Assembly: GCA_001804705.1 (NCBI GenBank)
Contig: MHAY01000029.1
Location: 1-58,540, forward strand
From: Ignavibacteria bacterium RIFOXYC2_FULL_35_21
GTDB lineage: Bacteria; Bacteroidota; Ignavibacteria; Kapaibacteriales; UBA2268
Length of the DNA: 58,540 bases
Direction of reading: 5' to 3'
This document shows, piece after piece, positions 1-58,540 of this stretch. A model generated the notes under the pieces. The model saw only the letters and a program-made list of their open reading frames with translations, did not search any database and had not been told where the DNA came from. Made by a program: the position numbers and the translations under genes. The stretch's first letter is position 1, and every line of letters starts with the position of its first letter.

Positions 1-20
1 GACACGGATGAAATTAAAAA

Positions 21-48
21 CGGGGCTGAATCAAGCCCCGTTTTTTTT
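21..48 (+). terminator. Rho-independent terminator of a gene left of the window
   Basis: A 7-bp perfect GC-rich stem (CGGGGCT / AGCCCCG) with a 6-nt loop is followed directly by eight T. A shorter T-run (complement of positions 16-20) lies on the other side, so it may act weakly in both directions. It most likely ends a gene that lies upstream of the window. Confidence 0.8.
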
Positions 49-120
49 AAAGTTTCAGGGCTGTCAAAATAATTTACCAATAATTTCATCTACTGTAGAA
101 AATTAATTAAGGGAATTGTT

Positions 121-3100
121 ATGAAAATAAAATTTTTCATTTTACTTATACTTTTCTTTATAAGTTCAGCTCTTTATGCAGAACAAAACAACATTGTCTC
201 CGGCGAGAAACTTATAAAAGATAAGTTGAACGCACTGCAGGGAACATCTAATGAAGGTAAAGAATTCTGGCTCACATTCAACCCATCGCTTGAATCACCG
301 GGATTTGGTAATGGGAATAAGATTTTTATTTATTCTCAATTTGAGACAAAAGTCATACTTGAAATACCGGGGAAAGGCTATACTCAACAAATATATATTT
401 ATCCGAATGAAGTAAAAGAAATTTTATTACCTGTTTCGGCCGCTCAATGCTACAGAAAAAATGCAGATCAAAAGCCATTGGATGAGATTTACTATGAAGG
501 CAATGGAATTCACTTATACGCCGATAAGCCGATTCTTGTTTACGCCTTGACAATTTATTACCGGGGGAGTGACGGATACATTGCAATGCCCATTACTGCA
601 TATGGAAAAAATTATGTAGTTTCATCATGGTATGATGTATCAGATAACTCAACCTTGTATTATCCCGGCTACGTTGCCGTTATAGCTCCTTATGATAAAA
701 CAACTGTAAATTTCACATTAGGTGGTAATCCGTCAACAAGAACTAATACGGGATTAATTCCCGGCGGTGTGTTGAAAAAGACTCTGTTCAAAGGTGATGT
801 TCTACTGCTCAGCAGTTCGGGAAACATGGCAGACCTTTCGGGTAGTAGAATCAGTGCCACTAAACCTGTTGTTGTTATATCGGGCAATTACTTTACTCAC
901 ATTCCTCTGAATCAGAATTATTCGGATGATTTGCTGACTGATATTGAACTGCCTACTTTTACATGGGATAATCAATATTTAATTACTCCATTTTTCGACA
1001 GGGAACACTTGCCTGTAATCAGAATATATGCAAAAGAGCCAAATACAATAGTGTATCGGGATAATATAGTGCTTGATACACTGACGATGAGTACATATAT
1101 GGAGAATGATGGTTTTATTACGATAACCGATAATCTTACATCGGCAAGCCCAACATTAATATCTGCAGACAAACCAATATATGTTAAACTATACAACAGA
1201 AGCCAGGATGAAGATGGTGTACCCGGCGGGCCCTTTATGTTATCTGCTATACCATTTCGCCAACAACTTAAAGAATATACATTCTGCACAGCAGGTGTTA
1301 CGAATACATCATCGTTCGAAAACTATTACCTTAATTTAGCCTATATACCTGACGATAGCTTCAAAGTGCCACTGGATTTTGAGCTTGGTACAGTAACCAC
1401 TGACAGTGTCAGTTGGCAGACTCTAAGGAGCTATGACCCTGCTCCGGGCGTACAATTCTCAGTACCGGTTAATGATAAATACTATTATTCCAAAACCATC
1501 GAGATACGCCAGGAAGGAATGTATAAAATCAGGGCAAATCAACCATTCCCGGCATATATTTACGGGACATCGCCTAATCTGGCTTATGGCCATCCAGCCG
1601 GGCAGAATTATCTCGATATTGAAAAAAACGATACTCTTCCACCCGAACCGCAATTTGACATTGATTGCGACGGTTCCGTTTACCAAGCCTATATCGAAGA
1701 TATGCCGAGGACGAATCCATCGAAACTGCTGGAAATTGAAATTGACACTTTGCAAAGTTATAATTACAATTTCACTTATAACAATTTCGTGCCGGGTGAG
1801 GATTACCGCACACGATGGGATGCAACTGTTATTGATAAATCAAATGATGCAGAAGCTGTTATTACTTTTCGAGACAGAAGCGGCAATGATACAACATTAA
1901 CACTTAGTTACAAGCCCGGTAAGTTGACCTTTAGCCCAACTTTGGATTTTGGAGAGGTTCCTGTCGGAAAAACAGTTAACAAAGATTTCCGGATTGTAAA
2001 CAATTCGGATAAAAATTCTTTCACTATTACAAAATATAAGTTAAGGAATAACAATCAGGGTTACGAGCTTTTAACAACTAATCTGCCAATAACTTTGGCA
2101 CCTCTTGATTCTGTAAAATTTACACTCAGGTTTAAATCGCCCGGTTGTGGTGTTTACCAGGATGTTGTTGAAATCGGAGACAGTTGTTTCCTTGCTTCCA
2201 ACAATACGGCAACTGCATTGAGTTATGTTCTGACAGCAAAACCTGACATTGATTTCGGAAATCTTCCCGTCGGAACTTATTCGGATAAAAATATTTTTAT
2301 TTACAATGAATCAATAATTTCTGCAAGACTCGACAGCATTGCTTTAATGTATGGTAATGTGGGATTCACTCTGTATATAAATAATCCTAATCAAATAATC
2401 AGCCCATTCGATTCTGTACGTGCATCCGTAAGATTTACTTCTACAGTTCCCGGTAGTTTTACAGATTCTTTAGGTGCCGGTGACTCCTGCGGATACCATT
2501 TCAGGCTCGAATGTAAAGCAAATTCATTCAAGGTTTCCGTTCAGCCGAATTTACTTTTCGGCAGGCTCATGCCCGGTGATGATGTCGAAAAAGAAGCATG
2601 GGTTGTCAATGAATCCGACCAATACACATTCACGCTCGATACACTTGTATTCAAGAACAATACCCAGGGATTTGAATTCAGGGATATAACATTTCCTTAT
2701 ATTATACCTCCAACTGAAGCAGCACATTTTTATGTTGCATTCAAAGCCACCGAAGAAGGTACTTTTACAGATTCAATCGGAATCTCATCGTCAAACCTTT
2801 TAGCTTATAATTCTGAAGTCAAAGCTGATGTGATTTCGTCTGTAGAGGAAATTCCAATGAACGGTGATTGCCAAAATGAACTTTGCATTGAATCAATAAA
2901 TCCAAATCCTTCCGGAGGCAGTAGTGTTGATGTCATCTTAACGAAAAAAATTGCAGGTGAAATCGAGTTGTGTATATATAATGAAATAGGTGATGCAGTA
3001 ACAACCTCAAAACTTGAAACGATATCTCAAGGCAGATTCTTGATAAAAATTAATATAGGTAACTTGCAATCAGGTGTTTATTTTATAGAATGTAAAACCG

Positions 3101-3141
3101 GGTATAAAAGTACGAGAGAAAAATTTCTGATAACGAGATAA
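121..3141 (+). CDS. T9SS-type secreted surface protein: IgGFc-binding-like N-terminus, ASH-type repeats, C-terminal sorting domain
   Basis: This 1006-residue protein is probably exported and surface-anchored or released by the type IX secretion system. The first 20 residues form a Sec signal peptide (Lys-rich start, hydrophobic core, cleavage near ALYAEQ). Residues about 45-520 resemble the IgGFc-binding N-terminal domain (EFWLTFNPS start, repeated 'ADKPI' and 'ATKPVVVISG' strands). Residues about 600-920 hold three choice-of-anchor/ASH-like Ig modules, recognisable by the repeated 'FG.LPVG' strand. The last 80 residues start with NPNPSGG and end with a 'LQSGVYFIE' strand, typical of the Por secretion-system sorting domain. 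An AGGGA Shine-Dalgarno sequence lies 5 nt before the ATG. It is monocistronic: an own promoter is expected and the next gene is convergent. The ligand is unknown; binding of IgG is a family name, not a prediction. Confidence 0.75.
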   Translation: MKIKFFILLILFFISSALYAEQNNIVSGEKLIKDKLNALQGTSNEGKEFWLTFNPSLESPGFGNGNKIFIYSQFETKVILEIPGKGYTQQIYIYPNEVKEILLPVSAAQCYRKNADQKPLDEIYYEGNGIHLYADKPILVYALTIYYRGSDGYIAMPITAYGKNYVVSSWYDVSDNSTLYYPGYVAVIAPYDKTTVNFTLGGNPSTRTNTGLIPGGVLKKTLFKGDVLLLSSSGNMADLSGSRISATKPVVVISGNYFTHIPLNQNYSDDLLTDIELPTFTWDNQYLITPFFDREHLPVIRIYAKEPNTIVYRDNIVLDTLTMSTYMENDGFITITDNLTSASPTLISADKPIYVKLYNRSQDEDGVPGGPFMLSAIPFRQQLKEYTFCTAGVTNTSSFENYYLNLAYIPDDSFKVPLDFELGTVTTDSVSWQTLRSYDPAPGVQFSVPVNDKYYYSKTIEIRQEGMYKIRANQPFPAYIYGTSPNLAYGHPAGQNYLDIEKNDTLPPEPQFDIDCDGSVYQAYIEDMPRTNPSKLLEIEIDTLQSYNYNFTYNNFVPGEDYRTRWDATVIDKSNDAEAVITFRDRSGNDTTLTLSYKPGKLTFSPTLDFGEVPVGKTVNKDFRIVNNSDKNSFTITKYKLRNNNQGYELLTTNLPITLAPLDSVKFTLRFKSPGCGVYQDVVEIGDSCFLASNNTATALSYVLTAKPDIDFGNLPVGTYSDKNIFIYNESIISARLDSIALMYGNVGFTLYINNPNQIISPFDSVRASVRFTSTVPGSFTDSLGAGDSCGYHFRLECKANSFKVSVQPNLLFGRLMPGDDVEKEAWVVNESDQYTFTLDTLVFKNNTQGFEFRDITFPYIIPPTEAAHFYVAFKATEEGTFTDSIGISSSNLLAYNSEVKADVISSVEEIPMNGDCQNELCIESINPNPSGGSSVDVILTKKIAGEIELCIYNEIGDAVTTSKLETISQGRFLIKINIGNLQSGVYFIECKTGYKSTREKFLITR

Positions 3142-3260
3142 ATAGTTGATTATAATTTAACTTTTAATTCAAATAATTATATTGATATAATATATTATAT
3201 TGTTTTATCCCGAATTATTCATTAGAAGTTTATTATTATCCTAAAAGCTAGTGCCTGACT

Positions 3261-3355
3261 GACATTCTGAGAAGTGTAACGACGAAGATTCTGAAACACC
3301 CTTAATCCCCCCTTTGAAAAAGGGGGAAAGATGCTTCGACTTCGCTCAGCATGAC
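3261..3355. repeat. Inverted-repeat intergenic element (GTCAT-CTGAG family)
   Basis: The ends are imperfect inverted copies: GACATTCTGAG on the left and CTCAGCATGAC on the right. A CCCCCC-TTTGAAAAA-GGGGG hairpin lies inside. Related elements lie at 17928-17998, 28630-28727 and 33177-33273, with a half copy near 12877. No coding capacity is visible. It fills most of the 3142-3408 gap and might act as a terminator between the convergent genes. Confidence 0.6.
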
Positions 3356-3408
3356 ATTAAATTATACCATATCAATTTCTATTGAATAATCTGGGTTTAT
3401 TTAATTTA

Positions 3409-4332
3409 TTATTGATTAAAAGTAATAAATTGATTAGCTCCGATTTCAACCAGCTCATTCACTAGCCTTTCACTTATGGAAACTGCATCATCAATATTGC
3501 CGGTGATTATTTTCCTTAAAATATATTTCCCATCAATCGAAGCCACAATCCCTTCAAGAATTATTTCTGTTCCATTCACAATGCCAAGTGCGGCAATCGG
3601 TGTTTTACAGCCGCCTCCGAGTGCTTTGAGAAATGCTCTTTCTGCTGTTACTGCAATTAATGTCGGTGTATGATTTATTTCTTTAATAATTTCCTCTGTG
3701 TTAACATCATCTTCTCTGATTTCAATTCCCAATGCTCCTTGTCCCACTGCGGGTAAAATAATATCTGTCGGTATGTATGATGAAATGTATTTTTCTAATC
3801 CAAGTCTTTCGACTCCTGCGGCGGCAAGCACCATCCCGTCCCAGTCAGACTTCAGAAATTTATCTATTCTTGTGTTAACATTTCCTCGCAGGTCAACGAT
3901 ATTGAGGCCAGGCCTTCGATAGAGAAGTTGTGCCTTTCTACGTACAGAGCCGGTTGCAATAACGGCATTCAATTTCAAATCGTCAATCTCTATTCCCTTC
4001 TCTCTTGCAATCAGCACATCTTCAACTCTGTGCCTTTCAGGTACTGCTCCAAGTTTCAAGCCAATGGGCAAATCGGTCTGTAAGTCTTTTAAGCTGTGTA
4101 TTGCAATGTCAATCGTACCACTCAATAATTCGTTCTCGATTTCCTTTGTGAAAATTCCCTTATCATCGAATTTATCGAGCGACACATCAGGAATCTCATC
4201 ACCTTTGGTTTTGATATGCTTCAACTCAATATCCAAATGAGGATGCTTTGTCTGTATAAGTCCCTTGATATATTCTGCCTGCCACAGAGCAAGACTGCTC
4301 GAGCGTGTTCCTATTATAAGTTTAAGTTTCAT
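3409..4332 (-). CDS. hemC: Porphobilinogen deaminase (hydroxymethylbilane synthase)
   Basis: HemC condenses four porphobilinogen molecules into hydroxymethylbilane in cytosolic tetrapyrrole synthesis. That supplies haem and, in a sulfur-metabolising cell, possibly sirohaem. The 307-residue length is normal. The N-terminal 'GTRSSSLALWQAEY' motif, the conserved 'ATGSVRRKAQLL' loop and the 'GGGCKTPIAA' segment carrying the cysteine that binds the dipyrromethane cofactor are all visible. The ATG start agrees with family length. No neighbouring haem gene is present. The gene lies downstream of qmoC on the same strand, separated by the HEPN/MNT cassette and a decayed qmoC 3' end, so the original neighbour was probably qmoC. 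Confidence 0.95.
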   Translation of the reverse strand: MKLKLIIGTRSSSLALWQAEYIKGLIQTKHPHLDIELKHIKTKGDEIPDVSLDKFDDKGIFTKEIENELLSGTIDIAIHSLKDLQTDLPIGLKLGAVPERHRVEDVLIAREKGIEIDDLKLNAVIATGSVRRKAQLLYRRPGLNIVDLRGNVNTRIDKFLKSDWDGMVLAAAGVERLGLEKYISSYIPTDIILPAVGQGALGIEIREDDVNTEEIIKEINHTPTLIAVTAERAFLKALGGGCKTPIAALGIVNGTEIILEGIVASIDGKYILRKIITGNIDDAVSISERLVNELVEIGANQFITFNQ

Positions 4333-4357
4333 TTACATTATTCAATTCCTTCCAAAA

Positions 4358-4535
4358 TAATAAATTATTATTATTAATAGCCAGATAAAAAAAATTCCGC
4401 ATTATTTAATACGGGATTTTTATATTAAATTTATTATTCTGCTAACAGTCTCAATTCCTGTTGAATAACTCCTGCTTGTTCTCCCTGCCGTGCTTTTCAA
4501 AAATGTTAAACCTAAAAATCTATATGGCATGTGTG
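4358..4535 (-). repeat. Left copy of a direct repeat: qmoC 3' end plus downstream spacer
   Basis: This stretch aligns collinearly with 5332-5510, about 975 bp away, with many substitutions and at least one 1-nt gap. It contains a terminator-like hairpin (near 4393-4418, mirrored at 5370-5395) and then the last roughly 28 codons of qmoC. The HEPN/MNT pair lies exactly between the two copies. Confidence 0.75.
4451..4533 (-). pseudogene. Decayed duplicate of the qmoC 3' end
   Basis: Read on the minus strand this is the qmoC sequence for the C-terminal residues HMPYRFLGLTFLK...GRENKQE, ending at a TGA in the same place as the real gene. One base is missing relative to 5426-5510 (AAAAGCACGG instead of AAAATGCACGG), so the reading frame is broken. 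Only the extreme 3' end is present. It therefore cannot be a second gene and must be a duplication footprint. Confidence 0.75.
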
Positions 4536-4580
4536 AAAGCTCGTTAGGAACTGTTATAAATATTGAAAGTGTTTATAAAT

Positions 4581-4989
4581 TTACTTCTCTAATTTTAAGA
4601 TTAGACTGTTTAAAACATTTTCATAAACTTTTCTTGCAAGTTCAAATGCTTCGTTAAACTCCTCCATATTGGGTTCCATTATATCATCAGGATAGCGATA
4701 TTCGATTGCATACGGAGTAAGTACTTCAGCAGACTCTGTTAGTTCTTTAAATGATTCTTGTCTTTCAGAAGCAAGATTAGCAAGATACCTTAAGTCATGA
4801 GTCTTACTGAATTCTATTCCATGAAAAACCAAAAATCCTTTTAATGACTTTTCGGCTGCTTGTTGGCAATGGTATATAGCAGTATCAAGCACAGGATTTT
4901 TCACCACTTGCTAATTTTTCAGCAGAAGTTAAATCGTTCTTTGCTTTTCTGAACCACAGTTTTGTTATTTCAATTAGCTCATTCCTCAT
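4581..4989 (-). pseudogene. HEPN-domain protein (MNT partner), interrupted by a +1 frameshift
   Basis: HEPN proteins of this kind pair with minimal nucleotidyltransferases as toxin-antitoxin-like modules. The natural ATG at 4989 overlaps the end of the MNT gene and encodes MRNELIEITKLWFRKAKNDL, a typical HEPN N-terminus. That frame hits TGA at 4885-4887. The rest of the domain (NPVLDTAIYHCQQAAEKSLK through an 'RYPDD' segment) continues in another frame to 4581. Removing one base from the five-T run at 4897-4901 joins the two parts into a seamless HEPN of about 135 residues. The 108-codon fragment could also start at a GTG at 4907, but it would lack helix 1. I see no R-X4-6-H RNase motif. It is either a true frameshift, slippage on the A-run, or a read error. 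Confidence 0.7.
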
Positions 4990-5305
4990 AAAGAACTATT
5001 CCCTGATTTGCAATTTTATAATGCAATGTAGCCGCAACTTTTGAATATGGTACGAACTCTTCGCTAGTACGAACGAGTATATCAATTGGAAAATCAGTGA
5101 AATCTCTTAATGCTTTGTATGCAGTAGCCGCCCGTCTTGCTTTTGGTTCTATACTTTCACTCAATAATATGAGAATATCTATATCGCTTTCTTTGGTTGG
5201 GATTCCCCAGGCATATGAGCCAAAAAGATATATTTTTGATGGTGAGAATTGCTTTACAAGCCGTTCTGTTATCGCAGACAATATTTCACTTTTTCTTTTT
5301 GTCAT
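4979..5305 (-). CDS. Minimal nucleotidyltransferase (MNT), HEPN partner
   Basis: This is a 108-residue stand-alone nucleotidyltransferase of the DNA polymerase beta fold. The 'LFGSYAWG' strand followed by 'ESDIDILI' supplies the GS and DxD metal-binding signature. A further Asp sits in 'FPIDILV'. In described HEPN-MNT modules such enzymes neutralise the HEPN toxin by adding AMP to it. The 3' end overlaps the HEPN start by 11 nt, so the two are translated together. The pair lies between two copies of the qmoC 3' end, downstream of qmoC on the same strand. All catalytic residues look present here, whereas the HEPN partner is frameshifted. Confidence 0.85.
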   Translation of the reverse strand: MTKRKSEILSAITERLVKQFSPSKIYLFGSYAWGIPTKESDIDILILLSESIEPKARRAATAYKALRDFTDFPIDILVRTSEEFVPYSKVAATLHYKIANQGIVLYEE

Positions 5306-5331
5306 ATTAATGCAATTGATTATCTTTCTAA

Positions 5332-5510
5332 ATTAATAAATAATTTATTATTAATAGTCTAACAAAAAAAATCCTGCATTATTTAATTCGGGATTCTTCA
5401 AAATTTATATCAACCATGATTAATTTCAATTCCTATTAAAAAATTCCTGCTTGTTCTCCCTGCCGTGCATTTTCAAAAATGTCAATCCTAAAAATCTATA
5501 TGGCATGTGC
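5332..5510 (-). repeat. Right copy of the qmoC 3'-end direct repeat (intact gene)
   Basis: This contains the real qmoC C-terminus, its stop codon and its terminator. It is the partner of 4358-4535. The qmoC frame is open only in this copy, so selection has kept this one and let the other drift. Confidence 0.75.
5364..5395 (-). terminator. Rho-independent terminator behind qmoC
   Basis: On the minus strand AATCCCG pairs with CAGGATT (7 bp including one G-T pair) around an AT-rich loop and is followed by eight T. It lies 30 nt after the qmoC stop. A diverged second copy lies at 4388-4418 as part of the duplicated segment. Confidence 0.65.
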
Positions 5511-6643
5511 GCAAATTTTGAAAAAGGCATATACCACAAAAGGAAAAATACGAGAACAAGATGTATGAAATAGTTTGTGTATGCAATCCATACCGTATTT
5601 GCATCTACCGACATTCTTATAAAAACAGATAACATTCCGGTTATTCCTACACCAAGTATGACACTAAGGAACAGCCAGTCGTTATATGTATTCTTGCTTT
5701 CTCTTTCGAGTTGTTTTGTTCTCTTTAAAAACATCATTAACAAGCCGAGAATAAGGAAGACTCCGCTGACTAATCCGAGTATTTTAACAGGATGCATCAA
5801 TCCCATCGGGTAGGGAAGTTCAAATGAAATAGCAGTCAGAAAATCAAGATTGAATTTATGCCCGTAATGGTAAACTTCACCGACAACGACAAGCCCTGTT
5901 GCAATCATAGTCCCGATGAAACCATAGAAAGCATACATATGGCCATAATGTCTGTTAGAGTTTGTCGGGCATTTCTCAAACTTTTTATGAACGAGAAAAT
6001 CTCCGAGTACTTCAAATACAGATTTGATAAAACTTTTCACGGGTTTCCCTGCATAATTATTACTAAGGCCACTCCAATACCTGTACAAACCAATTCCTGC
6101 AAGCCAGAAGATTAAGATATTACCCGGAATAAATAGTGCTTCAATCGTAAGCTTGTGAATAAAGTCTTCATATTTGATGATTCCTTCACGCACTAAGAAA
6201 AAGTTCATGTCGCCGCCATATGCAACTACATTTGTAATGAGTGCCAATCCGAAAATTACTATTACAGGAACAAGAAATAGCCAGAATAAATACTTAGGTT
6301 CACTTAAAGCTTTACCCATGAACTTCGGTACAGAGTAGTTCCTGTAAACATAAGACCTGACTGCTGCTATAAGGTCAGCAGGGCGGGCACCTCTCGGGCA
6401 TTGCTGACTGCAGTCCATGCACCCGTGGCAGAGCCAGATGTCAGGGTCAGCCATCAGCTTGTCTTTCAAGCCCCAGCTTGCGTTAATCATCTCTTTGCGC
6501 GGTAATGCATACTCTTTTGGCGATAGTACACATGCCACAGAACATGTAGCACATTGGAAACATTTCTTCATTGTTTCCCCGCCATGCTTCTTCAAATGCC
6601 TGATGAATTCAATATCAGTTTCTAATGCAACTCTCTCGTTCAA
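5426..6643 (-). CDS. qmoC: QmoC-like quinone-interacting membrane oxidoreductase subunit
   Basis: QmoC links the menaquinone pool to APS reductase through QmoA/QmoB. The 405-residue protein has a HdrC-like cytosolic part with two [4Fe-4S] cysteine sets: CFQCATCSVAC near residue 28 and CHGCMDCSQQCP near residue 72. Residues about 100-390 form a HdrE/NarI-like membrane domain of about six helices with several His candidates for haem b. A TTG start is assigned from the AGGAAAG sequence just upstream; the first in-frame ATG lies at 6571 and would remove 24 residues. The gene follows sat-aprBA on the same strand, which is the usual company of Qmo. QmoA and QmoB are absent from the window. An HdrC/HdrE-type protein for another partner is the main alternative. 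Confidence 0.85.
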   Translation of the reverse strand: MNERVALETDIEFIRHLKKHGGETMKKCFQCATCSVACVLSPKEYALPRKEMINASWGLKDKLMADPDIWLCHGCMDCSQQCPRGARPADLIAAVRSYVYRNYSVPKFMGKALSEPKYLFWLFLVPVIVIFGLALITNVVAYGGDMNFFLVREGIIKYEDFIHKLTIEALFIPGNILIFWLAGIGLYRYWSGLSNNYAGKPVKSFIKSVFEVLGDFLVHKKFEKCPTNSNRHYGHMYAFYGFIGTMIATGLVVVGEVYHYGHKFNLDFLTAISFELPYPMGLMHPVKILGLVSGVFLILGLLMMFLKRTKQLERESKNTYNDWLFLSVILGVGITGMLSVFIRMSVDANTVWIAYTNYFIHLVLVFFLLWYMPFSKFAHMPYRFLGLTFLKMHGRENKQEFFNRN

Positions 6644-6727
6644 CTTTCCTGTCCTCTATTTTTAATTCATCTAATTATATTCTGAATAAAATTGTTTTAT
6701 TCATTGTTAATTATTAATTGTGAATTG

Positions 6728-7516
6728 TTAATTTATTTTTTTCATATAATTCTCTCTCAGCTCCAGAGTCTTCTCCCCGAAAAGGCTGAACCTGAGCCAC
6801 TTGAATCCAAACTTCAATAATTCTACGTCATCTTCCTTCATCTTTTCAATCATTGCTTTGCTGACATTGAACCTTTTCAGAAATGTGCTATCATAGACAA
6901 ATTGCCTGAATCTGTCAATGTCATAACATACCATATAGAACATCTCCAGTTTGACAGGTTCTATGTATTTCCCCTTCACAAAATAATCGTGCAATGAAAT
7001 TTCCTTGAACAATTCTCCAAGCTCATTGTAATCTTTGACTCCCTGGTCATTCATCCATTCTTCGACTGTCCAGTCTTTGCCGGCTTCAAAACCCCTGCAA
7101 ACTTCTTCATTTATCAAAAAATAAAAGTCATCGCTTTTTTCCGCTTCGTTAGGCATAGCCGCACCGACAGGGAACATCCTGCAGGACCAGGGCCTGTCCT
7201 CGTAAACGGTACATCCGTTTTTATCAACAAAGTGGCAGTTCAATTCATCAGGAAGCATCTGAAGCATTACAATAGGATGTCTCAGGTTCTCATCAATAGG
7301 TAAAATCGTATATGTATCGAGAAACTCTGTTGATGTTATACCCAATCTTTTTCTCAACCTGATAATATCGTAGGGAGTGAGAAAAATATTGACATCATTG
7401 CAGCATTTATTAAAGCACGAAACACCGGGATGACAACTGAATGTAAACTTAGTATCCTTCTTCATCCTTGGGTATTCTTTCAGTACCTCATCTTTGAATT
7501 TCGACATATTCTTCAT
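6728..7516 (-). CDS. YkgJ-family CxxxCC protein (putative metal/Fe-S binding)
   Basis: YkgJ-type proteins bind zinc or iron-sulfur through a cysteine-rich core. Here the core is C-x4-C-x3-CC near residues 30-40 (CHPGVSCFNKCC). Further cysteines occur in the middle (LNCHF, GCTVYEDRPWSC followed by RMFPVG), the usual second half of the family signature. The protein has about 262 residues. The ATG at 7516 starts 1 nt after the stop of the zinc-ribbon gene; a GTG at 7525 that overlaps it is possible. Placement between aprA and qmoC points to a role in maturing or wiring the sulfur enzymes, but that is inference. Confidence 0.7.
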   Translation of the reverse strand: MKNMSKFKDEVLKEYPRMKKDTKFTFSCHPGVSCFNKCCNDVNIFLTPYDIIRLRKRLGITSTEFLDTYTILPIDENLRHPIVMLQMLPDELNCHFVDKNGCTVYEDRPWSCRMFPVGAAMPNEAEKSDDFYFLINEEVCRGFEAGKDWTVEEWMNDQGVKDYNELGELFKEISLHDYFVKGKYIEPVKLEMFYMVCYDIDRFRQFVYDSTFLKRFNVSKAMIEKMKEDDVELLKFGFKWLRFSLFGEKTLELRENYMKKIN

Positions 7517-7517
7517 A

Positions 7518-7799
7518 TCAGCCACCTTCCTTCTCGTTGAATTTTTTCACAACCCAACCTGTGTAATCTAAGGGTGACCTTATCGAGAGGGGGCCATCAT
7601 CGCCGTGAAAAGTATTTACTTTGTACCTGTATGAAGCTTTCACATTATATTTCTCAAGCATCCAATCCCAGCCCTTGACATAATAAGAACATTCATTGTT
7701 CATGCAGACCATCAGGTATTCGACGCCCCAGTCATTTTCAGGTGGGAGAAGCACTGTATCGAGAATTGCACCGCAATATTTGCATTTCAATTTTTCCAT
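7518..7799 (-). CDS. Small zinc-ribbon protein in the sulfur cluster
   Basis: This 93-residue protein has a zinc ribbon at its N-terminus: CKYCG at residues 5-9 and a second pair, C-x4-C, in MVCMNNECSYY. The rest is aromatic-rich (GWDWMLEKY, YTGWVVKKF). It resembles the ogr/Delta-like zinc-finger proteins that often accompany sulfate-reduction genes; I know this association from general knowledge and have not checked it. It is translationally coupled to the YkgJ-type gene that follows. Function unknown. It could be a regulator or a structural metal protein. Confidence 0.65.
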   Translation of the reverse strand: MEKLKCKYCGAILDTVLLPPENDWGVEYLMVCMNNECSYYVKGWDWMLEKYNVKASYRYKVNTFHGDDGPLSIRSPLDYTGWVVKKFNEKEGG

Positions 7800-7843
7800 T
7801 TTTTTCTCTCAATTTTTTTAACTCTTTTTTTAAATTTCATTAT

Positions 7844-7956
7844 GAATAGCCACTATCTTTAGATAGTGGAGGGATATTTTAGTAGGGACACAGGATTCTG
7901 TGTCCCTACACATATTTTCCATCCAAATGTCCACGACTTAAAAGTCGTGGCTATTC
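7844..7956. repeat. Inverted-repeat element, GAATAGCCAC family (copy 1)
   Basis: The outer ends are GAATAGCCAC and GTGGCTATTC, exact inverted repeats. Each is followed by its own small palindrome (CACTATCTTTAGATAGTG, CACGACTTAAAAGTCGTG), and a third palindrome (GGGACACAGGATTCTGTGTCCC) lies in the centre. It sits in the 619-bp gap between the zinc-ribbon gene and aprA. The remainder of that gap holds a CCCCTCC-TTAAATAA-GGAGGGG hairpin near 8131 and AT-rich sequence with no gene. Confidence 0.7.
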
Positions 7957-8418
7957 ATTAAATTATATTCATCAAAGAACAATCCATCATTAATATCAAA
8001 GTTCTGAAATTTGCTGTGGAACAGAAGAGTTAAAAAATTTAATTTAACTACAAAACATATCTGCACATAAATTAAACAATCCACCCTTCACCAATTTCTT
8101 TATTTCAACCACCCATTCCCCTCCTTAAATAAGGAGGGGATTCGAGGGGTGGTAATTTTAATTATTAATTGATGTTACGAATCATATTTGCATTTACACT
8201 GATTTATAATTTTCAATTTTTAATTTTATAATTTTCATTGAATTTTCAATGAAATAATTTTAATTTTTTTAATAACCTTGTGCTTTAAAATTCTTAACTG
8301 TTTCATGGTTTTATGATTTCTCATTTCATTCTAACATTTAAAATTAAAAATTGATTGAAAATTGCAAAATTGAAAATTATTACTTACAGTAATAATAAAT
8401 TATGCATAACATCAGTTA

Positions 8419-10290
8419 TTAAAATATATGTTGAATATCTCTTGTGAAGACATCCCACTTATCTGTCTTAACGTCATACTTCAGGTTAACAAACTTCTCC
8501 CAATTTTTGTCAATTTTCGGAGTGTCTGCCCTGAAGTAATAACCTGGCCAGCGTGTTTCCTCGCGGAAGAGAATGGTACGGATATGGGCTTCTGCCTGCC
8601 ACATTCTCTGAATGTTCTCCCAGCATCTCATCAATTCATGAAGGTCTGCTGCAGCAAGTTTTGCCGAATCTTCCTTAAGATAATTCAAAAGACTCATTCC
8701 TTTTTCGAGGAGGAATTTATTTGTCTTGAATTGTGACGATACACCACCGGCGTATTCATCCATAATCTTCTGAAGGCGGAACATAAACTGTTTCGGCTTG
8801 ATATAATTCGGATTAACATTCGGGTCGCTTGTTTCTTTGCCGTGAGTTGCGAAGATATCCATCGGCTTCAGAATAGTTTCCTTCAAGGCATTAATAGCAT
8901 TATTATCATAGTTATGATTTGGTTTTTCCTTAACAATGTAATCAATAGCCGCTTTTGCTGCAATTCTTCCCTCAGCATGTGAGCCTGATGAGAACTTATG
9001 GCTGGATGCACCGGATGCGTCGCCGGCACAGAACATGCCTTTTACTGTTGCCATATTTGTATAGCCCCAGAAGTAATCTTTGGGAGCAAGGTCTTTCGGG
9101 CCGCTGACCCATGCACCGGAGGCACCTGAGTGCGAGCCGATGAAGTATGGTTCTGCCGCTGCGATTTCCGAAGGCTCCTGCTCGGGGAACGTGTTTGTCG
9201 ATGCCCAGAGAATTGCCTGCGAAATTGTCATGTCGAGGAAGTCTTCCCATGCTTCTTCTTCGAGTTCTTTCATTTTTTTCTTATAACCCTTCGGGTCATC
9301 CTTTAATTCATCGGCAATTTTCTGGATAGCTTCTTCGGTTTTCATGTAAATCGGGCCTTTTCCGTCCATGACATCTATCATACCGAGCCAGTTACGAAGG
9401 TTAGCCGGAATCGGTTTTACTTTGCCGTAAGGTTCCCATTTTTCGAGTTCTGCCTTATTTTCAACCATGTACTCGCCTCCTGCGGCACTGATTGCTCTCG
9501 ACTTGAAGAGCAGGAACCATGCACCAACCGGGCCGTATGCATCCTTGAAACGAACGGGAATAAAGCGTACTTCCTGGCATGTCATTTCTGCACCTGCCTT
9601 GATTGTGAAGTATGCACTCGAACCTGAATTCCATGGCGGATACCATGCCCTGCCTAATCCTTCGCCCGATGACCGTGGCTTGAACACGTGTACTGCTCCG
9701 CCCATTGCCACAAGTACTGCCTTTGCTTTAAATACATAGAATTTGTTTTCGCGTGTGCTGAAGCCGACTGCACCCGAACATTTATCGCCGTCCATCAATG
9801 GTTCGACAATGAAAACCCTCTCATAAATGTTATCCATTCCGAGTGCATTCTTTGCCGCTTCGGCAACGACGACTTTGTATGATTCGCCGTTAATCATCAA
9901 CTGCCAGCGTCCTTCATGAACGTAGTTGCCTTCTGCATCTTTCCATATCGGCAAGCCCCATTTTTCGAACAGGTGTACTGTCGAGTCAACGTGGCGTGCA
10001 ATCGAGGCAACAAGGTCTTCACGTGTAATGCCCATCAGGTCATTGCGAACATAATCAACATAATCTTTTACTGTGTTTTTCCCGGTTCTCAGGTCAACAT
10101 ACTGGTTGATTGCGGAAAGTCCCATTGCAACTGCGCCGCTTCTGTCAACTGCCGCTTTGTCAACGAGAGTTACTTTCACGTTGTTTTTCTTGCCCCAGTA
10201 AGCCGCTTCAACTGCTGCACCTGTAGCCGCCATACCACCGCCGACAATCAGAAGGTCGGTGTTGACTTCTACTGTTTCAAAATTTGCCAT
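8419..10290 (-). CDS. aprA: Adenylylsulfate reductase, alpha subunit
   Basis: AprA is the FAD subunit of APS reductase. In the cytoplasm it reduces APS to sulfite and AMP, or runs in reverse in sulfur oxidisers. At 623 residues it has normal length. The dinucleotide-binding 'LLIVGGGMAATGAA' lies at residues 13-26. Typical segments such as 'ALVAMGGAVHVFKPRSSGEG' and 'FCAGDASGASSHKFSSGSHA' are visible, as is the C-terminal helical cap. An AAAGGAG sequence 9 nt before the ATG fixes the start. It lies 46 nt behind aprB. Sequence alone does not settle the direction (reduction or oxidation); the combination with a QmoC-like protein and no sox genes in view leans to the sulfate-reducing type. Confidence 0.95.
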   Translation of the reverse strand: MANFETVEVNTDLLIVGGGMAATGAAVEAAYWGKKNNVKVTLVDKAAVDRSGAVAMGLSAINQYVDLRTGKNTVKDYVDYVRNDLMGITREDLVASIARHVDSTVHLFEKWGLPIWKDAEGNYVHEGRWQLMINGESYKVVVAEAAKNALGMDNIYERVFIVEPLMDGDKCSGAVGFSTRENKFYVFKAKAVLVAMGGAVHVFKPRSSGEGLGRAWYPPWNSGSSAYFTIKAGAEMTCQEVRFIPVRFKDAYGPVGAWFLLFKSRAISAAGGEYMVENKAELEKWEPYGKVKPIPANLRNWLGMIDVMDGKGPIYMKTEEAIQKIADELKDDPKGYKKKMKELEEEAWEDFLDMTISQAILWASTNTFPEQEPSEIAAAEPYFIGSHSGASGAWVSGPKDLAPKDYFWGYTNMATVKGMFCAGDASGASSHKFSSGSHAEGRIAAKAAIDYIVKEKPNHNYDNNAINALKETILKPMDIFATHGKETSDPNVNPNYIKPKQFMFRLQKIMDEYAGGVSSQFKTNKFLLEKGMSLLNYLKEDSAKLAAADLHELMRCWENIQRMWQAEAHIRTILFREETRWPGYYFRADTPKIDKNWEKFVNLKYDVKTDKWDVFTRDIQHIF

Positions 10291-10336
10291 ATTTTTTTCT
10301 CCTTTTCTATTTTTTTTAATAATTGTTATTCAAAAC

Positions 10337-10777
10337 CTAACTTAACATAAACACTGCGGGTCCCTCTAAGGAAGCCGGCTCGGTAAATAGAACAGGGCTT
10401 GACAAATCATCTGTTCCTGTTGCGTAACCTCCATCCGGTACTGCACTGCCTTCGGCGGTTGTACGGATTGGGAACTTGAATCTCTTCAGAGTACCGTTGC
10501 GGAACTTGACTGTCCACAATATCGAATCTGAACTTCTCATTGGCGTTACCTGCGCACCTAACGGCACGAAATCTGCATAACCGCGAACTTCGATCGCCTG
10601 TGTGGGGCAAATCTTTACGCAGTTGTAGCATTCCCAGCACATGTCGGGTTCATTGTTGAAAGCCTTCATCGAGTCTTTGTTCAATACCATCAGGTCGTTG
10701 GGGCAAATGTATTGGCAAGCTGTCTTGTCAAGTGCCTTGCACCCGTCGCATTTTTCGACTAATACGAAACTTGGCAT
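10337..10777 (-). CDS. aprB: Adenylylsulfate reductase, beta subunit
   Basis: AprB carries two [4Fe-4S] clusters that pass electrons to the FAD in AprA. The cysteine sets are CDGC...C...CP near residues 10-25 and CWECYNCVKICP near residues 47-58, as in the family. The 146-residue length and the long C-terminal tail that wraps AprA (ending EPASLEGPAVFMLS) are normal. An AAGGAG sequence 8 nt before the ATG is strong. It is the first gene of the aprBA pair, and sat lies 387 bp upstream on the same strand. Confidence 0.95.
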   Translation of the reverse strand: MPSFVLVEKCDGCKALDKTACQYICPNDLMVLNKDSMKAFNNEPDMCWECYNCVKICPTQAIEVRGYADFVPLGAQVTPMRSSDSILWTVKFRNGTLKRFKFPIRTTAEGSAVPDGGYATGTDDLSSPVLFTEPASLEGPAVFMLS

Positions 10778-10949
10778 ATAGTTTCTCCTTATTTAATTAT
10801 TAAAACAAAAATTATTAGAACTTTAAAAAACATTTTATAACAATCTTTAATTCTCAATTCTCCATTCCTTATCCTTTTCTTCCATCTCCCACTGGGAGAA
10901 TGACTGAGGAGGAGGGTTTTCAATAAAATATCATATCACAATTCAACAT

Positions 10950-11086
10950 TCATAATTCATAATTCGTAATTCGTAATTCGTAATTCGTAATTCGTAATTC
11001 GTAATTGAATATATAATCCCTACGGGATAAGTGTGGCAGCGGTTAATCTTATGCTACTGATATATAATCGCTACGCGATAAATTTA
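10950..11086. repeat. Heptamer tandem array plus two small palindromes between sat and aprB
   Basis: Positions about 10950-11006 hold about seven near-perfect tandem copies of the heptamer CGTAATT. Directly after come two palindromes spaced 60 bp apart: AATCCCTACGGGATAA and AATCGCTACGCGATAA. The same palindrome pair recurs at 16774-16841 (AATCCCTACGGGATAA, AATCACTACGTGATAG). The 10778-11164 gap contains no gene. Confidence 0.7.
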
Positions 11087-11164
11087 TTATTTAATCTCCT
11101 AAATAATTCACTTAAAACTAAACACTCAACACTTAAAACCTAAAAACTAATTCAGAATTTATTT

Positions 11165-12385
11165 TCAGCCTCCTGTCGCCGCTTTGTGCAACTTCACTTC
11201 CACCTTCTCATCCAATCCTGAATAATACTCTCTCAAGATTTCCAAAACTTCGGGCCTGCTGAATTCTGCGGGAACTTCCAATCCTTCCGACAGTGATTTT
11301 CTCAGCATTGTACCACTCACCAGAAGCCTGTCATCCTTGCCGTGTGGGCATGTTTTCATCGAAGCCATTCCGCCGCACTTGTAGCACCAGAATGTCCAGT
11401 CAATCTTTAATGGCTTGCAGATTAATGCTCCGTCCCACAATTCATCGAATATATCCTGTGCTTCGAAAGGACCGTAATAGTTGCCTACACCTGCATGGTC
11501 TCTTCCGATTATCATGTGTGTACAGCCATAATTCTGCCTGAACAAAGCATGTAGCAATGCTTCTCTCGGTCCTGCATAACGCATGTCGAGAGGATAGCCG
11601 CCCTGGATTGCCGAATCCTTCACAAAATAAAACTCAACGAGCTTGTCAATACATTTCACTCTGACATCGGCAGGTATATCTCCTGCTTTCAGCTTTCCGA
11701 CAAGCTGGTGAATGTACAATCCATCCGAAACTTCGAGAGCGATTTTTGCAAGGTATTCATGCGAACGGTGCATTGGGTTTCTCAACTGCAATGCGGCAAT
11801 TGTCTTCCAGCCTTTATCCTCGAATATTTTTCTCGATTCGGCAGGAGTCTGATAAACACCTTTGAACTGAACGGGGAAAGGCCCTTCCGAAAGAACCTTA
11901 ACGGGACCGGCAAGATTGACTTCAGCCTGGTCCATAACCATCTTTACTCCCGGATGTTCCGGGTCTGTTGTCTTGTAAACACTCTTGCACTCAAATTCCT
12001 TGTCAATCTTGTACTTCTCTTCAATTTTCATCGTTGCCATAATATCGCTGTACTCGTCTGAATAAAGTGCAACTTCGTCGCCGATGTTCAGTTTGTCGGC
12101 TGTGGCTTTGTCTGCCGATAGTGTCACAGGAATGGGCCAGAACAAACCTTTCTTGCCCGGCATTTTCATATCACTGCAAACGCCCTTCCAGTCTTCGTAT
12201 CCCATGAAGCCCGTAAGAGGTGTGAAGCCGCCTATGCCTAACATTATAAGGTCGCCTGATTCGCGGCTCGAAATGTTGATTTTCGGAAGCGACGCCGCTT
12301 TCTTTTTCTCGTCTTCCAATGCTTTGCCTTGCAGCAGTAGTACTATTAGTTCGGGACTGCCGTGAGGGCTGATTAATTTTGCCAT
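11165..12385 (-). CDS. sat: Sulfate adenylyltransferase (ATP sulfurylase)
   Basis: Sat activates sulfate with ATP to APS, the substrate of AprBA; in oxidisers it forms ATP from APS. At 406 residues it is of the homo-oligomeric dissimilatory type. The '[12 protein letters not shown]' motif (QxRNPxHxxH) and the '[12 protein letters not shown]' motif form the nucleotide and sulfate site. A four-cysteine-like zinc knuckle ([16 protein letters not shown]) typical of the dissimilatory branch lies near residue 335. AAAGGAG precedes the ATG. It heads the minus-strand sulfur cluster with a promoter-like sequence about 90-120 bp upstream. Confidence 0.95.
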
Positions 12386-12472
12386 AATGACTCCTTTTTT
12401 TGGTTAACCGTTTATTTCTTCCTAATTCACTAAATTTTATTGTCTCAATATTTTAAACTCAATCATGAGGTG

Positions 12473-12503
12473 CAATAATATTGCTTATTATATGTTAAAT
12501 CAA
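12473..12503 (-). promoter_or_regulatory. Candidate Bacteroidota-type promoter for sat
   Basis: Read on the minus strand: TTG, 20 nt, then TATTATTG, one mismatch from the consensus TAnnTTTG. The spacing equals that of the perfect tRNA-Glu promoter at 29467-29497. It lies about 90 nt before the sat start. Confidence 0.4.
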
Positions 12504-12794
12504 TTTGAAACCGCTATTTGTAATCGGCTTGTGTGTGATATTTTGCTGTTTTATAAGATTAAATATTGGAAATAATGTATAAGTGCCTAATAAACCAGTC
12601 CCAGTGCGGTTTCACAGCCCTGTAACACACAGATTACAGATAGAAGAATAATTCAATTAAAAATTCACAATTAATAATTAACAATTAAATTAAGCTTTAT
12701 GGATGCTGAATCCTGAATTTGTCATTCCGTGCTTGATACGGAATCCATAGCCACAACCCACATTAATTATTCATAATATAAAACCTTTAAATAA

Positions 12795-12871
12795 CTCCGG
12801 AGGAGTTAAACGTCTGTAACAAAACTTAAAACAGAATCAGAACCAACTCCATAGGAGTTGAACGTAATAGC
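12795..12871. repeat. Paired AACTCC/GGAGTT palindromes
   Basis: Two palindromes, AACTCCGGAGGAGTT and CAACTCCATAGGAGTTG, both followed by AACG, lie about 60 bp apart. A related palindrome sits inside the element at 52409-52563 (GTTCAACTC...GAGTTGAAC). The 12504-13026 gap otherwise holds scraps of the GTCAT-CTGAG family and no gene. Confidence 0.5.
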
Positions 12872-13026
12872 CTTTTATGTCATGCTGAGCCTGTCGAAGC
12901 ATCCATAGCCATAATCCAAATCAATTGCCCTTCCTCGAGGAAGGTTAAGCAGGTGTAAAAATCAATCATAATTTTCCTTATATTTGCATTTATTTTAAAT
13001 GATTTGATTAATCTTTGCCAATAACT

Positions 13027-16000
13027 ATGTTTCAGACTTATTTTAAGAGTATTCAAAAAGATTATCTTGCTGATTCTGAAAGTTCAGAACACACTTTCAG
13101 GACTTATTTTCAGGTATTACTTGAATCCTTTGTAAATGAAAATATAAAACGGAAACTCACAATAAAACATGAACCCACAAAGCAGGAAGATAAGGGACGA
13201 CCTGACTTTAAAGTTACTACAAAAGAACAACTGACAATAGGACTAATTAAAACAAAGAAAATCGGCGAGGACCTAAAAAAAATCCTTAACTCTGAACAGT
13301 TGAAAAGATATTGCCAGCTTTCCGACAATATTATTTTGACTGACTATTTGCAGTTTTACCTTATCAAAAAAGGTGAAATTGTTTTTGATACGGTAATTTT
13401 TTCAGATTATAACATACAAAATAAAAGATTTAAAGTTGAGCAAACCAGAATAAATGAATTATCAAAATTACTTACTCAATTCTTTGAATCAGAACCTGAT
13501 ACGATTTATAAAACACGTGATTTGGCTCTAAGGCTTTCAGAAAAAGCAAAATTTTTAAGGGAATACTGTTATGCCGAACTGCAGGATGTAAATGATGATA
13601 CAAACCTATTGCAAGCTCTTTACAATGCTTTTAAAGATACATTATTATCATTGCTCGATACAAAATACTTTGCTGACATATATTCACAAACTCTCACTTA
13701 TGGTTTATTCTTATCAGCATTGAATTGTAATGACCCGAAAAAAGAACTAAACAAGGACACCGCATATTCACTTTTACCAAATACATTTCCGTTAATCAAA
13801 GAATTATTCCATAGGTTAGATGACTTTCCGGGTGAAATTACATGGGCTGTTGATGAAATAATAACAATATTGAAAGTAACAGATTTTTCAGAAATAAAAA
13901 AGGAATTTGCCGAATACAGAGACAAAGGAAAAGGTTTTAGTGACCCCTTCATCTTTTTCTATGAAGACTTTTTGAAACACTATGACCCGCAGCAAAGAAA
14001 AATCAGGGGTGTTTACTATACTCCTGAACCTGTTGTTTCTTTTATTGTCAGGTCAATTGAAAGTATATTAAAAGATACATTCGAAATAAAAAATGGATTC
14101 ACGGGAAAAAATGTAACAGTACTTGACTTTGCTTGTGGCACCGGTACATTCATTTTAAATGTATTCAAACTAGCTTTAGAACAAGCGAGGGAAATCGGAG
14201 ATAAGCAGACTATAAACAAAGTGCTGAATGAACAGCTAATAAGTAATTTCTACGGTTTTGAATTGTTAGTAGCTCCTTATGTTGTAGCACACCTGAAAAT
14301 TTCTGAATACCTGAAAGAGCAGGGTTTTACAATCGAATCAGGGAAAAGATTAAATATTTTCCTGACAAACACACTGACAAACAAAGAACCACAGCCGTTT
14401 CCTATAATGCCTATTCTTTCAAAAGAAGGAAAAGAAGCTAATAAAATTAAGAATAAAGATATACTTGTTGTTCTTGGTAATCCCCCTTATTCTGTCAGTA
14501 GCAGTAATAAAACGGGCTTTATTGCCGATGAAAAGATGAATAGGTATAAAGAAGCAGTTAGATCTGAAAAGAACATTCAACCATTATCTGATGACTATAT
14601 CAAATTCATTCGTTTTGCACAATGGAAAATGGAAAGTGTTGATAAAGGTGTAATAGGTATTATTACAAATAATTCTTTTATTGATGGATTAATACACAGG
14701 GGAATGAGACAGGAATTACTTAAAGATTTTGGTGAAATTTATATATTAAATTTACATGGTAATTCAAGAATTGTTGAAACCTGTCCAGATGGTACGAAAG
14801 ATGAAAATGTTTTTGATATTATGCAAGGTGTTTGCATAACTTTTTTAATCAAAAAATACAAAAAGAAAATAAGTGAAACAATTGTTTATTATCAAGACCT
14901 GTACGGAAAAAGAGAAAATAAATATTCGATTCTATATGATAATGATATTGAAACAATAAAATGGAAAAAGCTAAAACCAAAGAAAGAATATTTCTTTTTA
15001 GCTCCAAAAGATTTTGAATTTAAAAATAAATATGATGAAGGATTAAGTGTAAATGAAATATTTAAACTCTATGCAAGTGGAGTTAAAACACATAGAGACC
15101 ATTTTTTAGTATCTTATAATAAAAATACATTACAAAAAAATATAAAGGAATTTCTCAAAGCAGATAATAGAGAAATTGTACAAAAGTTTAATTTAAAAGA
15201 TACGAGGGATTGGAAAATCGAGCAAGTTCTAAAAAATCAAAAATTTGATATTTCATATATTCGTGATTATAATTATAGACTTCTTGATAATAGTTTTATT
15301 TACTATGATACTAATTTTATTGACAGAGGAACTAATCGTTTCAATATTATGCAACATTTTATTAGAGGGAAAAATTTTGGACTTATTACAACACGCATTT
15401 TATCTTCCCAAAAATTTGCACACACATTTATAACAGAAAAAATTACAGATATGTGTTATATATCTAATAGAGGTAAAGAAGCAAATTATATTTTTCCATT
15501 ATTCATTTATAAGAATAATGGTAATGGTGAAAACAACAACAACAATGATTTTCTTTTCAAAGAAGACGGGAAAATAGACAATTTCACTAAGGATTTTCGG
15601 CAATACATAAAATCGAAATACAAAAAGAAATATACACCCGAACAAATCTTAGGATATATCTACGCTGTTCTTCACAGCCCTGCTTACAGAACAAAATACA
15701 TAGAATTTTTAAAAATAGATTTCCCGAGGATACCTTTTACTGATGATGAAAACTTGTTTAGGGAGCTTTCGGCTATTGGCAGTGATTTGATTGAGCATCA
15801 CTTATTGAATGTAGACTTTACTAAAAGTATATGCCAATTCAAGGGCGGTGGGAATTTTAAAGTTGAGAAGGTGGTGTATGACAAAGGTAAGGTCTGGATT
15901 AATAATGAAAGGTATTTTGAAACTGTTCCACCTGACATCTGGAATTTCCACATTGGCGGCTACCAGGTGCTTGACAAATGGTTAAAAGAACGAAAAAAAC

Positions 16001-16116
16001 ATGAAATAACGTTATCCGGTGAAGACATACAGCATTTTATAAAAGTAGTGAATGTGCTGAATAACACTGTTATTACAATGCAGAAAATTGATGAACTGAC
16101 TAAAGAGTGGATTTAG
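13027..16116 (+). CDS. Single-chain restriction-modification protein, type ISP-like
   Basis: This 1029-residue protein has the order nuclease-like domain, helical region, N6-adenine methyltransferase, target recognition domain. The methyltransferase is clear: motif I 'LDFACGTGTFILN' near residue 370 and motif IV 'NPPYSV' near residue 489. The N-terminal 'GRPDFKV' with D60 looks like a PD-(D/E)xK nuclease, but the following core reads I74-K-T-K77 where I-E-x-K is expected. No SF2 helicase (Walker A, DEAD box) is visible between the two domains, so it is smaller than full ISP enzymes. The ATG at 13027 is preferred over an in-frame TTG at 13015. No separate restriction or specificity gene is nearby. 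It may act only as a methyltransferase. Confidence 0.75.
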   Translation: MFQTYFKSIQKDYLADSESSEHTFRTYFQVLLESFVNENIKRKLTIKHEPTKQEDKGRPDFKVTTKEQLTIGLIKTKKIGEDLKKILNSEQLKRYCQLSDNIILTDYLQFYLIKKGEIVFDTVIFSDYNIQNKRFKVEQTRINELSKLLTQFFESEPDTIYKTRDLALRLSEKAKFLREYCYAELQDVNDDTNLLQALYNAFKDTLLSLLDTKYFADIYSQTLTYGLFLSALNCNDPKKELNKDTAYSLLPNTFPLIKELFHRLDDFPGEITWAVDEIITILKVTDFSEIKKEFAEYRDKGKGFSDPFIFFYEDFLKHYDPQQRKIRGVYYTPEPVVSFIVRSIESILKDTFEIKNGFTGKNVTVLDFACGTGTFILNVFKLALEQAREIGDKQTINKVLNEQLISNFYGFELLVAPYVVAHLKISEYLKEQGFTIESGKRLNIFLTNTLTNKEPQPFPIMPILSKEGKEANKIKNKDILVVLGNPPYSVSSSNKTGFIADEKMNRYKEAVRSEKNIQPLSDDYIKFIRFAQWKMESVDKGVIGIITNNSFIDGLIHRGMRQELLKDFGEIYILNLHGNSRIVETCPDGTKDENVFDIMQGVCITFLIKKYKKKISETIVYYQDLYGKRENKYSILYDNDIETIKWKKLKPKKEYFFLAPKDFEFKNKYDEGLSVNEIFKLYASGVKTHRDHFLVSYNKNTLQKNIKEFLKADNREIVQKFNLKDTRDWKIEQVLKNQKFDISYIRDYNYRLLDNSFIYYDTNFIDRGTNRFNIMQHFIRGKNFGLITTRILSSQKFAHTFITEKITDMCYISNRGKEANYIFPLFIYKNNGNGENNNNNDFLFKEDGKIDNFTKDFRQYIKSKYKKKYTPEQILGYIYAVLHSPAYRTKYIEFLKIDFPRIPFTDDENLFRELSAIGSDLIEHHLLNVDFTKSICQFKGGGNFKVEKVVYDKGKVWINNERYFETVPPDIWNFHIGGYQVLDKWLKERKKHEITLSGEDIQHFIKVVNVLNNTVITMQKIDELTKEWI

Positions 16117-16760
16117 AAAGCTAATCATAATTAAAATCACAACAATCACATTAATCACACAAATCACAGTTCAGACAATTTGCGAACTTAGTGTTTTCTT
16201 TACGACTTTGCGTTAACTGCTTCCCCCCAATTCCTAACTCCTAATCACACAAATCCCAGTTCCGACAATTTGCGTCTCCGTATGAACCAAAATAATCAGC
16301 GAAAATCAGTCCAATCAGTCTCATCCGTGTTCTATTCTGCCTCTCCGCCCCTCCGCGTGTAACAAAAAATCGTGTCCATCATTTAATCAAGTAAATCCTG
16401 TTCAGACAATTTTCGTGAACCCCTTACCCCAATCCCTATCCCCCAACCCCCATACCCTATCATCCCAATCACATAAATCACACAAATCACAGTTCCGACA
16501 ATTTGCGTCTCCGCCCCTCTGCGGTGAAAAAAAAATCTTGTCCATCATTTAATCAAGTAAATCCTGTTCAGACAATTTGCGTGAACCCCTTTCCCCCAAT
16601 CCCTATCCCCCATGCCCAATCATCCCAACCACATTAATCACACAAATCACAGTTCCGACAATTTGCCTCTCCGCCCCTCTGCGAGAAATATAATCAGTGA
16701 AAATCAGTTCCATCAGTGTTATCCGTGTTCAAACAACTTGCGTCTTTGCATTAACCAAAA
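16117..16760. repeat. Gene-free tract of diverged phrase-like repeats with a 166-bp tandem duplication
   Basis: Short motifs recur again and again: AATCACACAAATCACAGTTC, GACAATTTGCG, CTCCGCCCCTCTGCG, ATCAGT, ATCCGTGTTC. The clearest unit is a tandem pair, 16373-16538 and 16539-16688, at high identity. Such phrases are common intergenic filler in Bacteroidota and other phyla. No open frame of interest and no strong terminator was seen. Confidence 0.7.
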
Positions 16761-16773
16761 ATATTATATATAA

Positions 16774-16841
16774 TCCCTACGGGATAAGGGTGGGTGGGGT
16801 GTTCCTGCTTTTCTACTAATATTTAATCACTACGTGATAGA
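16774..16841. repeat. Palindrome pair, second copy of the 11011-11086 type
   Basis: AATCCCTACGGGATAA and AATCACTACGTGATAG lie about 50 bp apart, in the same arrangement as downstream of sat. The spacer differs between the two copies, so the palindromes rather than the spacer are conserved. Confidence 0.6.
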
Positions 16842-16922
16842 ATTGTTATACTAATTTAATTCAGCCTAACAGTCTAATAGTCTAACAGTCTATATTTTTA
16901 AAATCCTTTTAAAACCGTTTTC

Positions 16923-16953
16923 TTGACATATCACTCCCACAACCTTATCTTTG
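16923..16953 (+). promoter_or_regulatory. Perfect-consensus Bacteroidota-type promoter
   Basis: TTG at 16923-16925, 20-nt spacer, TATCTTTG at 16946-16953 (consensus TAnnTTTG). It has the same spacing as the tRNA-Glu promoter in this window. No protein gene follows; a run of strong hairpins does. Confidence 0.65.
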
Positions 16954-16959
16954 CACCGC

Positions 16960-17085
16960 TCGTTCTTTGTAAACAAAAGTCGGGCTGTATCAGCCGTTAC
17001 CGGTTGTAGTGCAACGGAAATCCCGATTCATCGGGAGAATGCACTGCCCCCTTTTTTCAAAGGGGGATTAAGGGGGTTTTATTCA
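16960..17085 (+). ncRNA. Candidate structured non-coding RNA
   Basis: Just behind the promoter come three stems in order: GGCTG/CAGCC (16983-16995); a two-part hairpin AGTGCA/TGCACT enclosing CCCGAT/ATCGGG (17008-17045, 12 bp in total); and CCCCC/GGGGG with a T-rich flank (17047-17066), followed by a GGGGG-TTTT tail that could terminate. TCGGG at 16980-16984 can also pair with CCCGA at 17022-17026, giving an alternative fold. No good reading frame exists. I do not recognise the family. A decayed tRNA or rRNA-leader relic is the main alternative. Confidence 0.4.
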
Positions 17086-17103
17086 ATCTTAATATATCCA
17101 TCA

Positions 17104-17221
17104 TTCGTAAATCACAATTCGTTAATCGTTATTCTTAATTCTTAATCTTGTCCTTCTTTCAACTTTGTCATCTTCGTAAATCACAATTCGTTAATCGTTA
17201 TTCTTAATTCTTAATCTTGTC
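17104..17221. repeat. 49-bp perfect direct repeat
   Basis: Positions 17104-17152 and 17173-17221 are identical over 49 bp (start TTCGTAAATCAC, end AATCTTGTC). The offset is 69 bp with a 20-bp spacer. It is tandem-duplicated intergenic sequence with no coding content. Confidence 0.8.
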
Positions 17222-17234
17222 ACTTTCTGTCGCA

Positions 17235-17395
17235 TCAAATAGGACAAATTAAGACAAAAACAGGAAAAAACAGGACAAAATGAGACAAATATTCCATATT
17301 CGTAATGTTTTAACTCCTTACAAATCAATTTTATTTCTGGTTAGCAATCCAAAAATAAAAAAAAACAGGACAAAACAAGACAAAATAGGACATTT
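17235..17395 (+). repeat. Degenerate AGGACAAAA-type microrepeat
   Basis: A purine-rich motif close to AGGACAAAA appears about nine times in two clusters (17240-17290 and 17365-17392), with T-rich spacers between. It is not a regular array and carries no gene. The following sequence to 17927 is AT-rich filler with repeat scraps. Confidence 0.5.
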
Positions 17396-17927
17396 TCAAA
17401 AAACTCTGTTAAAATCTGTGCTATACTCTGTGTGACTCCGTGTTAAAAATTAGCTTTGTACTCAGTTCTGCATTTTAAATTTAGAATTGAAAATTTATTG
17501 AAAATTGAAAATTAGAAATTGAAAATTTAAAAAACAAAACTCTGTCAAACCTGCTCCGGATGCACAAATCTGCTCAATTTCGGCTCAATATCACCAAAAT
17601 TTGAATCTGAGAAATCTGTTTAATCAGCTTAATCCAAGTTCAGACAACTTGCGTCCCGCGCCTTTGCGGTGATTTAATATTGATGTAGGTATGCGGCATT
17701 AGATTCTTCGACAGGCTCATAATGACATCCTCCCATTTCCTTCCAAACTAATAGTCTAACAGCCTAAAAGCCTACAGCCTAATTATTAATTATGAATTGT
17801 TAACTCATGTTACGCAATATTGAAAACTTTATTCTACACCTTTGTAATTTTAAAAACCTTATCAAGTACATTTAACCCAAATTATTCAATAGAAAATTGT
17901 TTAAGTCTTATAAGCAACTGTTGAATT

Positions 17928-17998
17928 GTCATTCTGGGGAGTGTAACGACGAAGAATCTCTTACAATGGTGAGATGCTTCGACTTCGCTCAGCATGAC
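17928..17998. repeat. GTCAT-CTGAG family inverted-repeat element
   Basis: Left end GTCATTCTGGGG, right end CTCAGCATGAC. The inner parts AACGACGAAGAATCTC and GATGCTTCGACTTCGC are shared almost word for word with 3261-3355. It lies 26 bp from the transposase stop, but the ends do not match the upstream flank, so it is probably not the transposon terminus. Confidence 0.6.
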
Positions 17999-18023
17999 AA
18001 ATTCATTCGTAATTCGTAATTGT

Positions 18024-19172
18024 TTACATCATGAGGCTGCACTTGTCCAATTTCATTTCGCAGGTGAAGTTCACACCAGGTATCTGTAAAGCTCGTGTTG
18101 CGATTTCCACGACAAACACTTTCAGTATAGGGCTTTCCTCGCCGATTTGGAGCAGTTCGGGAAGACTCCCGCATGAGAAACTTTTGAATGACGATGCCAC
18201 GGGCATCTGCATATAAACAGCAAGGCGGCTGAAACCAAACTCCAGGCGGTTCAGCATCCATTTGGCTATCCACCCGTTAATCACAGGATATGGATTATCT
18301 TTCAGCATATGAAACTTCTCAAAACGAAGTTTGAATGCAGTTCCCAAGCCATCAATCCTTGCACGGGGCTTATTGTCTAATCTTTCCTTAAGGCGGCGTG
18401 CAAAGACTTCCTGCGACGCTTTCAATAGCTCCTTCGTTTTATGTCCGTTCAAATCTTTTATATAATGAAGCAGGTTTTCTTTCTTGACAAATTCAAACGA
18501 TTTCAATGCCTCGTTGAACAGCTTGGGATTGATTGGCAGACGCGACAGACAGCAAGTCAGCTCTTTGTCCCTGTATGCCTTGTGGTAAGTGATTTTCAGG
18601 TCGGCATCCGGGTAAAGCGACTGCACAGCTTCTTCAATCTGCCTCATGCCGTTTGTAATAAATGTACTGCATTTAATACCTCTTTTGTGCATGCGTTCGA
18701 GCAGGTGATTCCAAACGGTTCTCGAATCCTTCCTACCGATTTCAAATCCGAGGACGACCGTAGAAAGGGCATCTACAGCCATAGCAAGATACATCTGGTT
18801 AGATTTTGACCCCTTGGCAAGGCAGGAAAAATTTCGTCCAATCATGTAAATCAATCGTGGTTCGTGATGCGATACGCATAAATCAAGGTAGTCCTCCCAG
18901 TGGGGGCATCCGTCCAGAAATTCCCTTATTTTCTGATTGATTCTCAATGGAGAGCTATGATAGACTTCCACGAGGTCGCGGCAGGTTCTGCCTCCAAGAT
19001 ACGCTTCGACAATATCATAAGTGTCGGGGCGTATGGTCTCATTTTTTTCCAGCACCCAGGTCTTGCCGCAGTTCCTGCACCGGAAGCGTTTGTTCCCTGT
19101 GGAGGTCTGCCCATGCTTGATTACCTTAGAGCTTTTACAATAAGTACAAGACGGATTTTTCTCTTCTGCCAT
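18024..19172 (-). mobile_element. DDE transposase with N-terminal zinc ribbon, catalytic Asp possibly lost
   Basis: This 382-residue protein begins with a zinc ribbon (CTYC at 9-12, CRNC near 32-35), as in IS1/IS1595-type and some Mutator-type transposases, followed by an RNase H-like region. The first acidic residue is D134 in 'MAVDALSTVVLGFE'. The second position reads 'TFITNGMRQIEEAV', with N174 where a D is normal. The C-terminal 100 residues are helical. No convincing terminal inverted repeats or target duplication were found. A diverged inverted pair (TTGCCTTAGCAACA / TGTTGCAAAGCAA) lies upstream at about 19216-19292. Probably an old, non-autonomous or dead insertion. Confidence 0.75.
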
Positions 19173-19319
19173 CGTTCGTGTTGCTGTCTTAATTCCTTAA
19201 AAAATATAAATTTATTTTGCCTTAGCAACAAATAGATTATAAAAATTAATAATCATCAATTTTGCAAAATAAGAAAAAAATGTTGCAAAGCAAAAAAAAT
19301 GCTGAAAAGAACAACAACA

Positions 19320-20609
19320 TCAAAGTTCATTACCCATAGCTACCATCAATTCAAATTGTGCCTTATTATATTCGCTTATTGTTTTTATATATTCAATTTT
19401 TGCCTCAATATAAAACTGCTGCGCCTGAAATACTTCATAAGGCTTTGCTGTACCAAGAATTTGCCTCTCAATACTTTGGCTCAATGCTTCGCTGGATGTT
19501 TGCAAAGCATCTTTGGCAAAAGAAATTTGTTCATTAATAATATGAATTTTTGATACAGCAATGGATATTTCCTTTTGATATTGGCTTTTAAATTGCTCAA
19601 TTTTATTCTGTTGAATAAATATCTGAGCATCATATTTTTTCAAATCACCCTTGTAAAATAATCTTCCTAAAGGAAGAGTCCAAATAAGTGATGCATTAAT
19701 TTGGTAAGTGTTTGATACCGGGTTAGTGTATGCTCCGAAAACACCATTGTCAAAACCCAATCTTAACTTCGGCAACAGCAAACCCTGATTCGTTGAATTG
19801 CGAAGAGCCTGAAAAGATTGCAATTCAGAATTTAATGCTAAATATTCTTGTCGCTTTTCAAAACCGTTTATGTCGGGTTGTTGAACTGTGAATGAAACAG
19901 GAATTAAAGTCGTGTCGGCACTTACCAAACTAATAGAATTTTCTAAGTTCAATAAATTTGTTAGCTCTGTGGATTTTTTTTGCCATTCCATTTTTGCTTG
20001 AAGCATTGATATTTTCAAGTGGTTGTAATTACTTTGCGACATCAAATAATCAGATTGGTAAAGCAAACCTGCATCCACTTTGATTTTTATTTGCTGTGAA
20101 AGTGTATCAGCCTGAATGACTAATCCTTGCAAAAAAAGACATTTTAACTGCTCTGCCTGCAAATCAAAATAGATTTGAACTGCATTTAGTATCACTTTGT
20201 TTTTTTCAGCAACGCTGAAATAATTAGCAGCTTGAGATTTTTGTTTTGCTGCCAAAGTTTGATAAAAACCATTTTTAAAATCTATTTCTGCAAAAATTCC
20301 CAAACCTGCCCAAAGAATATCTCTGTTGACTCCGGTAAAAATTGTACCATCAGTGTTCATTGCGTTACCATTCAGGAAATGTGTTGATGCCCCTGTGTAT
20401 ATGTCGGGCAACCACCATTCTTTGGCTTTGCTTTGCTCGGCTAATGCTTGTTGCTCTTTCAACTTGTATTCTTGAATGGTTAAATTGTTTGCACTTGCAA
20501 GCTTCAAAACTGTTTCAAGATTTACAGGAAAATTTTGCTGTGCTCTTGCGGTGAATGTTGCTAACACTAATAAAAGAGAAACAACAATATTTCTAAAATT
20601 ATTTTTCAT
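19320..20609 (-). CDS. TolC-family outer-membrane efflux protein
   Basis: The outer-membrane channel of a tripartite pump. It has 429 residues with a signal peptide ending at 'TFTARAQQ', two long coiled-coil repeats (residues about 30-225 and 240-425) rich in Ala, Gln and Leu, and the TolC pseudo-repeat. The gene starts 10 nt behind the stop of the pump gene, so it is the last gene of an efflux operon. The His-rich protein at the operon head suggests a metal (copper or heavy-metal) substrate, as in CusC/CzcC, but the substrate is inferred. Confidence 0.85.
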   Translation of the reverse strand: MKNNFRNIVVSLLLVLATFTARAQQNFPVNLETVLKLASANNLTIQEYKLKEQQALAEQSKAKEWWLPDIYTGASTHFLNGNAMNTDGTIFTGVNRDILWAGLGIFAEIDFKNGFYQTLAAKQKSQAANYFSVAEKNKVILNAVQIYFDLQAEQLKCLFLQGLVIQADTLSQQIKIKVDAGLLYQSDYLMSQSNYNHLKISMLQAKMEWQKKSTELTNLLNLENSISLVSADTTLIPVSFTVQQPDINGFEKRQEYLALNSELQSFQALRNSTNQGLLLPKLRLGFDNGVFGAYTNPVSNTYQINASLIWTLPLGRLFYKGDLKKYDAQIFIQQNKIEQFKSQYQKEISIAVSKIHIINEQISFAKDALQTSSEALSQSIERQILGTAKPYEVFQAQQFYIEAKIEYIKTISEYNKAQFELMVAMGNEL

Positions 20610-20619
20610 CCGGCTCTCA

Positions 20620-23600
20620 TTATTTAGTGAATAATAATTTTGTTTGGACCAATGCCCCGTCTGAACAAAACTCTTTGCCCTGCACCACGATACTGTCTGT
20701 TTGTCTGATTTCTCCGATTAACAGTTCTGTGAATTTTTCATCCCGTAACCCGGTTTTTACTTCAACCTTCTGCACCTTTCCGTTCTTTACCAAATAAATA
20801 AATGATTGCCCTTTTATGTTACCGATTGCTTCGTTAGGAACAGACAAGGCATCTTTATGTCCATTTTGCCGTATGTTGACTTTAGCATACATTCCCGAAC
20901 GAATTCTTAAATCGGTGTTGGGCAAATCAATTTCCACTTTCATTGTTTTGGTGGTTTCGTCTAAACCATACGAAATGCGTGAGACGGTTGCTGTGAATTT
21001 ACTTTTAGGCAATTCGGGAAATGTGATTTCTGATTTTGTTTTTTTATCAATCAGCACCGCATCCGATTCGGGAACATCAATCGTTAAACGGATAGGCTGT
21101 AAATCCTGTAATTCAAATAGAGGCATTGCATTTGGGTTGGTCAATCCGCTTTGAATAATTGCACCTTTGTCAACAAAGCGATTAACGATAACACCTGAAA
21201 AAGGAGCCTTGACTTGCAGAAAATTTATTTGCGACTGCAAGCCGTTCAACTGTGCTTTTGTGCTTTCATAATCGGCTTCCGCTTTTTCCACTTCAGCAAT
21301 CATTGTGAGTTGTGGTGTTTTTTCGTAAATGCTTTTCAGCCGTTCGTAGTTCGCTTTTTTCGCTTTCTGTTCTGCTTCAACTTTTTCTTTGAGCTGAATG
21401 AGTTCAGGATTTTCCAAAACAACGAGTGTTTGTCCTTCCTTCACAAAATCTCCAATGTCTGCTTTTAGTTGTTTCAAATACCCGTTGGTCATTGCAAATA
21501 ATTTTACTTGCTGGTCGGGCTTTGCTGTTCCACTGATTTGCAACGAAGCATTGAATTGATGTGTTTGCGGATGGCTGACTAATACAGTAGGAATGTTTCT
21601 GTCTGTTTTTGTTTGCTGTTCTTCTGATTTATTTCCGCAAGATGAAAACAGCGAAAGCATAAGCGGAATGATTATGATTGTTTGATTTAGTTTCATTTTT
21701 GTTTGAGAATTTTTGTTTAACATATAAAATAATATTGGCACTATAAAGAGTGATAGAAATGTTGCTGCCAACACCCCGCCAATTATTGCCCGTGCCAAAG
21801 GGACATTGGCTTCACCTCCTGTTTCATAACCCAATGCCATTGGAAACAAAGCAAAAATTGCAACAATGGCTGTCATAAGGATTGGACGAAAACGATTGCT
21901 GACGCCTTCTTTGATTGCATCCTGCAATGGCTTTCCTTCCTTTAAAAGATTGTTCATTTTGTCAACCAATAAATTGCTGTAAGCAACCGTGATACCCACC
22001 ATCATTATTATTCCCATCATTGATTGAATATTGAGAAAGGTGTTTGTTACAATCAACATTCCTGTTACTCCTATTAATCCAAGTGGAATTACGGTGATAA
22101 TGATTAACGGCAATTTGAATGAACGTAAAAGCGGAACAATAACCAGATATACCAACAAAATTGCCAACACTAAGCCCAATCCTAAATTGCTGAAACCGTC
22201 TTTCATACTTTTCACTTCACCACGTATTTCAATATCATAACCTTCAGGTAAAACTTTCCTTAGCGTTTTCAACTTGATTTCGATTTCATTAGCCACCGAG
22301 CCAATATCCCGGCCTTCAACATTGGCAAATACATCTGTAATCCGTTGTAAATTCAAGTGATTGATTTCAATAGGAGCAGAGGTCAAAGAAGTTTTTGCTA
22401 TGTTTTTCAGTAGCGTTACTTTCCCGTTTGTTCCTGTTAAAGCAATATTTTCTACCGATTGGGGATTATCCAACTCAATTTCAGGATAAGTAACTCCCAC
22501 AAAATAGTGGTTGCCATTTTTTTCATCTATCCAAAACGATGGCTTGAAATTCACAGATGAATTCAATGCCGAAACCGTATTTTTTACTACATCATCTGCT
22601 TTAATGTCTAACATCGCTGCTTTAGTCCTGTCAATTTCTACATTGATTTCAGGGTGGTCATAACGCTGATGAATGCGCACATCTTCCGTTCCTTCCACAT
22701 TCTGCACAATTTCCCGAACCTTTACTGCTATTTCATGTGCTTGGTGTAAATCATTCCCGATAATCTGAACATCAATAGGAGAGGGTAAGCCAAAATTCAG
22801 GGCACTTGTTACGATTCCGCCTTTATTGAAAATAAATTGAACACCCGGAAATTGTTCCTTCAATTTCGGGCGAATCGTTTTTATATAATCGGAAGTTTTG
22901 GTTTTGTGCCCTTCTGTCAGTTGAACTGCAATGGTTGCGTCCTGAGTTCCGGAATTGGAAGTATAGGCGGCTGGCCAATCGTTCAAAACACCAATATTGG
23001 AAACGATTAAATTGACATCGTCACCAATTTCCTTTTTTAGAAAATTCTCGATTTCTGTAATTGTTCCTTCAGATTTTTCCAGCCTTGTACCGCTTTCCAT
23101 TCTTACATCCATCGAGATTTGGCCTACATCCATTTGCGGAAAAAGCTCCATTCCGATTTTTGTAAATCCAAACATTGAAAGAGCAAATAAAATAACCACA
23201 CCGCCTAAAACGAACCAGCGATACTTCAGTATTTTGTCCATACTTCGCACATAGCTGGTTGTTAAGTTATTTATTCCAATATCAAACATTCTTATAAATC
23301 CTTTTGGTTTATGTTCCGGTTTATGTCCTTTGAATAAACCTGCTGCCATTATCGGAACAAGCGTCATTGAAATAAACCTGGAACCAATCATAGCTAATGA
23401 TACGACTATTGCCAAAGGCGTAAATAGAAATTTGGAAATTCCTGTCAGAAATATTATCGGAAAAAAAACTATTACGATTGTTAGTGTTGTAACCAAAACG
23501 GGTAAAGCAACTTCCTTTGCTCCGTCGAAGGCTGCTTGTTCCGATGTTTTACCTGTTTTCAAATGTTTGTCAATGTTTTCAAGAACCACAATACTGTCGT

Positions 23601-24798
23601 CAACCAATAATCCAATAGCCAAGGCAATACCGCCTAAGGTTATGCTGTTGATGGTGTCGCCCGTGAAATACAATCCTATAAAAGCAAACATTACCGAAAG
23701 CGGAATACTTATCGCTACTATAAAGGTTGAACGGAAATTTCCTAGAAACAAAAGCAAAGCCAATGAAACCAATATCAAACCAATAATACCTTCTTTCATT
23801 AATCCGTTAATGCTGTGCCGCACATAAGTGGACTGGTCAAGGATTACATCGAGGTTTACAGATTTTGGCAAACGTTCTCTTAAGTCGGCTAATTTCCCTT
23901 TGACAGCTTCTACCGATGCGATAGTGTTTGCCCCGGTCCGCTTATAAATCGGAATATAAACTTGTCGTTTTCCCTTGATATGAACAACATTTGTTTGAAT
24001 AGCGCTTGCATCTTTTGCATAACCGATGTCCTTCAGAAAAATCGGTGAGCCTTCAGCACTTATTTTAATTACAATGTTGTTAAAGTCATCCACATTGGGC
24101 AACATGCCATTTGCGTTTACACTGTAATTCAGGTTGCCAATATTAACATCACCCGTTGGTATCATTACATTGTTTTTTTGCATGGCGTCTATTACATCCA
24201 TTTGTGAAAGATTGTATGCCTGCAATTTGTCCGGATATACATACATATAAATCCTTCTTAATTTACCGCCATAAACGGCAGGTGCAATAATGCCTTCTAC
24301 AGAACCTAACAAATTTCTTAAATCGAAATAGGCAATATCATAAAGCTGCTTTTCATTTAAACTGTCGCTGCTCACAGCCAGCAATGCCAAAGGTGTCGAT
24401 GCTGTCGGGTCGTAAGGCATTACCATTGGCGGAACTGTACCCGGCGGTAAATAGTACAAGTCGGACATTGCCAACGAAGTAACTTGTGATAGTGCAGTAT
24501 TTGGGTCAATTTCCTCACGGAAGAAATCTTTTACGATGCTTACCCCGATTAAACTTTTGCTCTCCTGCCTTTCAATGCCGTTTGACTGCCCTGTCCATCT
24601 TTCAATACGGCTGGTGATGTCCTTTTCCATCACTTCGGCAGGCATGCCGGGGTAGAGTGTCAACACCTGAACTGCAGATGTTTTATAATTTGGTAATATA
24701 TCTACCGGAAGTCGTCCAATAACGACTAAACTGATAACTGCTGTTAGTAATGATAAAACGATTATCAGGTATTTATTTTTAAAAGCTAATTCTAACAT
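20620..24798 (-). CDS. RND efflux pump permease fused in frame to its periplasmic adaptor
   Basis: Residues 1-1034 are a complete HAE/CusA-like RND permease: TM1 at 9-28, two large periplasmic loops, a 'GLLVDDSIVVLENI' TM4 motif with the proton-relay Asp pair, and a second TM block. Residue 1035 is a Met that begins a complete membrane-fusion protein of 358 residues with its own lipoprotein signal (MKLNQTIIIIPLMLSLFSSC, lipobox LFSSC). Lipoyl/barrel-sandwich hybrid motifs and a hairpin follow. No stop codon separates the two at 21697-21700. I chose ATG 24798 (AGGAGA 5 nt upstream, normal RND N-terminus MLELAFKNKYLI) over a longer frame beginning at 24846. Either a real fusion, a lost stop with internal re-initiation, or a read error. 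Confidence 0.85.
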   Translation of the reverse strand: MLELAFKNKYLIIVLSLLTAVISLVVIGRLPVDILPNYKTSAVQVLTLYPGMPAEVMEKDITSRIERWTGQSNGIERQESKSLIGVSIVKDFFREEIDPNTALSQVTSLAMSDLYYLPPGTVPPMVMPYDPTASTPLALLAVSSDSLNEKQLYDIAYFDLRNLLGSVEGIIAPAVYGGKLRRIYMYVYPDKLQAYNLSQMDVIDAMQKNNVMIPTGDVNIGNLNYSVNANGMLPNVDDFNNIVIKISAEGSPIFLKDIGYAKDASAIQTNVVHIKGKRQVYIPIYKRTGANTIASVEAVKGKLADLRERLPKSVNLDVILDQSTYVRHSINGLMKEGIIGLILVSLALLLFLGNFRSTFIVAISIPLSVMFAFIGLYFTGDTINSITLGGIALAIGLLVDDSIVVLENIDKHLKTGKTSEQAAFDGAKEVALPVLVTTLTIVIVFFPIIFLTGISKFLFTPLAIVVSLAMIGSRFISMTLVPIMAAGLFKGHKPEHKPKGFIRMFDIGINNLTTSYVRSMDKILKYRWFVLGGVVILFALSMFGFTKIGMELFPQMDVGQISMDVRMESGTRLEKSEGTITEIENFLKKEIGDDVNLIVSNIGVLNDWPAAYTSNSGTQDATIAVQLTEGHKTKTSDYIKTIRPKLKEQFPGVQFIFNKGGIVTSALNFGLPSPIDVQIIGNDLHQAHEIAVKVREIVQNVEGTEDVRIHQRYDHPEINVEIDRTKAAMLDIKADDVVKNTVSALNSSVNFKPSFWIDEKNGNHYFVGVTYPEIELDNPQSVENIALTGTNGKVTLLKNIAKTSLTSAPIEINHLNLQRITDVFANVEGRDIGSVANEIEIKLKTLRKVLPEGYDIEIRGEVKSMKDGFSNLGLGLVLAILLVYLVIVPLLRSFKLPLIIITVIPLGLIGVTGMLIVTNTFLNIQSMMGIIMMVGITVAYSNLLVDKMNNLLKEGKPLQDAIKEGVSNRFRPILMTAIVAIFALFPMALGYETGGEANVPLARAIIGGVLAATFLSLFIVPILFYMLNKNSQTKMKLNQTIIIIPLMLSLFSSCGNKSEEQQTKTDRNIPTVLVSHPQTHQFNASLQISGTAKPDQQVKLFAMTNGYLKQLKADIGDFVKEGQTLVVLENPELIQLKEKVEAEQKAKKANYERLKSIYEKTPQLTMIAEVEKAEADYESTKAQLNGLQSQINFLQVKAPFSGVIVNRFVDKGAIIQSGLTNPNAMPLFELQDLQPIRLTIDVPESDAVLIDKKTKSEITFPELPKSKFTATVSRISYGLDETTKTMKVEIDLPNTDLRIRSGMYAKVNIRQNGHKDALSVPNEAIGNIKGQSFIYLVKNGKVQKVEVKTGLRDEKFTELLIGEIRQTDSIVVQGKEFCSDGALVQTKLLFTK

Positions 24799-24901
24799 TT
24801 TTCTCCTTTGATGAATGAATAATTCTGCCCAATAACACAATACCAATTCAAGAAAAATTGCATTTGGACAATATTTGAAAGTTGGAATAGGCGTAAATAC
24901 A

Positions 24902-24924
24902 AAAGCCCTTCTTCAGGAAAGGGT
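24902..24924 (-). terminator. Terminator or attenuator between the His-rich gene and the pump
   Basis: On the minus strand CCCTTTCC-TGAA-GAAGGGC folds into a stem of about 6-7 bp and is followed by TTTT. It lies about 30 nt behind the stop at 24955 and 104 nt before the pump start. It could end the short transcript or tune read-through into the pump operon. Confidence 0.5.
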
Positions 24925-24954
24925 ATTGCAAACTATTCCAGTGTGAAAGAAATG

Positions 24955-25359
24955 TTAAACCAAAGGAGGCCCGCGAAGTGTATTAGCTGAAATTATTAGA
25001 GCGGAACGGCATCGTGTTGTGGTTTGACGAATGAATGTTTGATTTTTATCTAAAACCGATAAAAAGTGAATAATTATTTCAGCCAATTCATTTTTTTCAA
25101 AGCTCGGTTTAATTTGTATTTTATCAGGAATTTTGTAATTGTCTAATTTTACAGTAAATTTTTTGCACTCCATAGGTGGAAAATATGCCAAGCCTTTGAA
25201 TTGTTTTCTTAGCTCGCAGGGGCTTGGGCCATTTCCATGATGATGGTGCTGATGTCCAAGCGGGTGTGTTAAACACAGGCCCAAAGACTCCCACGGGATG
25301 GCTATAATCCCAATGAAAAAAACAATTAATATGGATTTTAATTTATTCAAAATTATCAC
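24955..25359 (-). CDS. Small His-rich protein at the head of the efflux operon
   Basis: 134 residues. An N-terminal hydrophobic segment (ILIVFFIGIIAIPWESLG) is followed by a metal-ligand-like cluster HPLGHQHHHHG and two cysteines (SPCEL, MECKK). The C-terminus ends 'LRGPPLV'. Small proteins of this type commonly precede Cus/Czc-type operons in Bacteroidota, in my recollection; they are uncharacterised. The GTG at 25359 or the TTG three codons on is the start; there is no strong Shine-Dalgarno. The His cluster fits periplasmic metal capture for the downstream pump. Confidence 0.55.
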   Translation of the reverse strand: MIILNKLKSILIVFFIGIIAIPWESLGLCLTHPLGHQHHHHGNGPSPCELRKQFKGLAYFPPMECKKFTVKLDNYKIPDKIQIKPSFEKNELAEIIIHFLSVLDKNQTFIRQTTTRCRSALIISANTLRGPPLV

Positions 25360-25429
25360 GATTAATCATGTTTATTTTAAGAAATTTCATTATAAAAAAT
25401 CATATTGTTATAACGAATGACATAAGATT

Positions 25430-27397
25430 TTATTCATTAATAAAACTATTTAGCTCCTGCTTCGAGATATTGACTTCGCCGTCGAACAAGGTCTGCTCAA
25501 ATCCTTTTGCAGAGCCGCTTGCTGAAATGCCTGATTCGTATCCCGACTTCACTGTTCCCTCGATGCCAACACCCTTAACGCCAATCGGTTCAAGAATTTT
25601 CCCGGCAGATAATTCATCAGTCGCCTTCGCACCCCAGTCGGTAACGTTAGTGTTGCCTGAATTAACGTCTGTGGTGAACTCGATGTATGCCATTTCTTTC
25701 GCTGACACATTGAATATGCCCGTGTTGGCTTCGAAGCCTACTCCTACACCGATTGTTACCTGGCTGGTTGCAAAATTGAGTTCCATTTCTCCGACAAATA
25801 CTTCGCCGCCGGAAAATTTCAACTTATCGCATCCCATTTCAATTGAACCTACTCCCAGGGGTATGTTAATAGACCTGCATTTCGGGTCATTAAATTTAAC
25901 ATTAATATTTGCTGTCTTTGGGTCAGCCGCCGGGATGCAGTAGGAACTAATGCCATACACACTTTCCCCGCTCAAGCCTGCTGCAGCGCCGAGAATCAGG
26001 GTTCTCGCCATCACAAGTTCCCTGTCAGTCACTCCCTTGCGTGTAATCAGGTAGGGCTGCCAATATGCAATAACATTGTAATTTCCTCTTACATTAGCCC
26101 ATTGTTTCCGGCAGTATTCCCTGTAGTAGTTACTTGCCTCAAAATTATAGTCCCTGTGAATAGAATTATATATATTACAGCAAGCCTCTTCAGACAAATC
26201 CTTGCATCGCTCACCGACTGCACTCAGTTCTTCCGTCTTTCTTGTATCAAAATCCTCTTTCCATGCCCCAAACTCTTTGATTAATCTTTCATACTGTTCA
26301 AAATAAGCAGTATAAGACTTAGCCATCATCAAACCTGCTTTGTCAGGCATTATCATTTTTCCTATATTGACATGTGTACCTGACCTTGCAATATTAATTA
26401 AATTCATTGCATCTTCTTTCATATAAGCCGCAACATCTTTCTGATATTCATCGTTCAGCCTTTGCCATTCAACCGATTTAGCATGTTCTATTTCTTCAAA
26501 TTCAGGCACCATTGAAGGCTCGGTTGGAGGTGTTACGCAGGAAAACGGGATATTGTCATCGGTGGGAGGGTATTTATCGGGAGTCGGCACTTCTATTTGG
26601 TCTTGTATGGGTACATCAGGATTCAGCTTTTGCAGATTCGCAGCAGCAGATGTATTATAGCCGCCACAAATCGAATTTCTGTACGATTGCTGTGCCTGCT
26701 GATTCATTCCTCTCGATTGTTCGATATGCCCCTTTGTATTATTTGCCTGGACATTGTATCTGTCAATATTTGTGCATTGAGTTAAATAATTATATGCTTC
26801 ATTCATTTCACCAAGCTCGTAATAAGCCTGCCCTATGTTATTCAATACAATTTTATTTTTAGGATATTTTTCATTCAGGTATTTCAGCATCGGAATTGCT
26901 TTGTGAGGATAACCTGAAATGTTCAGCAAGGCAGACAGGTTGCTGATTGCAAGGCAGTCGTCGCTGGACTGAGCCTCTTTAAGAAAAGCATATAATGATT
27001 CTAAAATTCCGCCCTTGAACCAAAATATCAGTGCGGCATCCTGGTAATCCTTTGTTTTTTCCGGTGTGAAGTATTTCAGAACAATATCTTTATAATTGCT
27101 ATTAGAGCTTACCGCTTCAAATTTTGTCATCAGGGTTGAGACATACTGCTTAAGTTGTTCCGTTGTGAAAGTTTGTTTTGGAATTGATTCAAGCAGTTTG
27201 TCATTTCTTTTCGGCACTGCAAATTCAGGCTCATCAGCAGCAAGATTACCCGTAGATTTTTCAAAATTCTGCATGACTTTCTCGAGGCTGTCCTGCATTC
27301 TTTGGTATTTTTCAAGTTCCGGATTTGATTCTTCTTCCTGAGAAAATACAGGAATATTCAATAATAGCAGAATGATAATTATGCGAATAAATTTCAT
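25430..27397 (-). CDS. Secreted TPR-containing protein of unknown function
   Basis: 655 residues with a signal peptide (KFIRIIIILLLLNIPVFSQ). Residues about 95-260 contain at least two to three TPR helices, for example 'IVLNNIGQAYYELGEMNEAY' and the following helix pair. A Pro-rich linker (IQDQIEVPTPDKYPPTD) leads to a long charged helical part at about 320-440. The last 200 residues are beta-rich with Gly and Thr. It is single-copy in view and convergent with nothing. No catalytic motif was found. Bacteroidota use such TPR-beta proteins in envelope assembly, but I cannot assign a role. Confidence 0.7.
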   Translation of the reverse strand: MKFIRIIIILLLLNIPVFSQEEESNPELEKYQRMQDSLEKVMQNFEKSTGNLAADEPEFAVPKRNDKLLESIPKQTFTTEQLKQYVSTLMTKFEAVSSNSNYKDIVLKYFTPEKTKDYQDAALIFWFKGGILESLYAFLKEAQSSDDCLAISNLSALLNISGYPHKAIPMLKYLNEKYPKNKIVLNNIGQAYYELGEMNEAYNYLTQCTNIDRYNVQANNTKGHIEQSRGMNQQAQQSYRNSICGGYNTSAAANLQKLNPDVPIQDQIEVPTPDKYPPTDDNIPFSCVTPPTEPSMVPEFEEIEHAKSVEWQRLNDEYQKDVAAYMKEDAMNLINIARSGTHVNIGKMIMPDKAGLMMAKSYTAYFEQYERLIKEFGAWKEDFDTRKTEELSAVGERCKDLSEEACCNIYNSIHRDYNFEASNYYREYCRKQWANVRGNYNVIAYWQPYLITRKGVTDRELVMARTLILGAAAGLSGESVYGISSYCIPAADPKTANINVKFNDPKCRSINIPLGVGSIEMGCDKLKFSGGEVFVGEMELNFATSQVTIGVGVGFEANTGIFNVSAKEMAYIEFTTDVNSGNTNVTDWGAKATDELSAGKILEPIGVKGVGIEGTVKSGYESGISASGSAKGFEQTLFDGEVNISKQELNSFINE

Positions 27398-27446
27398 AAT
27401 TTTATATAACTTAATGTTTCAGGAATTATTAATTAACAGAGTTATG

Positions 27447-27476
27447 CTAAATTATAAAATTGTTTCGGAATTTCAA
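27447..27476 (-). promoter_or_regulatory. Candidate promoter for the TPR gene
   Basis: Minus strand: TTG, 19-nt spacer, TAATTTAG, one mismatch from TAnnTTTG. It lies about 50 nt upstream of the ATG at 27397. It is weaker than the two perfect matches in this window. Confidence 0.35.
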
Positions 27477-27509
27477 AATCATATATTAAGATTGACTAAA
27501 ATCAAACTA

Positions 27510-27598
27510 CCACCGCCATATGCGGTGGATTTAACAAGGATAAATAAATTATATAATAAGGTATAACCAAAATTGGTTATTACTACCGCCAAAGGCGG
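27510..27598. repeat. Two related palindromes
   Basis: CCACCGCCATATGCGGTGG (27510-27528) and CCGCCAAAGGCGG (27586-27598) lie in the 27398-27772 gap, preceded by similar ACTAC sequence. They resemble the ends of the GAATAGCCAC elements in style (short palindrome with AT loop) but not in sequence. No gene is in this gap. Confidence 0.5.
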
Positions 27599-27772
27599 CA
27601 GATTTCTTTGATTAAATTAAAAATAACTATGGAACGCAAGTAATGTTCTTGATTTATAAATATAAGTCGAAAGTAATAAGCAACAACCCCCTACACCCCC
27701 TTTTATAAGGGGCAATTTTTCCCGGACAACAATGTAATAAAATATTCATCTTCAAAAAGAATTTTACAACTT

Positions 27773-27787
27773 TGGCACAAGTCTTGC
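27773..27787 (+). promoter_or_regulatory. Sigma-54 (RpoN) promoter
   Basis: TGGCAC-AAGTC-TTGC matches the -24/-12 consensus TGGCAC-N5-TTGC exactly. GG and GC are separated by the required 10 nt. It lies 41 nt before the small-protein start at 27828, so the expected start point near 27799 leaves a short leader with a GGTGG sequence. Confidence 0.75.
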
Positions 27788-27827
27788 GTATATATAAGTG
27801 TGGAAATATTTTTATAATGGTGGTGAT

Positions 27828-27998
27828 ATGAGTTCAACAGTAATGAAAACGGGATTATTCCTTCTTGCATCGGGCGGGCTGGTTTTACTCGGCTTGATGA
27901 GTAAAAAGAACGGGAACAGGATTAGCAGATATTTCGAAAACTGCCGTATAACTTCGGCAAGGAAGAAAATACAACCTGAAAAGATAAACTTTTGCTGA
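27828..27998 (+). CDS. Small single-pass membrane protein
   Basis: 56 residues: MSSTVMKTG, then a hydrophobic helix (LFLLASGGLVLLGLMS), then a strongly basic tail (KKNGNRISRYF, ARKKIQPEK). GGTGG lies 7 nt before the ATG; a longer form from 27798 is less likely because it begins upstream of or at the predicted transcript start. It ends 2 nt before the NlpC/P60 start, so the two form one sigma-54-driven unit. No family was recognised. Confidence 0.5.
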   Translation: MSSTVMKTGLFLLASGGLVLLGLMSKKNGNRISRYFENCRITSARKKIQPEKINFC

Positions 27999-28000
27999 GG

Positions 28001-28546
28001 ATGGATGGAAAGGGAAAAATATTCGTTTGTATTTTTTCACTTGCTTTGGTTATTGCGGGATGTCAGCCGAGTGTTCGTTTTACTTCAAATAAAAAAAGCA
28101 TAAATAGTTCAACATACAGTAAACACAAAAATAAAGAGCAAACCGGTAATACTGTCCAATACAGCCCTGAGACTATCGGCACGGAGCGTTTCCGCATCAT
28201 CGGGGAAGCAGAGTCATGGCTCGGTACGCCTTATTGTTATGGGGGATATACAAAGGATTGTACCGACTGTTCGGGTTTTATCCTGAATATTTTTCAGACT
28301 GCGGGAATTGCGCTCCCACGCACTGCTGAGAGCCAGTTCGAGTTCGGCAGTGATATAGACGAAAGTGAAAAGGAGGCAGGCGACCTTGTGTTTTTCAGGG
28401 ACAAATCGAAAATTTCACATGTCGGAATTTACGCGGGAAATAATGAATTTATACATGCTTCTATATCGAACGGAGTAGTCAGGCAGTCTTTGGATGATTT
28501 TTATTACAGAGAGCATTACGCAGGAGCAAAGAGAGTGTTTCAATAA
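28001..28546 (+). CDS. NlpC/P60 cell-wall peptidase lipoprotein
   Basis: 181 residues. The signal peptide with lipobox VIAG-C21 predicts a lipoprotein. After an 50-residue linker, the NlpC/P60 domain has the Cys-His-His triad: C90 in 'DCTDCSGF', His in 'SHVGIYAG' and His in 'FIHAS'. These enzymes cut D-gamma-glutamyl-diaminopimelate bonds in peptidoglycan. The ATG at 28001 is preferred over an upstream TTG. The gene is coupled to the preceding small membrane protein. Sigma-54 control of a wall hydrolase suggests an envelope-stress or remodelling role, which is inference. Confidence 0.85.
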   Translation: MDGKGKIFVCIFSLALVIAGCQPSVRFTSNKKSINSSTYSKHKNKEQTGNTVQYSPETIGTERFRIIGEAESWLGTPYCYGGYTKDCTDCSGFILNIFQTAGIALPRTAESQFEFGSDIDESEKEAGDLVFFRDKSKISHVGIYAGNNEFIHASISNGVVRQSLDDFYYREHYAGAKRVFQ

Positions 28547-28629
28547 AGTGTCAGTCAAATTTTTCTGACAGTGGGAATTTATTTTCACACATTATATTTT
28601 TAAAATTTTAAACACTTTACTACTTTATC

Positions 28630-28727
28630 ACCCTGTGCCCTTCGTTTAACTCAGGATAAACTCTGTCGAAGGGCATTATTCAATCTGGCAGAAACGGTAG
28701 TCATAATTCCACAATCTCAGTATGACA
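28630..28727. repeat. GTCAT-CTGAG family remnant
   Basis: It begins with TGCCCTTCGTTTAACTCAGG and the inverted TCTGTCGAAGGGCA, and ends with CTCAGTATGACAG. It is the only notable content of the 28547-28819 gap apart from a CTGTCAG/CTGACAG-type hairpin just behind the NlpC/P60 stop at about 28551-28571, which may terminate it. Confidence 0.45.
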
Positions 28728-28819
28728 GTAATATTTGAATATTTCAAATTAATCAATATCACATCCTTGAATTCGTCATAGTTTCAAAAATCAATTATAT
28801 TATTTAATAAAGGAACAGC

Positions 28820-29326
28820 ATGAAGAGAATTTACATGTACTTTTCGATTTTATTATTTATTTTAGCCTTACAAATTAGTTCCGCACAGGGTCCCAAGGGA
28901 GCAACATTCGGCTTTGGAATTATGTTCGGCGACCCGACAGGTGGAACATTAAAATTCTGGACAAACAGGGAAAACGCATTTGTCGTAGATGTCGGGAGTT
29001 CGTACTTTGGCGGATTAAGATTCAATGGCGATTATTTATGGCATTTCGATGCTTTTAATTCACAGGTTGTTAAGTTATATGCCGGACCCGGTGTTGTAGT
29101 TGGTATCGGTGAAGGACACAGCTACTGGTATAAAGAAGACCATAAGAAATTCTATTGGCGTGAGCATGGCGATGCCGGAATAGGTGTACGAGGTGTTTTT
29201 GGAGTGAATATTATACCAAGGCGTTCACCACTTGAAATATTCCTTGAATTAGGTGTTTTGATTGGAGTTTCACCTGCATTTGGGACAGGAGTTGATACAG
29301 GAATCGGAATAAGGTTTTACCCCTAA
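28820..29326 (+). CDS. Small secreted beta-barrel-like protein
   Basis: 168 residues: signal peptide to 'LQISSAQ', then alternating Gly/aromatic strands (FGFGIMFGDPTGG, GGLRFNGDYLWHF, AGPGVVVGIGEG, ELGVLIGVSPAFGTG) and a terminal 'IGIRFYP' that looks like an outer-membrane barrel strand. An eight-strand barrel would fit the size. AAAGGAAC lies 8 nt before the ATG. No homologue was recognised. Its transcript is closed by the hairpin at 29335-29354. Confidence 0.65.
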   Translation: MKRIYMYFSILLFILALQISSAQGPKGATFGFGIMFGDPTGGTLKFWTNRENAFVVDVGSSYFGGLRFNGDYLWHFDAFNSQVVKLYAGPGVVVGIGEGHSYWYKEDHKKFYWREHGDAGIGVRGVFGVNIIPRRSPLEIFLELGVLIGVSPAFGTGVDTGIGIRFYP

Positions 29327-29334
29327 ATTGAAAA

Positions 29335-29354
29335 AGCCGCTGTCGAAAGCGGCT
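29335..29354. terminator. Bidirectional terminator
   Basis: AGCCGC / GCGGCT stem, 8-nt loop. Runs of T on both sides (CTTT on plus, TTTTT on minus) let it serve the barrel-like gene and the tRNA-Glu gene, which converge here. Confidence 0.75.
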
Positions 29355-29361
29355 CTTTATG

Positions 29362-29433
29362 TGACCCCAAGCGGATTCGAACCGCTACTGTCAGCGTGAA
29401 AGGCTGATGACCTAACCATTAGTCTATGGGGCC
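29362..29433 (-). tRNA. tRNA-Glu (anticodon TTC)
   Basis: The minus strand folds as a full cloverleaf of 72 nt. The acceptor GGCCCCA pairs with TGGGGTC. The anticodon stem is TCAGC/GCTGA with loop CTTTCAC (anticodon TTC). The T-arm is AGCGG-TTCGAAT-CCGCT. No CCA is encoded. The D-arm sequence is of the usual TAGNCTAATGGTTAGG type. A perfect promoter lies upstream and a terminator downstream, so it is monocistronic. Confidence 0.95.
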
Positions 29434-29466
29434 TCCCTTTTCTGTATTTTCATTTTTAACAGACTA

Positions 29467-29497
29467 CAAAATTATGAATTTATCCCTGTATGTACAA
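29467..29497 (-). promoter_or_regulatory. Bacteroidota-type promoter of tRNA-Glu
   Basis: Minus strand: TTG (complement of 29495-29497), 20 nt, TAATTTTG (complement of 29467-29474), a full match to TTG-N17-23-TAnnTTTG. It is the best evidence in this window for the primary sigma factor type. Confidence 0.7.
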
Positions 29498-29514
29498 ATT
29501 TATTTGATTTAGAA

Positions 29515-29655
29515 GAATAGCCACTATTTTTAAATAGTGGTGTTGTTACATAATCATAATTTGGGATTAATACTTGTAGAGACAGGTCTTAGACCTGTCT
29601 CTACATAGGATTTCATAAAATACTAATTCCCACTTTCTGAAGATTGTGGCTAATT
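29515..29655. repeat. Inverted-repeat element, GAATAGCCAC family (copy 2)
   Basis: Left end GAATAGCCACTATTTTTAAATAGTGG, right end a decayed TTGTGGCTAATT. The centre carries the palindrome GAGACAGGTCTTAGACCTGTCTC (with GTA/TAC flanks), matching the position of the central palindrome in 7844-7956. It fills the gap between the tRNA and the ABC exporter. Confidence 0.6.
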
Positions 29656-29753
29656 AAAAATAAATGGACTCTTAAAATATATATAATCTGCTTCGTTGTT
29701 CAAATATAATTTGTGTAATTATTTTTATTAATTTTCAGATTCTGCCTGATTAT

Positions 29754-30428
29754 ATGAATGATTATATAATATCTGCAAAAAACCTTAATAAGACCTATCA
29801 AATTGTAAACATTAATACTGTTGCGATTAATAACATCAGCCTCAATGTTAATAAAGGTGATTTTACTGCTATTATGGGACCATCCGGCTGCGGCAAATCA
29901 ACTTTATTAAATATCCTTGGCCTGCTTGATTCACCTACAAAGGGCGAGTACTTTTTCCTCGGTGAGGAAGTCTCAGGGCTTAAAGAGGGAATTCGTTCAA
30001 AAATAAGAAAAGGAAATATCGGTTTCATTTTCCAGAATTTCAATCTGATTGAAAGCATGACCGTTTTTGAAAACATTGAATTACCATTAATGTATTTGAA
30101 GGTAAACTCGAGGGAGCGTAAGAAAAAAATAAATAATATTCTCGAATATATGGATATTCAAAACTTGTTGAACCGTTATCCTTTTCAGTTATCAGGCGGT
30201 GAACAGCAAAGAGTGTCCCTTTCGCGTGCAATTGTCTTTGAACCCAATCTGATTCTCGCTGATGAACCGACGGGCAATCTTGACAATAAAAATTCTCATA
30301 AAATTATGCAGTTATTGACTCAAATAAACAATAAAGGAATTACAATTGTTCTTGTTACACATGAATTGGAATGTTCAAAGTACTGCAAGGAAATAATTAA
30401 TATTTTGGATGGGAATCTTGTCCAATAA
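29754..30428 (+). CDS. ABC transporter ATPase, MacB/LolD type
   Basis: 224 residues. Walker A 'GPSGCGKST' near residue 43, Q-loop 'FIFQNFNL', signature '[14 protein letters not shown]' and Walker B '[12 protein letters not shown]' are all intact, with an H-loop in 'VLVTHE'. This layout belongs to the MacB/LolD/FtsE class that drives FtsX-like permeases. The permease follows after 14 nt. Such pairs move lipoproteins, peptides or toxins across the envelope without a transport channel. Substrate unknown. Confidence 0.9.
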
Positions 30429-30442
30429 TTGAACCTGTTATT

Positions 30443-32512
30443 ATGTTAAAACATTATATTAAATCCATTATCCGTGAAATCATCAACAGGAAATTTTATT
30501 CAATAATAATAATAATTGGATTCACACTCGGTATTTCTTTATGGATTTTGATAATGCTATGGATTGATTATGAAGAAAAGTCGTTTGGCTTAAAAAATAA
30601 TTCTCTCTTATTGTTTAGGATTAGCAGTTTAGAGGATGAATCCAGCGAGGTTTGGTTAGATTCAAATCATGTTTATCATTATAGGCTTTTCCCTGAAACA
30701 CCATTTCCATTAGCACCAATACTGAAAAAGACTGACCCGTCAATTGTTCAGATAGCACGCTTCGGATATTTTAATGATACGATTGTAAGCTACGGGCAAA
30801 AAAGTTTCACAGAAAAAAGAATTGCTTTTGCTGACACCGGATTATTCAGATTCTTCAGGTTTCCTTTGGTAAGCGGCAGTATTGCCGAATTTTCAAAAGA
30901 TTCAAATGTCGTTATAATTAATAAAATGACTGCTGAAAGATATTTTGAAGGGGAAAATCCAATTGGAAAAATGTTGAATATAAATAATAAATATTATTTA
31001 AGAATAATCGCAGTTGTGAAAAATATTTCTTCATATAATAAGCTTCAATTTGATGCTCTTGCTCCGATTTCTTTAATCAAGGACAGCAATTTGGTCAACA
31101 ACTGGGCTGAAGATAAAGTTAATACTTATTTTTTCATTAATAGGAAAACGGATACACGTCAGCTCATAAGAAATATTAACGGTATTGTGTATTACTATAA
31201 TCCAAAATATCGAGGGACCTACCTGATTGAAAGGATACAGCGTCATCACAGTTATTCGGATATCAGGATTGATGCCGGAATCAGCGGTGATATCCAGTTT
31301 ATCCATATATTTTCGGCTATTGCTTTATTCATTATTTTTATAGCATGTATTAACTACTTTAACATTTCTGTCAGCCAATTTGCAAACAGGTCAAAGGAAA
31401 TTGCAATCAGAAAAACATTTGGTGCTGGGAAAAAGAATATAGTTATTCAATATTTGATTGAGGGTCAGATTCTCTCATTTATTTCCCTGGCTTTGGCAAT
31501 ATTTCTTGTTAATATACTGATTCCACGTTTTAACCTTATAACCTCAGCCGATATTCAAATTGGTTTTTGGAAAAATGACATGCTGTTATTCAAATGCCTG
31601 ATTATTACTATTCTAATCGGCTTGATTTCGGCAAGCTACCCTGCATTTTACTTTTCATCAATAAATCCGGCAAGGATATTCTCAAGCCTGTTAAAATCCG
31701 GAGCAAGAGGCAGGGTATTTCGTTGGGTTATCACTTATATTCAATTCTCTATTTCTGTCGCATTAATTGTTTCTTCATTCAAAGTAGAAAGGCAGTTGGA
31801 TTACCTGCGAAACACAAAAATGGGTTACGATGAAGATTATACTTTACAAATCCCCTTCAGTGAAAATATTAAAAACAAGTTTGATTTATTCAAAAAAGAC
31901 CTGAAAGACAATCCTGATATTTTGGATGTTAATACACCAAAAAATAATTTAGAAAATTCCAAAGGAAATGAAACTGATATACTATCGGTTAAGTTCTTTC
32001 CCCGGCATATTGCAGATAATATAAGATATATTGGTAGTGTATGGGAAAAATACGAAAAGGAAATTCCCTTTGAATACACTATCACCGATTCCGATATGAG
32101 AAGGGAATTTCGGTCTGAAACAATTATGGGTGAAATTTTCAACTATTTTACCATAACATCTGCCATTATAACCTTGCTTGGATTTTTCTGCATATCGAGC
32201 TTCATGTGCGAACAACGAAAAACCGAAATTGCAATCAGGAAAACTTTCGGTGCATCTTCAGTGGATATATATTTTTTAATAATAAAAGAATTTTTATTAA
32301 TAAGTCTGGCAGCGATAGTTACTGCACATATTGCAGTAACATTCACGGCAAGTGTCTGGATACAAAGATTTACATATAAAATCGGTGACTTCGGACTATC
32401 AGAATATGTAATTCCAACTGTAATTTCTATATTATTGTTAATCACAACCGTAAGTTACCATGCAATAAAAGCATCGAGGCAAGAGCCGGCTGATGTGTTG
32501 AAAAGAGAGTGA
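30443..32512 (+). CDS. FtsX/MacB-like ABC permease, with a shortened second periplasmic domain
   Basis: 689 residues. Order: TM1 (residues 15-38), a periplasmic MacB_PCD-like domain to about 275, three TM helices (about 285-425), a further TM near 430, a second periplasmic stretch of only about 110 residues, and a C-terminal FtsX TM block with the conserved 'EIAIRKTFGASSVDI' loop (its twin in the first half is 'EIAIRKTFGAGKKNI'). Bacteroidota homologues of this two-FtsX type usually have near 780-800 residues; the missing part falls in the second periplasmic domain, between 'PKNNLEN' and 'DNIRYIG'. It forms an operon with the ATPase upstream. Confidence 0.85.
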   Translation: MLKHYIKSIIREIINRKFYSIIIIIGFTLGISLWILIMLWIDYEEKSFGLKNNSLLLFRISSLEDESSEVWLDSNHVYHYRLFPETPFPLAPILKKTDPSIVQIARFGYFNDTIVSYGQKSFTEKRIAFADTGLFRFFRFPLVSGSIAEFSKDSNVVIINKMTAERYFEGENPIGKMLNINNKYYLRIIAVVKNISSYNKLQFDALAPISLIKDSNLVNNWAEDKVNTYFFINRKTDTRQLIRNINGIVYYYNPKYRGTYLIERIQRHHSYSDIRIDAGISGDIQFIHIFSAIALFIIFIACINYFNISVSQFANRSKEIAIRKTFGAGKKNIVIQYLIEGQILSFISLALAIFLVNILIPRFNLITSADIQIGFWKNDMLLFKCLIITILIGLISASYPAFYFSSINPARIFSSLLKSGARGRVFRWVITYIQFSISVALIVSSFKVERQLDYLRNTKMGYDEDYTLQIPFSENIKNKFDLFKKDLKDNPDILDVNTPKNNLENSKGNETDILSVKFFPRHIADNIRYIGSVWEKYEKEIPFEYTITDSDMRREFRSETIMGEIFNYFTITSAIITLLGFFCISSFMCEQRKTEIAIRKTFGASSVDIYFLIIKEFLLISLAAIVTAHIAVTFTASVWIQRFTYKIGDFGLSEYVIPTVISILLLITTVSYHAIKASRQEPADVLKRE

Positions 32513-32580
32513 TATTTATAAAATTGAAATATAATTTTTATATTTTTGTTCGATTAAAAAATTCAACATGATAATTGAAT

Positions 32581-33162
32581 ATGAAAATTGACCCGACTCA
32601 GGAAATTGAGCTAACGACTGAAAGGCTTGTGTTGAAAGTCCTGAATCCTGTTTTCGTTTCGGAGATTACAGATTATTATAGAAGAAATAAATTATATTTC
32701 GAAAAATATTTACCTGCTTTTGACAGATCTGCTTTCACAGAAGAATACCAAACCGTGAGGATTTGGACTGAATTTGATTTGATGGTCGAGGACAGTGCAA
32801 TTCGATTTTACATTTTTAATAAAGATGACATTCATTATAAAAACATTATTGGCGATATTTCAATATTCAATATAATTAGAGGTGCTGCTGATTCATGCAG
32901 TATCGGGTTTAAATTGGATGAATCCATTAGCGGAAAAGGATATATGACTGAAGCATTGAAAAGAATTATTGAATACATATTCGATGAACTGCAGCTTTGT
33001 AGAATTGAAGTAAACATCATGCCATCAAACAAGACATCAATTAAGCTTGTCGAGAAACTTGATTTCAAGGAAGAAGGCATAGCTTATAGTTATCTGGAAA
33101 TCGCAGGGAAAAGGGAAGACCATTTGAGATATTCTCTCATAAATACGAGTTTGATGATATAA
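32581..33162 (+). CDS. GNAT-family N-acetyltransferase (RimJ-like)
   Basis: 193 residues. 'LTTERLVLKVLNP' at the N-terminus, the acetyl-CoA loop 'ESISGKGYMTEALKRIIEY' and the late 'IEVNIMPSNKTSIKLVEKLDF' strand are the RimJ/RimL-type GNAT signature. Acceptor unknown: ribosomal protein N-termini and small amines are both possible in this subfamily. ATG 32581 is used rather than a TTG two codons upstream. It stands alone between the ABC exporter and coaE. Confidence 0.85.
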   Translation: MKIDPTQEIELTTERLVLKVLNPVFVSEITDYYRRNKLYFEKYLPAFDRSAFTEEYQTVRIWTEFDLMVEDSAIRFYIFNKDDIHYKNIIGDISIFNIIRGAADSCSIGFKLDESISGKGYMTEALKRIIEYIFDELQLCRIEVNIMPSNKTSIKLVEKLDFKEEGIAYSYLEIAGKREDHLRYSLINTSLMI

Positions 33163-33176
33163 GATGATTGATAAAT

Positions 33177-33273
33177 GTCACCCTGAGCTTGTCGAAGGGT
33201 TGTGGAACATGGTTTAAACAATGTCAGGAGTTACTCCTGACATTAACTCACTCTTCGATAAACTCAAAGTGAC
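33177..33273. repeat. GTCAT/GTCACC-CTGAG family element with central palindrome
   Basis: Left end GTCACCCTGAGCTTGTCGAAG, right end CTTCGATAAACTC...GTGAC (inverted). The centre is the palindrome AATGTCAGGAGTTACTCCTGACATT. It lies between the acetyltransferase and coaE and may act as a terminator for the former. Confidence 0.65.
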
Positions 33274-33312
33274 AGGTTTTTTATTTGAATTTATTTTTAA
33301 AATATTTTGATT

Positions 33313-33954
33313 ATGGAAGTAATACAAGAAGGTACATTGGTAATTGGTATAACAGGCGGGATTGGATGCGGCAAAACTACTGTCTCTCATTTCATCTCAG
33401 AGCTTGGCTATATTGTGATTTCTACTGATGAGAAAGCAAAAGAGCTGATGGTTACTGATTTTAATATAAAAAACAAAATTTTCCGTGCTTTCGGCTCTGA
33501 ATCCTACAATTCGGATGGTTCACTAAATTCCCAATATATTTCTGATTTGGTTTTCGGAAAAACAGACGAACACACAAAAAGACTTTCCCAACTCAACTCA
33601 ATAGTTCATCCTCCTGTCATAGATTATATGATTGAAGAGGTGCAGAAGTATGAAGAAAAGGGTGAACCACTCGTCTTCATTGAAAGTGCATTAATATATG
33701 AAGCCGAACTCGAAGAAGGGTTCGATTATGTCATCGTCGTTGATTCAACAGAAGAAAATGCTATTCAGAGAATAACCCAGCGAACAGGAATGACAGAAGA
33801 GATTGCACGTATAAGAATGAAACAGCAAATTTCACAGCAGGAAAAGAAACAACTCGCCGATTTTGTCATTGAAAATAATGGAACTGTTGATGAATTGAAA
33901 CAATCAGTGAAAACTCTGATGAATATTGTGAAGAATTTGAAAGTGATAAAATAA
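33313..33954 (+). CDS. coaE: Dephospho-CoA kinase
   Basis: CoaE phosphorylates dephospho-CoA at the ribose 3'-OH, the last step of CoA synthesis. 213 residues from ATG 33313; an in-frame TTG lies two codons upstream. P-loop 'GITGGIGCGKTTV' at residues 12-24, 'ISTDEKAKEL' (usually DAD), 'LVFIESALIYEA' (normally DIPLL-type) and the lid 'QRTGMTEEIARIRMKQQ' are present. Substitution of the usual DxPLL by 'ESALIYEA' is typical of Bacteroidota CoaE. Confidence 0.85.
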   Translation: MEVIQEGTLVIGITGGIGCGKTTVSHFISELGYIVISTDEKAKELMVTDFNIKNKIFRAFGSESYNSDGSLNSQYISDLVFGKTDEHTKRLSQLNSIVHPPVIDYMIEEVQKYEEKGEPLVFIESALIYEAELEEGFDYVIVVDSTEENAIQRITQRTGMTEEIARIRMKQQISQQEKKQLADFVIENNGTVDELKQSVKTLMNIVKNLKVIK

Positions 33955-34047
33955 ATAAAGATATATGGATTGTGAAATAGCCGCTATTAATTTACCCCTA
34001 TTTATATCTGAAGAGGTAATATAATTCAAGATGATTTGGAGTACTTA

Positions 34048-34686
34048 ATGTTTTATATTTTTCTGGATGAAAGCGGGGATTTGGGTTTAGACCTATCGAA
34101 ACAAAGAACAACTCAATTCTTTTTAGTAACAATAATGTTTGTCAAAGATAAACGCAAAATAGAAAAAATTGTAAAAAAGGTTCATTACGGAATACAAAAA
34201 AAATATAAAAAATTTCGTAGTATTTTACATGCTAATTCTGAAAAAGCTGAAACCAAGAAATTATTATTGAGTATGATTAGTAAAACTAATACATCAGTGA
34301 TGACAATTTTTTTAAATAAAAGGAAAGTTTATACTAAGCTTAAAAAAGAACGCGATGTATTATATAATTTTGTCGTTAACCGACTCTTAGACATAGTTTA
34401 CAGGAAGAATTTAATTCCAGTTGAAGAGGAGGTAACTCTGATAGCTTCAAGAAAAGAAACAAACAAATTTCTGAATATGAATTTTAGGAACTACTTGTTA
34501 AACAAATTAAATTCGAAGTATAAATTGAAACTAAAAATTGAGATTAAGACTCCACATGAAGATAAATGCTTGCAGGCTGTTGATTTTATCAGTTGGTCAA
34601 TATTTAGAAAATACGAATACGAAGATGATAGTTATTATGATATAATTAGAGACAACATAGTTGAAGAAAGTCCGATTTATTCATAA
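34048..34686 (+). CDS. DUF3800 protein
   Basis: 212 residues from ATG 34048 (an in-frame TTG lies four codons upstream). DUF3800 proteins begin with 'FLDESGD' and end with a 'LQAVDFISWSIFRK' segment; both are present here, as is an acidic central part. They are often thought to have an RNase H-like fold, and they turn up in defence and mobile contexts with no settled function. Directly behind the stop lies a compact two-stem RNA-like hairpin (34696-34742). Several conserved RNA motifs next to DUF3800 genes have been reported; I have not checked which, if any, this is. The gene is lysine-rich and AT-rich relative to coaE, consistent with acquisition. Confidence 0.8.
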   Translation: MFYIFLDESGDLGLDLSKQRTTQFFLVTIMFVKDKRKIEKIVKKVHYGIQKKYKKFRSILHANSEKAETKKLLLSMISKTNTSVMTIFLNKRKVYTKLKKERDVLYNFVVNRLLDIVYRKNLIPVEEEVTLIASRKETNKFLNMNFRNYLLNKLNSKYKLKLKIEIKTPHEDKCLQAVDFISWSIFRKYEYEDDSYYDIIRDNIVEESPIYS

Positions 34687-34695
34687 ATAACAAAA

Positions 34696-34742
34696 CCTTA
34701 TACGCTATTTACGAGCAACCATCCGGTAGCCCACGTATAAGG
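34696..34742. ncRNA. Two-stem structured RNA next to the DUF3800 gene
   Basis: Outer stem CCTTATACG / CGTATAAGG, 9 bp perfect. Inner stem 8 nt by 8 nt (34713-34720 with 34725-34732) with a 4-nt loop. On the minus strand the inner stem reads GGGCTACC-GGAT-GGTTGCTC with seven pairs (one G-U, one mismatch); on the plus strand the G-U becomes an A-C mismatch, which mildly favours transcription of the minus strand. It starts 9 nt behind the DUF3800 stop and has no T-run, so it is not a standard terminator. Confidence 0.55.
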
Positions 34743-34855
34743 ATTTACTTGTTGTTTGCAAATTTACTATAAATGACTTATAAAACAAAAAATTATTTTT
34801 GCCTAATTAGCATAAATTTTACAAAGCAATTTGTTTTACATATTTAGTAATTTTA

Positions 34856-35002
34856 TTAAGATTCCTGATTAATCTTTTCTTTGAGATTCTCTAAGAATAT
34901 TTCAAGCCTTACTTTTTCTCTTGATAGTGCGTAATGTGCTGCAAATTCAGGGTCTTTCAACTGTTCTTTAAGATATTTTTTGTAATGATTTACTCTTTTC
35001 AT
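34856..35002 (-). CDS. Small protein resembling the N-terminus of a HigA-type antitoxin, without the HTH
   Basis: 48 residues: MKRVNHYKKYLKEQLKDPEF, then AAHYALSREKVRLEIFLENL, then KEKINQES. The 'YLKEQLKDPEFAAHY' start resembles addiction-module antidote proteins, which normally go on to a DNA-binding helix-turn-helix; here the frame ends first. An AGGAAA sequence sits on the stop codon of the upstream amidohydrolase gene, 7 nt before this ATG, so it is probably translated by coupling. It may be a truncated antitoxin, or a small protein in its own right. No toxin partner is adjacent. Confidence 0.5.
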   Translation of the reverse strand: MKRVNHYKKYLKEQLKDPEFAAHYALSREKVRLEIFLENLKEKINQES

Positions 35003-35009
35003 TTTTCCT

Positions 35010-36740
35010 TCACGGCAAAAACCACACCTTCTTAATCAATCCGCCTGCCGTCTCATATATGGCTACTGCATTGATGTTTTCACGTCCGGGAACTCCAGTG
35101 ATAAGCTCACGGTCAATTACGTACTTGCCGTTTGTCATTCTGCTGAGCAGTTTGCAATGAAGACCGGGTGCTTTATTGAAAAACTCTGTATAAACTTTTA
35201 TCATCTCATCTTTACCTTTGTAACGGAATGTATCAGGGAATAGAAATACTTCTACACTATCGGTGTATGCTGATAGAAATGCTTCAATATCCCTGCCATT
35301 GTAAGCATTCAACTGCACCTGTACAATGTCTTCCGGCTTTTTGGGAAGAACGCTGTCCGGAACAAAGATTTTACCGTTCTTAATAACTACAGAAATATCG
35401 CTTGTGTTCTGTATGTTATCTAATGGATTCGAATTGAGTATTACAAGGTCGGCAAGTTTTCCTTTTTCGATTGAACCAAGTTCATTCTCTTTCCTCAGCA
35501 TTTTCGCCGCATTGTAAGTCGCATCAACTAATAATTCGTGATTACTCAGTCCTGCCTTGCACATATATTCAAACTCGTGGTAAATCGAAGGTCCGTGCAG
35601 AACACCAATGTTCCCTGCATCCGTGCCGACTGCAATCGTGATTCCTGCATCCCTGAATCTTCTCAGGTTTCTCAGCCATACAGAATCTATCTCAATAGGT
35701 TTCATATCAACCAGCAGTTTCTTTTGCCTCTCGCCAAGTTCATCGAATGACAGTTCATACATATCGAAGAATGAACTGATTGTCTTCGGATTGCCAAGCC
35801 AGTACTCGGATGTCAGTAGTTTCATCTGCTTTGTGAAAACTGATTCATATGATTTAAAAACCCATAATGTTGGGATAATCACAACATTATTCTTCTTAGC
35901 GAGTTCAATAAATTCATCGTCAACATCTTTATCCCTGACCATGTGGACAAGCACATCTGCACCTGCCTGGAGGGCCTTTTTTGCTGTCTCGAGTTCGGTT
36001 GCATGAACATACAAAGGCAATCCTTTTTTGTGTGATTCATCTGCAACTGCTTTGACAATCGGGAAAAAATCATTTTCGGAAGACCATCCGTCTCTTCCTA
36101 CGATATACCAGATTTTCATAAAATCAGGCTGTTTGTCCATGATTTTTTTGGTAAGCTTCAATGCCTCATCTTTGGTTGATACTTTTATAATCGCAAGGTC
36201 ATCGCTTTTCAATTTTTCCGGCTCATAAGATGAGATAAGCGGACCTGTGATAAACACTCTCGGTGCAATTTCGGCTGTCCTGGAATAATCCCTTATATCA
36301 AAATTCCAGAAGGGACCGCCCATGTCAGCGACAGTAGTAATACCGCACCTGATGTACCTTTTGAAGACATCGTCAATATTATTGCGAATCCAATTTAACT
36401 CACTTGCATAAGGTAGGCGATTCCGCAGGTCAATTGCATCAGGTCTTGTGTACAGTCCGCCCGACTGGAAGAAATGTATGTGGCTGTCAATCAATCCGGG
36501 TATGATAAACTTCCCGCCTGCTTCTATTACTTCTGAGTTTTGCGGAATTTTGTCCTTAATATTTTTTCCGACTTCGACAATAACGGAATCCTTTATAATA
36601 ATCACAGCATCTTCAATCACACCCGTTCCGTTTGTGTTGATGACAGTTCCGCCTGTTATTACCTTGTATTCCTGGGAATGAAGGATAAATGATATAAGAA
36701 ATATGAAAATTATTGATATAATATTAAATATCTTTTTCAT
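35010..36740 (-). CDS. Secreted amidohydrolase with a C-terminal SnoaL/NTF2-like domain
   Basis: 576 residues with a signal peptide (MKKIFNIISIIFIFLISFIL, cut near LHSQ). The amidohydrolase core shows the HxH of strand 1 (DSHIHFF), a His in 'PLYVHATELE', a later His in 'DVLVHMVRD' and the final Asp in 'AVGTDAGNIG', with the beta-sandwich segments at both ends (TGGTVINTNG; LADLVILNSNP). It resembles imidazolonepropionase-like hydrolases and prolidase-type dipeptidases. Residues about 465-576 form a SnoaL-like domain, an unusual addition. ATG 36740 is chosen because the signal peptide starts there; the longer frame reads into a decayed tyrS 3' end. Substrate unknown. Confidence 0.8.
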   Translation of the reverse strand: MKKIFNIISIIFIFLISFILHSQEYKVITGGTVINTNGTGVIEDAVIIIKDSVIVEVGKNIKDKIPQNSEVIEAGGKFIIPGLIDSHIHFFQSGGLYTRPDAIDLRNRLPYASELNWIRNNIDDVFKRYIRCGITTVADMGGPFWNFDIRDYSRTAEIAPRVFITGPLISSYEPEKLKSDDLAIIKVSTKDEALKLTKKIMDKQPDFMKIWYIVGRDGWSSENDFFPIVKAVADESHKKGLPLYVHATELETAKKALQAGADVLVHMVRDKDVDDEFIELAKKNNVVIIPTLWVFKSYESVFTKQMKLLTSEYWLGNPKTISSFFDMYELSFDELGERQKKLLVDMKPIEIDSVWLRNLRRFRDAGITIAVGTDAGNIGVLHGPSIYHEFEYMCKAGLSNHELLVDATYNAAKMLRKENELGSIEKGKLADLVILNSNPLDNIQNTSDISVVIKNGKIFVPDSVLPKKPEDIVQVQLNAYNGRDIEAFLSAYTDSVEVFLFPDTFRYKGKDEMIKVYTEFFNKAPGLHCKLLSRMTNGKYVIDRELITGVPGRENINAVAIYETAGGLIKKVWFLP

Positions 36741-36753
36741 AATTGCCTCACTC

Positions 36754-36818
36754 AAAATTTTTCTCTTGCCGACTTTTAAAAGCCTTTCGCTTGATAAATC
36801 TATTTCAGCACGGAAATC
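36754..36818 (-). repeat. Decayed direct repeat of the tyrS 3' end
   Basis: 65 bp aligned with 37414-37478 at an offset of 660 bp, with about five mismatches. It encodes the TyrS C-terminal stretch DFRAEIDLSSERLLKVGKR but has lost the tyrS stop codon. It begins 10 nt after the stop of the orphan gene that lies between the two copies. Confidence 0.8.
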
Positions 36819-36827
36819 GCTGATAAT

Positions 36828-37373
36828 TTAGTTTAATTCTCTTTTCATATAATTAAAAAATTGTTCCATCTGCTTATCATTAAAAAATTGTTTTAAGATA
36901 TTTAGTAGTTCATTATAATCTTTATCAAGATCTTTACAGTATGTACTATATATCATTTGATTATTTGCAATTGATATAAACAATATACGTGAGGAAAGTG
37001 AATCACATGTTTCTTTTAAGTATTTTTTATAATTAATTGATAGTTCATTTTTCAAATTTTCATATTTTTTATTGTCAAGGACTATTGTAACACTTTTACT
37101 TAATCTATTAAAAAATGCAAAGTACTTAAATGTACTATCATCAATTATTTTTTTATTAACACTGTCACTTATTATGTAGGATATTAAATTATTACTCAAT
37201 TGGTTATTGTATATTTTATGTAGTTCAATTCTATCAAGATAATTAGAGGAATCTATATCCCATTTCTTAGAATCATTTTGGTAATTACTTGATTTCTCAT
37301 CAATGATAGTAAGTGAATCACTAATAAAAGAATTACTTAAAGCTAGAATCATATATAATAATATTGAATACAT
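36828..37373 (-). CDS. Orphan secreted protein inserted behind tyrS
   Basis: 181 residues: a short hydrophobic N-terminus (YSILLYMILALSNSF) that could be a signal peptide or anchor, then an Asn/Lys/Ser-rich, mostly helical body with two Cys. The composition (Asn, Ile, Lys high) differs strongly from TyrS and suggests recent acquisition. It lies exactly between the intact tyrS 3' end (37414-37478) and a decayed copy of it (36754-36818). AGGTG lies 6 nt before the ATG, 24 nt behind the tyrS stop, so it rides on the tyrS transcript. No family was recognised. Confidence 0.6.
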   Translation of the reverse strand: MYSILLYMILALSNSFISDSLTIIDEKSSNYQNDSKKWDIDSSNYLDRIELHKIYNNQLSNNLISYIISDSVNKKIIDDSTFKYFAFFNRLSKSVTIVLDNKKYENLKNELSINYKKYLKETCDSLSSRILFISIANNQMIYSTYCKDLDKDYNELLNILKQFFNDKQMEQFFNYMKRELN

Positions 37374-37397
37374 TCTACACCTATTATCTTTGTTAAA

Positions 37398-38618
37398 TCA
37401 CCCCTTCACCTTCAAAAATATTCTCTTGCCGACTTTCAAAAGTCTTTCGCTCGATAAATCTATTTCAGCACGGAAATCTGTTATCTTTTCGCCGTCGAGC
37501 ATTACACCGCCTTGCTCTATGAGACGCTTTGCTTCTTTCTTTGAAGGAACAAGGTTTGTCAGAACAAGCACATCCATCAATGGCTGAACTGCTGTCGGTA
37601 AATCCAATTTCATCTCTTCAATTTCATCGGGAATGTCCTTGTTTTTGAAAATTTTATCAAATTCTGCGAGTGCATTTTCTCCGGCTTCATCACCGTGATA
37701 TATTGCAACGATTGCTTTTGCTGTTTTGACTTTCGCATCACGCGGGTTGAATGAATCCGACTTGAGCTGTTCTTCCATTTCCTTTATATCTTTTTCAGAT
37801 GCACGCGCTCCATAGCGGAAGTAGCGGACAATCATATTATCGGGAATTGACATCACTTTACCGAAAATATCTCTTGGTGTGTCATTGAATGCAATGTAAT
37901 TGTTATATGACTTGCTCATCTTCTCTATTCCGTCAGTCCCCTCCAGCAAAGGCATCGTAAGTATTACCTGCGGTTCCATTCCATATGCTTTCTGGATTTC
38001 CCTTCCTACAAGCAAATTGAATTTCTGGTCAGTACCGCCGAGTTCAACGTCAGAATTAATCGCCGCCGAATCCATTGCCTGTGCCAAAGGATAAAGTAAC
38101 TCGTGAACGCTGATTGGCTGTCCCGATTTATACCGGTTGCTGAAATCATCACGTTCGAGAAGTTGTGCAACCGTGTATTTTGCCGCAAGCTCAATCACAT
38201 CCCTGAATGACATTTTGCCAAGCCATTCGGAATTGTATCTCACTTCAAGCTCTTCTTTTGCAAGAACCATTGTTGCCTGCTCGAGGTAGGACTGCCCGTT
38301 AATCCTCGTCTCTTCTAAAGTGAGATGAGGCCTCGTAACATTTTTTCCCGTAGGATCGCCAATCATTCCCGTGAAATCACCGATAATGAGTAAAGCATGA
38401 TGCCCCAAATCCTGGAACTGCCTCATCTTGTGCAGTACGACTGCATGTCCTATGTGCAGGTCAGGCTTGCTCGGGTCGCACCCAAGCTTAATGATAAGCG
38501 GTTCATTCTTTGTAATCGAGACTTCAATTTTTTTTACAAGCTCATCAACGGGAATTATCTCGACCGTACCTGAGCGAATCAAATCCATCTGCTCATTCAG
38601 AGTTGGAAACATTTGCAT
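37398..38618 (-). CDS. tyrS: Tyrosyl-tRNA synthetase
   Basis: TyrS charges tRNA-Tyr with tyrosine. 406 residues. The HIGH motif appears as 'PDLHIGHAVVL' and KMSKS as 'IEKMSKSYNN'. The 'GGTDQKFNLL' tyrosine/ATP loop is present. The last 65 residues form an S4 RNA-binding domain (SKKEAKRLIEQGGVMLDGEK). The overall form is the TyrS class with a long N-terminal extension ('LNEQMDLIRSGTVEI'). The 3' end has been duplicated downstream. Confidence 0.95.
   Translation of the reverse strand: MQMFPTLNEQMDLIRSGTVEIIPVDELVKKIEVSITKNEPLIIKLGCDPSKPDLHIGHAVVLHKMRQFQDLGHHALLIIGDFTGMIGDPTGKNVTRPHLTLEETRINGQSYLEQATMVLAKEELEVRYNSEWLGKMSFRDVIELAAKYTVAQLLERDDFSNRYKSGQPISVHELLYPLAQAMDSAAINSDVELGGTDQKFNLLVGREIQKAYGMEPQVILTMPLLEGTDGIEKMSKSYNNYIAFNDTPRDIFGKVMSIPDNMIVRYFRYGARASEKDIKEMEEQLKSDSFNPRDAKVKTAKAIVAIYHGDEAGENALAEFDKIFKNKDIPDEIEEMKLDLPTAVQPLMDVLVLTNLVPSKKEAKRLIEQGGVMLDGEKITDFRAEIDLSSERLLKVGKRIFLKVKG
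37414..37478 (-). repeat. Intact tyrS 3' end, partner of the decayed copy
   Basis: The tyrS coding sequence for the last S4-domain strand. It pairs with 36754-36818. The frame is intact here only. Confidence 0.8.
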
Positions 38619-38699
38619 ACTTATAATTTATGTAATGAAATAAATAAGATTTATAAATTTAAGAAATAATACAATTTCATTTTTGATTTTTTATTGGAT

Positions 38700-38829
38700 G
38701 AATAGCCACGAACTTCAGATAGTGGAGTTTTGTACAACCACCATCCGACTTTAGTCACTTATAGGTTAGGTGATAAATCCCGATTTGTGCTAATGAACCT
38801 TCACCACGACTTAAAAGTCGTGGCTATTC
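38700..38829. repeat. Inverted-repeat element, GAATAGCCAC family (copy 3, upstream of tyrS and behind smpB)
   Basis: 130 bp with ends GAATAGCCAC and GTGGCTATTC and inner palindromes. The unique core contains GACTTTAGTCACTTATAGG, whose reverse complement is found in the copy at 39548-39677. The two copies flank smpB in opposite orientation. Confidence 0.75.
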
Positions 38830-38843
38830 AAATAAATCAATTT

Positions 38844-39323
38844 TCACACCCTGAATTTTTGTCTTATTTCACGCTCGGAATCTCTCTCCTTAACAGCTTC
38901 CCTCTTGTCATATTTTCTTTTTGCCCTTACAACTCCAAGCTCAATTTTTAGGTATGGACCCCAAAAATAAATACCGAGAGGAATAAGAGTGAATCCTTTT
39001 TCCTGGATTGCAGTTTTCAGCTTGACTAATTCCCTGTGTTTGAGCAATAGTTTACGGGGACGCTTTGGTTCGTGGTTTTCGCGGTTGCCGAAATCGTAGG
39101 GGCTGATGTGAAAATTCAGAAGATACAATTCGAGGCTGTCAACACTTTTGAAAGCGGCATAAGCTTCCTGCAGGCTTATTTTTCCCTGCCGGATAGACTT
39201 CACCTCAGTCCCCTGCAAAGCAATGCCTGCCTCGAAAGTCTGTATCACTTCAAAGTCGTGGTAAGCCTTGCGGTTCTTAGCCACAATCTTTTTTGTCCTT
39301 TCTCTTGTTCCTTCCGTTTTCAC
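38844..39323 (-). CDS. smpB: SsrA-binding protein
   Basis: SmpB binds tmRNA and delivers it to stalled ribosomes for trans-translation. 159 residues with a GTG start. Conserved stretches are all present: 'NRKAYHDFEVIQTFEAGIAL', 'GTEVKSIRQGKISLQEAY', 'PKRPRKLLLKHRELVKL' and 'YLKIELGVVRAKRKYDKRE'. The basic C-terminal tail (ERDSEREIRQKF) that enters the decoding centre is intact. The tmRNA gene ssrA was not found in the window. Confidence 0.95.
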   Translation of the reverse strand: MKTEGTRERTKKIVAKNRKAYHDFEVIQTFEAGIALQGTEVKSIRQGKISLQEAYAAFKSVDSLELYLLNFHISPYDFGNRENHEPKRPRKLLLKHRELVKLKTAIQEKGFTLIPLGIYFWGPYLKIELGVVRAKRKYDKREAVKERDSEREIRQKFRV

Positions 39324-39547
39324 AATTACATTATTGAATAAATTAACTTATTATTTATTTAGTTTAGATTTTGAAAATTTATACATTAAAAATTCATTGA
39401 AAATTAAAAATTTCAAATTGAAAATTATAATACTTTGAAAATAATAATATTCGGCTATCTTGAATTAGTAATCGAATATTTTCAATCTGCTAAATTAGGA
39501 ATTGATTTACGAAATATGTGAATAATTATTACAGGAATTGCCAAATT

Positions 39548-39677
39548 GAATTGCCACTACTTTCAAGTAGTGGAAAATTATTGCCAATACATTCGGGATT
39601 GTTCCCCTAACCTATAAGTGACTAAAGTCAAAATCATGTGAAAAAAACTCACCACTATCTGAAGATAGTGGCTATTC
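39548..39677. repeat. Inverted-repeat element, GAATAGCCAC family (copy 4)
   Basis: 130 bp; ends GAATTGCCAC and GTGGCTATTC; core CCTATAAGTGACTAAAGTC in reverse orientation relative to copy 3. It fills most of the gap between smpB and cysS. Confidence 0.75.
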
Positions 39678-39811
39678 AATTAAGTATTTAATTATGATTT
39701 TTCTTTATAATTTTTTAATGAATAAAAAGTAATAAAAAAGAATACAATATTTGCAATGATTAATCATTAATAAAGTTTTAAATTTGAATTTTGAAATATT
39801 TGAAAAATTTA

Positions 39812-41275
39812 ATGCAGATTTATTTATATAATTCACTTACAAAAACGATTGAGCCCTTCAAGCCGCTTGAAGGCAACACTGTCAGGATGTATTCCTGCGG
39901 TCCCACGGTTTACAACTTTGCCCATATCGGTAATATGCGTGCATTTCTGTTTGCCGATTTACTACAGCGTGTATTGAGGACAATAGGTGCATATAATGTT
40001 AAATGGGTAATGAACATCACGAATATTGATGACAAAACTATTCGCGATAGTGCTCCCGGAAGTACAGCATGGCTCCCCGAAATGGGCAGTCAAACGGATA
40101 ACCTGATGGATAATCTTCTGAAATTCACCCAATATTTTGAGAAAAGTTTTCTCGAAGATATTTCAAAGCTTGGAATAAGGCTTGAACATTTCTTTTCGAT
40201 GCCCAAAGCAACTGAGTTCATACCCCAAATGCAGGAGCTGATTCGCAGGATTATCAAAAATGGTATTGCATATATTTCCGAAGGCTCAGTCTATTTCAAC
40301 GTCAGCGAATGGAGAAAAAAGGATACCTACGGAAAGCTTTATAAGATTGATTTCGAGAATTTCCGTGCAGGTGCCCGCATTGATGCCGACCAATACGAAA
40401 GAGAAGATGCTAACGATTTTGCACTATGGAAATATAAAAAACCTGACGAGCCATTCTGGGAGTTCGAGGTTGACGGTATAATCTGCGACGGACGCCCCGG
40501 CTGGCACATAGAATGTTCCACCATGGAAAAAGAACTACTCGGATTGCCTTTCGATATACACACAGGCGGTGTTGATTTGAAGTTCCCTCACCATGAAGAT
40601 GAAATCGCTCAAAGCAAGGCTGGTTATGGAGTCGAGCCTAATGCTTTCTGGTGCCACAATGAATTTCTCGAAGTCGAAGGGCAGAAAATGAGCAAATCCC
40701 TCGGAAATTATTTCACACTACGTGACCTGTTAGAAAAAGGCATTGACCCATTGGACATCAGGATTGCAATGCTCTCTGCACACTACGGCTCTACATACAA
40801 TTTCACCTTTGACGGAATAAATTCTGCACGCAAGGCGAGGTTCCGCATTCAGGATTACATTTATGATTTGCACCAAACAACTAATGGAAGTTTTATCAAC
40901 ACTGATGTTCTAAACGAAATGAAGAGCGAAGTTTTCACAAGCCTTGCGACTGACTTGCATACTCCTAAAGCACTGGCATCCGTATTTACATTCATCAATG
41001 ATAATCCTGCCAACACACTAAATGAAGAAGCACGAAAATCAGCTTTAGAATTTTTCACGAAACTAAATAACATATTTGATGTCTGGAAAATCGAGCCGAG
41101 ACCGGTTGAGGTGGTTAACATACCAATTGAAATAACAGATTTGGCTGAACAAAGGCTGAAAGCCAAAATGTCAAAGAACTTTGCAGAGGCAGATGAATTG
41201 CGGCAAAAAATAATTGATGCAGGTTACTACATTCAGGATTCAGAGAATGGATATAGGTTAGGGAAAAAATGGTGA
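39812..41275 (+). CDS. cysS: Cysteinyl-tRNA synthetase
   Basis: 487 residues from ATG 39812. CysRS charges tRNA-Cys. The HIGH motif is 'YNFAHIGNMRAF', preceded by the zinc-ligand cysteine in 'YSCGPTVYN'. Further zinc ligands lie in 'PGWHIECSTM' and 'PHHEDE'. KMSKS is 'GQKMSKSLGN'. A C-terminal anticodon-binding DALR-like region follows. The frame can be read back to a TTG at 39791, but MQIYLYNSLTKT is the normal family start. Upstream is the repeat element at 39548-39677. Confidence 0.95.
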   Translation: MQIYLYNSLTKTIEPFKPLEGNTVRMYSCGPTVYNFAHIGNMRAFLFADLLQRVLRTIGAYNVKWVMNITNIDDKTIRDSAPGSTAWLPEMGSQTDNLMDNLLKFTQYFEKSFLEDISKLGIRLEHFFSMPKATEFIPQMQELIRRIIKNGIAYISEGSVYFNVSEWRKKDTYGKLYKIDFENFRAGARIDADQYEREDANDFALWKYKKPDEPFWEFEVDGIICDGRPGWHIECSTMEKELLGLPFDIHTGGVDLKFPHHEDEIAQSKAGYGVEPNAFWCHNEFLEVEGQKMSKSLGNYFTLRDLLEKGIDPLDIRIAMLSAHYGSTYNFTFDGINSARKARFRIQDYIYDLHQTTNGSFINTDVLNEMKSEVFTSLATDLHTPKALASVFTFINDNPANTLNEEARKSALEFFTKLNNIFDVWKIEPRPVEVVNIPIEITDLAEQRLKAKMSKNFAEADELRQKIIDAGYYIQDSENGYRLGKKW

Positions 41276-41407
41276 TTAAATTCCTATCCCGTTTTATTAT
41301 TTTATATATGTAATGAATAGTTTTATGGCTAAAAAATATATTTTCAACTACAATTAAGATTGTTTATTTTAGTCTAATTTCAAAATAATAATAAGAAAAT
41401 AATAAGT

Positions 41408-41614
41408 ATGAAAACAATTACAGATAATTTTATTGATTTATCCTTGCTACCTGATTCAGCAAAGCAGCAAATGATTGATTTTTACAATTATTTGACTTCT
41501 AAGTATTCAAAAAAGAAGAGGAGAAAAAATGGCATCAGCAGGGTAAATGAGCTATTACCCAAAGAAGTGAAAAATTTTAAGCCCTTCTTAAGGGATGAAA
41601 TTTATGGCAGATAA
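41408..41614 (+). CDS. VapB-like antitoxin (DUF2281 type)
   Basis: 68 residues. The N-terminal 'IDLSLLPDSAKQQMIDFYNYLTSKY' helix pair resembles DUF2281 antitoxins, followed by a basic linker (KKKRRKNG) and a C-terminal tail ending with 'LRDEIYGR', suited to embrace a PIN toxin. It overlaps the toxin start by 11 nt. Confidence 0.6.
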   Translation: MKTITDNFIDLSLLPDSAKQQMIDFYNYLTSKYSKKKRRKNGISRVNELLPKEVKNFKPFLRDEIYGR

Positions 41615-42014
41615 AATTTTTGTAGATTCCAATATCTGGCTTTATGCCTTCATGTCTAATCATAACGACAAGCAAAAAAAAGCACAAGAAATCATTAATA
41701 ATACTGATATTGTCTTAAATACTCAAGTTGTGAATGAAGTTTGTTATAACTTACTTCGTAAAGCTAAATTCAGCAACTCTGATATAAGTAAATTTATCAA
41801 TAACCTTCGAAATGTATATTCAATTTTCAATATAAGTATATTTACAATCCTAAATGCCGCCGAATTAAGTGACAAATATGGCTCATCGTTTTGGGGCAGC
41901 CTTATCATAGCATCTGCACTCGAAAATGACTGTGATATTCTTTTAACGGAAGATATTAGCGGTGCAAATTTAATTGAAAGTAAACTGAAATTAATCAATC
42001 CTTTTGTCCCATGA
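41604..42014 (+). CDS. VapC-like PIN-domain ribonuclease toxin with one active-site Asp replaced
   Basis: 136 residues from ATG 41604, with AGGGA 8 nt upstream; an ATG three codons earlier is possible. PIN fold acids: D8 in 'FVDSNIWLY', E in 'NEVCYNL' and the last acid in 'LLTEDISG' are present. The third position reads 'SSFWGSLIIASAL', with G98 where Asp is the rule (FWDSLI). The codon is GGC against GAC, one substitution. If correct, metal binding and RNase activity should be impaired. Partner of the antitoxin upstream. Confidence 0.8.
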   Translation: MADKIFVDSNIWLYAFMSNHNDKQKKAQEIINNTDIVLNTQVVNEVCYNLLRKAKFSNSDISKFINNLRNVYSIFNISIFTILNAAELSDKYGSSFWGSLIIASALENDCDILLTEDISGANLIESKLKLINPFVP

Positions 42015-42035
42015 TTTTTTTTAAGTTCAATTCAA

Positions 42036-42923
42036 ATGAAAAAAATCAAAATAGGTATCATCGGTTACGGAAAGCTTGGCTCTGTCCTTGCTGAAGCTGT
42101 ATCTAAAAAATATAAGCTTTTGTGGGTAGTTGAAAAGGATATTACTAAAACAAACTTAATCAAATCCACACTGAAAAATAACATCAACTTTTATTCTTCG
42201 GTTCCAATTTTTATTCCCATTCCGGATATCATTATTATTTCGGTAAACGACTCAGAAATAAAATCTGTTGCCAATGAAATCGCAATATCCTGGCACTATA
42301 AATTAAAAGATATTTGGGTGATTCATTGTTCAGGTGTTCTGCCCGTATCGGTATTGTCATCCTGTGAAAAGCGTGGTGCTAAAACAGCTTGTATTCATCC
42401 CTTCCAGACATTTTACCATCCGGATGCTTCCGTTTTGAAAAACATCGGCTGGACAATCGAAACTAAACACAACCCGGAATTACTTAAAACATTAATAACA
42501 CAGCTTGGAGGAAAACCTATGTCGATCCCAATTGAATCAAAAAATATAAAAGTCCTCCATCATTTATCAGCCGTTTTTGCATCGAATTTTCTGAGTACAG
42601 TCCTTGCAGGTGCAGGCTCGCTTGAAGAACTATCCGGGATGAACTGGGAGGATTTTCTTCCTCTTATTATCGAAACCACCAGGAACAATAATTTTAAATC
42701 TCTCTCGAAGTCGGAAAAAATTCCATTGACAGGCCCTATTGCCCGTGCTGATGTTGATACTATTAAATTACACCTGAAATCACTTAGGAATCACACAAAC
42801 CTTCTCAATATATATATTTATCTCAGTCTGGCTACTCTCGAAACTGCAAAACAATACGAAATTATCAACAAACAAAAGTTTGCGGAAATCAAAGAAATTT
42901 TGTTAAGTTCGCTTATTGATTAA
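42036..42923 (+). CDS. DUF2520/Rossmann-fold NAD(P)-binding protein
   Basis: 295 residues. N-terminal Rossmann motif 'KIGIIGYGKLGSVLAEA', then 'DIIIISVNDSEIKSVANEIA', 'IHCSGVLPVSVL', 'IHPFQTF' and a C-terminal helical dimerisation domain with 'TGPIARADVDTIKLHL'. This is the DUF2520 family, related to pyrroline-5-carboxylate reductase/ketopantoate reductase folds. It is broadly conserved in Bacteroidota; substrate unknown. It lies 21 nt behind vapC. Confidence 0.8.
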   Translation: MKKIKIGIIGYGKLGSVLAEAVSKKYKLLWVVEKDITKTNLIKSTLKNNINFYSSVPIFIPIPDIIIISVNDSEIKSVANEIAISWHYKLKDIWVIHCSGVLPVSVLSSCEKRGAKTACIHPFQTFYHPDASVLKNIGWTIETKHNPELLKTLITQLGGKPMSIPIESKNIKVLHHLSAVFASNFLSTVLAGAGSLEELSGMNWEDFLPLIIETTRNNNFKSLSKSEKIPLTGPIARADVDTIKLHLKSLRNHTNLLNIYIYLSLATLETAKQYEIINKQKFAEIKEILLSSLID

Positions 42924-43060
42924 TCATAGGGTTTATTATTGATGTTTTCATTTTTGTAGATTACAATGTACTTTTCTTTTTTTCAAGGCAGAAAGATCTA
43001 TGTCGGGCATTAATTTTTACCATAAACTATTTTGAATTTTTATCAACATTCGGAGGTTTC

Positions 43061-43708
43061 ATGAAACGTTTACCAATACTTTTTACAATCATACTGGCAT
43101 TTATCCTATATAGCTGCGGCAAAGAAGCCGATGACATGAAGAAAGCTTTTGAATCAATGGAAAAAATTGCCGATGCAGGCAAGAATATAGAAGCTGAATC
43201 AAAACTCGCAGATGTCCGCAAAAAGGAAAGAATAAGCAGGGGTGACACTCTTGCCATGCCTTACCAGGAACTTCAAAAATTCCTTCCCGCATCAATCAGC
43301 GGCTATACGGCTGAGGAACCCGAAGGCACATCCTTCAATATGCCTCCTATGTCTTACTCACAGGCAGTATGTAAATATGTTGCTCCGGGTACAAACGGTG
43401 GTGATAACTATGTTACAGTTACACTTCTCGATTACAACCAGGCGGGCGATATGTATGTTGGCTTGACTGCACTCTGGCAGATTGGATTTTCCACCGAGAC
43501 AAAGGACAGAATGGAAAAAACTTTCAGTCCGGGATTCGACAACGTTTCAGGATATGAATCCCTGGACAAAAATAATAAAAGAGCAACAGTAAACTATGGA
43601 ATTGCATGGAGATTCTTCCTTACAGTCGAGGCAGGCAACCAGACCAGCACCGACTTTGTGAAAAGTGTAGCAAATTCAATTGATATAAAGAAACTATCTG
43701 GTATGTAA
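43061..43708 (+). CDS. Lipoprotein of unknown function
   Basis: 215 residues. Lipobox 'ILYSC' at residue 19 follows a signal peptide. The mature part has an N-terminal helix and then a beta-rich domain with repeated Gly/aromatic stretches ('QAGDMYVGLTALWQIGF', 'ATVNYGIAWRFFLTVEAG'). GGAGG lies 6 nt before the ATG. It is followed after 30 nt by the DUF4870 gene, so a small operon. No family was recognised with certainty. Confidence 0.7.
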   Translation: MKRLPILFTIILAFILYSCGKEADDMKKAFESMEKIADAGKNIEAESKLADVRKKERISRGDTLAMPYQELQKFLPASISGYTAEEPEGTSFNMPPMSYSQAVCKYVAPGTNGGDNYVTVTLLDYNQAGDMYVGLTALWQIGFSTETKDRMEKTFSPGFDNVSGYESLDKNNKRATVNYGIAWRFFLTVEAGNQTSTDFVKSVANSIDIKKLSGM

Positions 43709-43738
43709 TTATTTATTAACTTTTATAAGGAACTCAAT

Positions 43739-44116
43739 ATGGCAGATGAAGTAACCACAACAGCCCAGGGCTTTGACCCTCAGGACATCGAGCAGAACAA
43801 GACTATGGCTATTCTTGCATATATTATATGGCTCGTGCCACTAATTGCCGCCAATCAGTCTAAGTTTGCACGTTATCACACAAACCAGGGCATAGTATTA
43901 TGGATTTGCATTGTTGCATTTTGGATTGTTATAGCCATCATAACAGCCATTTTACCATGGACATTCTATCTTACAATCGGAATTGTATTTTCGCTATTGT
44001 GGATTGCTGTCTGGATTTTCTCGTTGGTTTGTATAATAATGGGTATCCTCACAGCATCCAAAGGCGAGGCAAAGCCGCTTCCGTTGATTGGTAACCTGTT
44101 CACAATTTTGAAGTAA
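43739..44116 (+). CDS. DUF4870-like small membrane protein
   Basis: 125 residues: 'QNKTMAILAYIIWLVPLIA', then 'ARYHTNQGIVLWI' followed by TM helices (about 22-38, 55-75 and 80-105), and a final 'PLIGNLFTILK'. The conserved 'KFARYHTNQGI' loop is the DUF4870 hallmark. Function unknown. Coexpressed with the lipoprotein upstream. AAGGAA lies 8 nt before the ATG. Confidence 0.75.
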   Translation: MADEVTTTAQGFDPQDIEQNKTMAILAYIIWLVPLIAANQSKFARYHTNQGIVLWICIVAFWIVIAIITAILPWTFYLTIGIVFSLLWIAVWIFSLVCIIMGILTASKGEAKPLPLIGNLFTILK

Positions 44117-44265
44117 TATTTTTTTCTCCTGCTCCCCCTCTATCAAGAGGGGGTTAGGGGGCATTAAAATCAATTACAAATTTCGAATTACGGATTTTGA
44201 TTAACCCCACACTTAAGTGTGGTAGTTGGGTTGAATCTGTGTGTCTCGTCTCTTGTCATCCCCTC

Positions 44266-44427
44266 CCCAAGCTGAAGCATGGGGTTATTCTATCTCGTTC
44301 AGAAGCACAGTGAAAAAGCTCGTCTCATGCCTCCCAAGCTGAAGCATGGGGTTATTCTATCTCGTTCAGAAGCACAGTGAAAAAGCTCGTCTCATGCCTC
44401 CCAAGCTGAAGCATGGGGTTATTCTAT
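44266..44427 (+). repeat. 67-bp tandem repeat, 2.4 copies, with a conserved hairpin
   Basis: Identical units start at 44268 and 44335, and a third, truncated copy starts at 44402 (period 67). Each carries CCCAAGCTGAAGCATGGGG, a stem of about seven pairs with a TGAA loop. The last copy diverges after TTATTCTAT. Upstream at 44202-44220 lies another hairpin, CCCCACACTTAAGTGTGG. The rest of the 44117-44595 gap is AT-rich; I see no gene. The leader of the kinase cluster runs through it. Confidence 0.75.
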
Positions 44428-44595
44428 CGTGCAGAAGGGCAGAGAAAATTAATGTTTTTCCTTTGTATTGTATTCATGTACTTATAGGAATATGATATTT
44501 AAGTATATTTGAAATAAATTTTATGTATATTACTTTGACAATTAAACTTTATTTATAGATTTTTTAGAGTATTTACAACTTGCTTTAGGTGATGT

Positions 44596-47500
44596 ATGAA
44601 TGCATTTCTGAAGATTGACTTGTCAAAAAAGAAGCATGTCTTTTTATTAATCACAGTTATTAGCATTTTGCTTGTTGCAGGCGGTTACATATATTACAGG
44701 TACGATGAAAGTCTTACCCGAAATGAAATTCAAAATGACCTAAAGGCAATTGCTGGCTTGAAAATAAATCAAATAGTCCAATGGCATAAAGATAGGCTTG
44801 GTGATGCTGCAGTTCTTTCTAAATCACCATTAACCATAAAAGCTGTTAAAGACTGGCTGATTAATAAAGACGATATTAAGTTAAAAAAAGAATTACAGGA
44901 AAGATTTAACTTGTTAATCAATAATTATGGATACCATGAAATTTATCTGGCTTCAGTCAAAGGAAAATTGCATTTTTCTTCGATTAACTTAACAGAAAAA
45001 TTCAGTCATGTTACTACTAAAAAAATATTAGATGCAATAAGAAATAAGACTATCTCTTCAACTGATTTATATTATAGTCCGGAACATAAAAAAATTCATT
45101 ATGATATAATAGCTCCTATTTCAGAACAATCGGGAAATCCTTTAGCAGCAATTGTATTGAGAATTAATCCCGATAAATACCTTTACCCTTTGTTTCAGTC
45201 GTGGCCTATACCAAGTAAGACCTCAGAAACACTGATTGTCAGAAAGGAAGGAGACAGTGTCCTTTTTCTTAACGAATTAAGGCACAAAAAAAATACGGCA
45301 CTTAAGCTAAAAATATCTTTAACCCAAAAGGATGTTCCTGCTGTGAAAGCTGTACTTGGATATAAGAGAATTTCCGAAGCTTATGATTACCGAGATGAGC
45401 CGGTTTTATTTTATGTAAATAGTATTCCCGGCACTCCATGGTTTATTGTTTCTAAGGAAGATAAATCAGAAATTTATAAGGAATTGTATTTCAGGGAAGC
45501 ATCGATAATCGGATTAACTTTCTTCCTGATTTTAATTACAGGAATCGGATTCTCATACATTTACAAAAGCCGCCAAAGAGATATTATAAAAAATCTATAT
45601 TATGAAGAAAAAGAACTATGGGAGTCGCAGGAAGAATTTAAAACAACTTTGTACAGCATTGGAGATGCAGTTATCACTACCGATTTTAACGGGAACGTAA
45701 AACACATGAATCCCGTTGCCGAAGAATTGACCGGCTGGAAGGAATCACAGGCAAAAGGGAAATTCCTTGAAGATGTTTTTAAAATAATAAATGAAGATTC
45801 ACATGAAGGTGTTGAAAATCCTGTTAATAAAGTTCTTAGGGAAGGTTTAGTAATCGGTTTAGCAAATCACACACTCTTAATTTCAAAAGACGGAAAAGAA
45901 ATACCAATAGCAGACAGCGGAGCACCAATAAAGGATGATAATGGAAATATATTAGGAGTTGTATTAGTATTCCGTGACCAGACAGAAGAACGTGAAGCAC
46001 AGAAACTTCTTAAGGAAAGCGAAGAAAGATTTAAAGAATTGTATGAAAACATGAGCAGCGGTTGTGCTGTATATGAAGCTGTTAACAATGGTGAAAATTT
46101 TGTATTTAAAAATTTCAACCGTTCTGCTGAAAAAATTAACCAGGCGAATAGAGATGAAATAATTGGCAAATGTGTAACCGATGTATTTCCTGGAGTTAAA
46201 GAATTCGGTCTTTTTGATGTATTTAAAAGAGTTTGGAAAACAGGAAAATCTGAACATCATCATGTTAATCTTTATAAAGATGACAGGATAAGTGGTTGGT
46301 ATGAAAATTTCGTTTACAAGTTACTTACTGGTGAAATTGTTGCTATTTATGATGATGTTACTCAAAGAAAACAAGCAGAAGAAGCCCTGAAGGAAAGCGA
46401 AAGTAATTTAAAAATAGTACAAAAAATTGGCAAAATCGGTAGCTGGGAATTCGATTATTCAACTAATGAAATCAGATGGTCAGAACAGACTTTTGAACTT
46501 TATGAAAGGGATAAAAAGCTTGGACCACCAACTCCGGATGAGGAAGCGAAATACTATACCGAAGAGAAGGCAAAGCTACTTAGAGATTTAGCCCTAAAAG
46601 CAATTGAAACTGGTAATGAGTTTAGCTGCGACTTTGAACCGATTTTACCAAGCGGCAGAAAAGCATACTTCAACTCTAAAATGAAACCCTTTAAGGATAG
46701 CAGAGGTAAGACAACAAAATTATTGGGTACTGTTCAGGACATTACTGAACAGAAAAAGTTCCTTGAGGAATTAAAAAAGACAAAGCATAATGCTGAGGAG
46801 ATGAACCGCCTCAAATCCAACTTCCTTGCTAACATGAGCCACGAGCTGAGGACACCGATGAATGGTATTATGGGCTTCTCTCAAATTCTCCGATTTGAAG
46901 ATGATATGGACAGCATAAAAGAAATATCCAATTTGATTTACCGAAGCAGTAAAAGGCTGATGAACACCTTAAACTCCATTTTAGACCTGTCGAGAATCGG
47001 TTCGGGCGAGATGAAACCGAATTATACATTAGCTGACCTTGTCGAGCTTGCTAATGAAGCAGTCAATGCGTTCAAAGCCGAAGCTGATAGTAAGAACCTC
47101 ACCTTGATGGTCGAATCAAAGGACGAAAGCATTATAGCAAATACCGACCAAAGAATTGTAATTGAAATACTAATCAACCTGATTAGCAATGCCCTGAAAT
47201 TTACAAAAGAAGGAGGCGCCACAATTAGAGTCGATCATGAAAAATCAAAAATGAAGCATTTTATCGTTTACGACGTAACTGATACAGGCATTGGAATTGA
47301 TGTAAAAGATTTCGATACTATTTTCGAAGAGTTCAGGCAATTAAGCGAGGGATTGAGCCGTGGATTCGAAGGCACAGGGCTTGGCTTGACAATATGTAAA
47401 CGCTATGCAGAGTTACTCGATGGTACAATAACTGTTAAAAGCAAGCTCGGCGAAGGCTCAACGTTTACTTTAAAACTTCCGGTTACAATTGAGCCCGGAG

Positions 47501-47925
47501 AGTATGAGAAAGAAAAGGAAGATACATTGGAAGAGTCACCGGTAGCAGTTCCTCAAAGAGGGAAAAAACCACTGATTCTTTATGTTGAAGATGACGAAGT
47601 TTCTGTTATCTATATTGAAAAATTGCTGAAGGGTGCTTATGATGTCGAGATTGCAAAAAATTCAGCCGAGTCAGTTCAAATGGCAAAGAAAAAACAATAT
47701 GCACTTATACTCATGGACATTAATCTTGGTAAAGGAGCTAATGGAATTGATGCAACAAGAGAAATCAGGAATATGAAAAATTACCGGGATATTCCCATCA
47801 TTGCAGTTACGGCTTATGCCATGGTAGGCGACAGGGAAGAATTTATTGCCGGGGGATGCACCGATTATCTTTCAAAGCCATTCGAAGGCAAAGAACTTTT
47901 GGATTTATTAAAAAAATATTTATAG
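44596..47925 (+). CDS. Membrane hybrid histidine kinase (Cache-like, PAS x3, HisKA, HATPase, receiver)
   Basis: 1109 residues. TM1 at 15-35 and TM2 at about 302-322 enclose a 265-residue periplasmic sensor of the double-Cache type. Three PAS domains follow (about 348-460, 475-590, 600-720), the first with 'YSIGDAVITTDFNGNVKHMN'. HisKA has 'NMSHELRTPMNG' with H749, the HATPase N and G boxes ('ISNALKF', 'DTGIGID', 'GTGLGL') are intact, and the receiver has 'LILMDINLG' with D1041 and 'YLSKPFEG'. It is the first and only transmembrane member of a cluster of five signalling genes, so it likely reads an external ligand and starts a phosphorelay to the four proteins downstream. Confidence 0.9.
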   Translation: MNAFLKIDLSKKKHVFLLITVISILLVAGGYIYYRYDESLTRNEIQNDLKAIAGLKINQIVQWHKDRLGDAAVLSKSPLTIKAVKDWLINKDDIKLKKELQERFNLLINNYGYHEIYLASVKGKLHFSSINLTEKFSHVTTKKILDAIRNKTISSTDLYYSPEHKKIHYDIIAPISEQSGNPLAAIVLRINPDKYLYPLFQSWPIPSKTSETLIVRKEGDSVLFLNELRHKKNTALKLKISLTQKDVPAVKAVLGYKRISEAYDYRDEPVLFYVNSIPGTPWFIVSKEDKSEIYKELYFREASIIGLTFFLILITGIGFSYIYKSRQRDIIKNLYYEEKELWESQEEFKTTLYSIGDAVITTDFNGNVKHMNPVAEELTGWKESQAKGKFLEDVFKIINEDSHEGVENPVNKVLREGLVIGLANHTLLISKDGKEIPIADSGAPIKDDNGNILGVVLVFRDQTEEREAQKLLKESEERFKELYENMSSGCAVYEAVNNGENFVFKNFNRSAEKINQANRDEIIGKCVTDVFPGVKEFGLFDVFKRVWKTGKSEHHHVNLYKDDRISGWYENFVYKLLTGEIVAIYDDVTQRKQAEEALKESESNLKIVQKIGKIGSWEFDYSTNEIRWSEQTFELYERDKKLGPPTPDEEAKYYTEEKAKLLRDLALKAIETGNEFSCDFEPILPSGRKAYFNSKMKPFKDSRGKTTKLLGTVQDITEQKKFLEELKKTKHNAEEMNRLKSNFLANMSHELRTPMNGIMGFSQILRFEDDMDSIKEISNLIYRSSKRLMNTLNSILDLSRIGSGEMKPNYTLADLVELANEAVNAFKAEADSKNLTLMVESKDESIIANTDQRIVIEILINLISNALKFTKEGGATIRVDHEKSKMKHFIVYDVTDTGIGIDVKDFDTIFEEFRQLSEGLSRGFEGTGLGLTICKRYAELLDGTITVKSKLGEGSTFTLKLPVTIEPGEYEKEKEDTLEESPVAVPQRGKKPLILYVEDDEVSVIYIEKLLKGAYDVEIAKNSAESVQMAKKKQYALILMDINLGKGANGIDATREIRNMKNYRDIPIIAVTAYAMVGDREEFIAGGCTDYLSKPFEGKELLDLLKKYL

Positions 47926-48023
47926 GTTTATCTGATTAGCTCAGGTTTTATTTAATTTGCATAACATGAGTTATAAATTCAAATTAATGTAAATTATTTT
48001 TAATAAAATAAGTAAATAATCGA

Positions 48024-49652
48024 ATGAGCGTATTCAAAAGTAAAATACTCATAGTTGATGATAATGAACCGGTTTTACTATTAATAAATAAAATATTAAA
48101 AGGGCCCGGCAGAACAATCATTACTGTAAATTCCGGGAAAAAAGCACTTGAAATAATTAATAAAGAAAATGACATATCTCTCATTCTCATGGATATTCAG
48201 ATGCCGGGTATGGACGGCTTTGATACTGTGAAAAAAATTAAAGAAAATGAAAGGCTCAAAGATATTCCTGTAATTTTTATCACCGGTTTTTACAAATCTG
48301 AAGAATATGTGAACGAAGGTTATGAAATAGGGGCTTATGACTATATACAAAAACCTTTCGAAGCCCAAGAATTAAAAAATAAGGTGAACGTTTTCCTCAC
48401 AATTCACCATCAGAGAACACAACTCAACATGCAAGCAGAGCAAATGAGAATTTTACTGCGAAGTATAGTAGATGGAGTGATAAAGGTATCGAAAAGCGGG
48501 GCTGTTTTATTTGCGAACAAATCTGCAGAAGATATATTAGACCTGGGTGAAGTTCAAATAATCGGCCAGCCGTTAGGTAATGTATTGCAATCATTCGATG
48601 CAAATAATAATCCGATAAAAATTAATTTGATGGATTGGATTAATGTAACCAATTCGCCGGGAAAACGGCAATTAACGATTCAGACAAATAAGGGAAAACG
48701 AAAAATAATATCGATAGGAGTTTCAGAAATAAAAGATTCATCAGGCAATGCAGATGGTTCGGTTATTGTTTTCAATGATATTACCGAGACGTTAAGGCTC
48801 CAAAATCAAAAAGCTCTTTCTCAAAAAATGGAATCCGTCGGACAGCTTGCTTCGGGTATAGCTCACGAGATTAACACACCAATGCAATTTGTCGGAGACA
48901 ACACTTTTTTCATTAATGATGCTTTTTCATCGCTGCTCCAATACATAAAGTCTATTGAAGATATTACAAAGAAAGCAACTGCCGAAAATCCTGATATTAT
49001 TGCAGAATTTAATAAACTAAAAAATGATTACGACATTGACTTTCTAATGGAAGAAATTCCTGTCGCAATAGATAGAACACAAAACGGAATTAAGAGAGTC
49101 TCCAAAATCGTTCTGGCAATGAAAAACTTTGCTCATCCCTCGGCAAAGCAAAAAGCATTGTCGAACATTAATCAGGGAGTCGATGTTACAGTAACAATTT
49201 CAAGAAATGAATGGAAATATATCGCAGAGCTTGAAACAAGGCTCGAACCCGATCTTCCGCTTGTACAATGCACAATTGACGAAATCAACCAGGTAATTCT
49301 TAATATGATTGTTAATGCCGCTCACGCCATCGAGGAAGCTATCGGCAAGGACACGGGTAAGCAGGGGAAAATAACCATCGAAACAAAATCGGACAATGAA
49401 TTTGTTTATATTATTTTACATGATACTGGTAAAGGTATCCCGCAGGAGATTCAATCGAGGATATTTGACCCATTCTTTACGACGAAGGAAGTCGGCAAAG
49501 GTACGGGACAGGGATTGGCAATTGCACACGATATAATTGTCAATAAACACAAAGGAGAAATCACGGTTGAATCTGAAGTAGGCAAGGGTACTACCTTTAC
49601 ATTGAAATTACCAATAAATTCAAAACAGGAATCTGCAGAAGGTGAGAAATGA
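48024..49652 (+). CDS. Soluble response regulator-histidine kinase (REC-PAS-HisKA-HATPase)
   Basis: 542 residues. REC domain 1-125 with D57 in 'LILMDIQMPGMDG' and K in 'YIQKPFE'; PAS at about 140-255 ('LLRSIVDGVIKVSKSGAVLFANKSA'); HisKA with H281 in 'GIAHEINTPMQFV'; HATPase with 'GKGIPQEIQSRIFDPFFTT' and 'GTGQGLAIAHDII'. No membrane segment. It sits 98 bp behind the hybrid kinase and overlaps the next gene by 4 nt. It probably receives phosphate through its REC and passes it on from its own kinase core. Confidence 0.9.
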   Translation: MSVFKSKILIVDDNEPVLLLINKILKGPGRTIITVNSGKKALEIINKENDISLILMDIQMPGMDGFDTVKKIKENERLKDIPVIFITGFYKSEEYVNEGYEIGAYDYIQKPFEAQELKNKVNVFLTIHHQRTQLNMQAEQMRILLRSIVDGVIKVSKSGAVLFANKSAEDILDLGEVQIIGQPLGNVLQSFDANNNPIKINLMDWINVTNSPGKRQLTIQTNKGKRKIISIGVSEIKDSSGNADGSVIVFNDITETLRLQNQKALSQKMESVGQLASGIAHEINTPMQFVGDNTFFINDAFSSLLQYIKSIEDITKKATAENPDIIAEFNKLKNDYDIDFLMEEIPVAIDRTQNGIKRVSKIVLAMKNFAHPSAKQKALSNINQGVDVTVTISRNEWKYIAELETRLEPDLPLVQCTIDEINQVILNMIVNAAHAIEEAIGKDTGKQGKITIETKSDNEFVYIILHDTGKGIPQEIQSRIFDPFFTTKEVGKGTGQGLAIAHDIIVNKHKGEITVESEVGKGTTFTLKLPINSKQESAEGEK

Positions 49653-50854
49653 AAATCAGTATTTTATTTGTTGACGACGACAAGGACGTAATTGACGGAT
49701 ACAAGAGGATGCTGTTCTCCATGAAAAAGGAATGGGAACAGTATTATGCTCTAAGCGGTGAAGAAGCCCTAAAAATATTAGAAGAAAATAAAATTGACGT
49801 TATTGTATCCGACATGAAAATGCCGGGAATGGATGGTACTGAATTACTCGGGAAAGTCAAGGAACTCTACCCTCGTATTTTGAGAATAATTTTATCGGGA
49901 CATCAGGATGAAATTAAAATTATCAATACTACAACACTTGCCCATCAATTCCTGCTTAAACCATGCGATACTAATCAGATAAAAAGTGTAATCGAAGATG
50001 CTTTTTCTCTAAGGACAAATCTGGAAAATGAAAAATTAATGTCAATTATAAACGGCATAGGTCAATTGCCTGCAATACCTGAGCTTTATCTTGAAATTGA
50101 AAGAATGATGAATTCACAGGATGTGTCATTAGCAATAGTGTCAAAGTTAATTTCAAAAGACCCTGCAATAACTGCTAAAATCCTGCAAACAGTAAATTCT
50201 GCTTTTTTTGGACTTCCCCGCAGAGTAAGCAGTTTAATTGATGCATTGAGTTTTCTTGGTACAAATACTATTAAATCTATCATTTTGTATCTTCAGTCAT
50301 TTGCATCTGCAAATTATCCGCCTGAAACAAGAGCTTATTGTGAAGAAGTTGGCAGGCATAGCCTGATGGTTGCTTTAACAGCAAAAGAAATCGGGAAAAT
50401 TGAAAATAAAGACAAGCAAATGCTGGATGATATTTATATTGCCGGTATATTACATGATATTGGAAAGATAATTCTCATGCAGGTGCCAGGGTATTATAAC
50501 AAAATGTCAATTTTAAACTCTACCGGGACAAGGAATTCAATTGATATAGAGTATCAACTTCTTGGAGTTTCTCATGAATGGGTTGGAGCGTATCTCTTAG
50601 GTATTTGGGGACTACCTAAAACTGTTATAGAAGCTATTGCGTTTCATCATTCACCCGGTAAAGTGAATGAATCGGAAGTTACTGCACTTTCAATTCTTCA
50701 TGTTGCAAATGCTTTTGTTAATTATAAAGGAGAAAAATTTGCAGGAAATGAACTTGACGTAGATTTTTCTTATCTTGGTAATCTTGATTTATTAACAAAA
50801 TTGGAATTTTGGTGGGAGTCAACAAAAAAATTCAGCGAGCCTGATAATGAATAA
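49649..50854 (+). CDS. REC-HDOD response regulator
   Basis: 401 residues. REC domain with D55 in 'VIVSDMKMPGMDG' and K in 'FLLKPCD'. HDOD domain from residue about 140 ('GIGQLPAIPELYLEIERMM', 'KDPAITAKILQTVNSAFFGL', 'LGTNTIKSII'). An 'ILHDIGKIILMQ' segment keeps an HD pair. HDOD domains usually work as non-catalytic signal outputs in chemotaxis, motility and c-di-GMP-linked control. Its start overlaps the previous stop by 4 nt and its end overlaps the next gene by 8 nt, so it is tightly coupled. Confidence 0.9.
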   Translation: MKISILFVDDDKDVIDGYKRMLFSMKKEWEQYYALSGEEALKILEENKIDVIVSDMKMPGMDGTELLGKVKELYPRILRIILSGHQDEIKIINTTTLAHQFLLKPCDTNQIKSVIEDAFSLRTNLENEKLMSIINGIGQLPAIPELYLEIERMMNSQDVSLAIVSKLISKDPAITAKILQTVNSAFFGLPRRVSSLIDALSFLGTNTIKSIILYLQSFASANYPPETRAYCEEVGRHSLMVALTAKEIGKIENKDKQMLDDIYIAGILHDIGKIILMQVPGYYNKMSILNSTGTRNSIDIEYQLLGVSHEWVGAYLLGIWGLPKTVIEAIAFHHSPGKVNESEVTALSILHVANAFVNYKGEKFAGNELDVDFSYLGNLDLLTKLEFWWESTKKFSEPDNE

Positions 50855-51236
50855 TAGAATTTTAATGATTGACGATGAGCCTGATGTTCTGGATGGTTAT
50901 AAGAGAAACCTGAAGGAACACTTTGGAGTGTTTACTGCTGCAAATAGTGCTGATGCTATGAAAATTGTTAAATCTGAGGATGAATTTGCTGTGTTTATAT
51001 CGGATTACAAAATGCCGGGAATGAATGGTATTGCACTTTTATCAATTCTTAAAAAGATTTCACCGGGAACAATTCGTGTTCTGATTACGGGACATCCCGA
51101 TGCGGAAGTAGCCATTGATGCAGTAAACGAAGGACAAATATTCAGATTCCTGTCTAAACCTTACCCTATGTCAAGATTAATAAGGGTTATTAACGAATGT
51201 ATCGAAGAATATAATTCACAATTGAAAAATAAATAA
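50847..51236 (+). CDS. Single-domain response regulator (CheY-like)
   Basis: 129 residues, a bare receiver. Acidic pocket 'IDDEPDVL', phospho-acceptor D53 in 'FISDYKMPGMNG', Thr in 'VLITGHPD' and Lys in 'FLSKPYP' are all present. It is most similar to the receivers of the two flanking genes in the 'DVLDGYKRNLK' start, so it probably arose by local duplication. Likely a phosphate relay or sink. Confidence 0.9.
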   Translation: MNNRILMIDDEPDVLDGYKRNLKEHFGVFTAANSADAMKIVKSEDEFAVFISDYKMPGMNGIALLSILKKISPGTIRVLITGHPDAEVAIDAVNEGQIFRFLSKPYPMSRLIRVINECIEEYNSQLKNK

Positions 51237-51261
51237 TAAGAATAGAATAAAAGGTATATTT

Positions 51262-52398
51262 ATGAACAAACGCATTCTTTTGGTTGATGATGATTATGAT
51301 GTGTTATCTGCTTACAAAAGAAATTTGAGAAGAGATTTCGATTTAACGACTGCTAACAGCGGAATGGAAGGCATTGAAAAAATCAGGGAATCTGACCCGT
51401 TTGCTATTGTTGTTTCCGATTTTAATATGCCCAAAATGAACGGAATTGATTTTTTAAAATTAGTACGTAAAGCAGCACCTGATACTGTTAGAGTAATGCT
51501 CACAGGATTTGCCGACCTTGAAACTGCCATAGAGGCTGTCAATCAGGGTAATGTTTTCAGGTTTCTAACCAAACCCGTTAACACCGAATCTTTTATCAGC
51601 ACATTGAATGATTGTGCCGAACAATATCAATTAATCACGTCTGAAAAGGAGCTTCTGGACAAGACTTTGAAAGGCAGTTTAAAGGTTTTTATTGATATAC
51701 TGGCCTTCACCAGCCCTACGATATTTAATTTATCGAGCAGATATAGAGTTATGGCAAAAAAGCTGGGGGAAGCACTCGGAATCAAAAAACTATGGGAAGT
51801 TGAAATTGCCGCACTGCTTTCTCAAATTGGAGTCATTACCATTCCTACTGAAATAATGGATAAAAGAATTAAAGGTGAAAAATTAACACATGACGAAGAA
51901 AAAATTTACAAATCTCAATCGGAAAACAGCAGAAATCTTCTGAAAAATATTCCGAGGCTCGAGGAAATTGCCGATGCAATTCAATTTCAGGATAAAAACT
52001 ACAACGAATTTGTTACCGAAAATAAAGTTGTAAATGAAGATGATTTTCCAGTTATAAGCAGGATTTTGAAAGTTGCAATTGATTTTGAAAATTCTATTCA
52101 GAAGGGACTGAATCAGCCTGAGGCACTGAGGTTTCTAAAGGCAACTTCTCATAAATACGACCCGAAGGTTTTGGATACACTCGAAAGGATTATAACAGGA
52201 GTCAGAATTGACCGCGTATTAAAACATATTCGCCTCAAAGACCTCAGAATTTCAATGGTAATTGCTGAAGATATCAAGGATGACAAAGGTAATATACTTT
52301 TGCGTAAAGGTTATGAAATTACTGATGTTCTTTTACTCAGATTGATGAATGCCGCCAAAGTCCGAAGTATTATCGAGCCGGTTTATATTTTTGAGTAA
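51262..52398 (+). CDS. REC-HD-GYP-like regulator with a degenerate catalytic site
   Basis: 378 residues. REC with D53 ('VVSDFNMPKMNG') and K ('FLTKPVN'), then an HD-GYP-like fold from about residue 140. Where active c-di-GMP phosphodiesterases have HD, HH and GYP, this reads 'LLSQIGVITIP', 'IQFQDKNYNEF' and no GYP. Metal ligands are therefore lost and it should bind, not cleave, a ligand. A C-terminal segment of about 40 residues ('ISMVIAEDIKDDKGNILLRKGYEI') resembles the tail found in REC-HD-GYP proteins. It lies 25 nt behind the single receiver. Last gene of the cluster. Confidence 0.85.
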   Translation: MNKRILLVDDDYDVLSAYKRNLRRDFDLTTANSGMEGIEKIRESDPFAIVVSDFNMPKMNGIDFLKLVRKAAPDTVRVMLTGFADLETAIEAVNQGNVFRFLTKPVNTESFISTLNDCAEQYQLITSEKELLDKTLKGSLKVFIDILAFTSPTIFNLSSRYRVMAKKLGEALGIKKLWEVEIAALLSQIGVITIPTEIMDKRIKGEKLTHDEEKIYKSQSENSRNLLKNIPRLEEIADAIQFQDKNYNEFVTENKVVNEDDFPVISRILKVAIDFENSIQKGLNQPEALRFLKATSHKYDPKVLDTLERIITGVRIDRVLKHIRLKDLRISMVIAEDIKDDKGNILLRKGYEITDVLLLRLMNAAKVRSIIEPVYIFE

Positions 52399-52408
52399 GC
52401 CTATTATC

Positions 52409-52563
52409 AACTCATGTTACGCAGTAATTATTATCATTGATATTTAAAATTCAATCCAAATGGAATTGTTGTTAATTTCAGTTATGTTTTATTTTACACG
52501 TTCAACTCTATATGAGTTGAACTTTATGGATTACGGAAATTATGTAACTGCGTAACATGAGTT
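52409..52563. repeat. Inverted-repeat element with AACTCATGTTACGC ends
   Basis: 155 bp. Left end AACTCATGTTACGCAGT, right end ACTGCGTAACATGAGTT, exact inverse. Inside lies the palindrome GTTCAACTC...GAGTTGAAC. Solo copies of the end motif occur at 52657-52670, 47959-47972, 17802-17815 and, diverged, 8404-8417. It behaves like a MITE but no matching transposase is in view. Confidence 0.7.
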
Positions 52564-52810
52564 AATTATTGTTTTGAAATTTTTTAAATTGAAAATTCAA
52601 TGAAAATTAAAAATTGAAAATTGAAAATTTCAATCTTTTACAATTACACGTATATTGCGTAACATGAGTTATTAATTGGAAATCATTATGAATGATAGTG
52701 CATATCAATATGTAGCTTTGTGTTGCTATCCTGATAGCCGAGCTTATGTATAACAACTTATAATATCACCTTTTCACAAAGAAATATAAAGATAGTAGGG
52801 AATATATAAA

Positions 52811-52841
52811 ATCCGCAACAGCTCTCACTATTGCGGATTTT
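52811..52841 (-). terminator. Terminator of the former tRNA-Thr
   Basis: ATCCGCAA / TTGCGGAT, 8-bp perfect stem, T-runs on both sides. It lies 8 nt beyond the 3' end of the tRNA fragment, where the native tRNA terminator would be. This shows that the left junction is original chromosome. Confidence 0.7.
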
Positions 52842-52848
52842 AATTATG

Positions 52849-52894
52849 AGCCACCTGGCGGACTCGAACCGTCGGCCTGCTGATTACAAATAAG
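52849..52894 (-). pseudogene. 3' half of a tRNA-Thr gene (attachment-site remnant)
   Basis: The minus strand reads from the anticodon loop (TTTGTAAT, anticodon TGT) through ATCAG, a T-arm with GGTTCGAGTCC, and the acceptor strand AGGTGGC. The 5' half (acceptor GCCACCT, D-arm and the 5' anticodon strand) is absent. Similarity stops at 52894. Such a 3' half with the native terminator still attached is what remains at one end of an element integrated into a tRNA gene. Confidence 0.65.
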
Positions 52895-53004
52895 AGGGAT
52901 TATTGCGTTTTTTGTCAAAATACATATATTTATCGTAATTCTTCAACCAAATTGCACCTATAAATATTTTTAAAAGAAATTTAGATTTTAAATTACTACC
53001 TTAA

Positions 53005-53109
53005 ATGGTAATGCAAATCTCCGGACACAAGAACAGGTCTGCATTTCAGAAGTATGTAAAAATTGCACAATCGGAAGCAATAGAAGCAATGAGAAAAGTG
53101 TGGGATTAA
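53005..53109 (+). pseudogene. C-terminal remnant of a tyrosine recombinase (integrase)
   Basis: 34 codons ending in TAA. The segment ISGHKNRSAFQKYVKI has the GH motif and, eight residues on, the catalytic Tyr typical of Bacteroidota phage-type integrases, and the tail EAIEAMRKVWD fits that family. An in-frame stop lies directly before the first codon. All other catalytic boxes are missing. It sits 110 bp from the tRNA-Thr remnant. Confidence 0.65.
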
Positions 53110-53150
53110 TGAAAGAAATATCCGTCAACTAAAATAATTCAATAAATAAC

Positions 53151-54386
53151 CTATCTCCCATATACTTTAATATTATTTATAAATATTTCGCTTTCGTATG
53201 TAATATCCCATACTGCAATATCTATGTATTTTACAAAATCATTAATTTCACACTTAAAATTCCTATGTCTTTCGTCACTAATTTTATTACTTGCCGGCCA
53301 AATTCCAATATATTGATATGGCACTTTGCCTATATATTTAGGATTGCCATCAATATAAACATGACCAGTTGAACCCCAATTGCCATCTACTTCAACCCAC
53401 CTAAAAGACATATAAGATATATAAGTTTTTTTTGTAAAACTAATTCTTAAAATACACAAATAATTTTGTTTATTATAAGTCGAGTCTAATAGAAAACAAT
53501 CACCCGTGCAAAATGATTTACCAAAGCCATAAGCTTCACCACCTAAGATTTGACAAGTTTTAATTCCTGGTTGGACATCAAATGAATCCTTTATAAAAAT
53601 TGGTTGTAATTCCACCCCTTGAAAAAAATATGAACTTCGATTACTAAAAACATTTCCAACCTCATTAAAATTTGCTTTAAATAATAACGGCCTTGATGGT
53701 ATTACTAAGCTATCGTAACCACTTTCATTAAATTGGTGGAGATTAAAAATTTCAGGATTATAAACATTATTTATTACACTTTGATACTCAGTTTCGCTTC
53801 TATTATGTTTTAGTAATAATTTCTCATATTCATTTCTTAATGAAACATTGTCTTTATTTAAATTATTAGTAATAAAAATTAGATAAATTATTATCAAACA
53901 ACTTATTATCATTCCTAATAAAACATGAAATATTTTCAATTTTTTATTTAACCTTTCCTTAATACTTTGCAGATTATCATTATGTTCAGAATTATTACTG
54001 TTTTGATTGATGGCCTCATTAGATTCAACATTTTTAGTCCAAGGTTTATTAAAGGCATAAAATGATAATATGTCTAGATTTTTCGATTGTATAGTAATTA
54101 TATCAGATTCTCTTTTATCTGAAAATAATGACTTTAAAACTCTTGTTGAGAATATAACCTGATTACCCGACTTAAAATTTACTTTTTCGCCATTAAATGT
54201 AAAGACGATTTTATCGCTTAATTCTATCATTTTAGCTTTAATATCTTTTAAAAGTAATTCATATTGAATAGGATTGGTACCAATAAATTTACTTTGTGCA
54301 ATTGAAAAGATACTTTCACGTAACTTATCGGCTGAATTTTTATTGATATTGATTTCACCAATATCAAAATTAAAAGAATCTTTCAT
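53151..54386 (-). CDS. Orphan single-pass membrane protein
   Basis: 411 residues. A cytoplasmic N-terminal part (1-150) of mixed alpha/beta character with a low-complexity Asn/Glu stretch (near residues 120-140), a single TM helix near 155-178 (HVLLGMIISCLIIIYLIFI), a short coiled coil, then an extracytoplasmic region of 200 residues with aromatic-rich beta strands and two close cysteines (SFCTGDCFLL). The C-terminal domain resembles a jelly-roll/galactose-binding fold in general shape only. Very AT-rich. It lies right behind the integrase remnant, so probably belongs to the island. No homologue recognised. Confidence 0.65.
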   Translation of the reverse strand: MKDSFNFDIGEININKNSADKLRESIFSIAQSKFIGTNPIQYELLLKDIKAKMIELSDKIVFTFNGEKVNFKSGNQVIFSTRVLKSLFSDKRESDIITIQSKNLDILSFYAFNKPWTKNVESNEAINQNSNNSEHNDNLQSIKERLNKKLKIFHVLLGMIISCLIIIYLIFITNNLNKDNVSLRNEYEKLLLKHNRSETEYQSVINNVYNPEIFNLHQFNESGYDSLVIPSRPLLFKANFNEVGNVFSNRSSYFFQGVELQPIFIKDSFDVQPGIKTCQILGGEAYGFGKSFCTGDCFLLDSTYNKQNYLCILRISFTKKTYISYMSFRWVEVDGNWGSTGHVYIDGNPKYIGKVPYQYIGIWPASNKISDERHRNFKCEINDFVKYIDIAVWDITYESEIFINNIKVYGR

Positions 54387-54615
54387 TAGAACCTCAATAA
54401 AACCTAAATCCCAAACAAATCTTTTAGGAACTAGTTAAATACTATGGGTTTTGAAAATTTCATCAATATTTTTGATAAAAATTAATGAATAATTTTTTTT
54501 AAAACAAATGTAGAATTGATTGATAAACAAATTGAAACAAAAAAAAGAAACGAAATAAATAAAAATCAATCGTTATCTCATAATAAACAAAATTATTAAT
54601 TTTTTGGAGGATGAT

Positions 54616-57600
54616 ATGAAAAAGTTGTTATGTTTTCTTTTTATTATTGTACCAATTTTTTTGATTGGAACTAAATTTTGCTATGCACAAAATGGGTGGC
54701 AAACTCTAAATTCTGGTACAACTAAGTTATTACATGGTTTATTCTTTCTTAATGAACAAGTTGGATGGGTTTGTGGACAAGATGGTTTAATAAAGAAAAC
54801 TACAGATGGTGGTTTAAGTTGGATAACTCAAAGAGAAGGAGGAAATTATTTGCAAAGAATCCAATTTATTAATGAGAATGTAGGTTATGCTATTGGTGGT
54901 TATGATAATACAAATCCAACAGTTATTAAAACATTAGATGGAGGCATAACTTGGTTTTCACAGGATCCAAATACTACGATTGGGTTAAATGGATTGTTTT
55001 TTATCAATGAACAATTAGGATGGATTACGGGATATTATGGAACTATTAGAAAAACAACTAATGGGGGACTGTTCTGGACTATACAAACTCCTCCCGGTTC
55101 TAATAATTATTGGTTCTATAATATAAAATTTTTTAATGATAATATAGGATGGATATCCGGCGAGGCAGGTAAAATTCTTCATACTACAGATGGCGGAATT
55201 ACATGGGTACAGAAAACAAGCCCTAGTTATACTCATTGGCCCGGTTTGTGTATTGTTAATGATAATATAGTATATATAGCCGGTTATGTTAGAACAGGTT
55301 TTGGTAAAATCATAAAAACTACAGATGCCGGAGCAAATTGGACAATAATTAATGCCACACCTACAGACGCTTTTTATAGTGTTAGCTTTATTGATCAAAA
55401 TCAAGGTTGGGTTACAACCATTTATGGGCATATTTTAGTTACTTATGACGGCGGAGTAACATGGAAACAACAAGTATCTGGCACGACACAAGGTTTAGTA
55501 GGATTACAAATGCTTAATGCGAATGTTGGTTATGCAGTTGGTTATAATGGAACTATTTTAAAAACAACAACTGGTGGAGAAAAAATACCCGATATAATAG
55601 ATGGTTTAGTCGCCTATTATCCTTTCAATGGAAATGCAAATGACGAAAGCGGAAATGGTAATGATGGAATTGTTAATGGAGCTACTCTATCAACTGATAG
55701 ATTTGGTAGATGTAACCAAGCTTATAGTTTTAACGGAATAAATAATAGTATAGAAGTTAATAATTCTTCCTCTTTGCAACTGACAAATGCTTTTACATTT
55801 ACATTCTGGACTTACATTAATCAATGGTATAATAATGAATGGGGTACTTTTATTTCAAAGAGCAGTTGGGTTAACTCACCTAAATATCTTATTGCAACAC
55901 ATAGAACAGATGGATGGAATCTGCCAATTAATTATACAAATAATGTAGCAACTCCATATATGACTCCGTTAGAGGCATATAAATGGAAATTTGTTACTTG
56001 GATTTGGGATGGAAATAATTCTTATTTGTATGTTGACAATCAAAAATATGTATTAAATAATTACTCCGGAACTCAGGATATTGACAATGGTACTTTAACA
56101 ATAGGAACTGTTAAGCATCCAATTCCCGGAGCTATTACATGGTTAAATGGAAAAATGGATGATATTCGAATTTATAATCGTACTTTAACTGATTCAGAAA
56201 TACAACAACTTTATCTCGAAGATAACAATTTAAATAATGGTTTAGTCGCTTATTATCCATTCAATGGTAATGCAAATGATGAAAGCGGTAATGGTCATGA
56301 CGGAATTGTAAATGGAGCAACTCTAACAACAGATAGATTTGGTAATCAAAATAGAGCATATTCTTTCGATGGCATTTCAAATGATATTAATTTAAACGGT
56401 ACATTTGGTGGGGAAAGAGAAGTATCTGTATCGGCTTGGTTTAATGTTAATGGTAGTACAGAAACATTTCAAGCAATTTTTGAATCTCAAAGTGGTGGAG
56501 ATACTGGAGATGGTTATATACATCTTCAATGTAATACCTTTGGTAATAATGCTGTTTATTTTAATAATGGATATTGTCTATTACCAATTTTGTCACCAAC
56601 TCCTTATGGTGATTGGAGACATGTTGTTATAACGGCTAAATCCGGGGATATTAGGCTTTATGAAAATAGTGTTCAGGTAGCAAAATATAGTAACACATTT
56701 GATTTTATTACAATTAGTGATAAAGTTAAAATAGGTTCAGGCTGGCTGGGTAGATATTTTAAAGGTCAAATTGATGAGATTCGGATTTATAATCGTGCTT
56801 TAACAGATTGTGAAATTCAAGCGTTATTTAATGAGACTTCCGATTCTATTTATAATCCTAAGACTGATACAATCGGTTGTCAAGTATGGATGAAGAAAAA
56901 CCTTGATGTTGACCATTATCGAAATGGAGATCCGATTCCTCAAGTAACAGATCCAACCCAATGGGCAAACCTTACAACAGGAGCCTGGTGTTATTATAGT
57001 AACGATCCATCTAACGGTGTCATTTATGGCAAAATTTATAACTGGTTTGCAGTGAACGACTCAAGGGGCTTGGCACCACAAGGATGGCATGTACCGAGCG
57101 ATGCAGAGTGGTCAACACTGGCAACTTATCTTGGAGGCACATCTGTTGCAGGTGGAAAGCTTAAAGAAACAGGCACTACTCATTGGAATTCTCCAAATAC
57201 AGGAGCAACTAATGAAACCGGATTTACAGGACTTCCGAGTGGTTCCCGTAGCTACATGAATGGTTTAGACTACGAAATTGGACAAACCGGTGGCTGGTGG
57301 TCTTCTACGGAGAATATACCTTTCGCATATGGCAGGTACCTTGCCTATAATAGCGCCAATATTAATAGGGACCAGTACTATAAGAATAATGGATTTCCTG
57401 TTCGTTGTGTAAAGGATGAAAATCAAGATAACACACCTCCTACAGCTATTTGTAAAGATATAATTATTCAACTTGATGAATCAGGTACCGCTCAAATAAC
57501 TGCTTCTCAGATTGATAATGGAAGTTACGATGATTGTATCGGTATTAAATCAATATCTTTGTCATCTTGCACATTTGATTGCTCGAACACAGGTAGTAAC

Positions 57601-58540
57601 ACTGTTACTCTTATAGTCACAGATAATAACCATAATGTTTCAACTTGTAACACAATTGTGGAAATTATTGACATTACAGCACCGATTATTATTAATAATC
57701 CGTCAAATATCATAGCTTACACCGGAGCGGATGATACAGATTGTTTTGTAGCTGTTACATGGGTTGAACCTACTGCCACAGATAATTGTCCATTTGTTAA
57801 CCTAACATCTGATTACATGTCCGGAGATGAATTTCCAATCGGAAAGACTACTGTCAAATACATTGCAGAAGATGCTTCAGGTAACAGAATTTCGGCAACA
57901 TTTAATATTGAGGTTATTGATGATACAGCACCGATTATTACAAATATTCCTTCAAATATCATAGCATACACCGGACCGGATGATATTGATGGTTATGTCG
58001 CTGTGACGTGGGTAGAACCTACTGCTACAGATAATTGTTCTTATGTCAACCTGACATCCAATTATAATCATGGAAATGAATTTCCAATCGGTATGACTCT
58101 TGTGAAATACACTGCGGAGGATGCATCAGGAAATAAATCTGAGGCAACATTCAATATGGAGGTCATTGATAATACAGATCCGAAAATAACAATGTTTGTA
58201 TTTCCTAAAGAATTATATGAACTTTGGCCTCCTAATCACAAGATGTGGACTTTACAAGCGAGTGTAGATGCCACTGACAACCAGCCAGGTGTTTCGTTTA
58301 TTTTGAAATCAATTGTGAGCAGTGAAGCCGATATGGGCCTTGGATTTGACGATGTAGCCGGCGATATTCAAAATGCAGAATTTGGAACTCCAGACCTTAG
58401 TTTTGATTTGAGAGCCGAAAGATACGGAACCGGAGATGGAAGGATTTATTCAATAACTTATGAAGCGACTGATGCAGCAGGTAACAAAGCACAAGCGATA
58501 GTAAATGTGTTAGTCAAACATTCTCAGGCACAAAATGAAG
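54616..58540 (+). CDS. Giant modular secreted protein (propeller, LamG x2, FISUMP, HYR repeats), cut by the window edge
   Basis: The frame from ATG 54616 (GGAGG 7 nt upstream) stays open for 1308 codons to the last base. Signal peptide to 'KFCYAQ'. Residues about 25-325 are six to seven Ycf48/BNR-type blades, each with 'KTTDGG..W' and an 'NVGYA' strand. Two LamG-like domains start at 330 and 542; the DNA repeats at a spacing of 636 bp (55603, 56239). A FISUMP domain (about 751-930) has 'IGCQVWMKKNLDV', 'LAPQGWHVPSDAEW' and 'FPVRCVKD'. HYR-type Ig repeats begin near 938, two of them (57676, 57925) at a spacing of 249 bp. The C-terminus, probably a T9SS sorting domain, lies outside. Likely a surface or adhesion protein of the island. 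Confidence 0.85.
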   Translation, partial: MKKLLCFLFIIVPIFLIGTKFCYAQNGWQTLNSGTTKLLHGLFFLNEQVGWVCGQDGLIKKTTDGGLSWITQREGGNYLQRIQFINENVGYAIGGYDNTNPTVIKTLDGGITWFSQDPNTTIGLNGLFFINEQLGWITGYYGTIRKTTNGGLFWTIQTPPGSNNYWFYNIKFFNDNIGWISGEAGKILHTTDGGITWVQKTSPSYTHWPGLCIVNDNIVYIAGYVRTGFGKIIKTTDAGANWTIINATPTDAFYSVSFIDQNQGWVTTIYGHILVTYDGGVTWKQQVSGTTQGLVGLQMLNANVGYAVGYNGTILKTTTGGEKIPDIIDGLVAYYPFNGNANDESGNGNDGIVNGATLSTDRFGRCNQAYSFNGINNSIEVNNSSSLQLTNAFTFTFWTYINQWYNNEWGTFISKSSWVNSPKYLIATHRTDGWNLPINYTNNVATPYMTPLEAYKWKFVTWIWDGNNSYLYVDNQKYVLNNYSGTQDIDNGTLTIGTVKHPIPGAITWLNGKMDDIRIYNRTLTDSEIQQLYLEDNNLNNGLVAYYPFNGNANDESGNGHDGIVNGATLTTDRFGNQNRAYSFDGISNDINLNGTFGGEREVSVSAWFNVNGSTETFQAIFESQSGGDTGDGYIHLQCNTFGNNAVYFNNGYCLLPILSPTPYGDWRHVVITAKSGDIRLYENSVQVAKYSNTFDFITISDKVKIGSGWLGRYFKGQIDEIRIYNRALTDCEIQALFNETSDSIYNPKTDTIGCQVWMKKNLDVDHYRNGDPIPQVTDPTQWANLTTGAWCYYSNDPSNGVIYGKIYNWFAVNDSRGLAPQGWHVPSDAEWSTLATYLGGTSVAGGKLKETGTTHWNSPNTGATNETGFTGLPSGSRSYMNGLDYEIGQTGGWWSSTENIPFAYGRYLAYNSANINRDQYYKNNGFPVRCVKDENQDNTPPTAICKDIIIQLDESGTAQITASQIDNGSYDDCIGIKSISLSSCTFDCSNTGSNTVTLIVTDNNHNVSTCNTIVEIIDITAPIIINNPSNIIAYTGADDTDCFVAVTWVEPTATDNCPFVNLTSDYMSGDEFPIGKTTVKYIAEDASGNRISATFNIEVIDDTAPIITNIPSNIIAYTGPDDIDGYVAVTWVEPTATDNCSYVNLTSNYNHGNEFPIGMTLVKYTAEDASGNKSEATFNMEVIDNTDPKITMFVFPKELYELWPPNHKMWTLQASVDATDNQPGVSFILKSIVSSEADMGLGFDDVAGDIQNAEFGTPDLSFDLRAERYGTGDGRIYSITYEATDAAGNKAQAIVNVLVKHSQAQNE

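Follow-up and report, generated by a model that had tools for sequence, protein, structure and literature searches.

Position 52891 of an Ignavibacteria contig as the probable end of an integrative island in tRNA-Thr(TGT), with a recurrent integrase stump beside it

An integrative island inserted in the anticodon arm of a tRNA-Thr(TGT) gene very probably has its attR junction at position 52891 of the window (the whole 58,540-bp stretch analyzed, which is the entire contig C29), and the integrase encoded on contig C66 of the same genome would be responsible. This explanation, taken as a whole, makes 52848..52891 the attR core and the left end of the island, an assignment we hold with the same high confidence. 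The source genome (G000) comprises 4.15 Mb in 105 contigs with 97.75% completeness, and was compared with three congeners (G001, G002 and G003). A literature search at the level of titles and abstract openings found no title on islands or integrase stumps of Kapabacteria. The features at the two proposed ends are as follows.

52848..52891, minus strand: 3' part of tRNA-Thr(TGT), tRNA positions 31-74, within an 84-bp identity with C66 and with no 5' part
52807..52842, minus strand: terminator-like hairpin 3' of the tRNA fragment, identical in the C66 copy
52941..52961, minus strand: 21-bp direct repeat, a possible arm-type integrase site; second copy at C66 2968-2988
C66 2990-4063, minus strand, reading toward the tRNA: tyrosine integrase of 357 aa (PF00589, E 1.5e-19; phrog_1 integrase)

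Base-by-base comparison of the window from 52891 down to 52808 with C66 2818-2901 revealed identity at 84 of 84 bp. The block holds tRNA-Thr(TGT) positions 31-74, a few trailing bases and all but one base of the hairpin. Identity begins at tRNA position 31, inside the anticodon arm, and the bases flanking the block differ on both sides; beyond the hairpin the copies are loosely similar (86% across 136 bp overall). ARAGORN called no tRNA at the fragment site, and tRNA positions 1-30 left no trace in 52881-53200, where the best match was 6 bp. These results bear out an earlier note on this DNA, which had recognized a tRNA-Thr 3' half lacking its 5' half; the boundary between chromosome and element that it set at about 52894 also stands, with its exact position moved to 52891. 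When 52800-52960 was searched against its own genome at E ≤ 0.001, only three places were found: itself, C66 2815-2901 (99%, E 5.9e-38) and C27 36128-36174 (87%), the last being a tRNA-Thr(CGT). The minus strand of 52800-52852 folds at -22.2 kcal/mol (z -6.3), with 0 of 200 shuffles equally good. A pattern scanner found no terminator in 52700-53200, probably because the U-run lies inside the stem. The hairpin had been taken for the native terminator of the tRNA gene; a native origin found no support, since the tRNA-Thr loci of three congeners, inspected by eye, have no such hairpin.

A complete tRNA-Thr(TGT) carrying a repeat of 52849-52894 had been predicted elsewhere in the genome, and C66 supplies it: an intact gene at 2788-2861 (L002 1474-1547), with an integrase on its 3' side. 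Downstream of this tRNA come first the hairpin, next the 21-bp repeat (2968-2988) and then the integrase gene. The enzyme aligns over residues 73-352 to the solved chain 4a8e and, by eye, has what we take to be the usual R, K, HxxR, H and Y residues; it is apparently complete and predicted to be active. Beyond it, in order, are genes for a helix-turn-helix (HTH) protein, a putative small DNA-binding protein (weak match, E 6e-4) and a P4-family primase of the BT4734/D5 type (TIGR01613). The integrase has one other match in its own genome, a weak one on C2 (21%, E 2e-4), none at E 1e-5 in a set of 50,697 phage records, and plasmid matches in three plasmids only, at 21-26% identity. No relatives of this enzyme, or of the 416-aa integrase type described below, were confirmed in viral contigs.

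The 21-bp repeat pair is the strongest indication that a single element has one end on C66 and the other in the window. Its 19-bp core occurs twice in the whole 4.15-Mb assembly in a search allowing up to 2 mismatches, both copies exact, versus 0 in the control. With the element ends joined, both repeats point the same way, one at -69 to -49 and the other at +151 to +171 relative to the core. Lambda-like integrases bind arm-type sites, and by analogy the 21-bp repeats may be bound by the C66 integrase in this way. In the proposed mechanism, attP would have carried tRNA positions 31-74 together with the hairpin, and the C66 integrase would have recombined it with the identical chromosomal sequence. 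The island copy would thereby have restored an intact tRNA on C66, while the chromosome's own tRNA 3' part would have been displaced to the window. Joined flanks read as one tRNA-Thr, a trivial result given that the core is identical in both copies.

If C66 and the window belong to one element, the visible island amounts to 29.8 kb of C66 plus 5.6 kb of the window and would exceed 35 kb. On the window side it carries two genes.

53151..54386, minus strand: predicted membrane protein of 411 aa, the first island gene at the window end; a C25 homolog is 36-37% identical
54604..58539, plus strand: giant modular protein (YCF48-like, LamG, Fib_succ_major, HYR), cut by the contig end

The membrane gene had been called an orphan, which is refuted by a divergent gene pair on C25 (L227 7738-10421) homologous to the membrane and giant proteins; the giant homolog is 56.5% identical. 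The C25 pair lies near what is presumably secG, and both C25 and the window contig break inside the giant gene. By their position, the two window genes may be foreign cargo. A change in G+C content at 52.9 kb had been proposed as a check. Positions 53001-55000 have 26.7% G+C, less than any of the 508 2-kb windows to the left, whose minimum is 29.1%, but the drop across the whole right side, from 36.4% in 1-52800 to 32.3% in 52895-58540, falls within the range of the left side, where the lowest of 236 equal windows has 32.0%. On C66, G+C is 30.2% after 2990 versus 36.5% before 2861.

The C66 part of the island includes a type III restriction system whose mod and res genes are separated by five others. 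One gene in between, at C66 15509-17158 (L005 2509-4158), fuses a nucleotide-kinase-like N-terminus to a PurA/PurZ-like adenylosuccinate synthetase, scoring below NCBIfam cut-offs; it is accompanied by an ImmA/IrrE protein with a DarG-like end, DUF7002 and a YhcG-type nuclease. A thiol-activated cytolysin family protein (PF01289, E 6e-49) is encoded at L004 8617-10239. A liv-type ABC transporter operon (L005 10221-16393) has two unrelated genes inside. Such operons occur in 4 of 30 genomes, each with different unrelated genes interleaved (elsewhere L223, L224-L225 and L226). Searched at E ≤ 1e-40, the permease of this transporter turned up in 4 of 30 genomes, its own among them, with 55-62% identity in the other three.

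The principal alternative is that there were two events: the C66 island would end elsewhere, its att site lost or unassembled, and the window fragment would be the relic of another, decayed element at the same tRNA-Thr. The two contigs are not joined by sequence in the assembly, the window end bears the stump of a different integrase, and the liv-type operon on C66 could be chromosomal. Against this, the 19-bp repeat core is confined to these two ends, the assembly yielded no further tRNA fragment at E ≤ 0.001, and the transporter looks accessory, since its permease is limited to 4 of 30 genomes and its identity of 55-62% contrasts with 81-88% for a chromosomal signaling gene described next. 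We regard two events as unlikely, and infer that one element links C66 and the window.

The single-island explanation places chromosome to the left of 52891. A signaling operon at 44596-52398 is conserved with its gene order kept, and lies on the chromosomal side of the junction; its last gene is the following.

51262..52398, plus strand: response regulator-HD domain gene, with orthologs in the three congeners (81-88% identical)

In G001, the ortholog of window 43739-44116 (85.6% identical) has tRNA-Thr about 110 bp away, with no insertion between, and is itself preceded by orthologs of window 42036-42923 and 43061-43708. In G003, tRNA-Thr faces the last gene of the signaling operon at 14.2 kb. 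Because of this linkage in G001 and G003, the left flank is read as the old 3' neighborhood of tRNA-Thr, so that the island runs to the right with C66 as its other end. Together with the intact tRNA-Thr and integrase on C66, the proximity of left-flank genes to tRNA-Thr in a congener upholds the proposal that a foreign element begins at the fragment and runs rightward. In the window, the signaling operon separates the fragment from the genes found at tRNA-Thr in G001; at the G001 site the operon is absent and the 5' neighbors differ from those on C66; and different genes occupy this place in G002 and G003. The genes 5' of tRNA-Thr are, by our provisional naming, an acyl-CoA dehydrogenase on C66, gmhA/engB-like genes in G002 and G003 and a phosphatase-like gene in G001. 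About 60 bp before tRNA-Thr are conserved although these neighbors differ. No tRNA was found near the acyl-CoA dehydrogenase in any of four loci of 4.1 kb (G001, G002, G003 and G015), and none of the congeners shows both flanks of an empty site.

It is highly improbable that the left side is instead the mobile partner, with the signaling operon moving to tRNA 3' ends and the window fragment belonging to its end. In favor of this reading, the operon 3' end faces a tRNA or fragment within 500 bp in 5 of 9 genomes (loci including L022, L024, L025 and L027), tRNA-Thr in G001 directly adjoins the genes left of the operon, and that genome also has an integrase gene of a different type some 9 kb away from the tRNA-Leu at its operon. 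Against it, no second tRNA 3' copy was found within the 14-20 kb loci of four relatives, which are short enough that a distant copy may exist; a second tRNA-Thr part sought in the window gave only a 14-bp match at 16125; and G003 likewise shows linkage between the operon and tRNA-Thr. The tRNAs at the operon 3' end are all different (Thr fragment, Leu, Arg, Pro and Lys), with an extra gene between in G007. This tally is a plain count; it takes in 9 of 12 genomes with an ortholog, leaving out G013, G016 and G024, and G014 contributes only 0.9 kb after the operon. Two further repeat families were observed on this side of the window. Inverted 17-bp repeats at 52409-52425 and 52547-52563, which recur at 52656-52671 and 17801-17820, are MITE-like, and 44270-44430 holds three imperfect tandem copies, counted by hand, of a 67-bp unit (AGCTGAAGCATGGGGTTATTCTATC...).

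To the right of the very probable attR junction lies the integrase stump.

52981..53109, plus strand: C-terminal stump of a tyrosine integrase, residues 375-416 of a 416-aa type, with one stop inside and the last 34 codons open

Its sequence is MVMQISGHKNRSAFQKYVKIAQSEAIEAMRKVWD. Over the last 32 residues it shares 94% identity with another stump of this genome, on C8, and matches the ends of intact integrases, 417- and 416-aa open frames, in G002 and G015 at 88% and 84% identity, respectively. The C66 integrase used as a query did not find the stump. The earlier description of an integrase C-terminus right of the fragment is correct, but the piece does not belong to the integrase at the C66 end and is a relic of the 416-aa type. 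We searched the 416-aa enzyme against 60 relatives and counted matches of fewer than 100 residues in G000-G003.

Window: residues 375-416
G002 C33: residues 375-416
G002 C39: residues 378-416
G002 C16: residues 375-414
G001 C48: residues 379-416
G000 C8: residues 340-416

Full copies and an interrupted near-full copy (G002 C16 106101-107141, residues 55-415) were left out of these six. Five of the six start at residues 375-379 and end at 414-416; four of the six contain stop codons, and G003 has no fragment. The C48 and C16 stumps probably represent one ancestral event because the same gene follows both (75% identical, present in 2 of 5 genomes), and when they are merged, 4 of 5 starts cluster. 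Under a null of uniform starts, random draws reached the 4-of-5 clustering in 4 of 200,000 trials and the 5-of-6 clustering in 0 of 200,000. In other genera, fragments of the 416-aa integrase start at many places. One locus (G030 C103 96916-98258, L104) holds an interrupted 416-aa-type integrase with a second C-terminal piece (348-415) 14 bp downstream.

Flanks of the stumps differ on both sides. No N-terminal integrase piece was found in G000-G003 at E ≤ 1e-4, and a search for direct repeats bounding stump-bearing elements on C48, C33 and C39 gave nothing beyond 15-bp matches. Seven copies were compared pairwise, and in each of the 21 pairs third codon positions account for at least half of the differences; the C16 stump was omitted from this comparison, having lost its frame. 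Differences at the three codon positions number 2, 1 and 10 between the window and C8, and 4, 4 and 8 between C33 and the window, C33 being nearest to neutral. The third-position excess in 21 of 21 pairs makes it unlikely that the stumps are copies of one stump, and suggests separate truncations of once functional genes. Some copies resemble mosaics: a test of 168 triplets gave 0 of 1000 permutations for the best triplet and 0.002 for the window triplet (with C8 and G015), values that are insecure once corrected for that number of tests. That copies which diverged separately share a breakpoint points to a specific event, though the searches gave no direct repeats, no N-terminal partner and no secure mosaic. 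Conceivably, though we think it improbable, the last 34-42 codons of the 416-aa integrase serve as a DNA attachment module, elements of this genus recombining within the integrase 3' end and leaving the module at the border. Once the island is circular, the stump would come directly after the attachment site and downstream of the C66 integrase, an arrangement that would fit the replacement of an older integrase.

The island is of a well-known kind, a further example of a tRNA-targeted island. Features given for Islander-class islands in one source (PMC4383910) are an intact tRNA, a displaced 3' fragment, a tyrosine integrase gene and an anticodon-centered crossover. Like these, the present island has an intact tRNA of the same kind, a displaced fragment that reaches the tRNA 3' end instead of being internal, a PF00589 integrase inside and a crossover that would lie at the anticodon; unlike them, it ends on two contigs and bears an extra foreign integrase stump at the far end. 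Orientation of fragment and tRNA is compatible with one island, its 29.8 kb and 5.6 kb lying on separate contigs (Islander range 2-200 kb, on one replicon). It shares an integrase, a repressor-like HTH protein and a P4-family primase (TIGR01613) with P4-like satellite and phage-plasmid islands, from which it differs by an integrase without a match in phage records and with 21-26% identity in 3 plasmids. The stumps, for their part, resemble archaeal 'suicidal' integrases of the SSV type in being integrase genes in pieces with a recurrent breakpoint, but differ in that only C-terminal pieces occur here. Such integrases are termed exclusively archaeal in one account (PMC8371274). Their model of int(N) and int(C) halves flanking the element finds no support here in that form, as no N-terminal piece turned up in G000-G003 at E ≤ 1e-4.

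Both proposed island ends were placed from sequence alone in the fragmented genome of a poorly studied Candidatus Kapaibacterium lineage. That placement suggests which genes the island carries: a type III restriction system and its accessory genes, a liv-type transporter and a surface-protein pair. Should the recurrent stump be an attachment module, it would be a bacterial counterpart of the archaeal gene-splitting integrases and would extend recombination within an element's own integrase gene from archaea to bacteria.
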